NCBI GenBank assembly: GCA_028284865.1
Contig: JANQQV010000006.1
Span: 62,001 to 126,000 of the forward strand
DNA length: 64,000 nucleotides
Source of the DNA: Rhodothermales bacterium
Lineage (GTDB): Bacteria > Bacteroidota > Rhodothermia > Rhodothermales > UBA10348
Direction of reading: 5' to 3'
Part shown: in pieces, positions 1-64,000 of the stretch
Position numbering within the stretch: the first letter of the stretch is position 1
Layout: every line of letters starts with the position of its first letter
The notes under the pieces: model-generated
The model's database searches: none
Told to the model about the DNA's origin: nothing
What the model saw: the letters and a program-made list of their open reading frames with translations, nothing else
Translations under genes and position numbers: made by a program

Positions 1-140
1 AACTCCACCACGGCCCGGGGGGCTTTCTCGCGGATGGCGTCGGCAATGGCAATGGCCGGGTATGCGTGGCCTCCCGTGCCGCCTCCGACCATCAGGATGC
101 GTGGTGCGTCCGCGCGTGCTATGAGACTCCGGGTGCTCAT
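1..140 (-). CDS. murG: MurG, UDP-GlcNAc:undecaprenyl-PP-MurNAc-pentapeptide GlcNAc transferase (partial, N-terminus only)
   Basis: Reverse translation of 1-140 gives MSTRSLIARADAPRILMVGGGTGGHAYPAIAIADAIREKAPRAVVEF with the GGGTGGHxYPA motif; ATG overlaps the ftsW stop. Confidence 0.9.
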   Translation of the reverse strand, partial: MSTRSLIARADAPRILMVGGGTGGHAYPAIAIADAIREKAPRAVVE

Positions 141-1285
141 ACGCCGAGATCCACCTGCCTTGAGATATTGAGCAGAATACCCGCCATCATGCCGTTGGCG
201 AGAAGGGACGTCCCTCCATAGGAGACGAACGGCAGCGGAAGTCCGGTCACCGGCAAGACGCCGGCGGAGACGCCCGCGTGAACGAACCCGTAGAAGGTCA
301 GCATGACCACGATGCCGACGGCCAGGAAGAGACCGAGGGGGTCAGGCGCCTTTCGCGCCACCCGGAGCATGCCCCGGAAGAGGATGACCAGGAAGAGTCC
401 GAGCAGGAAGAACGCTCCGACCACGCCGTACTCCTCAGCGATGATGGCGTAGATGAAGTCGTTGTAGGGCGCTGGCAGCCAATCGCGCTGGGTGCTCTTG
501 CCGGGGCCTACTCCGAAGAGTCCACCGTGGGCGATGGCCAGTCGGGCTTGTTCGGACTGGAATTGCTCGTCCGATTTGGAGAACACCTCTTCGGCCGTCG
601 TGTGCGGGAAGAGCTTGATACCGACATAGGCTTCGAGACGTGCAGCTCGTTGCGGTGAGGTGGCCAGCATGCCGTAGGCCAGGATGGCGCCGAGAATCCC
701 GACCATCATGATCTGAGCGACGCTGACCCGGGCCACGAAACACATTACCAGAACCGAGGTCAGCACCACGGCCGACGTCGAGAGATCTGAAATCCCGATG
801 GCCGCAATCGTGATCATGATCCAGATGAAGATCGGGGCGAACGATCGGGTGAAGGACTTGATGTAGACCTGCTTTTGCGAAAGCAGCGAGGCCACATACA
901 GGATCAGGGAGACCTTGGCCAGATCAGAGGGCTGGAACATCAATCCCGCCAGATTCAGCCAGCGGGCGGCACCCCCACTCACAACTCCCACGACCTGGAC
1001 CGCGACAAGCAATCCGATCGATGCGATAAGCATGTAGCGTGAGTACTTGGCCAGGACCCGGTAGTTGATCACGGAGAAAAGCCCCATGGCGCCGAGTGCC
1101 AGGCCGACCCGGAAAAGGTGCTTGAACAGCAGAGCCTCGTTGTCGCCACCGCCTTTCGTTTCGGCGAGATACCCGATCGCGCTGTACACCGACACAATGC
1201 CGATGGCACACAGCAGCAAGATGGCCCAGAGGACGAATTTGTCCACTGCGCCGGAGTCGGGACCGCGAAAAGTCAGGACCTGCAT
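137..1285 (-). CDS. ftsW: FtsW/RodA/SpoVE family lipid II polymerase
   Basis: Multi-TM SEDS protein with LPVTGLPLPFVSYGGTSLLANG motif; dcw context. Confidence 0.95.
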   Translation of the reverse strand: MQVLTFRGPDSGAVDKFVLWAILLLCAIGIVSVYSAIGYLAETKGGGDNEALLFKHLFRVGLALGAMGLFSVINYRVLAKYSRYMLIASIGLLVAVQVVGVVSGGAARWLNLAGLMFQPSDLAKVSLILYVASLLSQKQVYIKSFTRSFAPIFIWIMITIAAIGISDLSTSAVVLTSVLVMCFVARVSVAQIMMVGILGAILAYGMLATSPQRAARLEAYVGIKLFPHTTAEEVFSKSDEQFQSEQARLAIAHGGLFGVGPGKSTQRDWLPAPYNDFIYAIIAEEYGVVGAFFLLGLFLVILFRGMLRVARKAPDPLGLFLAVGIVVMLTFYGFVHAGVSAGVLPVTGLPLPFVSYGGTSLLANGMMAGILLNISRQVDLGV

Positions 1286-1323
1286 GAGGATGGTGGTTGA
1301 GAGCGAATCTCAGGTGGTTGATG

Positions 1324-2745
1324 TCAGATGTTCGAGACGAGCTGTTTGAACTGGTCTCCCCGGTCCTCGAAAGAGGCAAACATGTCGAATGAGGCGCAGG
1401 CGGGTGAGAGTAGAACCACATCGCCTTGCTGAGCCAGGAGGTGGGCCAGGTGAACCGCGTCGGCCAGCGACTCGGCCCTGACGGCATCCTCGACATGAGG
1501 ACCCAATTGAGTATGAATCGTCTCGGCCGCTTCCCCGATCGTGATCAGGGCGCGAACCCGCTCTTTGACCAGTGGCGTCAGCTTGTGGTAGTCATTGCCC
1601 TTGTCCCGGCCACCGGCGATCAGGATTACCGGTTCGCGGAAGCTCTCGAGCGCGTACCAGACCGCATTCACGTTGGTCGCTTTGGAGTCGTTCACGTAAC
1701 GGACTCCGTCCACCTCCCGAACCGATTCGAGCCGGTGCGGAACGCCCTCGAAGGTGCGAAGGCTTTCTCTCATGACGTCGCTTCTCACCTCTACGACACG
1801 TGCTGCTACCGCTGCCGCCAGCGAGTTGTACACGTTGTGCCGGCCTCGCAAGGCCAGGTCGTTTGGTTGCATCAGCGTTTCCTCCATGTTGTCGATGCGC
1901 AGGGTCAGATATCCGTCTTTCAGATATCCTGCTGCATCGGAGTGTTCAGGGGTTGTGGCCACGTCGGTGGTCGTGATCCCGAAAGCGCGGGGGCCCTCGC
2001 GATCCGGTCCGTGTTGCCGCGATCGGATGAATGCGCTCAGGCGCGCATCGTCCATCGAATAGATGAAAGCATCCGTGTCATCTTGCTGAGCACAGATGCG
2101 AAGCTTGGCGGCCGCATAACGGTCCATGTCGTTTCCGTAGCGGTCCAGGTGGTCCGGGGTGATGTTGAGAACAACACTCACGTCCGGACGGAATGTGTGC
2201 ACGTGATCCAGCTGGAAGCTGGAGACTTCGAGCACCACAATGTCCTCGGGACTCGCGTCGAGCACGCGTTCAGCGAACGGCGTCCCGATGTTGCCGCAAA
2301 CAATCGGTCGGTGACCTGCATGGTGCAGGATGTGGCCCGTGAGCTCGGTCGTCGTCGTCTTCCCGTTTGACCCGGTGATGGCAATCATCCGGGAGTGGCA
2401 GAACCAGCTGGCCAGTTCGATCTCCGAAATGACCGGGAGATCACTTTGAAGAGCAGCCTGGATGGGCGGCGCCGTATCCGGGACGCCAGGGCTCGAAACC
2501 AGAAAATCGGCTTCCTGAACCCGCGCGCTGTGGCCTCCTTCTTCAAATCCGATTCCCAGCGCCCGTAGTTCAGACTGCACCGGTGTCGGAATGAATCCGG
2601 CATCACTGACGAAGACGCGGGCTTCTTTTGCGTGAAGCAGTCGCGCGGCAGCCAGTCCGCTTCGCGCAGCGCCCAGGACCGACACCCGGCGTCCTTTCAG
2701 ACGCGACATCGACTCCCGGGTGATATGCGGATTCGCTTTCGTCAT
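1324..2745 (-). CDS. murD: UDP-N-acetylmuramoylalanine--D-glutamate ligase
   Basis: ITGSNGKTTTTELTGH and SVVLNITPDHLDRY motifs; start set at MTKANPH, overlapping the mraY stop; the longer ORF to 3084 overlaps mraY. Confidence 0.93.
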   Translation of the reverse strand: MTKANPHITRESMSRLKGRRVSVLGAARSGLAAARLLHAKEARVFVSDAGFIPTPVQSELRALGIGFEEGGHSARVQEADFLVSSPGVPDTAPPIQAALQSDLPVISEIELASWFCHSRMIAITGSNGKTTTTELTGHILHHAGHRPIVCGNIGTPFAERVLDASPEDIVVLEVSSFQLDHVHTFRPDVSVVLNITPDHLDRYGNDMDRYAAAKLRICAQQDDTDAFIYSMDDARLSAFIRSRQHGPDREGPRAFGITTTDVATTPEHSDAAGYLKDGYLTLRIDNMEETLMQPNDLALRGRHNVYNSLAAAVAARVVEVRSDVMRESLRTFEGVPHRLESVREVDGVRYVNDSKATNVNAVWYALESFREPVILIAGGRDKGNDYHKLTPLVKERVRALITIGEAAETIHTQLGPHVEDAVRAESLADAVHLAHLLAQQGDVVLLSPACASFDMFASFEDRGDQFKQLVSNI

Positions 2746-3902
2746 CAGCGGATGCGCAATACCAGTAAGGTGGCTACGACGGTGACCGCGGTGATGAGCC
2801 AGAAGCGCAGCACGATCTTCGCCTCGTGCCATCCTTGCGCCTCGTAGTGGTGATGGATGGGCGCCATCTTGAAGATGCGCCGTCCCTCGCCATACTTGCG
2901 CCGCGTGTACTTGAAGTACGATGTCTGGATGATGACCGAGAGCGTCTCCCAGAAGAAGACCGCGCAGAGGAGCGGTAGCAGCAGCTCCTTCTTGACCATC
3001 AGCGCCATGGTCCCCACTGCAGCTCCTAGAGACAGGGCCCCGGTATCTCCCATGAAGACCGAAGCGGGATACCCGTTGTACCAAAGGAATCCGAAACAGG
3101 AGGCTGCGAGTGCGGCGGCAAAGACCGTCAGTTCCCCCGCTCCCGGCAGCAGCATCTCATTGAGGAAGTCGGAGAAGATGGCGTTACCGGCGATGTAGGC
3201 CAGGGCAGTCAATCCGACCGCCACGATGCCGGTCACCCCGGCCGCCAGTCCATCAAGTCCGTCTGTCAGATTCACCGCGTTCGATAGCGCGGTCAGAATG
3301 AAAATGACGATGGGGATGTAGATCACCCATCCCAGGTCGATTCCGGTTACCCAGTGCCGGAGAATGTTGTAGTCGAGGGTCTCATCGGCGACGAAGGGCA
3401 GGTAGGTCAGCGTCTTGATGTCGCTGAATTGCGGATGGAAGTAGAGTATCGATCCGACGAGCAATCCAAGGGTGACCTGTCCGATCAGCTTCACCCTGGC
3501 GGGCATTCCCGACTTGTCTCGTTTGACCACCTTTATGTAGTCGTCCACAAATCCGAAGGCACCCATCCAGGCAGTGGCCAGCATGATCAACCAGACATAC
3601 ACCTCGCCGATGGCTCCCCAGAGCAAGGTCGCACCCAGGACGGCGATCAGGATGATCAGTCCACCCATCGAAGGAGTGCCCTGCTTGTGCGTGTGATCGA
3701 CGACACCCGCATGAATGCCCTCGCGCACCTGTTCGCCCAGTTGTTTGGCAGCCAGCCATCGGATGATGCGTCGTCCGATGAAGAGCGCAATCAAGAGCGC
3801 CGTGATGGCTGCAAGGGCCGCCCGGACGGTGATGTATTCGATCACCTGGAAGCCGGGGGGTTCGAAAACCGCCTCGAGATATTTGATGAGGTAGTAGAGC
3901 AT
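2745..3902 (-). CDS. mraY: Phospho-N-acetylmuramoyl-pentapeptide transferase
   Basis: Polytopic; KQGTPSMGGL, FVDDYIK, NLTDGLDGLA, FMGDTGALSLG, APIHHHYE motifs. Confidence 0.97.
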   Translation of the reverse strand: MLYYLIKYLEAVFEPPGFQVIEYITVRAALAAITALLIALFIGRRIIRWLAAKQLGEQVREGIHAGVVDHTHKQGTPSMGGLIILIAVLGATLLWGAIGEVYVWLIMLATAWMGAFGFVDDYIKVVKRDKSGMPARVKLIGQVTLGLLVGSILYFHPQFSDIKTLTYLPFVADETLDYNILRHWVTGIDLGWVIYIPIVIFILTALSNAVNLTDGLDGLAAGVTGIVAVGLTALAYIAGNAIFSDFLNEMLLPGAGELTVFAAALAASCFGFLWYNGYPASVFMGDTGALSLGAAVGTMALMVKKELLLPLLCAVFFWETLSVIIQTSYFKYTRRKYGEGRRIFKMAPIHHHYEAQGWHEAKIVLRFWLITAVTVVATLLVLRIR

Positions 3903-3928
3903 GGTCGTTGGGTTTCCGACTGGTAGGC

Positions 3929-5473
3929 TCAGTCGGCATGGGTGTCCGGTTGGGTAATCCCGAAAGCACGTCGGGCTTCCTCCCGGTCGTCAAAGTGGAT
4001 TGTCTGGTCGGCGAGGGTCTGAGTTGTCTCGTGTCCCTTTCCTGCCAGAACAAGCGTATCGCCGGCTGCCATGTTGGCCGCGGCGAACTGAATGGCTTCG
4101 CGCCGATCTTCGATCCAGTTCATGGCGCTAGTCGATCGAACACCCTGTCGGATGTCCTCCAGGATGGCCGCCGGGTCTTCAGAACGCGGATTGTCGCTCG
4201 TGACAATGACCCGATCTGCGCCGGCTTCGGCAATGGCGCCCATTTCTGGTCGTTTTCCTCGATCGCGATCGCCGCCGCAACCGAAGAGGCACCAGAGCGT
4301 GGTCTCCTTAGAGATCGAAGCGCGAACCGTCGTGAGTACGTTTTCGAGCGCGTCGGGCGTGTGCGCGTAATCAATGATCACAGTGCGCCCGTCAGGAGAT
4401 TGCAGGTGCTCGAAGCGTCCTCGTACAGGCGGGCAGGCAGCCAGCAGATCCAGGGCCTCGCTTCGAGGCACGCCAAGCGCAATTGCGCCAGCAAGTGCGG
4501 CCGCCAAGTTGAATGCGTTGTAGGCTCCCGCAAGTTGGTAGCGTCGCCGGTCGCCATCGATCATCAGTTCCAGGCCTTCAATCGATTCGTCCAGGATGCG
4601 CCAGGTGATTTCGGCTTCAGGATGCGCTTCGGCCTTCCCGATGGTCATGGTCCGGGCTACGCAGTCGGCAACAATCGAGCGTCCCTTGGGGTCGTCCAGG
4701 TTGGTCACGGCGATGGCGTTGCTCGACAAGTCGTCGAAAAGCCGCTTTTTGGCCGCGAAGTAGGCGTCTTCGGTCCCGTGATAGTCCAGGTGATCACGGG
4801 TGAAATTGGTGAACAGGGCCAGGTCGATATCCTGAATCCGGATGCGGTGCTGGTCGAGGGCGTGCGAAGAAGCTTCGAGCGCTGCATGCGAACATCCGTT
4901 GGCGTGCATGGCGCCGAGGTGCTGGAAGTAGCAATCCGGCGACGGCGTCGTGTGCGTTGCCTCGTGATGAGTCTGGCCGTCGAAAATGCCTGTCGTTCCC
5001 ATCAAGCCACAGGTTTTTCCTGCGTGAAGAAGTACATGGTGGAGCAGCGTGGCTACGGTCGTCTTGCCGTTCGTCCCTGTTACGGCAGCGAGCGTCAGGT
5101 GTATTCCGGGATCGTCACTCAGCAGGGATGCGAGTTCGACCCAAGCCTTGCGAGAGTCTGTCACCTCGATTACGGCAGGGCTTCCTTCACGCGCGTCCCT
5201 TTCAGTCTTGGTCTCGCGCGCAAGGACGGGGCGGATGGATGCATCCATCCGCGCCGCCTCGCACACGATGGCGGTAGCTCCGTTTGAAACAGCTTTGTCA
5301 ATGAACAGGTGACCGTCCGTGGACGAGCCGCGAATCGCGACGAATCCGTCGGTCGGTCCGACCTCCCGACTGTCAGCAGTCAGGAGATCGATAGTCGTAT
5401 CCGGCCTTCCCCGAAAGGAATCCAGCAATCCGGCGGCTTCGAGCCGTTCGATGCAGGATGCCAGTGTTTTCAA
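3929..5473 (-). CDS. murE: UDP-N-acetylmuramoyl-tripeptide synthetase MurE
   Basis: VTGTNGKTTVATLL, FTNFTRDHLDYHGT, TSDNPRSEDPAAIL motifs. Confidence 0.95.
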   Translation of the reverse strand: MKTLASCIERLEAAGLLDSFRGRPDTTIDLLTADSREVGPTDGFVAIRGSSTDGHLFIDKAVSNGATAIVCEAARMDASIRPVLARETKTERDAREGSPAVIEVTDSRKAWVELASLLSDDPGIHLTLAAVTGTNGKTTVATLLHHVLLHAGKTCGLMGTTGIFDGQTHHEATHTTPSPDCYFQHLGAMHANGCSHAALEASSHALDQHRIRIQDIDLALFTNFTRDHLDYHGTEDAYFAAKKRLFDDLSSNAIAVTNLDDPKGRSIVADCVARTMTIGKAEAHPEAEITWRILDESIEGLELMIDGDRRRYQLAGAYNAFNLAAALAGAIALGVPRSEALDLLAACPPVRGRFEHLQSPDGRTVIIDYAHTPDALENVLTTVRASISKETTLWCLFGCGGDRDRGKRPEMGAIAEAGADRVIVTSDNPRSEDPAAILEDIRQGVRSTSAMNWIEDRREAIQFAAANMAAGDTLVLAGKGHETTQTLADQTIHFDDREEARRAFGITQPDTHAD

Positions 5474-5529
5474 AATCAGATGTCATCAGTGGTCGGGTTC
5501 ATCCGGTGATTGCGGTGGTCGGCAGAAGG

Positions 5530-7611
5530 TCAGTTCAGGATCAGTCGCGCCCGAGCGGTCAGGGGAGCTCCAGCTTCGGGCCATTGTCGCTGGACGGTCC
5601 CGTGACCTTCCAGTTCGACATCAACCCCAAGCTTGCCCATCCATGCCGTGGCCTCTCGGCCTGACAGACCATCGAGGTCTGGCATGACGCGCACGGAATC
5701 CTGAACGGCGGCCAACCGGATCGGAACGCCCTGTAGGAGTTCTTCTCCAGCTCGCACATTCTGCACTTCCACTGCAGTCAGATAGTCGCTGCTCTCACCT
5801 GAGGGCGAGAGTCCGAGTGCCGTAAGGCGCCGACCCGCAATCGGGGACGGCATGCCGGCAACATCGGGAATGGTGATCGGGGCAGGATTGGTCTGCAGGT
5901 CTTCTTCCGCCTGGACGTACTTGTTCATTTCGGGCATCCGTGCCATCCAGCGCTCGGTCACCGCTTTGAAGATGGGCGCGGCAACCACCCCGCCGTACAT
6001 GCTCAACTTTGGCTCGTCCATGACGATGGCCAGCACCACCTGGGGATCCTCAACTGGCCAGAAGCCCACAAATGTGGCTCGGTAGGCTCCCTGGATATAT
6101 CCAGACCCGTCCGACTTGCGCGCAGTGCCGGTTTTACCGGCAATACGTAGCCCATCAACGATGGCTTGATCTGCCGTTCCGGTTTCGGAGACGACGGTTT
6201 CGAATGCTTTGATAAGCGTGTCGGCCGTCGCCCGATCCATCACGCGGCGCACGGAGTCCGGTGTCGCTCTCCAAGTCGTCCGCCCTTTCGCGTCCCGTCG
6301 TTCCTTGACGATGTAGGGTTTCATCAGGACACCCCCGTTCGCCAACGCACCATAAGCCAGAGCCACCTGCAGAAGGGTCGCATCCATCCCGTAGCCCCGG
6401 CTCATTGCCGATTTGTCTGTTGCACTCCAGTCATCGGGAAGACGCACTTTCGTGGTCGCTTCACCGGGTAACTCAATCCCCGTTTTCTGGTTGAAACCGA
6501 ACTGCCGCACGTACTGGTACATCAACCCATCAGACATGTCTTCCACGATCAAAGCGGTCCCAACATTTGATGAGACCTTGATCACGTCGGAAACGGTGAT
6601 CACACCGTGTGGATGGGTGTCATGAATGGTAAACCGTCCCTGCTTGAGGGAGCCATCGCCGGTATCAATTGAGTCGCCTAACGAAACCAGATCATTCTCG
6701 ATGGCCGCGGCAGTTGGTACGACTTTAATGACTGAACCCGGTTCGAATCGGTCCGTGACCACGTGATTGCGACGTGAGGCCATCGAGTAGGCACCGATGT
6801 TGTTCGGATCAAAGGTCGGCCAATTGGCCAGAGCCAAAATTTCTCCGGTTTTAGGATTCAAAGCGACAACTCCGGCCCATTTCGGCTCAGCGCGAGCGAC
6901 GCCTTTGGCCAGCTCCTCTTCCAGGATGGCCTGTTGGATGACATCAACGGACAGAATCAGGGATTCACCATGTTCTGGCGGACGCTCCTCATTGCCAGGC
7001 ATGAACTTGACGCGATTCCGGCGATCCTTGTTGAGGACACGAAGGCCGTCGGTACCCCGGAGGATTTCGTCGAACTCAACCTCGAGCCCCTCGATACCGC
7101 CGTCAGTCCCGGTACCACCTAGAATATGTGCGGCCAACGGGCCATGATTGTAGCGACGGGTCGTTGAACCCTCTGGCAACGCGCCCGGAATCGAGGCAAA
7201 CCACTTCAACTCCGCCCCGGTCATTTGCACATCCCGGGCCAACATGGCGTAGGCGCGACTGCTCCGGTTTGCAATCAGTGAGCGAAGTCGGGACTGCGAC
7301 ACACCTGAAAGCTCCGACAAGCGACGAATGAACTCATTGGAACGCTCGTCAAACCCGTCGACCGTCGGATCCACAGCCATGTCGACGCGCTCGATGTTTA
7401 CCGCGAGCGGACGACCGGCCGCATCGAAGATTTCTCCGCGCAGCGCCGGGATATCCTGATACGCAATCGACTGTTCTTCGACGGCCTCGCGCAGATCCCC
7501 GCCGTCCACAGCGGACACGCGCAACACCTGCAATCCGATCAGGATCGGAAGCAGGGCAATCAACGTGATGACCACGTACATGCGTGCCAGTATCTGGTCC
7601 TTGAGCTCCAT
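5530..7611 (-). CDS. ftsI: Peptidoglycan transpeptidase FtsI/PBP with two C-terminal PASTA-like repeats
   Basis: SxxK (GSVIK), SSN and KTGT active-site motifs; PASTA-like segments after ~residue 585; dcw position. Confidence 0.93.
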   Translation of the reverse strand: MELKDQILARMYVVITLIALLPILIGLQVLRVSAVDGGDLREAVEEQSIAYQDIPALRGEIFDAAGRPLAVNIERVDMAVDPTVDGFDERSNEFIRRLSELSGVSQSRLRSLIANRSSRAYAMLARDVQMTGAELKWFASIPGALPEGSTTRRYNHGPLAAHILGGTGTDGGIEGLEVEFDEILRGTDGLRVLNKDRRNRVKFMPGNEERPPEHGESLILSVDVIQQAILEEELAKGVARAEPKWAGVVALNPKTGEILALANWPTFDPNNIGAYSMASRRNHVVTDRFEPGSVIKVVPTAAAIENDLVSLGDSIDTGDGSLKQGRFTIHDTHPHGVITVSDVIKVSSNVGTALIVEDMSDGLMYQYVRQFGFNQKTGIELPGEATTKVRLPDDWSATDKSAMSRGYGMDATLLQVALAYGALANGGVLMKPYIVKERRDAKGRTTWRATPDSVRRVMDRATADTLIKAFETVVSETGTADQAIVDGLRIAGKTGTARKSDGSGYIQGAYRATFVGFWPVEDPQVVLAIVMDEPKLSMYGGVVAAPIFKAVTERWMARMPEMNKYVQAEEDLQTNPAPITIPDVAGMPSPIAGRRLTALGLSPSGESSDYLTAVEVQNVRAGEELLQGVPIRLAAVQDSVRVMPDLDGLSGREATAWMGKLGVDVELEGHGTVQRQWPEAGAPLTARARLILN

Positions 7612-7658
7612 GCTGGGCGGTTGGTGCGGGGGTCTGTGCGTGACGGGTTGGTTGAGTG

Positions 7659-8375
7659 CTATCGGGGCAGGACTATGGCAGGGCCTTCGAGCAACCGGTC
7701 TTCCAGACCGATATCGCGGGCTGCGGCAAATATTTCTTCAGGGCCCGTCACGCGATGGAGTTCGCCTTCGAGGCGGTCGAATGTCATCTGCAGGGCCAAC
7801 TGGTCGTTGCGCATCCCCTGGACTTCAGCGAGCAGATCCTGCGTGGCAAAGACGTGGCCGACATACAGCGTGAACAGCGTGGCTACCGCGAGGACAATCA
7901 CTACGAATCGGGCCGTGGACATGGCACCCAGCCATGTTTCAGATTCGATGCGAGGGACTTCGCGAGACGCATTGCCGTCCGCTAGATCCCTCCAGCCCGG
8001 CAGCTCGCCCGTATCAATGCGTTGGGACGTCTTGGAAGCAACGGCTCGCCGCGACGAGGCCTTTCGGGCAGAATTGGTCTTTCTCGTCGTGCGATTCGAA
8101 GCAGTAGACTTCTTGAGCGGCGAGCTCTTCGCTGTTTTCAGCTTCGTTGTTGTCCGCTTCGTCGTCGAGCTCTTGGCCGAACGGCTTTCAGCCACCGTAT
8201 TGGCTGCGACGGTCTTTTTCGCTGATTTACGCGTCTGCGTTGGTGTGTTCGAGGTCCGCGAACGCGAACTGGAACGGCTTTTCGTCGAAGAGGAAGAGCC
8301 CTTTACAAAGCGCACCGGTTTCTTCGCCCGCGATGCGGTCGTCGAAGAGGGTTTCCGTTTTTTCGATGAAGCCAT
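7659..8375 (-). CDS. ftsL: FtsL-like bitopic division protein with long basic low-complexity N-terminal tail
   Basis: Located between rsmH and ftsI; single TM (FVVIVLAVATLFTLYVGHVF) followed by a short coiled region typical of FtsL; first ~119 residues are Lys/Arg/Ser/Thr-rich. Confidence 0.75.
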   Translation of the reverse strand: MASSKKRKPSSTTASRAKKPVRFVKGSSSSTKSRSSSRSRTSNTPTQTRKSAKKTVAANTVAESRSAKSSTTKRTTTKLKTAKSSPLKKSTASNRTTRKTNSARKASSRRAVASKTSQRIDTGELPGWRDLADGNASREVPRIESETWLGAMSTARFVVIVLAVATLFTLYVGHVFATQDLLAEVQGMRNDQLALQMTFDRLEGELHRVTGPEEIFAAARDIGLEDRLLEGPAIVLPR

Positions 8376-8392
8376 TGGTGATTGATCCGGGG

Positions 8393-9379
8393 TCAGATGG
8401 TCTGGCTTGCGCCCTGGTTGGAGTCATCCACCCGCTCGGCCACGCGCAATCGCGCACTGCGGCTTCTCGGGTTCACCTCAATCTCTTCTTCGTCGGCAAC
8501 GATGGGTTTGCGAGTCACATCTTTCCACGGCGACAGCAGATTTCCGTAGACATCGCGACGCACCGTACCCTGGGCATTGCCGGTTCGCATGATGCGCTTG
8601 ACCCGGCGATCCTCCAGTGAGTGGTAGCTGATGATGGCCAGCCGGCCACCTACTCCGATCAAACCGGGAGCCGCCTCGAGGATGCGATCAAGTGCTTCGA
8701 GTTCATCATTGACAGCGATTCGCAACGCCTGGAAAACCCGAGCCAGGGTCTTCTTCTCCTGTCCACGAAAGGCAGCTGCTTCAATGGCATCAGCCAGTTC
8801 GCGCGTAGTGGAGATCGGCCTCGCTTTCACGAGCGCATGAGCAATCCGCGGCGCCTTGGGTTCTTCGCCGTATCGAGACAGAACTCGGATCAGATCACCG
8901 ACCTCCAGTCGATTGACCAGATCGGCGGCATCTTCCCCTTGCGTGGTGTCCATCCGCATATCGAGCGGACCATCGAAGCGATGGCTGAATCCGCGCGCTG
9001 CAGCGTCGAACTGATGGGATGAAACGCCTAGATCAAGCAACATGCCCGAGATCGATTCCACGCCCATGTCCCGCAGCAAGCGGGGTGCATCGGCGAAGTT
9101 GCCCTTGACCAGGGTTAGTCGCCCTTCGTCAATGGGACCAGCCAATCTGTGGTCCGCTTCCGCCAGGGCGTCATCATCCCGATCGATCGCAATGACCCTC
9201 CCTTCGCGCGCGAGCGCTTGAAGCAAGGCTTCGGTGTGTCCACCGCCACCAAGCGTTCCGTCCACGTACGTGCCGACGGGGTCGGTCACGAGGTGTTGGA
9301 TGACATCATTCCAAAGAACAGGCGCGTGATAGCCCGAAGCATGTTTCAACAGGTGCCCCGACTCATCACGCGCATTCAC
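8393..9379 (-). CDS. rsmH: 16S rRNA (cytosine1402-N4)-methyltransferase
   Basis: YVDGTLGGGGHTEALL, LLDLGVSSHQFD, AIISYHSLEDRRVK motifs. Confidence 0.95.
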   Translation of the reverse strand: MNARDESGHLLKHASGYHAPVLWNDVIQHLVTDPVGTYVDGTLGGGGHTEALLQALAREGRVIAIDRDDDALAEADHRLAGPIDEGRLTLVKGNFADAPRLLRDMGVESISGMLLDLGVSSHQFDAAARGFSHRFDGPLDMRMDTTQGEDAADLVNRLEVGDLIRVLSRYGEEPKAPRIAHALVKARPISTTRELADAIEAAAFRGQEKKTLARVFQALRIAVNDELEALDRILEAAPGLIGVGGRLAIISYHSLEDRRVKRIMRTGNAQGTVRRDVYGNLLSPWKDVTRKPIVADEEEIEVNPRSRSARLRVAERVDDSNQGASQTI

Positions 9380-9441
9380 ATTTCTTTCCGCTTTTCTGCG
9401 TTTCCGTTTTTGCGTATCCGGCTTGTGTGCGTTCGACCTCC

Positions 9442-9885
9442 TCAGGACCCCATGACTTCTTCTGCCAAGGCTTCCTGGTCGATCTCCTGCTCTTGCTCAT
9501 AGGCATTGAATACATCCGGATCCCATATCTCAATGCGATCCAGCGCACCAATGATGAGCGCGCGGTCTCCGATACCAGCGTATTCCGAGAGGGAACGAGG
9601 AATTGAAATCCGTCCCTGACCGTCCAGCGAAACCTCTTCGGCCCATCTCAGGATCATGCGAACCAGATGACGGGCTTTGCGATTGTTGACGTTCAGTTCG
9701 GAATACTCATCCTCCTTGACCTTCCAGCCATCCTGCGGATAGGCATAGATGCACTTCTCGAAGCCTTTCGTCAGGGTAAACGTCCCCTGGGCTTCCGGCG
9801 TCAATGCATTGCGCATCTTGGCCGGAATGGCAACCCGTCCTTTCGCGTCGACGGAGTACGCTGCCTGTCCCTTGAAACGTGCCAT
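9442..9885 (-). CDS. mraZ: MraZ transcriptional regulator (AbrB/SpoVT-like)
   Basis: YSVDAKGRVAIPAKMR and VSLDGQGRISIPRSL duplicated fold; first gene of the dcw cluster. Confidence 0.95.
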   Translation of the reverse strand: MARFKGQAAYSVDAKGRVAIPAKMRNALTPEAQGTFTLTKGFEKCIYAYPQDGWKVKEDEYSELNVNNRKARHLVRMILRWAEEVSLDGQGRISIPRSLSEYAGIGDRALIIGALDRIEIWDPDVFNAYEQEQEIDQEALAEEVMGS

Positions 9886-10000
9886 GAGTGAGGATTGAAA
9901 CGAGCACCCGGGGTCGCAGTACCGTTTTCAACGCCGATGTGCGCGCACCATTTGGCACCCGCCCAGCGACATCAGTTCAGGAATCGTGGGGAATTCAGTG

Positions 10001-10030
10001 GTGGGAAAACTCCCCACTTTTCCCCACTTT
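10001..10030 (-). promoter_or_regulatory. Putative MraZ-box array upstream of mraZ
   Basis: tccccacttt|tccccacttt (10011-10030) read on the minus strand is AAAGTGGGGA x2, i.e. TGGGG with 5-nt spacers (10-bp phase); GTGGGA at 10001 on the plus strand. Confidence 0.7.
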
Positions 10031-10036
10031 CCCGGT

Positions 10037-10064
10037 AATGTACGGTTTTAAGCCCGGAAGTCAA
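10037..10064 (-). promoter_or_regulatory. Putative sigma70-like promoter of mraZ/dcw cluster
   Basis: Minus strand TTGACT (10059-10064), 16-nt spacer, TACATT (10037-10042), immediately upstream of the TGGGG repeats. Confidence 0.55.
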
Positions 10065-10164
10065 GCAAAAACGGTCATCTAACCATGGGTGAAATCGGCC
10101 TTCAGAGGCCAATTTTAAAGGTTGTGGTGGAAAGTGGGGAATATGTGGACAGGGTTGGCCGAAA

Positions 10165-10173
10165 TGTGGATAA
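10165..10173 (-). promoter_or_regulatory. DnaA-box consensus 9-mer
   Basis: Plus strand TGTGGATAA = TTATCCACA on minus, exact match to the DnaA box; a degenerate relative (TGTGGACAG) lies at 10144-10152. Confidence 0.45.
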
Positions 10174-10188
10174 CCATGGTAAAACATG

Positions 10189-10227
10189 AACAACCCGCTG
10201 CTGCTCGTTGGGCAACAACGGGTTGTT
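10189..10227 (-). terminator. Possible pyrG terminator hairpin
   Basis: AACAACCCG (10189-10197) and CGGGTTGTT (10219-10227) form a perfect 9-bp stem, ~70 nt downstream of the pyrG stop; T-rich stretch after it on the minus strand; the 21-nt loop is long. Confidence 0.4.
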
Positions 10228-10298
10228 GAGAGTTATCCGGGCCAGTCATCCCACGCTGGGGGGCAGCATGGGGAATCGCGTGTCGGGGACGCGGGTTT

Positions 10299-11999
10299 TT
10301 ACATTTTGGCGGATGCGAGGTGGATTTTTTTCTCGCGACGCGGCCCTTTCGGGGTCAAAATGTTGTCCATTTCCTCTGCATACTCGACACAGGCGCGGAC
10401 GAATGAGGCAAACAGGGGATGCGGATTGCCCACCGTCGAGCGGTATTCGGGGTGGAATTGGACCCCGACGTACCAGCGTTTTTCGGGAAGCTCCACGATC
10501 TCGACCAGGTCCCGCTTGGGGTTCACTCCCGTAAAGTGCATGCCGTGCTCGGCCAGCTTGTAGCGGAGGACGTTGTTGAGTTCGTAGCGGTGGCGATGGC
10601 GCTCTTTGACTTTCTTCTTGCCGCCGTAAATTTCTGCAGCGCGTGAGCCTTCGGTCAGTTCGCAGGTGTAGGCGCCGAGTCGCATTGTGCCCCCCTTCTC
10701 GGAGATCTTCTTCTGCTCCTCCATGAGGTCGATGACGGGGTGCTCGGTATCCGGATCGAACTCGGTCGAGTGCGCCGTTTCCCATCCGCACTTGTTGCGG
10801 GCGTATTCGATGACGGCACACTGCATGCCCAGACAGATCCCGAAGAAGGGAATGTCATTCTCACGCGCATACCGGACGGCGTCGATCTTCCCTTCCACCC
10901 CGCGATCGCCGAAACCGGGGGCCACCAGGACACCGTTGACGTCGGCAAGCTGGGCCTCCACATTGTCAGCCGTGAGGTTGTCCGATAGGATCTGGACCAA
11001 CTCGACCTGAACGCCATTCGCGGCGCCGGCCAGGATGAAGCTCTCACTGATCGACTTGTAGGCATCCTGGTGTTCGACATACTTGCCGACGAGCGCGATG
11101 CGGACTTTGCCTTCGGGCTCTTTGAGCTGACGCAGGAATCGCACCCAGCCGTCCATGTCCGGAGCGTCGAGGACACGTCCTTTGAAGTCTTCCTCCATGT
11201 GCAGCCGCTCGACAGCGATCTCGTCGAGTCCTTGCTCCTTCATCAGAAGGGGGACTTCGTAGATAGACTCGGCGTCCTGCGAGGCAATCACCGCGCGTTG
11301 CTCAACGTTGCAGAAGAGGGCCAGCTTGCGTTTGACGTCGTCCGTCAGCGGACGATCGGTACGGCAGACCAGAACGTCCGGCTGCAGGCCGTAGGAAAGC
11401 AGGGTCTTGACTGAGTGCTGGCTCGGCTTGGACTTGACCTCTCCTGCCGCCTCGAGATAGGGCAACAAGGTGAGGTGGATGTTCAGTGTATTGCGCGCGC
11501 CCATTTCGTAGCGCAACTGACGGATAGCTTCGAGATATGGCTGGCCCTCGATATCCCCCACGGTTCCGCCGATCTCTGTGATCACGACATCGTAGTCGCC
11601 CGTCTCACCGAGCTTCTGCATCCAGTCCTTGATCTCATCAATGATGTGCGGGACGACCTGGACGGTCTTGCCCAGATAGGCACCTGAACGCTCTTTCTTG
11701 ATGACCTCGAGATAAACCCGGCCGGTCGTCACGTTGTTGGCCTGGCTGGTGGCGACACCAAGGAAACGCTCGTAGTGTCCCAGGTCGAGATCCGTTTCCG
11801 CCCCGTCGTCGGTCACATAGACTTCCCCGTGTTCATACGGGTTCATCGTGCCGGGATCGACGTTGATGTAGGGGTCGAACTTCTGGATAGTGACCCGAAG
11901 GCCGCGATTTTCCAGGAGACGGCCAAGTGAGGCACAGACAATGCCTTTTCCGAGTGACGACGTCACGCCGCCGGTCACAAAAACGTACTTCGTTTGCAC
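10299..11999 (-). CDS. pyrG: CTP synthase
   Basis: [17 protein letters not shown] start; glutaminase GICLGMQ and GVQFHPEY motifs. Confidence 0.97.
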
Positions 12000-12098
12000 G
12001 GGTCCCGAGCGTTGGTGGGGAGATTCGAGCGATGGCTCAGCAGAAGGGCGTTCCGGTGGGAAGGACCCCGTTCGAAGTGCCCGTCGAAAATACGCAAC

Positions 12099-12911
12099 CT
12101 AGGGGCGATGCGCCACCACGATCAGGCCCGTCCCTGTGCGGTTTTTGGATGAAACATCCAGTGTGTTCAGGACCAGGGAAGGCAGGAGTACCAACGCATA
12201 CCAGAACGGCAGGAGGAGCACACTCAAGAACGTGGCATTCAGCCAGATCATGGGCCACTTGATGGTCAGGCGCCAGGCGAGACTTCCGTATGGGCCATAC
12301 GTGTACTCCACCAGGTCGGCCTCCAGGCCGGCCTCGGACAGCTTGGACCTGATCTCATCTTTCCCGTACCCATCCCGGACGTGTTCACCGATGAAGCTCT
12401 CATCGTGGTCTCCATGCGAATCTGATCCGCCTTGATCCGATGGCGTGTTGATGATGACGACACCGCCCGGGCGAAGCACCCGTTTGAAGTGCTTGAATAC
12501 GGTCACATCCTCAAGGATATGCTCCATGACATCAACGGACAGGATCAAGTCGTACGGACCCTCAGCCTTCAGATCGGTCAGATCATCGATGGCGAATGTC
12601 ACGCGATCCGCCAATCCTTCCTGCTCCAGGAAACGCTTCGCGCGATCGAGGTAGTCCGGTTTGATATCGACGGCATGAATCCGCGCCTTGGGCCAACGCC
12701 GGACGATCCACCAGGCGAACTGGCCAAAACCCGTTCCGGCATCCAGGATGGAAGCCTGGCCACCCTGAGCATCCAAAGCGCTACGCAACGCGCGCCGCAC
12801 GTGCCACGCCCTGAGGAAAAACAGGTGCAGCATCTGGAAGAATAGCCTGGTCCGCCAACGGCTGTCCGCAACCAGGCGACCAAATCGGTCTTTTACCGGA
12901 TCATAATCCAT
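12099..12911 (-). CDS. Class I SAM-dependent methyltransferase with C-terminal hydrophobic segment
   Basis: ILDAGTGFGQFA motif, RVLRPGGVVIINTPS; hydrophobic C-terminus. Confidence 0.8.
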   Translation of the reverse strand: MDYDPVKDRFGRLVADSRWRTRLFFQMLHLFFLRAWHVRRALRSALDAQGGQASILDAGTGFGQFAWWIVRRWPKARIHAVDIKPDYLDRAKRFLEQEGLADRVTFAIDDLTDLKAEGPYDLILSVDVMEHILEDVTVFKHFKRVLRPGGVVIINTPSDQGGSDSHGDHDESFIGEHVRDGYGKDEIRSKLSEAGLEADLVEYTYGPYGSLAWRLTIKWPMIWLNATFLSVLLLPFWYALVLLPSLVLNTLDVSSKNRTGTGLIVVAHRP

Positions 12912-12944
12912 GGGTGCGGGCGGGCTCGTTCGAAAGGAAGGATC

Positions 12945-14141
12945 TCATGAGGATGGCCCCACGAGGAAAGGCTGGGTGAAATGCTCCCAGGTGAAACGGT
13001 TCCTTGCCTCTTCCGCACCATGGCTCAGTCGCGCCAGGAGATCGGAATCCTGCAATCGGTCAATCGCTGTGGCCAGGGCGGCTGGGTCTTCGGGCGCCAC
13101 GACCAGGGCATCCGTCTCATGGCGCACCATTTCCGGGAGTCCGCCGACGCCTGTGACGATGACGGGGCGTGCAAAGTGAAAAGCGGTTTGCACGACTCCA
13201 CTTTGCGTAGCCGAGCGATACGGCTGGACTACCACGTCGGCAGCGGAGAAGTAATTCGCCACGTCATCATCGGCGATGTACTGGTCCACGAGCCGGACGC
13301 GATCTGTCATTCCGGCACGTTCAATCACGGCCTCAGCTTCTTTCCGGTCCTCATACCACTCCCCTGCAACTACCAAATACGGATCGGAGGTGGTTCGGGA
13401 GAGCGCGTCGAGCAGGATGTCTACCCCTTTGTAGCGACGGACCAGGCCGAAAAAGAGAAGCACCGTGGCATCGGAGGGAATATCGAGGGCTTCACGTGCC
13501 TGTCGCTTGTCGACGGCATCCCCAAACTGATCATACGTGGGGTGTGGACGAACATCGATGCCTCCTGCGCCCATTGATGCATCGTTTTGTGATCCGATCC
13601 CCATGGAGGTCAGATCGCGACGAACCGTGTCGGAGAGAGCCACGATGTGATCACAATGGCGCATGAATCGCCGCGTCAGGGGGCGGGCGAAAGGCTGCCC
13701 CTCGTGCGGGATCGCATTGTGCACGACCGCAGAGCAGGGTATCCCATTGCGAGTCAGGCGCGCCGCGATCGACGCATACGCCGGTGCGAAGAACGGCATC
13801 CAGTGCATGAACACAGCGCGGGTGATTCCCTCGTCAATGAGTCGATCCGCGGCGCGCCGCCATGACAATGGCCCAATCGAGTCAATAATCCGGGGGATTG
13901 ATCGCTGCGTGGCTCCGGAAGATGGCTCCACTTCCTGACTCGTACCAGGAAACAGCAGCGAGGGATACTGCCTGTGGAACGACATGCCGACAACTGCTTG
14001 GCCCGCATCCTCGAGCGCGCGATGGAATCGGTCGGTGAACTGCGCAACCCCCCCGCGATAGGGTGGGTAAGGGCCGACGACACCTATCTTTGCTGACGAA
14101 GCTGACGACTGCGCCATGTGATCACCTGAGCGATCAGCCAT
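12945..14141 (-). CDS. Glycosyltransferase family 4 (GT-B)
   Basis: GPYPPYRGGVAQF N-term; LLFFGLVRRYKGVDILLDA; start taken at MADRSGD (14141), overlapping the downstream GT2. Confidence 0.8.
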   Translation of the reverse strand: MADRSGDHMAQSSASSAKIGVVGPYPPYRGGVAQFTDRFHRALEDAGQAVVGMSFHRQYPSLLFPGTSQEVEPSSGATQRSIPRIIDSIGPLSWRRAADRLIDEGITRAVFMHWMPFFAPAYASIAARLTRNGIPCSAVVHNAIPHEGQPFARPLTRRFMRHCDHIVALSDTVRRDLTSMGIGSQNDASMGAGGIDVRPHPTYDQFGDAVDKRQAREALDIPSDATVLLFFGLVRRYKGVDILLDALSRTTSDPYLVVAGEWYEDRKEAEAVIERAGMTDRVRLVDQYIADDDVANYFSAADVVVQPYRSATQSGVVQTAFHFARPVIVTGVGGLPEMVRHETDALVVAPEDPAALATAIDRLQDSDLLARLSHGAEEARNRFTWEHFTQPFLVGPSS

Positions 14142-15120
14142 CCTGCCTGCTCTCCCCTGCTCCGTTCGATGGTTCCAGTGCCTGGATGATTTGAAACGTG
14201 TCCGTGCGCTGCATTCGGGGCTCAACAATCATTTGGCCGATCAGACCGGTCGTGAACATCTGCACGCCCACGAGAATCAGGGCTATACCCAAAAGGAGCA
14301 AGGGACGGTCCCCGACGGGATGACCGAAGAACAGTTTGTCGATCGAGATCCAGAGACTGATCACAAATCCACCCAGGAATGCCAGGGTGCCGAACGTCCC
14401 GAAAAAGTGCATCGGGCGCGAGGCAAAACGGGTCAGGAAGGTCACCGAAAGCAGATCCAGGAATCCGCGCAGGAAGCGTTCCAATCCGAACTTGGTCTTC
14501 CCGTGACGCCGTGGGTGGTGCTGGACTTCCTTCTCGGTGATACGATCAAACCCCTCCCACTTGGCCAGCAGGGGGATGTAGCGGTGCAATTCGCCGTAGA
14601 CCTTGACCGATTTGACGACGTCCCTTCGGTAGGCCTTGAGACCGCAATTGAAATCGTGCAGCGGAATGCCTGCGATGCGCCGGGTCACGAAGTTGAAAAA
14701 GCGGCTCGGTATCGTCTTGGAGAGTGGATCCTGGCGACGCTTCTTCCAGCCGCTGACCAGATCGTATCCCGTCTCGAGAAGTGCGATCAAACCGGGGATC
14801 TCAGCAGGATCGTCCTGCAGATCACCATCCATGGTGATCACATAGCGTCCGCGCGCACGCTCAAAACCGACCGCCAGGGCGGCTGACTTTCCATAGTTGC
14901 GGCGGAATCGCAGCCCGGCTATCCGCGCGTCCCGCGCGTGCATCTCCTGAATGACATCCCAGGTCTCGTCCGTCGAACCGTCATCAATCAGCAAGACCTC
15001 GAACGAGAATCCAGCTCCGTCACAAACACTCCGGATGCGATCCACCAACTCGGGAATGGATCCTTCCTCATCCAGAACCGGAATGACGATGCTCAGCCGG
15101 GGATGTTGTGAATCAGGCAT
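14134..15120 (-). CDS. Glycosyltransferase family 2, dolichol-/undecaprenyl-phosphate sugar transferase-like, two C-terminal TMs
   Basis: LSIVIPVLDEEGSIPELVDRI, DDGSTDETW, MDGDLQDDP motifs. Confidence 0.87.
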   Translation of the reverse strand: MPDSQHPRLSIVIPVLDEEGSIPELVDRIRSVCDGAGFSFEVLLIDDGSTDETWDVIQEMHARDARIAGLRFRRNYGKSAALAVGFERARGRYVITMDGDLQDDPAEIPGLIALLETGYDLVSGWKKRRQDPLSKTIPSRFFNFVTRRIAGIPLHDFNCGLKAYRRDVVKSVKVYGELHRYIPLLAKWEGFDRITEKEVQHHPRRHGKTKFGLERFLRGFLDLLSVTFLTRFASRPMHFFGTFGTLAFLGGFVISLWISIDKLFFGHPVGDRPLLLLGIALILVGVQMFTTGLIGQMIVEPRMQRTDTFQIIQALEPSNGAGESRQDG

Positions 15121-15172
15121 GGCGGATGGAGCGACTCAGGGATGTCGGCGGGCGCAAATTCGCACGCCTCGA

Positions 15173-17161
<1,989 letters not shown>

Positions 17162-17231
17162 TCAGGCACACCAAACCATCCCTGAAAAATACGAAAATCA
17201 CCCCGGAAAATCGACCTCTGGACGCGACCTC

Positions 17232-17888
17232 TCAGGCCTCCAGGTACCGCATGAATTCCTGGACGCGGTCGAGCAGATCCTCCGCGTCTTCCTCTTCCCC
17301 AAAGGCGGCTACTACGCGGTAGCCGTTGTGCTCCAGAATGTGCCGGATCCGCGTCGCGTCGCGCACATTGAGCTTGATGGTCACGCCCACGGTGTCATCA
17401 CGTGACTCGGTGGAAAGCGAGAGGACTTTCGTGTCGTTCTGCTCGATCAGATAGATGATCTGACTGAGTGACAAATCCCGCTGTGCAACCTCAAGGGCTA
17501 CGATGGCGCCTGACTCCTGGGTCGCCAGCATGCGGGCAAAGCGCTCGAACAGGTCGTGACGGCGGACGATGCCTTTGAAGGCGCCGCTGTCATCCAGCAC
17601 GGGGACGACAGTCAGATCATGGTCCGTCATCACTTTCGTGACATCAAACACGTGCGTCCCTGCCAGAATGGCGATTGGCGTCGCACCGAGCAATGTCTGG
17701 ATCAGCGAGGCTGGAGACTCGGCGTCGAGCAGCATCTCCTCGGACAGCAGACCTACCAACTGGTTATCCGCGGACACCACCGGCAGGTGGCGAACACGCA
17801 GCTCCATCATCAGACCGAGTCCGTATTCCACAGAATCGGATGGCCTCAGGGGAGGAGTAGTGGTGCTGATGAGATCGGTAACGGTCAT
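17232..17888 (-). CDS. CBS-domain-pair protein
   Basis: Two CBS-like modules; start at MTVTDLIS (17888) within a longer ORF. Confidence 0.75.
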   Translation of the reverse strand: MTVTDLISTTTPPLRPSDSVEYGLGLMMELRVRHLPVVSADNQLVGLLSEEMLLDAESPASLIQTLLGATPIAILAGTHVFDVTKVMTDHDLTVVPVLDDSGAFKGIVRRHDLFERFARMLATQESGAIVALEVAQRDLSLSQIIYLIEQNDTKVLSLSTESRDDTVGVTIKLNVRDATRIRHILEHNGYRVVAAFGEEEDAEDLLDRVQEFMRYLEA

Positions 17889-18168
17889 GGTTGTCTCGCT
17901 TGGTTGAACCCGGTTGGGGTTCGCTGCCCTGAAACGTGCAACTCCTGTGCCGTTTCCGCGAAAGGGCGTTTCCAGTATACGATTCACCCAATTCAGACAC
18001 TTCCTTGACGCGTTGTTGACGCCGAAATGCCCCTTCGATGGGTCATCGGGCCTGATTCACCGTCCCCGAATGGATACACGATCGTGGACGATGGGGGTAC
18101 CGATTGGCCGGCACACAGGAAAGGAAGACAGAAGATGAGTAGGGGCACAGGAAAAACGTGCCTTCCGC

Positions 18169-19461
18169 TCAGGCTTCCAGTGTGTGATTGGGTGTGACCA
18201 CCAGATCCTTGTAGCGCACAATCAAGGCCGACAAATCATCCGCGTAGCGAGGCGCAACCCGGTAGCGCAAGCGCACGACAGCGATCGTTTCCTCTTCGTA
18301 GGGGACACTTCCCCAGTCGTATGTCTCCTCAAGGATTTCTGCCATTTTGCGGATGTAGCCGATCGACTTCTGATCCGAGACCGGGATAACGGCTTCGATC
18401 TCCTCGAACCCCGAATCGATCAGGCGCATCAGATTGTCGCGCAGATCTTTCAACCCGATGCCCCGGAGACCGGATACGAAGGCGGCTTCGGGAAACTCGT
18501 TCTTCAAGGCGAGCAGCTCGTCCGGGTCCTCGATGGCGTCGATCTTGTTGAACACCAGCAAAGTCGGCTTGTCCTTTACATCCAGCTCGGCCAGCGTCGT
18601 CTTGACCACTTCCTTGTGCTCGCGGAACGCGCGATGGGAGGCATCCATGACGTGCATGAGGATGTCGGATTCCCGGACCTCATCCAGCGTGCTCTTGAAG
18701 CTCTCGATCAGGCGGTGGGGCAGCTTCCGGATGAAACCAACCGTGTCGGAGAGCAACACCTGGCGGCCCGGTGCCAGCTCGACCGTCCGCGTCGTGGCGT
18801 CCAGGGTGGCGAAGAGACGGTTCTCGGCCAATACCCCCGCGCCGGCGAGCTCATTCATCAACGTTGATTTCCCGGCATTGGTGTACCCAACGAGCGAGAC
18901 CCTGGTGAACTTGGACCGGCCTTTTCGCTGCGTTCGACGCTGACGATCAATCTTGACCAATCGCTCTTTCAGCGTCGAGATGCGCGTGCCGATCAATCGA
19001 CGGTCGGTCTCGATCTGCGTCTCCCCGGGTCCACGCATGCCGATGCCCCCTTTCTGACGGGAAAGGTGCGTCCACTGGCGCGTCAGCCTTGGCAGTAGAT
19101 ACTCGAGTTGGGCCAGTTCCACCTGTGTCTTGGCCGTAGCCGTTCGGGCATTCCGGGCAAAAATGTCCAGAATCAATGCCGAGCGATCCAGCAGCTTGCA
19201 CTCGATTTCCCGTTCGATGTTGCGGACCTGTACGTTGCTCAGGTCATCGTCGAAAATGACCAGATCAGCCTTGTGGGATTTGACCCGGGAAGCCAGTTCC
19301 TGAACCTTTCCTTTCCCGACAAATGTGGCCACATTGATCTTCTGGACGGTTGGAACCAGAACGTCCTCGACATCCGCTCCAGCGGTATCGGCCAGCAAAG
19401 CCAGCTCCCTGATGGAGTCATCCACGTCCAGCCGGTCGTCACCCGGTGTCACCACGCCCAC
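18169..19461 (-). CDS. hflX: GTPase HflX
   Basis: GKGKVQEL, GGIGMRGPGETQIETDRR, GYTNAGKSTLMN, DTVGFIRKLPHRLIESF motifs. Confidence 0.93.
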   Translation of the reverse strand: MGVVTPGDDRLDVDDSIRELALLADTAGADVEDVLVPTVQKINVATFVGKGKVQELASRVKSHKADLVIFDDDLSNVQVRNIEREIECKLLDRSALILDIFARNARTATAKTQVELAQLEYLLPRLTRQWTHLSRQKGGIGMRGPGETQIETDRRLIGTRISTLKERLVKIDRQRRTQRKGRSKFTRVSLVGYTNAGKSTLMNELAGAGVLAENRLFATLDATTRTVELAPGRQVLLSDTVGFIRKLPHRLIESFKSTLDEVRESDILMHVMDASHRAFREHKEVVKTTLAELDVKDKPTLLVFNKIDAIEDPDELLALKNEFPEAAFVSGLRGIGLKDLRDNLMRLIDSGFEEIEAVIPVSDQKSIGYIRKMAEILEETYDWGSVPYEEETIAVVRLRYRVAPRYADDLSALIVRYKDLVVTPNHTLEA

Positions 19462-19542
19462 CAGGATGGCTCGCTCCCGGCCGGCAGACTTCGATTCGTA
19501 GCGTTCTTCGTTCGGACTGAAAATGGCAGTTCGGGGCTGATT

Positions 19543-20103
19543 TCAGTTTTGAATGGCGCGACCACGTCGGACGCGTTGCGTGGTTCCGTCGGTCGGAGAG
19601 TCCAGCCGGGAACGCACAAAGCGCCGGAAGCGCTCGGCTTGCGGTTCAGGTACTTGTAGATCCAGGCGCTTGCGCTCACCCAGGAAGTCCTGATACAGGA
19701 AAGAAAAATGGACGCGCTTGCCGTCTTCCTGCTCGAACCAGTCGAACACCTGGCCCCATCCCACCGCGTCACCACTTCGACCTGCTTCGGGGATGACACC
19801 ATACTCGGTTACCATGACGGATCCGGATAGAACAACCGCCGCAAACCAGAGGAAGCCTCCCACGAAATACCCTGCGAAGACCATTCCCGAGACGGGAGCC
19901 ACCGTGTTGCTGGAGTAGAGCATGAAAACAAGCACGACTCCCATGAAAACAGTAGGCCACACCGGAAGACTGCCTTTCCGAGGAGAGATCCAGGTCATCC
20001 GCACGCCACGAACCCGCACGCGCTGGACAATGGTCATGGCCAGCAGTACCCCCGTCACAACGACAAACGAGACGACCAGGATGGTATGAAGCGTGGATAT
20101 CAC
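19543..20103 (-). CDS. Uncharacterised membrane protein
   Basis: Intact 186-aa ORF, several TM segments then a hydrophilic PH-like/DUF region; no family confidently recognised. Confidence 0.55.
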   Translation of the reverse strand: MISTLHTILVVSFVVVTGVLLAMTIVQRVRVRGVRMTWISPRKGSLPVWPTVFMGVVLVFMLYSSNTVAPVSGMVFAGYFVGGFLWFAAVVLSGSVMVTEYGVIPEAGRSGDAVGWGQVFDWFEQEDGKRVHFSFLYQDFLGERKRLDLQVPEPQAERFRRFVRSRLDSPTDGTTQRVRRGRAIQN

Positions 20104-20181
20104 GAGTCAGGGATTCGTTGCGTCCTGCTCCGGGTTTAGGCCCTGGAATCGGACTTGCTACTCACGGGATCGCGCCGGGAA

Positions 20182-22320
20182 TCACTCGGCTGCTTCGGGT
20201 CGGAATTGCTTCGCAACCCACATTTCGGCAAGCAGAAAAATCAACGCGAGCCCTAAAAAGACGTTCCAGAGCTCGACTCCGGTTCGGGCAGCTCGCAATT
20301 GCTCACCAAGAGCTTCCCCAGACGTCAGGCCCACCTCCATGACCCCAACGTCAATACCGGATAACCCGGACAGGTGCTCGCGCATCTCTTCGGGACGGGC
20401 GAGCGCCAGATCCGATTCCGTCGCAGGCGGGTGGACCACCACGCGTTGCAGGTCCTCGTCACCAGCCAAGAGGTCGTAGGTGCCCGGCAGGAAAAAGCCA
20501 CCCTCGAGGGTCACCACCGTGCCGCCAAATACATTCCGTTGCTCGGGAATGAATGTGGCCCCCTGGGCATCCACGACCCGCACTTCCTGTCCTGATTCGA
20601 GGCCCTGGATCAGCAGCTGCATCGAGGAGCCGGCTTCCATTTCATCGCCCATCACAGAACCACCCGCAGAGAGGTAAACCAGAGAGCGATAAAGCATGGG
20701 AAGGAAGAGCCCGCGCACGGGGAAATCACTCCATGACGCACCCGCCTCTGTTGCGAAAAGAAACAGGGATCCCGGCCCGGAGCGGATTTCCTGCAGGAAG
20801 GGACGGCCTCCGCTCAGGCCGATGATGGTTTGCTCATTCCCCGAGCCGGCCTGGTAGGCGAGCGACCGGAAGATCACCGGCTGCTCCAACGTTGGCGCCT
20901 CCCCTCCTGGCATCGCCTCGAACATGCCTTCAAAGACCGGGTGGTCGGTGTCGACCTGATCGAAAACGCCGACAGCGAAGGCCTCGTCCGCTGCCCCGTC
21001 AATTGCTCCTTCGACGACTCCGGAAATACGCCCACCGCCGGCTTCCGCAAACCACGCATTGTAGTCGGCCAGCTCCATATCATCGCCGGCGAAGATGAGC
21101 ACGCCACCACCTCCTTCGACATACTGCTGCAAGACGGCCCGCTCACCGGAAGAAAGCGTTTGGACTCCCGCCAGGATGACCGAATCATAGCTGCCCAGGG
21201 TCGCCGACGACAAGGCTGTCTCGGGAATGGTATTGGTCACGAAGCGCGCCGCTCCCTCAGAAAGCTCGCTTGAGAGGGCAAGGCGCAGATAGCGCATCTC
21301 CGCGCCACTTCCCTGTACCAACAGGATGGAACGCTCCTCGGGGACGTGCAGTGCAAACTGACGGCTGTTGTCGAAGAGATAGGCGTTGTCTTCAATACTG
21401 ATGGTGCCGTTCAGCCATCCGGTTGCTCGTGGCGAGGCGGTGAGGATGGCTGACGTCTGGCTGTCACCGTCGACATCCACGGTTGCCTGCGCAATGCGCT
21501 CGCCGGCGAGGTTCAGGGAGAGCACGAGACCGCGAACATCATCTTGCCCATGATTCGTGACCGTCGCTTCGATGCGAACAGGCTGCCCCTCGGATACGAT
21601 CTGACTCAGGACCTGCACGTCAGAGACGGCCAGGTTGCCGCGGCCGTCGGTACCCAGTGGCATCAGCAGCATCCGGGCGCCGTCGGGCAGCTCGAAGGAC
21701 GAGGAATCCGAAACGGTCGATGCCTGAAAATCGGACACCACAAAGACATCGCGGTTTACCGTTGGCCGATCATTCAGTCGCTGCGAGGCGCGCGCAATGG
21801 CTTCCGTGAGTCGCTCAGATCCTGCACCAATGGGAAGCTCTTCGAGCGCAGCCAGGGCGGAAGCAGGGTTTTGATAGAATGCCGGTAGCGTGCCGTCGGC
21901 CGGAGTGGGAACGAGCAGGACTTCATCACCGGACTCCATGTCCTGAAGAAGCGCCTCGATGAGGGCTGTGGACTGATCGGTATAGGCCCCGCCACCGTCC
22001 CTCAATGTCATGGAGGTTGAACGGTCGACAACAATCGCCATCGTCGTGCGACCACCTCCGCCCAGTGTCCCAGCCAAGGGGCCGGTCATGGTCGGGCGTG
22101 CAAAAGCCAGCACCAGGCAGGCAATGGCCAGCGTGCGCAATGCGAGCAGAAGCCATTGCTTGACACGTACCCGCTGCATGGTACTCTTCTTCAGCTCGTT
22201 CAGGAAAGCCAACGAGCTGAAGTCCACCCGGCGAGGTCGCCTGAAATTGAACAGGTGGATGATGAGCGGAATGGCCGCTGCTGCCAACGCAAAAAGGAGC
22301 AGCGGATTCAGGAACGTCAT
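20182..22320 (-). CDS. BatA/VWA-domain membrane protein
   Basis: N-terminal MTFLNPLLLFALAAAAIPLIIHLFNFRRPRRVDFSSLAFL (BatA signature), VDRSTSMTLRDGG (VWA MIDAS-like), C-terminal TM. Confidence 0.8.
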   Translation of the reverse strand: MTFLNPLLLFALAAAAIPLIIHLFNFRRPRRVDFSSLAFLNELKKSTMQRVRVKQWLLLALRTLAIACLVLAFARPTMTGPLAGTLGGGGRTTMAIVVDRSTSMTLRDGGGAYTDQSTALIEALLQDMESGDEVLLVPTPADGTLPAFYQNPASALAALEELPIGAGSERLTEAIARASQRLNDRPTVNRDVFVVSDFQASTVSDSSSFELPDGARMLLMPLGTDGRGNLAVSDVQVLSQIVSEGQPVRIEATVTNHGQDDVRGLVLSLNLAGERIAQATVDVDGDSQTSAILTASPRATGWLNGTISIEDNAYLFDNSRQFALHVPEERSILLVQGSGAEMRYLRLALSSELSEGAARFVTNTIPETALSSATLGSYDSVILAGVQTLSSGERAVLQQYVEGGGGVLIFAGDDMELADYNAWFAEAGGGRISGVVEGAIDGAADEAFAVGVFDQVDTDHPVFEGMFEAMPGGEAPTLEQPVIFRSLAYQAGSGNEQTIIGLSGGRPFLQEIRSGPGSLFLFATEAGASWSDFPVRGLFLPMLYRSLVYLSAGGSVMGDEMEAGSSMQLLIQGLESGQEVRVVDAQGATFIPEQRNVFGGTVVTLEGGFFLPGTYDLLAGDEDLQRVVVHPPATESDLALARPEEMREHLSGLSGIDVGVMEVGLTSGEALGEQLRAARTGVELWNVFLGLALIFLLAEMWVAKQFRPEAAE

Positions 22321-22579
22321 GAAGCGGTGGGAACGGGGATGAACACGTGTGTTCTCGCGCCTGGATTGGCGAAGCGGTCCTAACCGGATGGCCTGCTGGC
22401 AGTTCCGTTTGGACGGCAAGGGAGGGGCGATCCCGGTGGTCGTCGGAAGGCACGATGGCCGTTCGCGAGCGATGTCTTGATCCCCTTGCCGGAATTTCCA
22501 TTCGAACTACGGCATCCTCAGGACGATTGATGCGTTTCTCCTGTTTGACCCTTTCCGGAATCCAGCTTCCAAAGCGCAC

Positions 22580-25432
22580 GTGGCCGCTTCCTCCCGATCC
22601 AACGCAACCTCGTCTGAGCGCGAACGCACCATTGTGCTTCGCGGTGCGCGGCAGCACAACCTGAAGGGCGTGGATCTGGATCTGCCTCGAGGCCGGCTCA
22701 TCGTGTTCACCGGTCCTTCCGGGTCGGGCAAGTCATCGCTGGCGTTCGATACGATCTATGCCGAGGGGCAGCGTCGCTATGTGGAAAGTCTGAGCGCTTA
22801 TGCCCGTCAGTTCCTCGAGCGGATGGACAAACCCGACGTGGATTTGATATCGGGACTCGCTCCGGCCATCGCCATCGAGCAGAAAACGGTCTCCAAGAAT
22901 CCGCGCTCCACCGTGGCGACGCAGACCGAGATCTACGACCACCTGCGGCTGCTTTTCGCCCGTATCGGGACGACGTATTCGCCGATTTCAGGGAAGGAAG
23001 TCACCCGGGATTCTCCTCGGTCCGTGGCCCGTGCCATGATGAACGAATGGGAGGACGGCACCCGGTTCTATCTCTGTTTTCCATTCCCAAAGCATCGCAA
23101 GGCTCCGGTCGAGCAGGAAATCAAGGTGCTCAAGCAGCGCGGCTTCTTCCGCCTGGTTGCCCTGCCTACCGACAAACAGCGCGAGAAAGGGAAAACCGAG
23201 GAGGTAATCGACCTGAATGAGGTCGAGGCAGCCTCCATTCGCATCGCCAGGGAGCGTCTGTTGGTCCTGGTCGACCGACTGGCTGTTCGTTCGGGCGATG
23301 AAGCACTTGAATCACGCGTCGCTGACTCGGTTGAACAAGCCTTCGACGAAGGTGGCGGCTATGTCCATGCCGTGCTCGCTTCTGACGGCACGATGCGCAC
23401 CTTCTCCCGATTCTTCGAGGAGGATGGCATGCGATTCGAGGAGCCCTCGGCGCACCTGTTCTCGTTCAACTCGCCGCTGGGAGCCTGCCCGACCTGCCAG
23501 GGATTTGGCCGCACGGCTGGCATCGATCCGGACCTGGTTGTTCCTGATCCCGAGCTATCCATCCGGCAAGGCGCCATCGCCCCCTTCCGCGGCGATTCCT
23601 GGAGTCGGTACTTCCGCGACCTGATCCGGGTGGCGGCTGACGAGAAGATCAATATCGATATCCCGTTCAGTCAGCTGGATGAGCGATCGCTGGAGATCAT
23701 CTGGGAAGGAAAAGCGGACTATGCCGGGATTTACGGGCTTTTCCGCTACCTGGAGAAGAAGAACTACAAGATGCACTATCGCATCTTCCACGCACGATTC
23801 CGTGGGTACTCGACCTGCTCGGAGTGTCATGGCTCGCGCCTCCGCAAAGAAGCCTCTTACGTGAGGATCGCTGACCAGACCATCGGCGATATCGGCCAGA
23901 TGACCACGGCCGATGCCCGGGCATTCTTCGATGATCTCGAACTGGACGAACACAAGGCAGAGATCGCGGGGCGGTTGATCGAAGAGATCCGCAAGCGCCT
24001 ACGCTACCTGGTTGATGTCGGGCTGGACTACTTGACGCTTGATCGATTGAGCCAGACCCTCTCCGGTGGAGAAAGCCAGCGTATCCACCTGGCCACGTCG
24101 CTTGGTTCTTCGCTGGTGGGAAGCATGTATGTCCTCGACGAGCCCTCCATTGGACTCCACCCCCGCGATACGGGACGCCTGATCGGTATCCTCGAGCACC
24201 TTCGTGATATCGGCAACACGGTCATGGTCGTTGAGCACGAAGAGGCCATGATGCGCGCTGCGGACCACATCGTGGACATGGGCCCGGGTGCCGGACGCAA
24301 CGGTGGTGAAGTGGTGAGTCAGGGACCGCTTGGGACCTTGCTCAAAGATCCGCGATCGCTGACGGGCGCCTATCTCTCGAGCCGCAAGGAGATTCCAGTG
24401 CCCAAGACCCGCCGCAAGGTGGATGAGGACCTCAGCATTCGAATTGAAGGTGCGCGCCAGCACAATTTGAAAAACCTGGACGTGTCGTTCCCGCTGGGCG
24501 TGTTTGCCTGCATTACCGGAGTAAGCGGCTCGGGCAAGTCTACCCTGGTCCAGGACACGCTCTTCCAAGGATTGGCCAAACTCAAGGGATCCCATTCGGG
24601 CGATGCCAAAGTGGGCCGCCATACCGCCATCAGGGGTCATCGGCTGGTCGACGCGGTTGAGCTAGTGGACCAGTCCCCCATCGGGCGCTCCCCACGCTCC
24701 AACCCCGCTACCTATGTCAAGGCTTTCGACATCATCCGGAAGCTCTTCGCCGAAACGTATCAGGCTCGCATCCGCGGCTTGAAGCCAGGTTATTTCTCCT
24801 TCAACGTCCCCGGAGGACGCTGCGAGACCTGCCAGGGTGAGGGCGTTGTGACCATTGAAATGCAGTTCCTGGCCGATCTGTACCTGGAGTGCGAGGCCTG
24901 CAAGGGCAAGCGCTACAAGCAGGATGTGCTGGAAATCCACTATCAGGGCAAGAGCATCGCCGACGTGCTCGACATGACGATCGATGACGCGCTGGACTTC
25001 TTTGCCAGTGAAAAGGCGCTGCTCCGCAAGCTTCAGGTCCTGCAGGACATCGGGCTCGGCTACCTCAGCCTGGGACAACCCTCGAACACCCTATCCGGTG
25101 GTGAAGCGCAGCGCATCAAACTGGCCGCTCACCTGAGCAAGACCACCCGCGAGCGAACGCTCTACATTTTCGATGAGCCCACAACGGGCCTTCATTTTGA
25201 CGATATCCGCAAGCTCCTGGGCGCGTTTGATGCCCTGGTCGAGAATGGCCATTCGGTACTCGTCGTCGAGCACAATCTGGATGTGATCAAAGCAGCGGAC
25301 TGGGTGATGGATCTCGGACCTGAGGGAGGGGTGCGCGGCGGATTCGTAGTCGCCGAGGGCACGCCCGAGGATGTGGCGAAGGTCAAAGAGAGCCACACGG
25401 GGCGATACCTGAAGGAGCTGCTCAAAGGCTGA
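22580..25432 (+). CDS. uvrA: Excinuclease ABC subunit A
   Basis: Two Walker A (GPSGSGKSSL, GVSGSGKSTL), two LSGGE signatures, zinc-finger CxxC motifs. Confidence 0.96.
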   Translation: MAASSRSNATSSERERTIVLRGARQHNLKGVDLDLPRGRLIVFTGPSGSGKSSLAFDTIYAEGQRRYVESLSAYARQFLERMDKPDVDLISGLAPAIAIEQKTVSKNPRSTVATQTEIYDHLRLLFARIGTTYSPISGKEVTRDSPRSVARAMMNEWEDGTRFYLCFPFPKHRKAPVEQEIKVLKQRGFFRLVALPTDKQREKGKTEEVIDLNEVEAASIRIARERLLVLVDRLAVRSGDEALESRVADSVEQAFDEGGGYVHAVLASDGTMRTFSRFFEEDGMRFEEPSAHLFSFNSPLGACPTCQGFGRTAGIDPDLVVPDPELSIRQGAIAPFRGDSWSRYFRDLIRVAADEKINIDIPFSQLDERSLEIIWEGKADYAGIYGLFRYLEKKNYKMHYRIFHARFRGYSTCSECHGSRLRKEASYVRIADQTIGDIGQMTTADARAFFDDLELDEHKAEIAGRLIEEIRKRLRYLVDVGLDYLTLDRLSQTLSGGESQRIHLATSLGSSLVGSMYVLDEPSIGLHPRDTGRLIGILEHLRDIGNTVMVVEHEEAMMRAADHIVDMGPGAGRNGGEVVSQGPLGTLLKDPRSLTGAYLSSRKEIPVPKTRRKVDEDLSIRIEGARQHNLKNLDVSFPLGVFACITGVSGSGKSTLVQDTLFQGLAKLKGSHSGDAKVGRHTAIRGHRLVDAVELVDQSPIGRSPRSNPATYVKAFDIIRKLFAETYQARIRGLKPGYFSFNVPGGRCETCQGEGVVTIEMQFLADLYLECEACKGKRYKQDVLEIHYQGKSIADVLDMTIDDALDFFASEKALLRKLQVLQDIGLGYLSLGQPSNTLSGGEAQRIKLAAHLSKTTRERTLYIFDEPTTGLHFDDIRKLLGAFDALVENGHSVLVVEHNLDVIKAADWVMDLGPEGGVRGGFVVAEGTPEDVAKVKESHTGRYLKELLKG

Positions 25433-25436
25433 CCGA

Positions 25437-26282
25437 TCAGCGAGCGGGAAGCAACAGGATGTTGTCGAAGTCGGCGATGGCGACCGTGTTGGTGTTATCC
25501 GAGTCCGCCCAGAGACGCAACCGCAGCGGGCGCTTCGGCGCGTCTTCGCCAAACACCTTGCGATAGTCTTCCACGACATCGCGTTCCACGCGCTGCCACG
25601 ATCCCGAACCGTCCAGCGCACTGGCCGCGACGATGACCTTCAGCTTGCCGTACGTCACCACGGTTTCCACCGGAAGCGAGGCGCTGTAGACGTACTTGAT
25701 GATCTTAGGGCGCTTGATCAGGACGCCATCGATGGAGAACACGATATAGACGCCCGCTCCAGAGTCATTGAGTTTTTCCTGATCCTCTCTCGAGCCCTCG
25801 GGCAACCGTACTGCGCGCCAGTCCCAGGCCAGGACGGGATGTGAGCTGGTATCCCAGTTGAAGTCCGTGCCGTTATCCATGTTGATGTGGACGGCTTCGC
25901 CATCGGCAAAGGCCCGCGTGAATCCATTTCCGCGCTCGCGACGCACATCGAAGCGCTCGCGATCGTCAAAGAAGGACTCCGTCAGTGGGACGAGACGACC
26001 ATCCCGTTGCGCGCGCCACTTGGTTGGAAGTGCGCCCTCCTCGTAGGACTCGAAGTCGTCGATGACGATACGGGAATTGGCCATCGTGTGCCCGTCCTCA
26101 GCCGTCTTCCGTTCCTCGATGGACACCCGTTCCTCTATCGACACATTTGAGACCGGCGTCTGCGCTGCGACATTCAACGGCAGCAGCAACCCGGCAACGA
26201 TCCAGACTGCGATGACGACAAGGAAGCTGCCGGCACCGCTGGAAAGTGGCTTTGGGGTAATATGTCGAACTGAAGAAGGCAT
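25437..26282 (-). CDS. DUF3047-type secreted protein
   Basis: Signal-like N-terminus; IDDFESYEEGALPTKWRAQRDG and LRLWADSDNTNTVAIADFDNILLLPAR resemble DUF3047. Confidence 0.65.
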   Translation of the reverse strand: MPSSVRHITPKPLSSGAGSFLVVIAVWIVAGLLLPLNVAAQTPVSNVSIEERVSIEERKTAEDGHTMANSRIVIDDFESYEEGALPTKWRAQRDGRLVPLTESFFDDRERFDVRRERGNGFTRAFADGEAVHINMDNGTDFNWDTSSHPVLAWDWRAVRLPEGSREDQEKLNDSGAGVYIVFSIDGVLIKRPKIIKYVYSASLPVETVVTYGKLKVIVAASALDGSGSWQRVERDVVEDYRKVFGEDAPKRPLRLRLWADSDNTNTVAIADFDNILLLPAR

Positions 26283-26561
26283 ATTTCTGTAGCCGATTCC
26301 AGTCGCTCAAAAGCAACAGATCGGACTCTTGAGTGCCGAGACGACCGAAATCGTAACGAGTCCTTGTTATCGGCCTTTTCCGTCGAACCCATGAATTGGC
26401 CACTCGAATTCAAGCCGCATTGACGGCCATCAGCACGACATTGCCTACCTTTGCGGGCACGATGGGTTCTTCGCGTCTCGGCGAAACGAACCCTCACAGG
26501 CTTCCAAGCCTGTCTGATTCTGACTCGTATCGCACTCTCGCTACACCCGCTTTCCGTCCAA

Positions 26562-27341
26562 ATGTCCTCGCAACCCCTTGTCAGCTGCGTCATGGTCACG
26601 GCAGATCGACACACGTTGTGTCGGCGGGCCATCCGCTCCTACCTGGAGCAGGACTGGACCAATCGCGAGCTGGTGATCTTGGATAACGGCAACGAACCCA
26701 TGGAGTCGTTGTTGGCCGATGTCCCCTACGGACAAGTGGTATATCGTCACGTAGCGAACGACCCGGACACCACGATCGGGGCCCTGCGCAATCAGTCTCT
26801 CGACATGGTAAACGGCGACTTCGTCGTCCCGCAATGGGATGACGATGACTGGTCAGCGCCTGATCGGTTGACCCGCCAGATGGCGGCCCTCGAGGCCAAC
26901 GACGCCGATGCAGTCACGCTCTATGCCACGCTGATGCACGTGGATGGAGAGCCTTGGTTTGACCATCCGTTTTATGGCCTGCTCAAAGGCGGTGTGCCCC
27001 CGACGATCCTGCACAAGCGCGATGATGAGATACGCTTTCCCGCGCTGCGTCGCACGTCCGACACGACGTTCAAGCATGCCTGGATGGAGCGCTCCTATCA
27101 CATCATGCCCATGGCCGACGCACACCTGCACCTGCGCTACTTCCATGGCGAAAACTTGTGGGAGCAGGAGCATTTCATCCGTCGCATGCGCAATACGCCC
27201 AAGGACTTCATTGCTTACGGCTGGCATCGCTACGTCCGTCGCAATGTGCTCGGGCACCCACGATTCCGGATTTCGAAAGAGGCCCGCGAAGCCTTCGAGA
27301 CCTACCTGACACACTCGCGCGAATGCGGCATTTTTGACTGA
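26562..27341 (+). CDS. Glycosyltransferase family 2 (GT-A)
   Basis: VSCVMVTADRHTLCRRAIRSYLEQDW, VVPQWDDDDWSAPDRL. Confidence 0.8.
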   Translation: MSSQPLVSCVMVTADRHTLCRRAIRSYLEQDWTNRELVILDNGNEPMESLLADVPYGQVVYRHVANDPDTTIGALRNQSLDMVNGDFVVPQWDDDDWSAPDRLTRQMAALEANDADAVTLYATLMHVDGEPWFDHPFYGLLKGGVPPTILHKRDDEIRFPALRRTSDTTFKHAWMERSYHIMPMADAHLHLRYFHGENLWEQEHFIRRMRNTPKDFIAYGWHRYVRRNVLGHPRFRISKEAREAFETYLTHSRECGIFD

Positions 27342-27380
27342 GCCGTGTGGACCTTTGAGTGAGCCGTCTGGACCGGGAGG

Positions 27381-28292
27381 TCAGAGCCTGCCGGTTGACT
27401 CGGGGAAGAATCGGTCGATGAAGGCGGCCCACGGCAGGCCCAGCAGCAGGATCTCGTAGACCGACAGGGCGAACAGGATATCCATGGTCACCCAGATGCC
27501 CATGTGCAGCGCCATCACCCCCCACATCACGATGTAGCGGGGCTTGCGGAACCAAACCAACCAGGCAAACGCCTCGGTAAGCAGGCCGAAGGCCAGAAAA
27601 GCGGTCGCAATCCACCAGTGATCCACCGCCAGTTGCTGCACAAAATTGAGCTCCACCGTCCCGGAGCGTGCGATTTCATCGACAGCCTTCTCGTTGACCC
27701 ACATCCAGAGATGGCGGCCATCGGGCCAGGTCAGACCCCTTGCCACCAGCTTCGAAATCGCTGCTGACGTGTAGCCGAGGCCAATGAAGAAGTAAGAGAA
27801 ACCGATGGCGAATCGGCCTCCTGCGGTGCGGTCGCGAAAGACGAGCTCAGCCAGCGCAAATCCCATCAAACCCATGCCTACTAGATTGGAGCTGTGCGGG
27901 ATTTCTCCCAACACGAAGCGAGCCGCGTATTGCAGCATCAGAAGCAACGTGGCAATCATGTAGGCCCAGCGACCGAAAGGGACCCATCGATCGATTCGCA
28001 GGAACCCGAGGATCACCAGCGCGGTGATTGCCCAGGCGTTCCAGATCGGCAGCTGGTTGCCGTGCATGAAAGAGATGTCGATGTAGCGCGCGAAGCCCAG
28101 CTCCAGAACGATGTCCGAGATCCGGAGCGTGTATTCGCCCCAGTACCAGGCCAGCCAGATACTCCCTGCACCGATGAACGCCTCGAACACGCGCCGGAAA
28201 ATGCGCTGACCGCGCGAATCCGGCCGATCAAATCCGAACAGATTCTCCCACAGATTGCCGAAGAACGGCTGCTTCTTTTCCAGTGTTGTCAT
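27381..28292 (-). CDS. HTTM-like (vitamin K-dependent gamma-carboxylase-related) polytopic membrane protein
   Basis: Polytopic; ALHMGIWVTMDI and tryptophan-rich periplasmic loops resemble HTTM proteins; paired with a small membrane-anchored protein. Confidence 0.55.
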   Translation of the reverse strand: MTTLEKKQPFFGNLWENLFGFDRPDSRGQRIFRRVFEAFIGAGSIWLAWYWGEYTLRISDIVLELGFARYIDISFMHGNQLPIWNAWAITALVILGFLRIDRWVPFGRWAYMIATLLLMLQYAARFVLGEIPHSSNLVGMGLMGFALAELVFRDRTAGGRFAIGFSYFFIGLGYTSAAISKLVARGLTWPDGRHLWMWVNEKAVDEIARSGTVELNFVQQLAVDHWWIATAFLAFGLLTEAFAWLVWFRKPRYIVMWGVMALHMGIWVTMDILFALSVYEILLLGLPWAAFIDRFFPESTGRL

Positions 28293-28783
28293 GGGCGCAA
28301 CTCCGGATTGAGATGGTCAAGGCTGACCTCAAGGTCCGTTCCAACCAGCACGTAAGGCGTGGCCATGATGGCGACCGAGTCTTCCTCGGTTAGACGCGCA
28401 CGGACCCGATAGACCATCAAGCGCAAAGGCTCGCGCGGGGGCTCAGCCAGCAGCATGAGCGAAAGGGCATCAATGCGATCCTCATCCCAGACTTCCGTCT
28501 TCGAGACGAAGTTGGCCAGGTCGATCGGATCGACACCACCAGAGCGGACGCCATAGGGCAGTCCAGGCAGCTCGTCCAACGGATAGGCGTCCCAGGACAG
28601 CGTATCTCCGGGCGGGACCTCACGCACCAACGAGCGCGACCAGTCATTGCCCGCCTGGGAGAACATGGGGTAGATCGAGAATGGCCAGAACTCGCCCAGG
28701 TTGACGGCGACCGTGAGCGCGTACACAAGCAGAACACTCAAAAGAGTCGTTCGCGCTTTATTCGAATGGGGTTTACCGCTCAT
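28289..28783 (-). CDS. Membrane-anchored partner protein of the HTTM-like gene
   Basis: Start at MSGKPHS; one TM followed by FWPFSIYPMFS and a soluble domain; overlaps the start of 27381..28292. Confidence 0.55.
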   Translation of the reverse strand: MSGKPHSNKARTTLLSVLLVYALTVAVNLGEFWPFSIYPMFSQAGNDWSRSLVREVPPGDTLSWDAYPLDELPGLPYGVRSGGVDPIDLANFVSKTEVWDEDRIDALSLMLLAEPPREPLRLMVYRVRARLTEEDSVAIMATPYVLVGTDLEVSLDHLNPELRP

Positions 28784-28965
28784 TGGCTTCCAGAATCGTA
28801 AATTCCGGGGTTTTGGGCGATTCTCGGTCCCTCGACAGGTGACAGTCATCTCGAGAGGGACGCCGGCATCTCATGAGAGACGCTGGCGCGTGCAAGGTAC
28901 AGCGCCGGGTGTTGTGAAGACCACCCCGCTCGCCTCCTGCCTGCGAAGGCACTGCAAATTTCTTT

Positions 28966-30018
28966 TTGAGCCGACTGCAACACATTCGTGCCCGCATTGA
29001 GGAGCTGACGTCCACGCGGACAGCAAAGCAGGCTCTCAAGATCCTGCGCCTGGTGATCGGGCTCGGGATCATCGGCTACCTGCTCTTTTCGCTCTCCTCA
29101 ATCGGCTGGGGCAACCTGCTCAGGGAGATGCCTCGAACCCCCTGGTTCTACCTGATCATCGTGATCATGTACTTCCTGCTGCCGGTGTTCGAAACGATCG
29201 TCTATCGCTTCTTCCTGCCGGCGCGACGGTCAGCCTTGCTCAGCGTCTTCATTCGCAAGAAGGTCCTGAACATGGACCTGATGGGCTATTCGGGTGAAGT
29301 GTTCTTCCTGTTCTGGGCGAAGGAAAAGCTGAACATCGCGCGCAGCGCCATGCTGCGGATCATGATCGACATGGGCATCACTTCGTCCATGGGTGGCTTC
29401 ACCGCGAGCGGATTGTTGCTGGGCTTCCTGTTGTTTTTCGACGTGTTGCCGCTCGATCAGCTGGTCGGTGATACGGATCGGACGTTGATCCTGGGCGCGC
29501 TGTTGATTGCAGGGGTCGTGGCGCTGGCCGGATATCAATTCCGGCACACGATTTTCAAGCTCCCCGGTCGCACCATCGTTGCGCTTTATGGAGCCCATGT
29601 CGGGCGATTCATGGTCATCTACGTGCTGCAGATCCTGCAGTGGTGGGTGGTGCTTCCTGATGTGTCGTTTGTGGTCTGGGGCACCATGCTGGCCATCTGG
29701 ACGGTCACGAACCGGCTTCCATTCCTGATGACCCGCGACCTTGTGGCCATCGCGCTGATCCTGGAGTTGCCACCCGGATTGCTCGGAGGCGTTGAGACAG
29801 CCATCGCTTCCATGCTGCTCACGCGCGTTGCCGCAGATCGCATCCTCGGATTCGGTCTTTTTGTGCCCCTGAGCCTGTTTTCCGGATCGGAAAGCGCGCG
29901 CGTTGACGGCCTCCCGGATGCCCTCCAATCCGATGACGACGCGGCTGGCGGCAGCGCCGAGCGGGCACCTGGTTCTCCATCCACGGGAGCCCCATCCACG
30001 GAGGCGGCACATGGCTGA
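28966..30018 (+). CDS. Polytopic membrane protein, lysylphosphatidylglycerol synthase TM/UPF0104-like
   Basis: Multi-TM, overall architecture of flippase/synthase TM proteins; stop overlaps the downstream GT start. Confidence 0.5.
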   Translation: MSRLQHIRARIEELTSTRTAKQALKILRLVIGLGIIGYLLFSLSSIGWGNLLREMPRTPWFYLIIVIMYFLLPVFETIVYRFFLPARRSALLSVFIRKKVLNMDLMGYSGEVFFLFWAKEKLNIARSAMLRIMIDMGITSSMGGFTASGLLLGFLLFFDVLPLDQLVGDTDRTLILGALLIAGVVALAGYQFRHTIFKLPGRTIVALYGAHVGRFMVIYVLQILQWWVVLPDVSFVVWGTMLAIWTVTNRLPFLMTRDLVAIALILELPPGLLGGVETAIASMLLTRVAADRILGFGLFVPLSLFSGSESARVDGLPDALQSDDDAAGGSAERAPGSPSTGAPSTEAAHG

Positions 30019-31219
30019 GAACCATTCCATCTCTGGCTCCGATGCTACCGGAAGCGAGGCTCGCTCCGAGGCCATCGAAACCCGGCCTGAAAAGCGCATC
30101 GCGCTCTTCACGGGGGCTTACAACCATGTTGTTGATGGCGTGGCGCTAACCCTGAATCGCCTGGTGTCCTATCTGGAAGCCGATGGGGTCCCGGTGATGG
30201 TCTTTGCCCCGACCGTTGAAGAGCCTGCCATCGATCATGCAGGCACGCTCAAATCGATCCCGTCCGTTCCCATGAGAGGACGACCCGAGTATCGGATCTC
30301 ATTGGGATTCAAGCCCAGTGCCATCCGGGCCCTGAGTCGGTTCGAGCCGACCATCATCCACATTGCCACACCTGACGTACTGGGGCTGCAAGCGCTGATG
30401 TACGCACGATGGAAGGGTATTCCTGTTGTGGCTTCTTATCACACTCACTTCAGCTCGTATCTCGAGTACTACAACATGGCGCGCCTCGAGCCGCTTATGT
30501 GGTCCTATCTGAGGTGGTTCTACGGCAAGGGTGAGCACCTATACGTGCCGACCCGTTCGATGGCCGGCGTGTTGGCCGAACATCGTATCACGGAGGGCGT
30601 CGAGCTCTGGCCACGTGGCGTGGATATTGAGCTCTTCCACCCGGATAGCCGGTCGATGGAATGGCGCCGGACGCTGGGATTCGGGGATGACGATGTCGTC
30701 GTCACTTTCGTCTCGCGTCTGGTTGTCGAAAAGGGTCTCGATGTTTTTGCCGAGGTCGTTCACGACCTGCAGGAAGCCGGCGAGCCCGTTCGGTGCCTCG
30801 TTGTCGGCGAAGGTCCGGCTCGTGACATGCTCGCTGAAGCGGTTCCGAGAGCGGTTTTCCTGGGCCATCAAGAAGGCGATGACCTCTCCCGGGCGTATGC
30901 CAGCTCGGACATCTTCCTCTTCCCTTCCGAGACCGAAACGTTTGGCAACGTGACGCTGGAGGCCATGGCATCGGGCGTTCCCACCGTTTGCGCCGATGCC
31001 ACTGGTAGCTCATCCCTCGTTCTTCATGACCAAACTGGCTATCTCGTGCCGGGGCGCGATGTGGAAGCCTTCAAAGAGCGCGTGATGACGCTGGTCCATG
31101 ACCGCGCGCTGCGACAGAAGATGGGGGCGGCCGCTCGCGCTGAAGCGGAAACGTACAGCTGGCGACTGATCCTGGGTCGCATCAACGCGTACTATGATTC
31201 GATTCTGAAGGCTAGCTGA
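30011..31219 (+). CDS. Glycosyltransferase family 4
   Basis: FTGAYNHVVDGVALTLNRLVSYL, VSRLVVEKGLDVFAE, FPSETETFGNVTLEAMASGVPTV. Confidence 0.85.
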   Translation: MAENHSISGSDATGSEARSEAIETRPEKRIALFTGAYNHVVDGVALTLNRLVSYLEADGVPVMVFAPTVEEPAIDHAGTLKSIPSVPMRGRPEYRISLGFKPSAIRALSRFEPTIIHIATPDVLGLQALMYARWKGIPVVASYHTHFSSYLEYYNMARLEPLMWSYLRWFYGKGEHLYVPTRSMAGVLAEHRITEGVELWPRGVDIELFHPDSRSMEWRRTLGFGDDDVVVTFVSRLVVEKGLDVFAEVVHDLQEAGEPVRCLVVGEGPARDMLAEAVPRAVFLGHQEGDDLSRAYASSDIFLFPSETETFGNVTLEAMASGVPTVCADATGSSSLVLHDQTGYLVPGRDVEAFKERVMTLVHDRALRQKMGAAARAEAETYSWRLILGRINAYYDSILKAS

Positions 31220-31236
31220 CCCCTCAACGCCAACCG

Positions 31237-32466
31237 GTGCTGTCCTTGCGTCTCCTTTTTGTCACGCACTCCTTTTCTCCGCCTGATCGCCCGCTCTCCA
31301 ATGTGGGGGGCATGCAACGAGTGGCGATGGAGTTGCATGCGGCGATCGAGCGACGGGAAGGACACCAAGCCAGCGGTGATCGCGGAGTGCAAGATGATCG
31401 CGACGCCATGCAGGATGATCGCGACGCCATGCAGGATGATCCCAACGCAGGCGCCGATTGCGTGACTTACGACGCCATCAAGCTCGTGGCCAGCTGGAAA
31501 TGGATCCACTGGATCGTGGGGCCCTTCCTGATCCGGACCTGGTGGCGACTGCGTGGTATGATCCAGCGCGAAGAAGTCGATGTCATCCTGTTTTCGAGCA
31601 TGGTGACCGCCAATCTGGCCGTCCTGCTGCGTCCATTGATGGACGAGCACGGCGTTAAGGCAGCGGCCATCGTCCACGGCCAGGATGTGACCAAGCCCGT
31701 TGCGGCCTATCAACGCTGGGTGCCGCGCGTGTTCGACGCCCTGGATCTGGTAATGCCCGTCAGCGGGCCCACGGGCGAAGCGTGTCAGTCGCGCGGGCTC
31801 CCGCAGGAGAAAATCCGCGTTGTCAACAACGGTGTTCAGCTGGATCGCTTCCCGGCCTTCGAGTTGCGGGCGGGAGCCCGCGCGCCGCATCCTTTTCGGT
31901 CGTCATTGAGCGAAGGCGACCTGCTGATTTGCTCAGTCGGCCGCCAGGTCAAGCGCAAAGGCTTTGCCTGGTTCATCGACAACGTGGTGCCCAAGCTGCC
32001 CGAGCACGTGCATTATTGGCTGGGCGGCGATGGACCCGAAGGCGACGCCATCCAGGAAGCCATCGACCGGAACGGCCTGGGCCACCGCGTTCGCCTACTC
32101 GGTCGCCTCGGCGACTCGGAACTGACCGACATCTACCAGAGCGCGGACCTGTTCATCATGCCCAACATACCGGTGCCCGGCGACATGGAGGGATTCGGCA
32201 TCGTGATGCTCGAGGCCGCCATCAATGGCCTTCCATCCATCGCCGCGCGACTGGAGGGAATCAAAGAGGTCATCACCGACGATCAGAACGGCTTTTTCGT
32301 CGAGTCCGGTGACGTTGAAGGGTATGTGCGCCGCATCACCTCGTTGGACTCAGACCGCGATCATCTACAGGCGCTTTCGTTGCGCTCACGCGAGCACGTG
32401 GCGAACACGTTTGGCTGGGATGCCGTGGCAGGCAACTACCTGCGTTACCTGAAAGAGCTGGTCTAG
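31237..32466 (+). CDS. Glycosyltransferase family 4
   Basis: LLFVTHSFSPPDRPLSNVGGMQRVAMEL, VGRQVKRKGFAWFI, PGDMEGFGIVMLEAAINGLPSIA. Confidence 0.83.
   Translation: MLSLRLLFVTHSFSPPDRPLSNVGGMQRVAMELHAAIERREGHQASGDRGVQDDRDAMQDDRDAMQDDPNAGADCVTYDAIKLVASWKWIHWIVGPFLIRTWWRLRGMIQREEVDVILFSSMVTANLAVLLRPLMDEHGVKAAAIVHGQDVTKPVAAYQRWVPRVFDALDLVMPVSGPTGEACQSRGLPQEKIRVVNNGVQLDRFPAFELRAGARAPHPFRSSLSEGDLLICSVGRQVKRKGFAWFIDNVVPKLPEHVHYWLGGDGPEGDAIQEAIDRNGLGHRVRLLGRLGDSELTDIYQSADLFIMPNIPVPGDMEGFGIVMLEAAINGLPSIAARLEGIKEVITDDQNGFFVESGDVEGYVRRITSLDSDRDHLQALSLRSREHVANTFGWDAVAGNYLRYLKELV
31390..31452 (+). repeat. Three tandem 21-bp units inside a GT4 gene
   Basis: caagatgatcgcgacgccatg / caggatgatcgcgacgccatg / caggatgatcccaacgcaggc encoding QDDRDAM-QDDRDAM-QDDPNAG. 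Confidence 0.9.
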
Positions 32467-32526
32467 CGCACTTTTGGCGCACAGTTCTGGCGCCTGGATC
32501 CGGCACTTCGGCCCAGCCCGGCCAGA

Positions 32527-35031
32527 CTACTCGCTCGCTGGAGCCCCACGATCTTCGAGCCACTGGACCAGCGCCGGTAGGAAGAACAATGCTGCAGCCA
32601 GGGTCGCTCCGATGCCCATGACGGCCAGCTGACCGATCGACTCAAGTCCCGGATGGAAGCTGAGCAATAGCCCCGCAAATCCGATCATCGTCGTCAGCGA
32701 GCCGATGGCCACGTGTTCTCCGGTCGATCGCAGCACCGATCGGATCGAGCCTCTCCCCTCTTCCATGTACCGATGCACAAGGTGCACGCCGGCATCATTG
32801 CCGATACCCAGAACGGCAGGCAGCACGATGAGATTGTAGAAGTTGAGGCGCGCGCCGAAGAGTTCGACCAGCAACAACATCCACAGAATGCCCACCATCA
32901 GTGGCAACAAGGCCAGCAGAGTCCATCGAAGCGTGCCGAAGTTGATGAACATCAGCAAAACGACGATGACCAGGGTGGCCAACACCATCCAGGGGGCTTC
33001 GCCCTGCATCAGCTTGAGCATGTCGGCCGCAACCAGGGACGTTGACCCGGCATGATGCACCGTTCCATCGTCCGCCTCTATGAAACCGACGTCGTCGGAG
33101 AAGGCCATCGACTGCCGCCCGTCAGACAGGCCGTGCAGCGGGTAGATGATGACGAAATTGCCCAGTTCGCCCGTCTTGGAGGTGAACTGCTCCCGCAGGA
33201 ATTCAGGCACTTCCTCAAAGGCCAGAACCCGCTCAGTGCTCGCCGCCAATCGCAGACGCTCCATATCCTCGGAATCATCTTCGCGGAGGTACTTGTCGTC
33301 CAGCAATTCTCGAATACCGGCAAGCCGCTCCAATCGCTCCGCTTGGGCCTCAGCGGTCATCGGGAAGCGGTCCTGAAGGGACTCCACCCGATCAATGGTA
33401 GGGCTGAGTGAATCGGACTCGATCTTCGCATTGAGTGCTGCGGTGACGGGCGCAATCTGGTCGGCATTGTCGACCACCACGTAGGCCGGATTTCGACGGC
33501 GACGGTCGTTGAACACTTCGCGCACGATGTCACGGCGCGCCTCGTATTCCTCGTAGGTCGGTTCGAGTTCACCGAACCGGTATTCAAACTCCACGCGCGG
33601 CAGGAAGACGATCGCCGCCACGACCGCCAGGACACTTACAGCCAGCACACCACGAGCCGCCGGGTACCGCCCCCCTTTCGAAACGGGAGCCATTGAGCTG
33701 GCACTGGCTTCCATATTCAGAAGGCCAATCCGCTCGAATACGGAAAGCAATGCCGGCATGACGAAGAGCATGGCCATCAGTGCAAACAGGATCCCGAAGC
33801 CGGCAATGAACCCGAACTGACTGAATCCGCGAAAATCAGCCACAACCAACACGAATAGGGCCATCGCCGTGGTCAATGCGCCGATTGTGATGGCCTGGCC
33901 GGTGCTGGCAAACGTGGTCTCAGCAGCATCGATCACCGATTTGCCAGAAGCGCGCTCCTCGGAGTAGCGCGCGTAAAAGTGTATCCCGTAATCGATGCCC
34001 AGGCCAAACAAGACGAGGCCCAGTGTCGATGTCATGAGATTCAGCTGTCCGTAGGCCAGGTCCGCCAACCCGAATGTCCAGGACAGGCTCATCAGCAGCG
34101 GAAGACCAATCACCATGGCCAGGATCGGGACACGGACCAACTCGGCCAGGAAGACCTTGCCTCTGAACGTCCAGCCGACGCGCGCGGTGTAGGATTTGTA
34201 GAAGAAGTAGGCAACCACGAAGAGCAGCACGGCCAGCACACCGGAGCCGAATGAATCGAGCACGTCTTGCTGGATGGTCGTGATTTCGGTCATCTGACGA
34301 TACAGGCGACCCGCCGTCGTGATCTGCATCTCTGGATGGAATGACGCCGGATCTGATGCGGCAATGACGTCATCAATTCCTGCATAGGCATGCTCGATGA
34401 AGGCGATGTCCGAGGAGGCTTCGGCCGGGAAGAATCGAAGCACCATCGTCAGACTGTCATCGGAGATCGGATACTCCTTGGAGACGATCTCATTGTAGAT
34501 GGCCGACAGCTCCTCTCCTACCGAGTCTGGCTCGGCTTCCTCTTCGTCCTCCAGATCGAAGAACATCGGATTCGCATCCAGTCGCGCTTCGACAATCTTG
34601 TCGTCGAGCCAATTCTCGAGCAGATCCAGCTCAGCAGGCGTTGCGAAGTAGAGTGCGTTCTGCTTCAGGAAATCCGTTTCCTTGCGGTATTCCACCCGCT
34701 GGAAGACGTTCTCGTCATCGGCCTCCGTTCGAAGGGCCAGGACTTGCGGAATGATGGCTTCGGCAAAGGCTTTGTTGGCTTCGAACGACGGGCTCTGGAT
34801 GGCGATGGCGGCTTCGCTCTCTCCGCCCACGGTTTCCCGCAACCTTTCCAGGGCCTGGACGCTAGGATACTCGGGTGGAATCAGGTTGGCCAGGTCCGTA
34901 TCGATGCGCAGGTTTATCGCTTGCCGAACGCCCAGCGTCGACAGGATCGCTGCCAACAGCAACACCCACACTGCGTGCCGGACCACTCCTCGAATGAGGG
35001 GTCGCAGCCGCTCGAACACCTGATGCATCAT
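32527..35031 (-). CDS. RND/MMPL family transporter (HpnN-like)
   Basis: Two SSD-like halves, GLGIDYGIHFYARYSEE and GIGNDAGVHLVHRYMEE motifs; start at MMHQVFERL. Confidence 0.87.
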   Translation of the reverse strand: MMHQVFERLRPLIRGVVRHAVWVLLLAAILSTLGVRQAINLRIDTDLANLIPPEYPSVQALERLRETVGGESEAAIAIQSPSFEANKAFAEAIIPQVLALRTEADDENVFQRVEYRKETDFLKQNALYFATPAELDLLENWLDDKIVEARLDANPMFFDLEDEEEAEPDSVGEELSAIYNEIVSKEYPISDDSLTMVLRFFPAEASSDIAFIEHAYAGIDDVIAASDPASFHPEMQITTAGRLYRQMTEITTIQQDVLDSFGSGVLAVLLFVVAYFFYKSYTARVGWTFRGKVFLAELVRVPILAMVIGLPLLMSLSWTFGLADLAYGQLNLMTSTLGLVLFGLGIDYGIHFYARYSEERASGKSVIDAAETTFASTGQAITIGALTTAMALFVLVVADFRGFSQFGFIAGFGILFALMAMLFVMPALLSVFERIGLLNMEASASSMAPVSKGGRYPAARGVLAVSVLAVVAAIVFLPRVEFEYRFGELEPTYEEYEARRDIVREVFNDRRRRNPAYVVVDNADQIAPVTAALNAKIESDSLSPTIDRVESLQDRFPMTAEAQAERLERLAGIRELLDDKYLREDDSEDMERLRLAASTERVLAFEEVPEFLREQFTSKTGELGNFVIIYPLHGLSDGRQSMAFSDDVGFIEADDGTVHHAGSTSLVAADMLKLMQGEAPWMVLATLVIVVLLMFINFGTLRWTLLALLPLMVGILWMLLLVELFGARLNFYNLIVLPAVLGIGNDAGVHLVHRYMEEGRGSIRSVLRSTGEHVAIGSLTTMIGFAGLLLSFHPGLESIGQLAVMGIGATLAAALFFLPALVQWLEDRGAPASE

Positions 35032-35231
35032 ACCTGACTCACAAATTCCTGACAGTCGACGATGGGATGCGGATCGAACCCGGAAAAGAGCCGATAGGTC
35101 CGAAGTCGCACCCTCCGCACGTTTTTCACCAGAAACCTGCTGCTCCGTACCTTCCGCATTGGCTAGGTTTCCGATCGGAGCGCACAACCAGCCTTCACGG
35201 CTCCCCACCCAGTAGCCAAACCCGCCCGAGC

Positions 35232-35663
35232 ATGCACAGCAATCCCAATACCTACGACGCCCTGGAAGTTGGCCAGACCAACATCATCCATCGCACGATT
35301 ACCGCTGAAGATGTCCAGACCTTCGCCGATGTGACCGGAGACGACAATCCGATCCACATCGATGAGGAAGCTGCCGCCCAGACGCGCTTCGGCAAGCCGA
35401 TCGTTCACGGCGTCTTTCTACTGGGCATCATTTCGAAAGCTCTGGGACGGGATTTCCCGGGCCCGGGATGTGTTGCCGTGAGCCTCTCGGCGCGCTTCCT
35501 TCGTCCAGTACCTGTTGGATCAGAGGTTTCGGTCGAAGTCAGAGTGGCCGAGAAAATCGAAAAGCATCGCCACGTCAAAATGAAGACGTACGTCTACCTC
35601 GGCAAAAAAATGTGCGTTGCCGGCGACGCGACGCTGATTCCTCCAGGAGAAGGCGCGGTCTGA
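35232..35663 (+). CDS. MaoC-family (R)-hydratase
   Basis: DVQTFADVTGDDNPIHIDEEAAAQTRFGKPIVHG hotdog/MaoC motif. Confidence 0.87.
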   Translation: MHSNPNTYDALEVGQTNIIHRTITAEDVQTFADVTGDDNPIHIDEEAAAQTRFGKPIVHGVFLLGIISKALGRDFPGPGCVAVSLSARFLRPVPVGSEVSVEVRVAEKIEKHRHVKMKTYVYLGKKMCVAGDATLIPPGEGAV

Positions 35664-35769
35664 CCAGGAAGCCGCGGCATGTCATGCAGATGTAACGGTA
35701 GCCGCGGCTACTTCAAGCGCAGAGCTGCTGGCCGTGACTACGGTCACACTCGACGGATTCGCTGGTCCG

Positions 35770-37257
35770 CTACCGGATGAACTTGTACGTCCGGCCGGCT
35801 CCGATCTGTTCGCCCACTTCGACTTGATTCAGAATGGCGAGCGAGAGTGCGTCAATGCCCTGCGGCATGGGAATACCACCGATCAATGAGCTGAACGGCT
35901 GCGCGGAGCGCGCCTCGGCCAGAGCAACGCGATCAGGCTGTGTATTCAGGATTGAAGGGTCCGTCTCCTGACGGAAGCCTGACATGGTGGAAGCGAACGT
36001 CGGCGAATACGTCGACCAGGAGGAGCGAAGCGCCATGCCTGTGAACTGGAAGACCATTCCGGAGAAATCGATGAACTGGTAGCGGAGCCGTAGCTCTTGC
36101 CCATCGCTGTTGGTCGCGTCCACGACGACATATTGCATGGGCATACCGCCGGCCTGCCCCATTCCACTTTCCACCACCTGTACACCCTGTTCGGATGCGA
36201 CGGCTTCGGCCGCATCCCGGGCGCGGCTGTACTGCTGATTGATCTGCATGACGATAATCGCCTGCTGACTCTCGGGCACCATCACGACCTGGGTAGGCTG
36301 GTTGATGACCTGAAATCCTCCGGGTACGGGAAAACGGAAAGCCATGCCCGGGTGATAGAACGTGTTGTCGCGAACGAATCCTTGTCGTGGATCCTCGCCG
36401 AACACCATACCATCCACATGGCGGAACAGCGAATAACGGCCCACCTTGTTCTGGACGATGCCCTGCTCCGTCAAATAAGCCGAGCGTTCGACCATATAGG
36501 CCTCCCGATCACCTGGATCCGGATGAGAAGACAGCAGCGTCGGCAGCTCCGCACCGGCCTGTTCGGACAGGCGTTTCAAGGAGCGGAAAAATGCCGAGCC
36601 TTGGGAGGCATCGTAGCCGGCCAAGGCCGCGTATTCCACGCCCAGTTGGTCGGACTCCTCTTCTGCCCCTCGCCCGTACTTGAGGAACAGGAGCTGGGTC
36701 GCGGTGCCCCCCATGTTGAGGATGTTTTCGGCGGCGTTGCCGCCAAAAATGGCCTGACCTCCGATGGCTCCGAGCAGCAACGCGCTTGTTCCGAATTGCT
36801 GACGCCACATGGCCTTCGAACCGTGGCGCCCGACCACGTGACCGATTTCATGACCCAGGACGACAGCCAGCTGGGCCTCGTTCTCCATGTGCGCCATGAG
36901 TCCCCGGGTGACATAGATGTATCCCCCGGGCAGCGCAAAGGCGTTCACCACCGGGCTGTCCAGCACGCGGAAGTAAAACTGCATGTTGGAAAAGGCCGGA
37001 TCGACGCCCGGTCGACGCGCGTGGCTCAGGGCGACCAGCGCCTGTCCCAACGAGTCCACGTAGGCCGTCACTTCGGGATCATCGTAGAGGCCGTACTGCG
37101 CAACGATCTGGGGATCAGCCTCCCTGCCTACCTGGATTTCCTCGGCCGGGGACCAGGCATAGTTGAAGGCACGTCGACCTGAAATGGGATTCGTAGATGC
37201 CGCACAGCCACTGAGAAAAACGGTGACCAGGAGAAGTGGCAATAGAATTCGGTTCAT
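35770..37257 (-). CDS. M48-family metalloprotease, lipoprotein
   Basis: Lipobox LSGCA; VVLGHEIGHVVGRHG (HExxH); start at MNRILLPLLL. Confidence 0.88.
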   Translation of the reverse strand: MNRILLPLLLVTVFLSGCAASTNPISGRRAFNYAWSPAEEIQVGREADPQIVAQYGLYDDPEVTAYVDSLGQALVALSHARRPGVDPAFSNMQFYFRVLDSPVVNAFALPGGYIYVTRGLMAHMENEAQLAVVLGHEIGHVVGRHGSKAMWRQQFGTSALLLGAIGGQAIFGGNAAENILNMGGTATQLLFLKYGRGAEEESDQLGVEYAALAGYDASQGSAFFRSLKRLSEQAGAELPTLLSSHPDPGDREAYMVERSAYLTEQGIVQNKVGRYSLFRHVDGMVFGEDPRQGFVRDNTFYHPGMAFRFPVPGGFQVINQPTQVVMVPESQQAIIVMQINQQYSRARDAAEAVASEQGVQVVESGMGQAGGMPMQYVVVDATNSDGQELRLRYQFIDFSGMVFQFTGMALRSSWSTYSPTFASTMSGFRQETDPSILNTQPDRVALAEARSAQPFSSLIGGIPMPQGIDALSLAILNQVEVGEQIGAGRTYKFIR

Positions 37258-37282
37258 AGGGAATAGGCGACGGGATGGAGCC

Positions 37283-38485
37283 TCAAGGCGCTGTTTGTAC
37301 GGTGCCCGTTTCGGGAGCGTGCTGCTCACGAAGGTCGGCTGGGTTCGGTTCCTCTCCGGGCTGGCGAATCTGACCGCCTTTGTCCACCTCAATGGTTCGA
37401 CAGGCATCAGAAGCCAGATGGTTGTGGACAATCTCCCGGCGGGCTGCCGTGGTGATGCTCTGACCGACGGCCTCTGATCCCAGAATACCCAGGAAGGCCT
37501 CGATGCGGGCCGGATCCAGGTTGTCGAACACGTCATCAAGCAGCAGAATCGGTCGCTCATTGCCCCGCTCCTGCATGTAGTCGTACTGCGCCAACTTGAG
37601 CGCCATACCGAACGTGCGATGCTGTCCCTGGGAGGCGAACCGCCGGACGGGTAGCTCATCGAGATAGAAGTCCAGATCGTGACGGTGCGGTCCGCACATG
37701 GTCATTCCCCGCTCCTGCTCGCGGTGGGCCAGTGACCTGAGTTCGGAAGCGAGCGCTTCTCTGACATCCGCGCGATCAGACACCGGTTGGGCGAAGGGTC
37801 GGTACGTCAGGTGCGGACGCTCGGCCACTTCACTGATGCGCTGATACGCCTCGTCGAGGTGCGTGGTGAAGTCATCTACGAAGGCCAATCGAGCAGCGAT
37901 GATGGCCGCTCCGGGTTCAAGAAGTCCCTGTGTAAGTCCTTCCAGGACAACTGGATCCGCTGGTTGTCGGAATCGTCGGGCGCGATTGAGCAGCTCATTA
38001 CGCTGCTTCAGTGCAAGCCGATACCGAAGCAGGTGATCCAGATAGACCGGGCTCGACTGCGAGATGATATTGTCGATGAACCGACGTCTGAATTCCGGTC
38101 CCTCAGCTGTCAGTCGCTGATCGCCCGGAGAGAACACAACGACTGGAAACCGGCCCACGATATCAATCAGTCGCTCGAGCGGAGCCCCGTTGACGAATAC
38201 CTTCTTTCCCTCTCCCGGCACGAATGCTACCCGAACCTTCTGCTCGCCCCTCGATTCGGTATCGAAGGTCCCTGTGACCTCATAGTACGGGGCGCCTTTT
38301 CGAAGGACGACCTGCTCCTTGGAAGTCAGGAAGCTGCGCGAAAGGCACAGCATGTGGATGGACTCCAGAATGTTCGTCTTGCCTGCGCCGTTGGGACCGA
38401 TGATGACGTTCACGCCGTCGTCAAAGGCCACTGAGCTGTCCTCGTGCGCTCGCACCCCACGAATATGTAATGACCGAAGAACCAC
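37283..38485 (-). CDS. recF: DNA replication/repair protein RecF
   Basis: VVLRSLHIRGVRAHEDSSVAFDDGVNVIIGPNGAGKTNILESI, SQGQHRTFGMALKLAQ, ILLLDDVFDNLD; GTG start inferred. Confidence 0.92.
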   Translation of the reverse strand: MVLRSLHIRGVRAHEDSSVAFDDGVNVIIGPNGAGKTNILESIHMLCLSRSFLTSKEQVVLRKGAPYYEVTGTFDTESRGEQKVRVAFVPGEGKKVFVNGAPLERLIDIVGRFPVVVFSPGDQRLTAEGPEFRRRFIDNIISQSSPVYLDHLLRYRLALKQRNELLNRARRFRQPADPVVLEGLTQGLLEPGAAIIAARLAFVDDFTTHLDEAYQRISEVAERPHLTYRPFAQPVSDRADVREALASELRSLAHREQERGMTMCGPHRHDLDFYLDELPVRRFASQGQHRTFGMALKLAQYDYMQERGNERPILLLDDVFDNLDPARIEAFLGILGSEAVGQSITTAARREIVHNHLASDACRTIEVDKGGQIRQPGEEPNPADLREQHAPETGTVQTAP

Positions 38486-38602
38486 GCGTGCCAGAATGGT
38501 ATTTTGCTGCCGGGAGCCGGCTGTTCGACCAACGCCCCGGCTCCGTCTTCGTTCGCCACCCACTCTTCCAGCCGATCGCGGCATAGACGCGCGACCCGAC
38601 CC

Positions 38603-39538
38603 ATGAGCCAACGTCCTCCCCTCTTCGATGAATTGCAGAAGCTCGCCACCGAGCAACGCAATCCGCGCTCGATGCAGATCGACACGGCGTCGGTTTCCGG
38701 TATCCTGGAGATCATGAATCAGGAAGACCGACTGGTCGCGGAAGCCGTCGGAACGCAGCTCGAATGGATCGGTCAGGCGGTCGACTTGATCGTCGATTCC
38801 TTCCGCAGCGGTGGGCGGCTGTTCTACGCCGGAGCCGGTACGAGCGGACGTCTCGGAATTCTGGATGCATCAGAATGCCCTCCGACGTTCGGAACGGACC
38901 CGGAAATGGTTCAGGGATTGATTGCCGGAGGCCTTCCCGCTGTTTTCCAGGCCCAGGAAGGCGCTGAAGACCTCGAAGAGAACGGAGCTGCTGCCCTGGA
39001 TGAGGCGGGCGTCCGCGCGGGCGATGTCGTTTGCGGCATTGCGGCCAGCAGACGCACACCATTCGTGATCGGCGCTGTGAAGCATGCCCGCACCCTGGGC
39101 TGCAAGACCCTGTTCGTGACATGCACACCTCGATCGGCCTTCAACATTGATGTGGATGTGGCGATTTGCCCAGTCGTGGGACCGGAAGTCATCATGGGGT
39201 CGACCCGGATGAAAAGCGGCACCGCGCAGAAACTCGTCCTCAACATGCTGACCACGGCCTCGATGATCCGCATGGGCAAGGTCTACGAGAACATGATGGT
39301 CGACCTTCAGATGACCAATGCCAAACTGGTCGAGCGCTCCAAGCGAACCGTCATGACAGTAACCGGCATTGACTATGAGCAGGCCACCGAGGTCTTGTCC
39401 GCGGCCGGTGGGCACGTGAAAACCGCCTTGGTGATGCATTTGGCAGGGGTTTCGCGCGATGACGCTGTCCGTCGCCTGGGCGCTGCATCAGGCTTTGTGC
39501 GTCCGGCCATTGAAGATCGGACGTATACGCCATCGTGA
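38603..39538 (+). CDS. murQ: N-acetylmuramic acid 6-phosphate etherase
   Basis: FYAGAGTSGRLGILDASECPPTFGTDP, EVIMGSTRMKSGTAQKLVLNM. Confidence 0.93.
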   Translation: MSQRPPLFDELQKLATEQRNPRSMQIDTASVSGILEIMNQEDRLVAEAVGTQLEWIGQAVDLIVDSFRSGGRLFYAGAGTSGRLGILDASECPPTFGTDPEMVQGLIAGGLPAVFQAQEGAEDLEENGAAALDEAGVRAGDVVCGIAASRRTPFVIGAVKHARTLGCKTLFVTCTPRSAFNIDVDVAICPVVGPEVIMGSTRMKSGTAQKLVLNMLTTASMIRMGKVYENMMVDLQMTNAKLVERSKRTVMTVTGIDYEQATEVLSAAGGHVKTALVMHLAGVSRDDAVRRLGAASGFVRPAIEDRTYTPS

Positions 39539-39598
39539 CGGACCTGAGCGCACTTCGCTTCGTACATCACCCGCTTTTTCGCACCAGCACGTCTTGCG

Positions 39599-42500
39599 GT
39601 GTCGCTTGAACTGATCCGGACCCGAATCGCGTCGGCCTCTTTCAGCCGACGTCTTTCCGAATGGGCCTCCCCTTTTGAGGGCGGCGCAAACGGGAGTGAT
39701 ATGCCCGGTTCTGGCCGCAGCGTCTCCATTCGAGGCGCGGTGGGCTCTCTTCCCGCATTCCTGGCGGCCAACGCATTCCTGGAGTCATCCCGGCCCATGT
39801 TGTGCCTGCTGCCCGATGATGATGCGGCCGCATTCTTTGGTTCGGACCTGCAGCAGATTCTGGGCTCTGATGACAATGTCATCCTGCTTCCGGTTTCAGA
39901 CAATCGGCCCTTTGACCCCGAACACATGCCTGATCCGGCGCCCACGATGGCGCGCGGAGATGTGTTGGAGAGACTGAAGGACGGTTTCAAGGGGATTTTG
40001 GTTTGCAGTATCCCTGCCTTCTCCGAAAAAGTCCCCCCGGTCGAAGCCGTCCAGTCAGCGACGCTCGACATCGAGACCGGGATGGAAATGGATCCAGAAG
40101 ACGTGATCGAACGGCTCGTCCTGCAAGGGTTCACGCGGACTGAGTTCGTACAGGCTCCGGGCGATCTCGCCCTTCGAGGCGGCATCCTGGATGTCTTCCC
40201 CTACACGGGGTCCTATCCCATCCGCATCGAGTTTTTTGGCGATGAGATCGACTCCATTCGCGAGTTCGACATCCACAGCCAACGATCGGTCAGTCGCCGT
40301 AATTCAGCACGCATCGTGCCGAATCTCGAAGGACAGGCCACCGACGTCAATGCTCGCATTCCGCTCACGGATCACCTGGATTCGAATACGCTCGTCGTCC
40401 AGATGGATGGAGCGGCGCTTATTGAAGCGGCGGACGTTTTGTTGGCTGAGCGGACAAAGCAACGGGACGCAGCGCTCGAACGGGCAGCTTCCGATGCTCC
40501 CGACGAGCAGGTCACAACCGACGATGAGGACGATCCCGATGTGGCCGCGATCCGGCCAGGAAGTGACCTTCCGGATGTTGATGCACTGTACATCGGAGGC
40601 ACCTCCATGCAAGGCCTCCTCCTCCCTTTCGACACCATTCATGTCGGTTCTTTTCAGGAATTGGCTGAGGAGCAAATCAGTGTCACATCCCAACCCCAGC
40701 CTGGCTTTAGTTCCCGTATCGCGTTGCTGCGCAAGCAGATCCTGGAAAATCACCAGAACGAACTGGACACGCTGATCCTCTGTGACAACCGGGGCCAGGA
40801 AGCGCGCCTGATGGAGCTTCTCGAAGATGACATCGAGTCTGGCAGGGTGCGCCTCAAGACGGAATCACTGCATCGCGGGTTCGAGATTCCCGAACTTCAG
40901 CTGGCACTCTACACCGATCACCAGATCTTCGGTCGCTACCACCGACCTACGGCTCGCAAGCAGAAGAAGCGATTCGGAGGACTCAGTCTCCGCGAACTCC
41001 ACCAGCTGACCCCCGGCGATTTCGTGGTACACATCGACTACGGTATCGGTCGATTCGCCGGAATGGAGCACATTGAAGTACGCGGCCGAAAGCAAGAAGC
41101 CGTTCGCCTCCAGTATCTGAACGGCGATACGCTCTATGTAAATGTGGGTGCGCTGTACAAGCTGCACAAGTACAAGGGCAAGGAAGGTCATCAGCCGCAG
41201 CTGACCAAGTTGGGGTCTGGTCAGTGGGAAAAGGCGAAGTCCAGGACCAAGTCGCGTGTCAAAGACATCGCACGAGACCTGATCAGACTGTACGCCAAGC
41301 GCAAGGCATCTGAAGGCCACCCCTACCCCGAGGACACGGTCTGGCAGCGCGAACTCGAGGCGTCGTTTCAGTTCGAAGACACGCCCGATCAGGCATCGAC
41401 CGCCGCTGCCGTCAAGGAAGACATGCAGAAGCCGCAGCCCATGGACCGCCTGGTGTGTGGGGATGTCGGTTTTGGCAAGACCGAGATTGCCATCCGGGCT
41501 GCGTTCAAGGCTGCCCAGGACGGCAAGCAGGTTGCGGTACTCGTGCCCACGACCGTCCTGGCGATGCAGCACTTCCGCACCTTCTCCAAACGATTGGCTC
41601 ATTATCCGATCAAGTTGGGCGTTTTGTCCCGTTTCCGGACGTCTGCGCAGCAAAAAGAGACGTTGGCAGAACTGGAAGCCGGTCAGATCGATATCCTGAT
41701 CGGAACGCATCGGCTGATCTCCAAAGACGTCGTCTTCAAGGACCTGGGTCTGCTGATTGTGGATGAAGAGCAGCGATTCGGCGTCGGAATGAAGGAGAAG
41801 CTCCGCAAGCTTCGTGTCAACGTCGACACCCTGACCTTGACGGCCACCCCGATTCCGAGAACGCTTCAGTTCTCGCTCATGGGCGCACGTGATCTATCCA
41901 TCATTGCGACCGCTCCCGACAACCGGCAGCCCATCCAGACAGAGATCCACGCTTTCGACAAGGATCTTATCCGCGATGCCCTGATGTACGAAATCAATCG
42001 GGGTGGTCAGGTCTTCTTCATACACAACCGTGTGCAGTCCATCGAAGAAGTCTCGGCCATGATTCGCATGCTTGTACCGAACGTCCGGATTCAGACAGCG
42101 CACGGTCAGATGAAGGGACCCGAGCTCGAGCGCATCATGATGGGTTTTGTGGAGGGGGAATTCGATGTTCTGGTGAGCACCAACATCATCGAGAACGGCC
42201 TCGATATCGCAAATGCGAACACGATCATCATCAATCGGGCTGATCACTTCGGACTGGCCGAGCTGCATCAGCTTCGAGGCCGGGTGGGCCGTTCGAATCG
42301 CAAGGCGTTCTGCTACCTGCTCGTCCCTTCCATCCACAGTCTAACACGCGAAGCCAAGCAGCGCCTGCAGGCGGTCGAGGAGTTCAGCGACCTGGGTAGC
42401 GGCTTTCATTTGGCGATGCGTGATCTCGACATCCGTGGTGCCGGTAACATGCTTGGCGCTGAGCAGAGCGGCTTCATTGCCGATGTTGGATTCGAGACCT

Positions 42501-43051
42501 ATCACCGCATCCTCGACGAGGCTGTCGAAGAGCTTCGTACGGAAGAGTTCGCTGCCGTATTCGAGGAGGAGCGAAAACCACGGGCAACCGAGACGGCGAT
42601 CGATGTGGATGCGGACGCACTGATTCCGGAGACCTATTTGTCAAACCGGATCGAGCGGCTCAACCTGTACCGTCGAATATCTGAGTGCCCCAGCCGAGAA
42701 GAGCTTGACGCGGTCGCCGACGAAATGGCCGACCGGTTCGGACCGCTCCCCGCCGAAGTAGAGAATCTGATCACAGGAGTCGAGCTCAAGATTTCAGGTC
42801 AGGGTCTTCGACTCACCAAGATCACGTTCAAGAACGAGCGACTTTTCCTTGGCTTCCCTTCCACGGATGACGACCCCTGGTTTTACGAGAATCTGTTCCA
42901 CGGATTGCTCGCCGCTCTTGGTGATCTCGACCATCGTTATGTGCTCAAGGAAAGTCGGGGCGGAAAGCTTCGAGCCATCATCCAGGATGTCCCAGACCTC
43001 GGGACCTGCAAGACGCTTCTTCATGACCTGACCGACAAGGTCCTGGCCTGA
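39599..43051 (+). CDS. mfd: Transcription-repair coupling factor
   Basis: UvrB-homology N-term, CarD-like LTPGDFVVHIDYGIGRFAGME, SF2 helicase motifs; GTG start. Confidence 0.95.
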   Translation: MSLELIRTRIASASFSRRLSEWASPFEGGANGSDMPGSGRSVSIRGAVGSLPAFLAANAFLESSRPMLCLLPDDDAAAFFGSDLQQILGSDDNVILLPVSDNRPFDPEHMPDPAPTMARGDVLERLKDGFKGILVCSIPAFSEKVPPVEAVQSATLDIETGMEMDPEDVIERLVLQGFTRTEFVQAPGDLALRGGILDVFPYTGSYPIRIEFFGDEIDSIREFDIHSQRSVSRRNSARIVPNLEGQATDVNARIPLTDHLDSNTLVVQMDGAALIEAADVLLAERTKQRDAALERAASDAPDEQVTTDDEDDPDVAAIRPGSDLPDVDALYIGGTSMQGLLLPFDTIHVGSFQELAEEQISVTSQPQPGFSSRIALLRKQILENHQNELDTLILCDNRGQEARLMELLEDDIESGRVRLKTESLHRGFEIPELQLALYTDHQIFGRYHRPTARKQKKRFGGLSLRELHQLTPGDFVVHIDYGIGRFAGMEHIEVRGRKQEAVRLQYLNGDTLYVNVGALYKLHKYKGKEGHQPQLTKLGSGQWEKAKSRTKSRVKDIARDLIRLYAKRKASEGHPYPEDTVWQRELEASFQFEDTPDQASTAAAVKEDMQKPQPMDRLVCGDVGFGKTEIAIRAAFKAAQDGKQVAVLVPTTVLAMQHFRTFSKRLAHYPIKLGVLSRFRTSAQQKETLAELEAGQIDILIGTHRLISKDVVFKDLGLLIVDEEQRFGVGMKEKLRKLRVNVDTLTLTATPIPRTLQFSLMGARDLSIIATAPDNRQPIQTEIHAFDKDLIRDALMYEINRGGQVFFIHNRVQSIEEVSAMIRMLVPNVRIQTAHGQMKGPELERIMMGFVEGEFDVLVSTNIIENGLDIANANTIIINRADHFGLAELHQLRGRVGRSNRKAFCYLLVPSIHSLTREAKQRLQAVEEFSDLGSGFHLAMRDLDIRGAGNMLGAEQSGFIADVGFETYHRILDEAVEELRTEEFAAVFEEERKPRATETAIDVDADALIPETYLSNRIERLNLYRRISECPSREELDAVADEMADRFGPLPAEVENLITGVELKISGQGLRLTKITFKNERLFLGFPSTDDDPWFYENLFHGLLAALGDLDHRYVLKESRGGKLRAIIQDVPDLGTCKTLLHDLTDKVLA

Positions 43052-43096
43052 CCCGAAGTCGCAAACTCCCTACGAAGGGGTGCAAAACGGTCATCC

Positions 43097-43120
43097 AAAA
43101 AGGCGCTCTCAGACGCCTTT
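43097..43120. terminator. Bidirectional hairpin between mfd and the WYL regulator gene
   Basis: AAAGGCG (43099-43105) / CGCCTTT (43114-43120) stem with T-run on the minus strand, between convergent genes. Confidence 0.6.
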
Positions 43121-43257
43121 CAGCCGTATGGATGTGTGGGTCCGTCCAACTTTTTGAGCCTGAGAGCTCTGTGATTCTAGCCTGATTCCTTGTTATGCGT
43201 TGTCCCACATAGCATTGTAGGGATTTGAACCATCGCCGATAAAAGTGCTACTTATAT

Positions 43258-44229
43258 CTAGTATTTGGCAACGATGGATGCCGCTGCCTCTCGGTGCCGT
43301 TCCACGAGTGCTTTCGGCGCAATAACGGATACATCGGCTCCAAAACGAAGCAACCAACCTGCCAGGTACCCCAGGTTCTCGAATGTGAAGTCGACTTCGA
43401 CCTTGTCGCCGCGTTGCCGCTCGTCGTCGATGCGCGCTGGAATCTGGGAGCGTACTCTCGGAAAGACGGCGGCGCTGAACGAAAGCTGGATCGCATGTGG
43501 ATCAGAACTCCGGCCTTCACCTTCCAGATACGTTTGAAGGTCGAAGCCGTCCGGTCGCTCAAAGCGCTCAGTCAGGACGAACATTTCTTCAATACGATCG
43601 AGCCGAAAATTGCGGATCTCCTCACGCAGATGGTCGAACGCAATCAGGTTCCAGTGGTCGGTGTAATACACAAGGCCGAGCGGATCCACGCGTCGCTGTG
43701 TGAGCTCCTGGCGACTTGCGACGAAGTACTCCATGATCACCTTGCGAGAGCGCGCGACCGCCTCGGAAAGCTTGAACCACTTGCCAGATTCTTCGCCTTC
43801 CGACTGCACAGCATGTGACCAGTATGGGTCCAGAACCGTGTTTTCAGACAGCCGATCGACGTATTCGCGGATCTCACGGGGCAAGACAGAACGAATCTTG
43901 AGAGAGACTTCGCCGGCGTCTTCGCGAAGCGAAGCATCCGATTGCAGACGCATGAACTCGGTCCCGACCAGAAGCGTGGCGGCTTCTCGAGCTGTCAGCA
44001 TCAGCGGAGGAAGCTGATACCCCTCTAGGATCTCATACCCACCACCCTCGGAGTAGGTGAGCGGAACGCCTGATTCAGACAAGGCGCGCAAGTCCCGAAA
44101 GATGGTTCGCCGACTCACGCCGAAGTGGTCAGCCAGGTCGCGACTCGTCATGTTCGGCCGGTTCTGCAGGAGCAAAATCGTCGCGAAAAGCCGCTCTGTT
44201 CGCGTTCCTTGTTTGTCGGACTTCGGCAT
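43258..44229 (-). CDS. HTH-WYL domain transcriptional regulator
   Basis: MTSRDLADHFGVSRRTIFRDLRALSESGVPL HTH plus WYL-like region (VDPLGLVYYTDHWNLIAFDHL). Confidence 0.88.
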   Translation of the reverse strand: MPKSDKQGTRTERLFATILLLQNRPNMTSRDLADHFGVSRRTIFRDLRALSESGVPLTYSEGGGYEILEGYQLPPLMLTAREAATLLVGTEFMRLQSDASLREDAGEVSLKIRSVLPREIREYVDRLSENTVLDPYWSHAVQSEGEESGKWFKLSEAVARSRKVIMEYFVASRQELTQRRVDPLGLVYYTDHWNLIAFDHLREEIRNFRLDRIEEMFVLTERFERPDGFDLQTYLEGEGRSSDPHAIQLSFSAAVFPRVRSQIPARIDDERQRGDKVEVDFTFENLGYLAGWLLRFGADVSVIAPKALVERHREAAASIVAKY

Positions 44230-44277
44230 CTGGTTGGCGGAAAGGAGGGAGGACGGCGGGTTCAGTCGGGTGCTCTG

Positions 44278-44928
44278 CTATGACCCCTGTGCCACGTGAA
44301 TGATCTCCTTGGTTGCAAAAAAAGGATCAGCAGTTAAAGGGGAGAGCGGTATGCGCTCCAGGATGAGATGTGGACGAGAAGCCTTCAGTTCAGCGATTTC
44401 GGCTTCCAGATCACCACCTTTCAGACACAGCAACCCATCCTGCCAGTATTGCTGATCCAGGTCGCTGCGGGGCGTTGCTGCGACGCGTTCGTGCCAGGAC
44501 CAAAGCAATGCTAGCGGAGCCGTGGCGCGAGAGACAGAGAGGTTATTCGTCGGACCGTCAAACTGCTCGGCCCGCCCATGCCAGCTTCCCGCGTTTTTCA
44601 GTCCGAGTCGACGCACGAACAGATCGACTGAGCGGGTCTTTTTCTGGTTGGAGTCTACACCCAGAATCTGGACCTCAGGAAACAGGATGGCCAACACCAC
44701 AGCCGGTAGACCGCCTCCCGTACCCCAATCGACAACGCGCGTACCTGGCGCAATGGCTCGATGCGCCAGTGCCAGGCAGTGACCAACATGATGATCACGC
44801 AACATGCGCTCATCCTTGCGAGAGACAAGATTGAATTGCCGATTTACGCGTCCCAGCTCGACCGCGTAGGTCTCCAGCTGGGCCTCTTGCTCAGCAGTTA
44901 ATGCGCACGAAAAAGGCCACTCAGACAT
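44278..44928 (-). CDS. rsmG: 16S rRNA (guanine527-N7)-methyltransferase
   Basis: FNLVSRKDERMLRDHHVGHCLA, VVDWGTGGGLPAVVLAI; adjacent to mnmG. Confidence 0.9.
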   Translation of the reverse strand: MSEWPFSCALTAEQEAQLETYAVELGRVNRQFNLVSRKDERMLRDHHVGHCLALAHRAIAPGTRVVDWGTGGGLPAVVLAILFPEVQILGVDSNQKKTRSVDLFVRRLGLKNAGSWHGRAEQFDGPTNNLSVSRATAPLALLWSWHERVAATPRSDLDQQYWQDGLLCLKGGDLEAEIAELKASRPHLILERIPLSPLTADPFFATKEIIHVAQGS

Positions 44929-44951
44929 GGAAAGACCGATTAGGCGAGGGT

Positions 44952-44967
44952 TGTTTCACGTGAAACA
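44952..44967. promoter_or_regulatory. parS-type ParB-binding palindrome, copy 1
   Basis: TGTTTCACGTGAAACA, perfect 16-bp palindrome matching parS consensus. Confidence 0.88.
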
Positions 44968-45019
44968 TAGGATTGAGCCACGCAGAAAAGAAGCGAGACC
45001 TCTCGAACAGGAGGGAAGA

Positions 45020-45035
45020 TGTTTCACGTGAAACA
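45020..45035. promoter_or_regulatory. parS-type ParB-binding palindrome, copy 2
   Basis: TGTTTCACGTGAAACA, identical to copy 1, 68 bp start to start. Confidence 0.88.
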
Positions 45036-45051
45036 CCGCTGCGAAAAGGTC

Positions 45052-46950
45052 CTACTTGACCACAGTCAATCGAGGAAAGCGCCCAGACTTGACCATGACC
45101 ATCAAAACGGAAACGTCGGAAGGAGAGACCCCCGAAATTCTGGAGGCCTGCCCCAGGTTCTCCGGACGGATCCGATCCAGCTTCTCACGGGCCTCCGTCG
45201 AAATGTTCTGGATATCCAGGTAGTCCAGATCGTTTGGCATGGGAAGCGCCTCGAGCTGTTCCATCTTCTCGATCAGCCCTCTTTCCCGCTCAACGTATCC
45301 CTCGTACTTGAGATCGATTTCGACCATGTCCTCAACCCGCTCCAACCCTTCGATTGGCGGAATGAGATCACTGAAACCCGTTTTGCGGAGTAAGGCGCCC
45401 AGATTCACCTCCGGACGCAGCGCAACCTTCGAAATGCGGTCAGTTTGGCGGACCGGTGCGCTATCCAATGAGGCCAGGAATGGGTTGGCCGCTTCAGCAG
45501 TAATGCTTGTGGACCGTACGGCGTTAAGAAGCCCGGTTCTGGCTTCGCGCCGTGCCTCCATTCTTTTGAGGCGCTCATCCGATACCAGGCCCATCTCTGC
45601 TCCAAGCGCGCTCAGTCGCTCATCCGCATTGTCCTGTCTCAGCATCATGCGATGCTCAGCGCGGGACGTAAACATGCGATAGGGCTCTTCCGTGCCTTTG
45701 GCCACGAGGTCATCAATCAAGACCCCGATGTAGGCTTCTGAACGCTTGAGGACCATCTGGTCTTTTTCCTGCACGAAGCGCGCCGCATTCGCTCCAGCTA
45801 TGAGACCTTGCGCGCCCGCCTCTTCATACCCTGTCGTACCGTTGATCTGTCCGGCAAAGAAGAGGCCCCGCACCGTCTTGGTCTCCAGCGAATACCGGAG
45901 TTGGTAAGGGGGGAAGTAGTCATACTCGATGGCATAGCCCGGGCGCAGCATGTGTACACTCTCCAAACCAGGAACACGTCGAATGGCATCCATCTGTACT
46001 TCCTCGGGCAGGCTCGTCGAGAATCCGTTTACATAGATCTCGTGCGTATTCCAGCCTTCGGGCTCGAGAAAGAGCTGATGCCGATCCTTGTCAGCAAACC
46101 GGTCAATCTTGTCCTCAATAGAGGGGCAGTACCGCGGTCCGGTGCCCTGAATTCGGCCCACGAACATGGGGCTTCGATCAAAACCGGTGCGGAGGACATC
46201 GTGGACTTCCGGATCGGTGAACGTGATCCAGCAGCACAGCTGCTTCTCCGGAAGAGCATCCGTCATGTAGCTGAATGGGACGGGCTCGGCGTCGCCTTCC
46301 TGAACTTCCAGCTTTGAGTAGTCAATCGTGCGCCCATCCAGTCGGGGGGGAGTCCCCGTCTTCAGTCGCCCCGATTCAAATCCCAATTCGTGGAGGGCTC
46401 CGGTCAATCCTCTTGATGCGCCTTCTCCCATGCGGCCACCACCGTAGGAACGATCCCCGATGTGAATCTGTCCGTTCATGAACGTGCCGCTTGTGAGCAC
46501 GATGGCCTTGGCCGGGATCTCCACGCCTAACTGGGTGATCACACCCGTAATCCGGTCGCCTTCAGTCAACAGGTCGACGACCATGTCGGATCGCATAAAC
46601 AGATTGGGTTGCGCTTCTAGCATTCGCCGAACAGCGTCGGCATACATGAACCGATCGCATTGCGCGCGTGGTGACCAGACGGCTGGACCCTTGCTTCGAT
46701 TCAGCATCCGGAATTGAAGGCCGGACTCATCGGTGGCCAGACCCATCAGTCCGCCGAGCGCATCGATCTCACGAGCGATCTGGCCCTTGCCAATTCCGCC
46801 GATCGCCGGATTGCACGACATGCGACCGATGGCCTCCAGGCTCATCGTGATCAGAAGCGTGCGTGCGCCCATGCGTGCTGCAGCTGCCGCTGCCTCACTG
46901 CCGGCATGCCCGCCACCCACGACCACAATATCGTATCCTTCGTCCTTCAA
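45052..46950 (-). CDS. mnmG: tRNA uridine-5-carboxymethylaminomethyl synthesis enzyme MnmG
   Basis: YDIVVVGGGHAGSEAAAAAARMG, GTFMNGQIHIG, GLFFAGQINGTTGYEEA; apparent TTG start. Confidence 0.95.
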   Translation of the reverse strand: MKDEGYDIVVVGGGHAGSEAAAAAARMGARTLLITMSLEAIGRMSCNPAIGGIGKGQIAREIDALGGLMGLATDESGLQFRMLNRSKGPAVWSPRAQCDRFMYADAVRRMLEAQPNLFMRSDMVVDLLTEGDRITGVITQLGVEIPAKAIVLTSGTFMNGQIHIGDRSYGGGRMGEGASRGLTGALHELGFESGRLKTGTPPRLDGRTIDYSKLEVQEGDAEPVPFSYMTDALPEKQLCCWITFTDPEVHDVLRTGFDRSPMFVGRIQGTGPRYCPSIEDKIDRFADKDRHQLFLEPEGWNTHEIYVNGFSTSLPEEVQMDAIRRVPGLESVHMLRPGYAIEYDYFPPYQLRYSLETKTVRGLFFAGQINGTTGYEEAGAQGLIAGANAARFVQEKDQMVLKRSEAYIGVLIDDLVAKGTEEPYRMFTSRAEHRMMLRQDNADERLSALGAEMGLVSDERLKRMEARREARTGLLNAVRSTSITAEAANPFLASLDSAPVRQTDRISKVALRPEVNLGALLRKTGFSDLIPPIEGLERVEDMVEIDLKYEGYVERERGLIEKMEQLEALPMPNDLDYLDIQNISTEAREKLDRIRPENLGQASRISGVSPSDVSVLMVMVKSGRFPRLTVVK

Positions 46951-46985
46951 TTCCTTGTTATGCGTTGCGTCCCTTTGGGTTGTAG

Positions 46986-48365
46986 TTATTTTCCGATACA
47001 GAACTGCGAGAAGATCCGATCCAGGATGTCCTCGTTGGTGACTTCGCCCGTGATGCGACCAATTTCGTCGATAACCAGACGAACATCCGCGGAAATCATG
47101 TCGCCAGAGCCACCGCTGTCCAAGACGTGCTTGACGCGGTGGATGGCATCCTCGGCAGCTCGAATGTGTTCTTGCTGCCGCTGGCTCGTTACGACCTGAT
47201 GTTCTTCAGCCTGACTGCTCGAACCAACGGTCGCCTGGAAAACATGCTCCAACAGCTCCGCCACGGAATCCTCACCGACGCGCATCCGCTCGGCTGATAC
47301 AACCATATCAGCGGTCTCCTTGGCCAAGGTAATTTCAGCGTCCGTCAGCATGTCTGCTTTGTTGACAATGACCAATCTGGGGACACCTTCGAGGCCTACC
47401 TCTGGGTCCACATCATCATGAGCATCTTTGAGGTGCAGAACCAGGTCGGCACCCTGCTCCGCTTCCATACTTCTACGGACGCCTTCGGCCTCAATCAGGT
47501 CGGCTGTCTCCCGCCTTCCTGCCGTGTCCACAAACGTGAAGCGGACCCCCTCGAACTCGAGATGACTTTCGACCTCGTCTCGTGTTGTCCCTGGCTGCGC
47601 ACTGACAATGACGCGTTCGAATCCGAGAAGCGCGTTCATCAGTGTCGACTTACCAGCGTTGGGTTTGCCTACAATCACAACCCGAATGCCATCATGCAGG
47701 GCACGTCCGAATCGGAATGAACCCGTCATCGCCTCCAGCCTCGATTGGGCGGCATCCAGCAGAGCCACAAGCCGATCACGATCGGCAAAGGCTACGTCCT
47801 CTTCCCCAAAGTCCAGCTCCAATTCGAGCAGGGCTACCAACTGAAGAAGCGATTCCCGAATGACATCCAGTTCTTCTGAGAATCGTCCTTTGAGGTGGGC
47901 CAGAGAAATCCGCCCGGCCCGCTGGCTCTGGGCATGGATCAGCTCGGCAATGGCTTCGGCCTGTGTCAGATCTACCTTCCCGTTCAGGAACGCGCGCAGG
48001 GTGAACTCGCCTGGCTCAGCCATGCGTGCGCCTTCGGAAACGAGCAGTCGGATCAGTGCATCGGAGGCAACGTCGCCGCCGTGGCAGGACACCTCAACGA
48101 TGTCTTCTCCTGTGGCTGATTGCGGTGCCAGGTATAGCGTGCAGACGACTTGATCAATCGTCACCCCGTCTCGCTCCACAAACCCGACGTGCGCCGTGTG
48201 GCTGGCTTGCTCACTGAGAGCTTTCGCCGGAAATACGCCGTCGACAATGGGGACCGCACGAGGGCCCGAAAGCCGGACGATGCTCAATGCCGAGGCTCCA
48301 CGCGGTGTCGCGCGGGCTACGATGGTTTCCTGAACGCTATCTCCCGCGCGGTCTGACATGGCCAC
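46986..48365 (-). CDS. mnmE: tRNA uridine-5-carboxymethylaminomethyl modification GTPase MnmE
   Basis: GKPNAGKSTLMNALLG, C-terminal FCIGK; start may be 6 bp downstream (MSDRAG). Confidence 0.95.
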   Translation of the reverse strand: MAMSDRAGDSVQETIVARATPRGASALSIVRLSGPRAVPIVDGVFPAKALSEQASHTAHVGFVERDGVTIDQVVCTLYLAPQSATGEDIVEVSCHGGDVASDALIRLLVSEGARMAEPGEFTLRAFLNGKVDLTQAEAIAELIHAQSQRAGRISLAHLKGRFSEELDVIRESLLQLVALLELELDFGEEDVAFADRDRLVALLDAAQSRLEAMTGSFRFGRALHDGIRVVIVGKPNAGKSTLMNALLGFERVIVSAQPGTTRDEVESHLEFEGVRFTFVDTAGRRETADLIEAEGVRRSMEAEQGADLVLHLKDAHDDVDPEVGLEGVPRLVIVNKADMLTDAEITLAKETADMVVSAERMRVGEDSVAELLEHVFQATVGSSSQAEEHQVVTSQRQQEHIRAAEDAIHRVKHVLDSGGSGDMISADVRLVIDEIGRITGEVTNEDILDRIFSQFCIGK

Positions 48366-48374
48366 TTTCCGGGA

Positions 48375-50180
48375 TCAGCGACGCGGCTGCCGTTTACCGG
48401 TGATCGCCCCGCGGTTCTTGTCTTTCTTCCGCCCCGGCTTGCTGGCTGGTGCCTCTTTCTTCTTCGGCGCCATTTCCTCCGGGTTGTCATGGATCTGCTT
48501 GTTGATCACCTTCTGCTGAGCCGCCGTGAGGACGTTGTAGCAGAGGTAGTACAGGTTCAGACCCGAAGCAAGGCGGTTGAAGATCAGGAAGATCATCACC
48601 GGGAATACGTAGGTGAAAATCTTGGCCTGGGCGTTGTTCTGGTTCGTCATCGACAGCTTCATCTGGAAGACCATCGAAATACCCATCAGCAGCGTGAAGC
48701 CGGCAACGGCATCGCCGTACATCGGAATGGAAAACGGCAGGCTCAGGATGACGTCGGGGGCGGAAAGGTCCTGGGCCCAGAGGAAGCCCTGCTGACGAAG
48801 CTCAATGGCCTGGGGCAGGAACTGCCAGAGCGCGATGATGACCGGGTACTGAAGGAGCATCGGCAGACATCCGCCCAGCGGATTGACCCCCGTCTCCTTG
48901 TACATCTTCATCATGGCCTGCTGCTGCTTCTGCGGATCATCCGCATACTTCTCCTTGATCACTTCCATGCGCGGTTGCAGCTCGCGCATCTTGGCCATGC
49001 TCTTGAAGGACGTTTTCGTCAGCGGATAGAGCACCAGCTTGATCAGGAAGGCCAGCACGATGATCACCCATCCATAGGGCATGAACTGCCCGAGGTAGGT
49101 GAACGCCGGAATGAAGACGAATCGCGCCAGGGGACGGGTGATGACCTCGAAGAAGTCCCACCCGAAATCGACCATGTTGTAGAGGTCGAGATCATAATCG
49201 TTCAGGTTGCCATAGACCATCGGACCCATATACAGGGTATACGCATCGGTCTCTGGACCAGCGGCGGGCATCAGGAGGGAGGCCAGGTAATCATGGCGGC
49301 CATATGCTTCTGAGACCTCACCGAAACGTTCGCCGATGAGCTCCGCACCCCGCGTGGGCTGCTGAGGCATCATGACGACGGTGAAATATTTGTTCTTGAC
49401 GGCTACCCAATCGATCTCGCCACGCAGCGAGCGCTCGTCGTAGGGGTCCGAGTTGAGAAGCACATCCTCGACTTCGCCGCCACTGCGCGCAAAGGCGCCC
49501 GTGTGCTGTGCCGCTGTTTCGTGATCCAGCTCGGAGAACGGGACGCCTCCATTCCAGACCAGTTCATAGCCCTCGCGCGTCGAGAAAGACGCAGCGCCGG
49601 GCTGATCGATATTCAGATCGATCTCGTAGGAATCCGGCTTGAAGGTGTAGCTCAGGTTGATTTCGCCACTTCCCACATCTGCCTTGAAGGAGACGGTTAC
49701 CGGCGCATCTCCGACCGTGATGGATTCCTGCTGGGTGTCCGTCTCGAAGACAAACGCACGTGAGTCATAGTTGCGACTGCCGGGCGAGGTGAACAGGAGA
49801 CCCAGCGCACCACCCTTGGTCGAATCGACCAGCTGAACATTGCGCTCGGTTCCAGCAATCTCGTACTCCTTGAGCTCGAACGATGAAAACGTGCCGCCCT
49901 GGGTCGAAAGGACTGCACGGTACAGGTTGTTCTCGATTTCGATGGTCCGGACTTCCGCTCCCTGACCCGGGACAAACGTGCTGTCATCGACAGCGAGCTC
50001 CTGCACCGATCCCACTTCTGGATCGCCTTGCTCCACAAACTCCTGACCGGTGACCTGCTCGGTGGTATCTGCTGCGGCCACCTGCTCATCGACAGGGGGC
50101 GGTGCGGGTGCCAACCAGGTCAACCAGACCACCATGATTATGGCGATCAGCACCGTCGCTGTGAGTACGTTTCTATCCAA
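48375..50180 (-). CDS. yidC: Membrane protein insertase YidC
   Basis: N-terminal TM MDRNVLTATVLIAIIMVVWLTW, periplasmic domain, conserved C-terminal 60KD_IMP region (NPLGGCLPMLLQYPVIIALWQFL). Confidence 0.95.
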   Translation of the reverse strand: MDRNVLTATVLIAIIMVVWLTWLAPAPPPVDEQVAAADTTEQVTGQEFVEQGDPEVGSVQELAVDDSTFVPGQGAEVRTIEIENNLYRAVLSTQGGTFSSFELKEYEIAGTERNVQLVDSTKGGALGLLFTSPGSRNYDSRAFVFETDTQQESITVGDAPVTVSFKADVGSGEINLSYTFKPDSYEIDLNIDQPGAASFSTREGYELVWNGGVPFSELDHETAAQHTGAFARSGGEVEDVLLNSDPYDERSLRGEIDWVAVKNKYFTVVMMPQQPTRGAELIGERFGEVSEAYGRHDYLASLLMPAAGPETDAYTLYMGPMVYGNLNDYDLDLYNMVDFGWDFFEVITRPLARFVFIPAFTYLGQFMPYGWVIIVLAFLIKLVLYPLTKTSFKSMAKMRELQPRMEVIKEKYADDPQKQQQAMMKMYKETGVNPLGGCLPMLLQYPVIIALWQFLPQAIELRQQGFLWAQDLSAPDVILSLPFSIPMYGDAVAGFTLLMGISMVFQMKLSMTNQNNAQAKIFTYVFPVMIFLIFNRLASGLNLYYLCYNVLTAAQQKVINKQIHDNPEEMAPKKKEAPASKPGRKKDKNRGAITGKRQPRR

Positions 50181-50312
50181 TCGGGGCCTCTCGTCGAAGG
50201 GTGAGCGTTGGAGGGTGGTGGGGCCTCAGGTCGGGCGGTACGGGAGGGAGGGAGTGCGGTTCCACTTTTGTGACCTCAGTGTCGTGTAGATCACGAATCA
50301 CAACGATAAGGT

Positions 50313-50759
50313 TCACAGCGGTGACGATGCGGCATCCTGAACGCGCTCTTCCAGGCGAACAAGCGCCTTGGCCAGATCCTCCCGGATGCGTGGACCATCT
50401 TCGTCTCGACCTTGAAAGAGCATCATGGCAGTCAGCGCATTTCCGGATGCGGTGGCGATGCGATTCAGCTGCTCCTGCTCGTTCCGCAGAACATCTCGCA
50501 TGATGCGTTTGACGCGGTTGCGACGCGGCGCGTGTCCACGCGAACGACCAACGGCAACACCCACCTGAAAGGGGGCGCCCAAGTCAGCGGCGGGAATCAA
50601 ACGGTAGAGAATCCGGATACACCCGGAGCGAACGGAGTGGCTGTCCGGGTTGGATCGATCGAAAAGAGGCTCAATCAGGCGTCGCTGCTTCAAGCGTCGA
50701 GCGAGAGGAAACCGCAATCCGGATGATCCAGCAGATGGGGAAGTGATGACCTCGCCCAT
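50313..50759 (-). CDS. rnpA: Ribonuclease P protein component
   Basis: GRSRGHAPRRNRVKRIMRDVLR signature; follows rpmH. Confidence 0.88.
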   Translation of the reverse strand: MGEVITSPSAGSSGLRFPLARRLKQRRLIEPLFDRSNPDSHSVRSGCIRILYRLIPAADLGAPFQVGVAVGRSRGHAPRRNRVKRIMRDVLRNEQEQLNRIATASGNALTAMMLFQGRDEDGPRIREDLAKALVRLEERVQDAASSPL

Positions 50760-50767
50760 CGGCTCGA

Positions 50768-50923
50768 TTACTTACCGCTCTTCGTGTCGCTGACGGTCAG
50801 GTTCTTTCTGCCTTTGGAGCGACGACGGGCAAGCACACGGCGACCATTCTTCGTGGCCATGCGTGAGCGGAATCCGTGCTTGTTGGCGCGCTTGCGGCGG
50901 CTCGGCTGATACGTACGTTTCAT
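50768..50923 (-). CDS. rpmH: Large ribosomal subunit protein bL34
   Basis: [51 protein letters not shown] (51 aa), canonical L34. Confidence 0.97.
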
Positions 50924-51145
50924 GATACTGGGGTTGGTTATCCTGGCCAGGATCCAGGGTGGGAAGTCGGTCTTCGAGAACGCTAACCCGAAGGTCGACT
51001 GGTCAATACTGTCAGCATCACCATCCAAGAAGGGATGCAGGCCATGTCCTTGCGATGATACGGGAGTGGCAAAAGCGTGCTTCGGCCGCACAAGAACACA
51101 GAATGGTGAAGATACGACAAGTAAGCCGGACATCAACCGGACTGA

Positions 51146-51174
51146 TTGACATTCATAAAAAGTCAGCGTAATAT
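51146..51174 (+). promoter_or_regulatory. sigma70-type promoter of tRNA-Val
   Basis: TTGACA (51146-51151), 17-nt spacer, TAATAT (51169-51174), ~44 nt upstream of the tRNA. Confidence 0.7.
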
Positions 51175-51217
51175 TGCGGGCTCTGAAAGCGGCTGAACCG
51201 CCGTTTTCAAACATGTT

Positions 51218-51291
51218 GGGAGATTAGCTCAGTTGGTTAGAGCACCTGTCTTACAAACAGGGGGTCACTAGTTCGAGTCTAGTATCTCCCA
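51218..51291 (+). tRNA. tRNA-Val (anticodon TAC)
   Basis: GGGAGAT acceptor / ATCTCCC, D-arm GCTC..GAGC, anticodon arm CCTGT-CTTACAA-ACAGG, T-arm ACTAG-TTCGAGT-CTAGT; no encoded CCA. Confidence 0.95.
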
Positions 51292-51333
51292 CTTCAGCGG
51301 TCGCACCATACAAGAGTGCAATGAACCGCATCG

Positions 51334-51369
51334 AACCCCGATTGGCCTTGCTGATCGGGGTTTCTTTTT
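51334..51369 (+). terminator. Rho-independent terminator downstream of tRNA-Val
   Basis: AACCCCGAT (51334-51342) / ATCGGGGTT (51354-51362) stem followed by TTCTTTTT. Confidence 0.85.
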
Positions 51370-51499
51370 GGACTGCGATCAATCGAGCACGCTATCCTTC
51401 GTCCATGTTATCATTCGGGCGATGGGTTTCCTCATGCGCACAACGGTGCGTATTCTTGACCACAACCCCTCCTCCCACCGGCATCTGACTGCTGAACGC

Positions 51500-52468
51500 A
51501 TGGCCGAGGATCGTATCCAGCTTGCCGTAATAGGTGACTTCAATATTGATGTCATCCTTGGTGAAGTGAACGCGCTGCCCCGAGTGGGCTATGACACCGT
51601 CTCGGACGAGTATTCGATCGAACCCGGAGGGAGCGCCGCCATTGTCGCGCTTGGGCTGGCGAAAGCGGGGTGGGCCACGGATCTCTACGCCAACGTGGGG
51701 AACGACCTTTTCGGACACTGGCTCAGGGATACCTCCAAGAGCGTTGGCGTGCGCTTAATGAACTGCGCTGACGACCGGAGCGAATCAACAGGATTATCGG
51801 TCGCCTTTTCTAAGTTCGGCGATCGCGGTTTCATCAGCGTTCCGAACCCGATTTCCGACTGGCATGCGCTTGACGTGATTCTGGAGGCGCCACCACGACA
51901 TGTGCACGTCTGCTACCATCCCTACTTGCCCGGCCTGACGGAAAAGCTGGCCGAAGTATTCCCCCGATTGCGCGCTGCGGGCACAACGCTCTCCATGGAT
52001 CCCGCTGGCCCAGGTCCTAACGCCGGCGACCCGCTCGAGGCGCTCAGGGCTGTCGGCAAGGTCGACTTTCTTTTTCTGAATGATCAGGAGGCGGGCGACC
52101 TCGAAATCTCATTGCCCCCTTCGGATGGAGTACTGAACGCACTGGCGGACATTGTCATCGTCAAGAAAGGCAATGAGGGTGCCGTGGCCTACACGCCGGA
52201 TCGAATGCTAGACGTTCCGGAGCGTCAGGTCGAAGAATTTGAGACAACCGGTGCTGGAGACAACTTTGCCGTTGGATTCCTGACCTCGTGGATCCGCATC
52301 GGTCACCTCGAAACCGCCATTCGTGCCGGCAATCTGTTCGGTTCGGAGTCGATTCGATTCCCAGGCGGCGTCCAAGTGCAACGACATTATCCTGAGCTCA
52401 TGCGCGAGCATGCCGAGCTGTTTGAGCCAGCGCCGGTCGAACGCAAAGCGGGCGGTGATGACGAATGA
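51500..52468 (+). CDS. PfkB-family carbohydrate kinase
   Basis: GDFNIDVIL, GGSAAIVALGLAKAGW, ETTGAGDNFAVGFL; start set at MAEDRIQ. Confidence 0.87.
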   Translation: MAEDRIQLAVIGDFNIDVILGEVNALPRVGYDTVSDEYSIEPGGSAAIVALGLAKAGWATDLYANVGNDLFGHWLRDTSKSVGVRLMNCADDRSESTGLSVAFSKFGDRGFISVPNPISDWHALDVILEAPPRHVHVCYHPYLPGLTEKLAEVFPRLRAAGTTLSMDPAGPGPNAGDPLEALRAVGKVDFLFLNDQEAGDLEISLPPSDGVLNALADIVIVKKGNEGAVAYTPDRMLDVPERQVEEFETTGAGDNFAVGFLTSWIRIGHLETAIRAGNLFGSESIRFPGGVQVQRHYPELMREHAELFEPAPVERKAGGDDE

Positions 52469-53124
52469 ATGCGTTCGTTCTTGGCGCTACCGGACTCGTG
52501 GCAGGGTTCATTCTTGAGCATCTCGCAGCATCGGACGACTACGCGCACATTGTCGCTCCAGTCCGGCGATCGACCGGCAATGCTTCGGACAAGCTGATCG
52601 AGATTCCGTTTGATGCCGAAGGCGCAGCGGACTGGGACCCGCCCGTTGAGATCCATCACGCATTCATCGCATTCGGAACGACCAAGAAAGCCGCCGGCGG
52701 GATCAATGCACAGCGTGATATCGAAGTTCGTCTTCCCCGGCTGTATCTGAAGCGCCTTCGCGAGTTGCGTGTTCGGCACATTTCGCTGTGCTCTGCGCTT
52801 GGCGCCGACTGGGAAAGCACGAATGCCTACAACGCCATGAAGGGCCAGCTCGAGGAAGACATCCGAATGATGCGCTTTCCCTCGTTCGTGACGTTTCGAC
52901 CGTCTGTGTTGGGCGGTCACCGCCCGGGAGATGAGCGGCCTGCTGAAGCGTGGGCCCAGCGAGCCATGGCCTGGTTGCCCAAGGCCTTCCGAACCATTCC
53001 TGCTGAGCACGTGGCCGAAGCCATGGTCCGCAAGGCTGCCGAAGAGCCCGAGGGCATGACCATTATCCGTTCTGGCAAGATCTGGAATATCGTTGCGGCG
53101 GAAAAGGCGAGGACAACAGACTAG
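52465..53124 (+). CDS. NAD(P)-binding Rossmann (HTATIP2/atypical SDR-like) protein
   Basis: MNAFVLGATGLVAGFILEHL nucleotide-binding motif; YNAMKGQLEE. Confidence 0.75.
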   Translation: MNAFVLGATGLVAGFILEHLAASDDYAHIVAPVRRSTGNASDKLIEIPFDAEGAADWDPPVEIHHAFIAFGTTKKAAGGINAQRDIEVRLPRLYLKRLRELRVRHISLCSALGADWESTNAYNAMKGQLEEDIRMMRFPSFVTFRPSVLGGHRPGDERPAEAWAQRAMAWLPKAFRTIPAEHVAEAMVRKAAEEPEGMTIIRSGKIWNIVAAEKARTTD

Positions 53125-53130
53125 GCGACC

Positions 53131-54249
53131 GTGATCATGAGCTTGATGACCAACAAAGCCGCACTACGCGGTGTCTTTTCACTGGCCCTGGCCGCCTTGT
53201 TCGTCACGGTCGGCTGTCAATCGAGCGATCACTCCGACCCGGATGCAGTCATGCGGGAGGGCATCGAACACGTTTTGTTTGCTACACCCGCTGATTCCTC
53301 GGTGGCCTGCTATCGTATTCCAGCACTCGACGAGGTGGGTGGTGTTCTGATCGCTGCCATCGATGAACGAGTGCCTTCGTGCCAGGATCTTCGCGCCAAT
53401 CGCGACAGCAACATCCTCATCCGTCGCAGCTTCGATAAAGGCTCAACCTGGGAAGTCGCGCAACGGGTGATGGACTACGAGGACGGCGTCGCTGCTTCTG
53501 ATCCTTCATTCATCGTCGACCGTTCGAATCAGCGCATCCACATGTTGGTCAATGTGATGGACCATGACGATGCTCCCGGACAGTACCGCTTCCATCTCAT
53601 CAGCAGCGATGACTTCGGAGCCACCTGGAGCGCCCCGGTCGACATCACGGATCAGGTGACGCCCTCCGAATGGGCGAACGATTTCATGTTCGTCACCTCC
53701 GGTCATGGCGTTCAAGCTGAAGATGGAACACTACTGCATACGATTGTCAATCTGCAACGGGGCGTGCACGTTTTGATGAGTGGAGATTATGGCGCGAGCT
53801 GGAAGCTCGCGCCATCTCCCGTCGTGCCCGGCGACGAGTCCAAGATCATTACGCTGGAAGACGGGTCCTGGATGGTGAACAGCCGCGTGGCAGGTGCCGG
53901 GCATCGCTGGGTTCATCGCTCACTGGATCGCGGAGCTTCATGGATCTCCGAACCGGATTCAGCTTTGGTCGACCCTGCGGTCAATGCCAGTCTAGTTCGG
54001 CACCCTGAAGGGCTGATCTTCGTCAATGCACACCATCCCGATGAGCGCGCTAACCTCACCATCCGTGTGCAAAAGGACGGGGCGTGGCAAGAGGTGATGA
54101 CTCTGGAAGAAGGTTCGGCGGCTTATGCCTCGGCCGCAATCCTTGAGGACGGCAGCCTGGGCGTCTTTTACGAACGAAAGGGATACACCGAAAACGTGTT
54201 TCAGCGTATCCCTTCCGCCATTGTGAATCGATGGTTTGATCAGCCGTGA
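53131..54249 (+). CDS. Sialidase/neuraminidase-like (GH33-type) lipoprotein
   Basis: Lipobox TVGCQ; YRIP motif (CYRIPAL); four Asp-box-like repeats (SFDKGSTWE, SSDDFGATW, SGDYGASWK, SLDRGASW). Confidence 0.8.
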   Translation: MIMSLMTNKAALRGVFSLALAALFVTVGCQSSDHSDPDAVMREGIEHVLFATPADSSVACYRIPALDEVGGVLIAAIDERVPSCQDLRANRDSNILIRRSFDKGSTWEVAQRVMDYEDGVAASDPSFIVDRSNQRIHMLVNVMDHDDAPGQYRFHLISSDDFGATWSAPVDITDQVTPSEWANDFMFVTSGHGVQAEDGTLLHTIVNLQRGVHVLMSGDYGASWKLAPSPVVPGDESKIITLEDGSWMVNSRVAGAGHRWVHRSLDRGASWISEPDSALVDPAVNASLVRHPEGLIFVNAHHPDERANLTIRVQKDGAWQEVMTLEEGSAAYASAAILEDGSLGVFYERKGYTENVFQRIPSAIVNRWFDQP

Positions 54250-54258
54250 TGCGGTCCG

Positions 54259-55719
54259 TCAGTTCGACACCTGGATGCTATCAATGCGCTGCTCGTAGTC
54301 GGCCCGAATGCTCTCATCCACAGGCGGCGGCGGTGGCGGCGGAATGCTGCCATCGTATTCACTGAGACGGAATGTGACCGGAACGTTCATTTTCACGTTC
54401 ACGCGCTGGCCGCGCTGAACCCCGGGAATGAATTTCATGGTTTGCAACGCGCGAAGAGCCTCTTCGTCAGCACCAGCACCGATCCCGCGCACGACCTGCG
54501 GGTCAACGACGTTGCCCTCCTGGTCAACCACAAACTGCAAGAAGACGCGTCCGGCGATTCCGGCTTCTTTGGCAACTATGGGGTAGTTGATCTCGGCTTG
54601 CAGGGCCTCGAGACCACCGATCATGACAGGCGCCTCTTCGACCACGGCAAATACCGGGGAGCTTCCATCATTCTTCGCGGCCGGCAGTTCCATGACGAGG
54701 TCGTAGGCATCATCCGTGACATGGGCTTCGGTCGGAGCAACTTCCATTTCACTGCAACCGGCGAGAAGCCCAACGGAAGCCGTGATCAGGATCATCCATG
54801 CAAGCATGGGAAATCGGGAAAGTGATAGTCGGGTGGGGGTCTGCATGGCTTGAATACGTTGTTTGAGTTGAGAAGAGGTGGACACCAGCGTCAGCACTGG
54901 TGCAGAGCCAACTGATAACGGGGTCTGCTGGAGCAGGAGTTGGGCGTAGTCGCGAGGGGAGTGGGTGGACTGATCCATGACGCGACGATCACAGCAGATT
55001 TCAGCGTGAAGCGCAACATCTCTGTGCAGCCAATGCGCGAGTGGATGAAAAACGAACACGTGACGAATCAGCGTCGCCACCCAGGTGCGCCAGAGATCTC
55101 CATGCACGATATGCTCGCGCTCGTGCAAGAGAACCGTTTCCAGCGCTGCCGCATCGAAATCCGCTGGCAGCACAATAGTGGGCCGAACCAGGCCACAGGT
55201 GAAGGGCACCCGGACTTCATCCGAAACCCGGATTGATTCTCCGCGAACGCGTCCCGTCAAAAGGCGATAGGAACGATGGGACCGGGGAAGCGCGGTAGAT
55301 CGAGCTACCAAACGGCGCAGCGCCCACCACGACCGGACCAGATGACCGAGGCCAAGAATCGAAAGACCGGCCAGGAAGAGGCTCATCAAGCCGACGACTT
55401 CAACCCACGGCCAGGTCTCGACAAGCGGTTGCGGCGCGGGGGAGGATTGCACTCCAACCGCATTGGCCATGGATGGCGCAGATTCGGACAGCACCGTAGA
55501 CAGAGGCGATGTCACGCCTTCGGGAAGCAACCAGGAGACGATCAGGGCCAGCGGAAGTGCCAAAAGCAGCGCCGTTCCACCATCCAATCTGAGCTGCGGG
55601 TAGGCTTTGGGGAGAGTCCATGCGAACAATACCCAAGCGGCCGCGCAGCAGGACCAGACGAGTATCGGGCCCCAGAATAGTTGGATGGCCTGCTGGCCAA
55701 TGACGAACAGGTCGATCAT
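54259..55719 (-). CDS. M56 (BlaR1-type) membrane metallopeptidase fused to TonB C-terminal domain
   Basis: LLHEREHIVHGD (HExxH), several TMs, then YPIVAKEAGIAGRVFLQFVVDQEGNVVDPQVVRGIGAGADEEALRALQTMKFIPG. Confidence 0.87.
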   Translation of the reverse strand: MIDLFVIGQQAIQLFWGPILVWSCCAAAWVLFAWTLPKAYPQLRLDGGTALLLALPLALIVSWLLPEGVTSPLSTVLSESAPSMANAVGVQSSPAPQPLVETWPWVEVVGLMSLFLAGLSILGLGHLVRSWWALRRLVARSTALPRSHRSYRLLTGRVRGESIRVSDEVRVPFTCGLVRPTIVLPADFDAAALETVLLHEREHIVHGDLWRTWVATLIRHVFVFHPLAHWLHRDVALHAEICCDRRVMDQSTHSPRDYAQLLLQQTPLSVGSAPVLTLVSTSSQLKQRIQAMQTPTRLSLSRFPMLAWMILITASVGLLAGCSEMEVAPTEAHVTDDAYDLVMELPAAKNDGSSPVFAVVEEAPVMIGGLEALQAEINYPIVAKEAGIAGRVFLQFVVDQEGNVVDPQVVRGIGAGADEEALRALQTMKFIPGVQRGQRVNVKMNVPVTFRLSEYDGSIPPPPPPPVDESIRADYEQRIDSIQVSN

Positions 55720-56108
55720 TTCGCACCTCCATCATCCAGCCCTTCAATCAGGCGACGAATTTCAGCACGCTCCTCGTCAGACAGCGCCTCGTCCTGAACC
55801 AGGGTGCGGACCAGGGACAAGGGACTTCCGCTGAAAGCCGAACTGATCAGGTCGGTCAGCAGACCCTGACGCACTTCGCCGGGCTGAATGCGCGGGCGAT
55901 ATACGTATTTCTTGTCGACCTCGTCATAGGTCAGGTAGCCCTTGTCGGCGAGCTTCTTCATCGTCGTCATGACAGTCGTGTAGGCGATCTCTTCTGATTG
56001 AGAAAGGATGCCGTGGACGTCAGCGACCGATGCGGTTTCGAGCTCCCAGATCGTATTCAGGATCTGAAGTTCTCGCTCGCCGAGGCGCTTGAAGGATTTT
56101 TTAGCCAT
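55716..56108 (-). CDS. BlaI/MecI/CopY family repressor
   Basis: LGERELQILNTIWELETASVADVHGIL...YTTVMTTMKKLADKGYLTYDEVDKKYVYRP. Confidence 0.92.
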   Translation of the reverse strand: MAKKSFKRLGERELQILNTIWELETASVADVHGILSQSEEIAYTTVMTTMKKLADKGYLTYDEVDKKYVYRPRIQPGEVRQGLLTDLISSAFSGSPLSLVRTLVQDEALSDEERAEIRRLIEGLDDGGAK

Positions 56109-56163
56109 CTACCTTTGCCATGTGATCTTGCCGCATTGAGCGCAATTCCGGCGCTTTCTTTTC

Positions 56164-56193
56164 TACTACTGTGATAGTACGACACAAATAGTA
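56164..56193. promoter_or_regulatory. Putative BlaI-family operator, two overlapping dyads
   Basis: TACTACTGTGATAGTA (56164-56179) and TACGACACAAATAGTA (56178-56193), 56-85 bp upstream of blaI. Confidence 0.55.
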
Positions 56194-56266
56194 GATCAAA
56201 GTTGCTGGCGAATCAAGCCAAAGCTGAAAAAATCTTTCGCGGGGGAGTGAACGAAGTGAGGGCGCG

Positions 56267-57400
56267 CTATTCCGCGTCCGTCATGAACGCAAAGATGGTG
56301 CGCGTCTGGTACTGCTCTCCCGGAACGATGACAGTCGACGGGAAGGCCGACTGGTTGGGCGAATCCGGGAAGTGCTGAGTCTCGAGGGCAAAGCCCGAGC
56401 GGTACTCATAGACGTTGCCGCCCTTACCCGTGATGCTCCCATCAAGGAAGTTGCCAGAATAGAACTGGATTCCGGGTTCTTCGGTCAGGACCTCCATCAC
56501 ACGACCGCTTCCGGGCTCGCGCACACGCGCAGCCAACGTGATGGAGCTTCCCATATCCCGCAGCACCCAGTTGTGATCATATCCAAGGCCATTGACCAGT
56601 TGCTCATCGTCCTGGTCGATGCGCGCCCCGATCGGCGTGGCTACCGTGAAGTCAAACGGCGTGTCTGCCACGGGCCGAATCTCACCCGTAGGAATCAGGC
56701 CTGCATCAACAGGGGTGAAGTGATCTGCGGCCAGCATCAGTTCGTGATCCAGAATGGAGTCCGAGTCGGGACCGGCCAGATTGAAATAGGAATGCTGTGT
56801 CAGGTTGACGGGCGTCGCCTTGTCTGTTTGCGCCTGATAGGAAACGATGAGACGCATATCGGCTGTGAGCAGATAGGTCACCTTGACCGAGAGATTCCCG
56901 GGATAGCCTTCCTCGCCGTCGGGGCTTTCATAGGTCAATACCAGGCCGTACTCATTGCCCATGGAGAAGGGCTCTGCCTCCCAAAGCACCTTGTCGAACC
57001 CTTTGATCCCACCGTGCAAGTGGTTCTCGCCGTTGTTCTGCGCCAGGGTGTACGTCTCCCCATCGATACTGAACGATCCGCCAGCAATGCGATTTCCGTA
57101 GCGGCCGATGATGGCCCCGAAGTATGGCTCATTGACCAGGTACTCTTCCAGCGTGTCAAACCCGAGGACGACATCTTCAAAGGTGCCGTCGCGATCAGGT
57201 GCGGTCAGCTTCGTGATGATGCCCCCGTAATTCGTGACTTCCATGACCATACCAGATGGTGATGCCAGCTGGAAGAGCTTTGCCTCACGTCCATCCGATA
57301 GCTGGCCGAAGGTGCGAGAGCGCACACCGGGTTCGACGGCTGGATCTGGGGAAGAGCAGCTCATGAGCAGGAAGGGGAGAAGCAGAAGCAGGCGTCGCAT
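56267..57400 (-). CDS. galM: Aldose 1-epimerase (lipoprotein)
   Basis: Lipobox LMSCS; NRIAGGSFSIDGETYTLAQNNGENHLHGG, NLTQHSYFNLAG; start at MRRLLLLLP. Confidence 0.9.
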   Translation of the reverse strand: MRRLLLLLPFLLMSCSSPDPAVEPGVRSRTFGQLSDGREAKLFQLASPSGMVMEVTNYGGIITKLTAPDRDGTFEDVVLGFDTLEEYLVNEPYFGAIIGRYGNRIAGGSFSIDGETYTLAQNNGENHLHGGIKGFDKVLWEAEPFSMGNEYGLVLTYESPDGEEGYPGNLSVKVTYLLTADMRLIVSYQAQTDKATPVNLTQHSYFNLAGPDSDSILDHELMLAADHFTPVDAGLIPTGEIRPVADTPFDFTVATPIGARIDQDDEQLVNGLGYDHNWVLRDMGSSITLAARVREPGSGRVMEVLTEEPGIQFYSGNFLDGSITGKGGNVYEYRSGFALETQHFPDSPNQSAFPSTVIVPGEQYQTRTIFAFMTDAE

Positions 57401-57411
57401 GCGAACAGGAA

Positions 57412-57552
57412 TCAACGGATGATGATTTCCGTGGCTCCACTGGCCGCACCTGGTGCGTGATCGAACAGGACGCGTACCGACGGGGTCTCCACGGCTTGGA
57501 AACGAAGGATATTGCGCGCCATGGCCTTGGGTTTGTCAGGGAAAGCTGACAT
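57412..57552 (-). pseudogene. Short orphan ORF resembling the C-terminal tail of a discoidin-like (F5/8 type C) carbohydrate-binding protein
   Basis: Hand translation MSAFPDKPKAMARNILRFQAVETPSVRVLFDHAPGAASGATEIIIR*, in-frame stop just upstream; not in the ORF track (<60 aa). Confidence 0.35.
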
Positions 57553-57718
57553 TCATGCGAATACAGTCTTTGTTGTTGGTATACCTGCTGCCAGCATCGG
57601 CCCACACGGGGATTGAGCCGATTGCAACCGCGAATCTGCCCATTCAGGGACCTTGTAAAAGGCATTCTTTCGAGGATCGGGTAGGTTTGCCAGTAACCTT
57701 CAGAACCTCCCGCCCATC

Positions 57719-58879
57719 ATGAAGCGTCTATTCTTGTGCGCGGCCTTTGCCGCGTTGTCCCTGCATGCGGTCGCGCAACCCGTGTCCCGCATGGCATTGC
57801 CGGCGACGTTCACCTTCGACGGCATATACGCTGCACCCGACGGTCACATCTATGCGGCTGGCGGCTATCTGGCCGACACGATCTACCAGATCACGACTCA
57901 AGGCAATGTCACGCCTTATGCGCAGGGTATCGATGGGCCGATCCACCTGGCCATGAATGCGAATGGCGAGCTCTACGTCTCCTCGTTCAACAACCAGACG
58001 ATCTATCGTGTGGGTGACGAAGGCGCTTTGGAGACAGTCGCGGTCACACCCATCCGCTACCCGACAGGCATGGTGTTCGCGCCCGATGGCACGCTCTTCA
58101 TCGCTCATGCCGAACCGTCCTACGGGATCGGCGGCATCACGCGAATCGGTACGGACGGGGTGGTAGACGTCTTCGCTCGAGGAGGCGGTGTCGATCGGCC
58201 GGTCGGCCTGGCCATAGACGATGCCGGGTATCTGTTTGCAGCAAACTGGTATGACACGGCCATCCACCGGATATCTCCCACTGGAGACATTGAGCGCTTC
58301 GCAACGGCGCTTCCTCAAGTGTTTTCCACTACGATCGGCCACTTGACCTGGGCGGGCGGATTCCTGTATGCCACGGATGTAGGGCATCACCAGATCGTGC
58401 GTTTCGATGAGAATGGTCAGCTGGAGGTCTATGCAGGAAGCGGCGCTCAAGACTCGGTTGATGGCGGTCGGAGCGCGTCCGCGTTCACCCAGCCCAATGG
58501 CATTACGGTTAGCCGCGACGGATCGACCCTGTACGTGGCCTCACGCATGGCGCAGTCCCATCTGCGGACCATTTCTCTCGCTGCAGCAACGGATACGGAA
58601 GAGTGGGCGAATCCCGTCGCTGCGCGCCTGCAGTCAAATTACCCGAACCCATTCCAGACCGGGTCCACGATTCAGTTTCAACTGGATCGCCCGGGCGAAA
58701 TCCGACTCACCGTCCATGACATGATGGGCCGGCAGGTGGCAACGCTTGAAGAGGGATGGAAAGGAGCAGGCGAACACGCGGCCCGATTCGATGGGCGTGA
58801 TCTTCCGGCTGGGGCCTATGTCTACACGCTGTTCGGAGCGGGGGTGACTGAATCGCGGGTGATGACGCTGACGAAGTAA
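57719..58879 (+). CDS. Secreted NHL/SMP-30-like beta-propeller with T9SS type A sorting domain
   Basis: Signal peptide; YAPDGHIYAAG-type repeats; C-terminal NYPNPFQTGSTIQFQL...GRQVATLEEG...LPAGAYVYTL...RVMTLTK. Confidence 0.85.
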   Translation: MKRLFLCAAFAALSLHAVAQPVSRMALPATFTFDGIYAAPDGHIYAAGGYLADTIYQITTQGNVTPYAQGIDGPIHLAMNANGELYVSSFNNQTIYRVGDEGALETVAVTPIRYPTGMVFAPDGTLFIAHAEPSYGIGGITRIGTDGVVDVFARGGGVDRPVGLAIDDAGYLFAANWYDTAIHRISPTGDIERFATALPQVFSTTIGHLTWAGGFLYATDVGHHQIVRFDENGQLEVYAGSGAQDSVDGGRSASAFTQPNGITVSRDGSTLYVASRMAQSHLRTISLAAATDTEEWANPVAARLQSNYPNPFQTGSTIQFQLDRPGEIRLTVHDMMGRQVATLEEGWKGAGEHAARFDGRDLPAGAYVYTLFGAGVTESRVMTLTK

Positions 58880-58885
58880 GCCCGA

Positions 58886-61800
58886 TCAGTAGGAGTATCG
58901 CCCGGCTAGGTTGACGCGTACGGGCGAATCAGATGCGTCGGCCAGCAATTGCAAGAGCAGATACTCGAACACCTTGTATTCGAGCGTCAGTTCGCGCTCG
59001 TCGTCCACCACGACGGTCGATCCGGATGAGTAGGCGAACGGCTGGGTGACCCCGACGAACAGGCGCGGTGTGAGGTACTTGCCTGCCGTCAGGCGCGTCC
59101 CTTTCAGGCCGTCCTGCTCGATGTCCACGACATCCAGACCCAGGCTCTGACTGGCGATCCCTTCCACGAGCCCGGCCAGCTGCGAAGCCGCAACGCCCAC
59201 GAGGACCTCGTTGTTGAAATCCCCATCGCTGAATTGCAGGCTCTCAGACGCGGGCCGACCGGTCGCGATGTAGGACACGATATCCGTGTTTTCCATCGCT
59301 GGATCGGAGCTGAGATCAAACGCCAGATCATCGAGTCGTCCATCCAGTCGCAAGGTGATGACCGCCTCGGGTTGCCCTGGGTTCAGGCGGGAGGGGACCT
59401 CGTACTCCGCTTCGACCTGCAGCACCATTTCCTCAATCGGACCATTGAAAGAGGCGACCCCTTCGCGAATACGGAAGTCCCGACCGAACTGCTTGATGCG
59501 ACTGCGATCGGGTACGACCTCGATGCTGCGGAAGAGGTTCAGGTCCTCCTCGCCGCGCTCTTTTTCGACATCCACCCGCCCTGAGAGTTCGATGGCCATC
59601 TCCGGGTTCACCCGCTGACGGATCCAGGTGTCGCGCTCCAGGCCGATCGAGAGGTCCATCGACAATCCCAGCCAGATCGCGTCAGCCAGCGTGTCGGCCA
59701 CCACAGGCCGGTACCCGAAGTTCTGGGCCAGCATCACTTCGTCATCAAACGTGAGTTCGACAGGCGAAATGTCACCTCCGGCCGTGTCCGTGATCCAGAA
59801 CGACGTGTTCGCCGTGGTCAGCGATCCGGTCAGGTCAGGCCTCGTGGTCCGGCCGGTCAGGGCGAGGTCTCCACTGATGGTGGTGTGCAATTCGTCGTTG
59901 CGCACCGCCCGGAATCGATCCAGCTCAGCTTTCAAGTCGAAGGACGAGTTTGTGAGCGAAGCGAAATCGATGCTACCCGTGATATCCATGTCGCCATCAC
60001 CTGAACGAACCGTTGCCTCTTCCAACGTGATGGTCACGCCTTCGAGCGACGAACGGAACGCATTCATGCGGTATGTGACGCCGTATTCGGGCAGGCGAAA
60101 ACGCGCTTCATCCAGATTCAGGAATCCCTCCAGATAAGGATCATCAATCGACCCACCGACCTCGATATCGGCGGTGACCCGGCCGTCGATATCCGTTACA
60201 ACCGTGGCATCAAGGAACGGAGCAATCCAGGCGATCGACCCGTCTTCGGTGCGAATAGTGAGATCAAGATCGGCCGACCGATCGGCGATTTCGTCTGGGT
60301 TTCCTCCCAGTGAAGCAAAGACGGGAAGGAAGCCCTCCGCCGTGATGGGTTGGCTTCCTGTCGCGGTCACGGAAGCGTCCACGCGCAGGCCTTGAGGGAA
60401 GGATTGGACATCAGCCTGGATGCGGGCCAGGTCAGCCGCGTCCCCTTTCAATAACAGGTCGATCCGACTGTCGATCAAGGGGTTTTCGGCCTGTCCCGTG
60501 ATCAGGACTTGTCCATTCAGCAATCCTTCCAGATCCGGATAGCCGGAGAGCTGTCCCACCGGAGCAATATCGAACGCGTCGACGCCCACTTGAAGGCGGT
60601 ACCCGGTCGAATCGTTCATGCCCCCCGTCATGGACAGGTGCTGATTTTCGGCAGCCATTTCGAGGCGGTTGACTTGCCAACCGTCGGCCAGGACAATGCT
60701 TGCGGGCCGGGTCAATGCGAAGGCTTCGCCACCCAGAAGCAGATCGAACTCCATCAGGGCAAGCCAGGGGCGATCGACGAAAGGATTGACCTGGGATGAG
60801 AGCGACAGCTTGTTGCCCGTGTCAACCATCAGATCGCCATCGACGAAGAAGAATTCGCCGCGTTGATCGATCTGAAGGGAGGAGGTGCGAACGCCCAGCG
60901 TAGGCAGTGCGATGTAGCCCAGGTCCAGATTTGCGGTCGTGGATGCAGGCAAGAACTCATCATCCAGCGTCATCCAGGCGGCTGATTCCAGCGAAGACAG
61001 GTGCCAGTCGTCAATTTCCAGATCAGACAGGGAGACCAGGAATTCGGCATCCAGTCCGGTGGACGGGCCGAACACCTGAACGTCGATCGTTCCGCTACGC
61101 GAGGCCAGACGTTCGAGGCCCACCAATTCCTGGAATGGGCTCAAGTCGCCGATATACCACGTCGCACGCAGATCCGAGTAGCGATCCGAGCGATCGGGAT
61201 CCACGTTCAGCGGGCCGTTGATCTGAACGCTGCCCGTGTTGTAGCGGCTCGAAAAGTCGAACACATCGATCACGCTGCCATCCCACGTCGCATCGAGATC
61301 AAAGGTGTCCAAAGTCAATGCGTCCAGGCGACTGGGTTGCCCTTCGATCGTGACGCGCCAGTTGGCCGTCATCGGATCGAATGACTCGCCGGACACGTCC
61401 CAGGCCAGGTTCACATCGCTTTCCAGGTCGCGCCGGCCCAAGAGCGGAAGGACGTCCAGGGACGTGATGCTGCCGGTTGATGAGAACGTCGGCAAGGCAT
61501 CGAACGGGCGCGCTGTGAGGCTGCCACCCAATCCGCCCACTTCCATGTCCAGTCGTACCTGGGCGGTGATCGTCGAGTCGGCCAGCGCGCCCGTCATCTG
61601 CGCCCGGGCCAAGGCCTCATTGCGAAGCGTTGATGGGTCGAGCGACGCCTCGAAAGAACCCGTTGAGGGAAAACCAGAGAGCAATGTGGCCGTGGCCCGG
61701 GCGCTTCCATTCAGCGCTGTGCCCTCGTCACTTGAACCGATGAAGGCCAACGGGTCCAGATTCGAGAACTGCGCTTCGAGGTCCACACGTGAACGGGCCT

Positions 61801-64000
61801 CCTGCCAGTCTTCCATCATGGCCTCAATGCTCCAGTCGTCATCTTGCGACGCCGTGATGGACAACTCGCGCGACGTGGCCTCAACCTTCACGGTCAGATC
61901 CGACATTTCGTTTGCTCCCCATACCGAAGGGTCGCCGTCCACAGCAAGATCCAGTCGTTCGATTTGGGCGCCATCCCAAAGCAGCTCGATGGTCCCCGAT
62001 CCCGACAGGCTGGAGGCTGGCTCGAATCCATCGATGATCCTGCTCACATCAAGCTCCCGCCAGGTCCAATCCTCTGATGTGAGACGAATCCCGTCGCCGC
62101 GCGACCTGATGTCCATACCAGCCGACATGGCTGCGCCGTCAGAGGGCAAAAGCGACCAGTCCATGCTGCCCCGTCCAGCATTCCAACGCAGGGTGCTGCT
62201 CAAACTGTCGAGGCGGACATCTTCCCACCGCATTTGTGAAAACGCCAGATTCCAGCGACCAGAACCGGTTCGCCAGTCTTCCAGAGATGCGGCCCCCTCG
62301 ACGGTCGCAGAAATACGTGACGGAGGGATAGACATCGGATCATCCTGCAACAGCGTGGCGAACGCAACGCCTGACGCCCTCAGGCTGGTGGCCTCCATGC
62401 GAAGAATCTCATCCAGGTTGATCCGTCCCTCAGCCAATACATCCCCGCCCGCCATGCGCCCGTCCAGCGACCATTGTGCCTGACCATCTGCTGCGCTGAC
62501 TTCAAGTCGTGCATCCACGGTAGCCGCACCCACGCGGGACTCCGCCAGGTTGACAGAAAGCGCCGCATTCATATCCGCGAGGGATGACCCCGATGCATCA
62601 CCAGAAAAAGAGAGCGTCGCATCGCTCGAAAGGTCTGGCGCATCGGCCCATCGCTGAATGTCCAAGCCCGTCACGCTACCATCGAACCGGGTAGAAGGAG
62701 TCGCATCGAGCCAGCGACCAGTAATCTCAGCCTGAAGCGTCGCACCTTGCGCGCTGCCCCGGATGGAGCCTTCTGCTTCACCGTCTGTGAGGGCCACCTC
62801 GATACTCGCCGCTCCCACTTTCATCTCTTCCAGCTTGAAGGCTTCTGACACGGCCCGAAGTGAACCGCTCAGCGAGTCGGAGGATGGACCTCGCAGATTC
62901 ACGTCAATCGAAGCGGCCAAAGGAGATGTAGACGGCACGAGGGATGTGATGCGATCCACATCCAGCGCCTCCAGGCGCACCGACCCTTCAAGCGCAGCAC
63001 CGCCCGAGGCTTCCTCCCAGCGAAGATCTGCAGCCAATGATCCTCCCCTTCTGACCGCCACGTTAGCATCCAGATGGGTCGCTGTCCCCGTTTGGTCGAA
63101 GCGAAGCTGACCTTCAATTACCGCATCGGGGTTCAGGCCGGGAATGAATGAAGCCACATCGGCAAGCGAAAAGGGAGCGGCAAGGATCCAAAGCGATGTG
63201 GAATCCGACAGTCCGATGGGGGCTGAGGCCGACTCGGAATCCAATCCCGCGCTCAACTCCGTTTCCGCTCCCGTGAATGCGAATTGCGGTAGCCGCGCCA
63301 AGTCCAAATGGCCGCGACCGCTCAGTTGGCTCCGTTCCGACTGCAAGAGCAACGAATCCAGGCGAACCTGATCCCCTGAATAGCCGGCCATCACTTCCAA
63401 AAGCACCGAATCCTGGCGAGCCGGGGCCTGGAAAAGGGCACTCAGATTCAATCGCCCAACGTCCACGCTTCCATCCGCCTGCGAGCTGAAAGCGTCCATA
63501 CCGAACGAGACATTTCGTACGTCGAGCACAGAGTCGCCTCGGGCTGACCAGAAGGCGGCGCTTCCTGTGGCATCTCGTATCGACAACGTGTCCAGGATGA
63601 CGCTCCAGGTGCTTTCTTCCTCCGAGGGAGCAAGTAGGCCCGACCAATCCCATGTGCTGTCTGCGTTCTGTCGCGCCCGCGCGGTCACGGCGTGAAGATG
63701 GACGGCTTCGAGTTCAAGCCGAGACGAGAGCAGGGGCCAAAGGCGGTAGTCCGCGCGGGCGCGACCCACCAACAGAAGCGCTTCTCCCGTTGAGTCGGTC
63801 AAGGCGATGTCCTCGGCCGACAATCCGGAAAGCAGGTTGCCTTCCAGCCGGCCGATCTGAAGCTGCGCTCCCTGGAGGAGACCCGAGACGCGTGACTCGA
63901 CCACCTGACGCACCTGATCTCGACCGAATTGCGTGTTGGTCGCTCCGAAGACGACCCCGAATACCAGAAGCAGGATCATCCACAACACGTGTGGCCACCG
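58886..64000 (-). CDS. TamB-like translocation/assembly module protein (DUF490), 5' end beyond window
   Basis: 1700+ aa, N-terminal TM, beta-helical repeats, C-terminal TamB region (DIVSYIATGRPASE...LTAGKYLTPRLFVGVTQPF...LEYKVFEYLLLQLLAD); frame stays open to the window edge (RWPHVLWMILLL). Confidence 0.87.
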   Translation of the reverse strand, partial: RWPHVLWMILLLVFGVVFGATNTQFGRDQVRQVVESRVSGLLQGAQLQIGRLEGNLLSGLSAEDIALTDSTGEALLLVGRARADYRLWPLLSSRLELEAVHLHAVTARARQNADSTWDWSGLLAPSEEESTWSVILDTLSIRDATGSAAFWSARGDSVLDVRNVSFGMDAFSSQADGSVDVGRLNLSALFQAPARQDSVLLEVMAGYSGDQVRLDSLLLQSERSQLSGRGHLDLARLPQFAFTGAETELSAGLDSESASAPIGLSDSTSLWILAAPFSLADVASFIPGLNPDAVIEGQLRFDQTGTATHLDANVAVRRGGSLAADLRWEEASGGAALEGSVRLEALDVDRITSLVPSTSPLAASIDVNLRGPSSDSLSGSLRAVSEAFKLEEMKVGAASIEVALTDGEAEGSIRGSAQGATLQAEITGRWLDATPSTRFDGSVTGLDIQRWADAPDLSSDATLSFSGDASGSSLADMNAALSVNLAESRVGAATVDARLEVSAADGQAQWSLDGRMAGGDVLAEGRINLDEILRMEATSLRASGVAFATLLQDDPMSIPPSRISATVEGAASLEDWRTGSGRWNLAFSQMRWEDVRLDSLSSTLRWNAGRGSMDWSLLPSDGAAMSAGMDIRSRGDGIRLTSEDWTWRELDVSRIIDGFEPASSLSGSGTIELLWDGAQIERLDLAVDGDPSVWGANEMSDLTVKVEATSRELSITASQDDDWSIEAMMEDWQEARSRVDLEAQFSNLDPLAFIGSSDEGTALNGSARATATLLSGFPSTGSFEASLDPSTLRNEALARAQMTGALADSTITAQVRLDMEVGGLGGSLTARPFDALPTFSSTGSITSLDVLPLLGRRDLESDVNLAWDVSGESFDPMTANWRVTIEGQPSRLDALTLDTFDLDATWDGSVIDVFDFSSRYNTGSVQINGPLNVDPDRSDRYSDLRATWYIGDLSPFQELVGLERLASRSGTIDVQVFGPSTGLDAEFLVSLSDLEIDDWHLSSLESAAWMTLDDEFLPASTTANLDLGYIALPTLGVRTSSLQIDQRGEFFFVDGDLMVDTGNKLSLSSQVNPFVDRPWLALMEFDLLLGGEAFALTRPASIVLADGWQVNRLEMAAENQHLSMTGGMNDSTGYRLQVGVDAFDIAPVGQLSGYPDLEGLLNGQVLITGQAENPLIDSRIDLLLKGDAADLARIQADVQSFPQGLRVDASVTATGSQPITAEGFLPVFASLGGNPDEIADRSADLDLTIRTEDGSIAWIAPFLDATVVTDIDGRVTADIEVGGSIDDPYLEGFLNLDEARFRLPEYGVTYRMNAFRSSLEGVTITLEEATVRSGDGDMDITGSIDFASLTNSSFDLKAELDRFRAVRNDELHTTISGDLALTGRTTRPDLTGSLTTANTSFWITDTAGGDISPVELTFDDEVMLAQNFGYRPVVADTLADAIWLGLSMDLSIGLERDTWIRQRVNPEMAIELSGRVDVEKERGEEDLNLFRSIEVVPDRSRIKQFGRDFRIREGVASFNGPIEEMVLQVEAEYEVPSRLNPGQPEAVITLRLDGRLDDLAFDLSSDPAMENTDIVSYIATGRPASESLQFSDGDFNNEVLVGVAASQLAGLVEGIASQSLGLDVVDIEQDGLKGTRLTAGKYLTPRLFVGVTQPFAYSSGSTVVVDDERELTLEYKVFEYLLLQLLADASDSPVRVNLAGRYSY

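Follow-up and report, generated by a model that had tools for sequence, protein, structure and literature searches.

The parS pair between mnmG and rsmG

The window, i.e., the whole stretch of 64,000 nucleotides analysed here, carries the genes mnmG and rsmG on its minus strand, and the short intergenic gap between them contains two copies of the palindrome TGTTTCACGTGAAACA, the consensus of the chromosomal centromere site parS. The features of the locus are as follows.

45052..46950, minus strand: mnmG (gidA), upstream neighbour of the gap (TIGR00136, 836 bits)
44929..45051, no strand: mnmG-rsmG intergenic gap, 123 bp, with both parS copies inside
45020..45035, no strand: parS copy 2, exact, 68 bp from copy 1
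44952..44967, no strand: parS copy 1, exact palindrome
44278..44928, minus strand: rsmG (gidB), downstream neighbour of the gap (best family TIGR00138)
43258..44229, minus strand: WYL-domain regulator (PF13280 WYL, PF25583 WCX)
39599..43051, plus strand: mfd (TIGR00580)

The gap is bounded by the start of rsmG at 44928 and the stop of mnmG at 45052, and the 68-bp spacing of the two sites is counted from start to start. The score of rsmG with TIGR00138 is 76 bits, under the cut-off of 99.5, and its position and its homologues agree with the assignment. The preliminary description had reported two identical, perfect parS palindromes in this gap and the gene order rsmG, WYL regulator, mfd, and both are borne out. 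In many other bacteria parA occupies the place that the WYL regulator has here. At the gathering cut-offs of Rfam no known RNA element is found in the gap, the only match in the window being a tRNA.

The sites are unique in the genome. Allowing up to three mismatches, the window contains two matches to the 16-mer, both exact, where shuffled sequences give an expectation of 0.18. With up to two mismatches, the two copies in the gap are the only matches across the assembly of 3,481,060 bases, and a reversed control pattern has no match genome-wide at the same threshold. At the base composition of the genome, a sequence of 3.48 Mb should contain an exact copy by chance about 3e-4 times. No site is found beside mfd in the window at up to three mismatches, unlike in several relatives.

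The partition genes lie on another contig

The assembly contains a single gene of the ParB family, located on contig C16 (C16:158417-159349), and its product contains the domains ParB_N (PF02195), HTH_ParB (PF17762) and ParB_C (PF23552). Directly upstream of it, and overlapping its reading frame by 4 bp, is parA (C16:159346-160167), which encodes a 273-aa AAA_31 protein. A full-length SMC gene is also present in the genome. A DUF5683 gene directly follows parB (L004:8765-9412).

The parS pair is located on contig C8. From the lengths of the two contigs (C8, 307,052; C16, 238,828), the distance between parS and parAB is at least 185.6 kb, and as the assembly consists of 28 contigs this is a lower bound. 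Within the 19 kb round parAB, no parS is found with up to three mismatches. Thus, the earlier suggestion that the sites are separated from their partition genes holds, and the search for parB proposed with it recovered the gene with parA adjacent.

Position of the sites relative to the origin

On contig C8, dnaA is adjacent to a gene that, from its sequence and position, we take to be dnaN (C8:236250-238993). The pair lies 130 kb from parS, and the distance from parS to dnaA is 3.7% of the genome length. The cumulative GC skew along C8 reaches a broad minimum, at about 175-235 kb and near dnaA-dnaN, before it rises; the signal is weak and noisy. The skew was computed for C8 and for samples of two relatives, of which that of G049 is too noisy for an exact origin. 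Classical DnaA boxes (TTATNCACA) have three matches in the 307 kb, none of them near dnaA. The parS pair therefore lies in the origin-side part of the genome, with the origin placed approximately by dnaA-dnaN and the skew minimum. This agrees with the earlier reading of the pair as an origin-side centromere, and the scattering of the 16-mer over the genome that would have spoken against it is absent, as the sequence is confined to this one place.

A second full-length dnaA is present in the genome (G000:C8:237449-238993 and G000:C21:72394-73884). Two DnaA matches are found in 14 of the 15 searched genomes of the same family, and likewise in several other families of the order.

The layout in Rhodothermales and across the phylum sample

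Among 80 genomes of the order Rhodothermales, the 16-mer is present with at most one mismatch in 68, and ParB in 79. The typical place of the site in the order is at mnmG/rsmG or at mfd. In the genus of the window both copies are inside the mnmG-rsmG gap, and in each of the 13 further members of the family for which the mnmG region was read an exact copy is located at the end of mnmG or in this gap. A second site on the 5' side of mfd occurs in G059, G070, G018 and G028 and also in many other families, and in family f4 the parS pair is away from mnmG. The 16-mer is constant among the relatives, while the flanking DNA of the gap looks, by eye, unrelated.

In genomes of the order with parS, parB and dnaA on one contig, the distance to dnaA is 20-270 kb for parS (nearest dnaA) and 340-850 kb for parB, and parS and parB are 386 kb to about 1 Mb apart. 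The closest case of parS and parB is 72.5 kb, in G017, on a contig without dnaA.

The same arrangement is found further out in Bacteroidota. Exact parS is present in 33 and ParB in all of the 51 sampled genomes of the phylum. Of the 26 loci with parS that were newly fetched, 25 have mnmG within 1.5 kb and the remaining one has rsmG and a WYL gene; neither parA nor parB is found at any of the 26 (1.5 kb on each side, E<=1e-3). Conversely, none of 34 parB loci, several of which overlap as copies of a single locus or are closely related, contains parS with up to two mismatches (up to 1.5 kb on each side, and 19 kb for L004). A stretch with three mismatches, probably due to chance, occurs in two of the 34. 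Many of the phylum genomes are fragmented, so distances between parS and parB are known for a few only: 733 kb in G085, 708 kb in G116 and more than 1 Mb in G083.

Across the order, and in much of the phylum sample, parS is thus ordinarily separate from parAB. The preliminary description had implied that the separation is unusual; the separation itself stands, while the implied rarity is not supported, given the site in 68/80 genomes of the order and mnmG at 25/26 loci of the phylum.

A probable centromere served in trans

We suggest that the palindrome pair is very probably the chromosomal parS centromere of a ParABS system, served in trans by the distant parA-parB operon; this reading is based on the sequence and uniqueness of the sites, their proximity to dnaA-dnaN, the genes found and the conservation of the layout. 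ParB from the operon would bind both sites as a CTP-dependent clamp and spread across the neighbouring mnmG-rsmG-mfd DNA. ParA would then move the ParB-parS complex, and this complex would load SMC, with the result that the origin region would be the first to segregate. As both Par proteins act in trans, parAB need not adjoin parS. The CTP-dependent loading of ParB at parS, its spreading, the movement by ParA and the recruitment of SMC have been reviewed (PMC7333895).

Alternatively, the palindromes could mainly be a transcription element, acting on the mnmG-rsmG unit as a terminator or operator, with the likeness to parS secondary. Their position between two genes on the same strand fits such a role, as do the palindromes of some relatives, which are 6-9 bp longer on each side, and that of L153, whose A and T runs on either side recall a two-way terminator. 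However, the arms of both palindromes in the window end at the 16-mer without extension, the conserved unit among the relatives is the 16-bp parS core, which is not restricted to this gap but occurs upstream of mnmG or next to mfd as well, and the genome encodes a ParB with the residues of the parS-binding type. We consider this explanation improbable.

Even less probable is that the separation is an artefact of assembly or binning, either a foreign contig with parAB or a wrong join. The assembly is in 28 contigs, which would fit such an error, but the estimated contamination is 0.07%, the ParB proteins of three genomes of the same genus are 73-81% identical, and the same separation is seen in relatives assembled into a single contig or a few contigs.

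Finally, it is barely credible that the sites are of the nucleoid-occlusion (Noc) type. The ParB does match the Noc model TIGR04285, at 247 bits, but the cut-off is 315. In an alignment with solved ParB proteins its HTH region (GKNRST...STGHARA) keeps the equivalents of R173 and G201, two residues reported to be invariant in ParB and replaced by Q and R in Noc (PMC7383237). Moreover, the site agrees exactly with the parS consensus, and no other ParB-family gene was found in the genome.

Comparison with known systems

The putative centromere shares with the chromosomal ParABS systems (ParB/Spo0J, ParA/Soj, parS) the same 16-bp site, a single parA-parB operon of the chromosomal type, SMC and the location of parS on the same side of the genome as dnaA. 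It differs in that parS and parAB are unlinked, at least 186 kb apart. Reviews describe the oriC region as the home of both parAB and parS (PMC7022226; PMC3899335), and the layout here breaks this pattern for parAB, but not for parS.

In Myxococcus xanthus, the parS consensus is of the TGTTCCACGTGGAAC type, which family f7 of the order shares (see below), and one of its parS sites is likewise distant from parAB (PMC3899335). However, most of its parS sites form a cluster about 4 kb from parA, and its parAB is about 35 kb from oriC (PMC3899335). Similarly, a Caulobacter strain with an inverted segment tolerates parS about 400 kb from ori and lives (PMC5815017), although that inversion was engineered rather than conserved in nature, and the displaced element was parS, not parAB (PMC5815017).

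Our search of the literature on parS in Bacteroidota, Salinibacter and Flavobacterium, which did not cover the main survey (Livny 2007), found no paper on this layout. The layout qualifies the shortcut that parAB and parS lie together near oriC, as in this order and in the phylum sample the putative centromere stays by mnmG and the partition genes are elsewhere, often hundreds of kb away. In draft genomes of the group, mnmG with parS could be used as a simple marker of the origin-side centromere. It can be speculated, though we find it doubtful, that throughout Bacteroidota selection keeps the centromere tied to mnmG and not to parAB, with parAB outside the origin domain. If true, the location by mnmG would itself be functional, e.g., through spreading of ParB over mnmG/rsmG or a fixed distance to the origin. 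The group also offers a natural comparison for the question whether parS must be near the origin while parAB need not.

Variant sites

Several sites in the genomes compared depart from the usual form. In family f11 (G031, G038, G044, G050), ParB is present together with only one or two parS-like sites at two mismatches, some of them far from mnmG; drift or loss of parS is possible in this family. An extension of the palindrome by 6-9 bp on each side of the 16-mer is seen in 8 of 120 distinct parS contexts, where 0.12 are expected at an extension of at least 5 bp (L183:7795, L183:7896, L051:4088, L153:1501, L131:1501, L135:1501, L197:1501 and L038:1459). Two genomes of family f7 without the usual 16-mer instead contain pairs of TGTTCCACGTGGAACA, a symmetric variant, at G007:C1:17465 and 17703 and at G029:C382:5542 and 5590.
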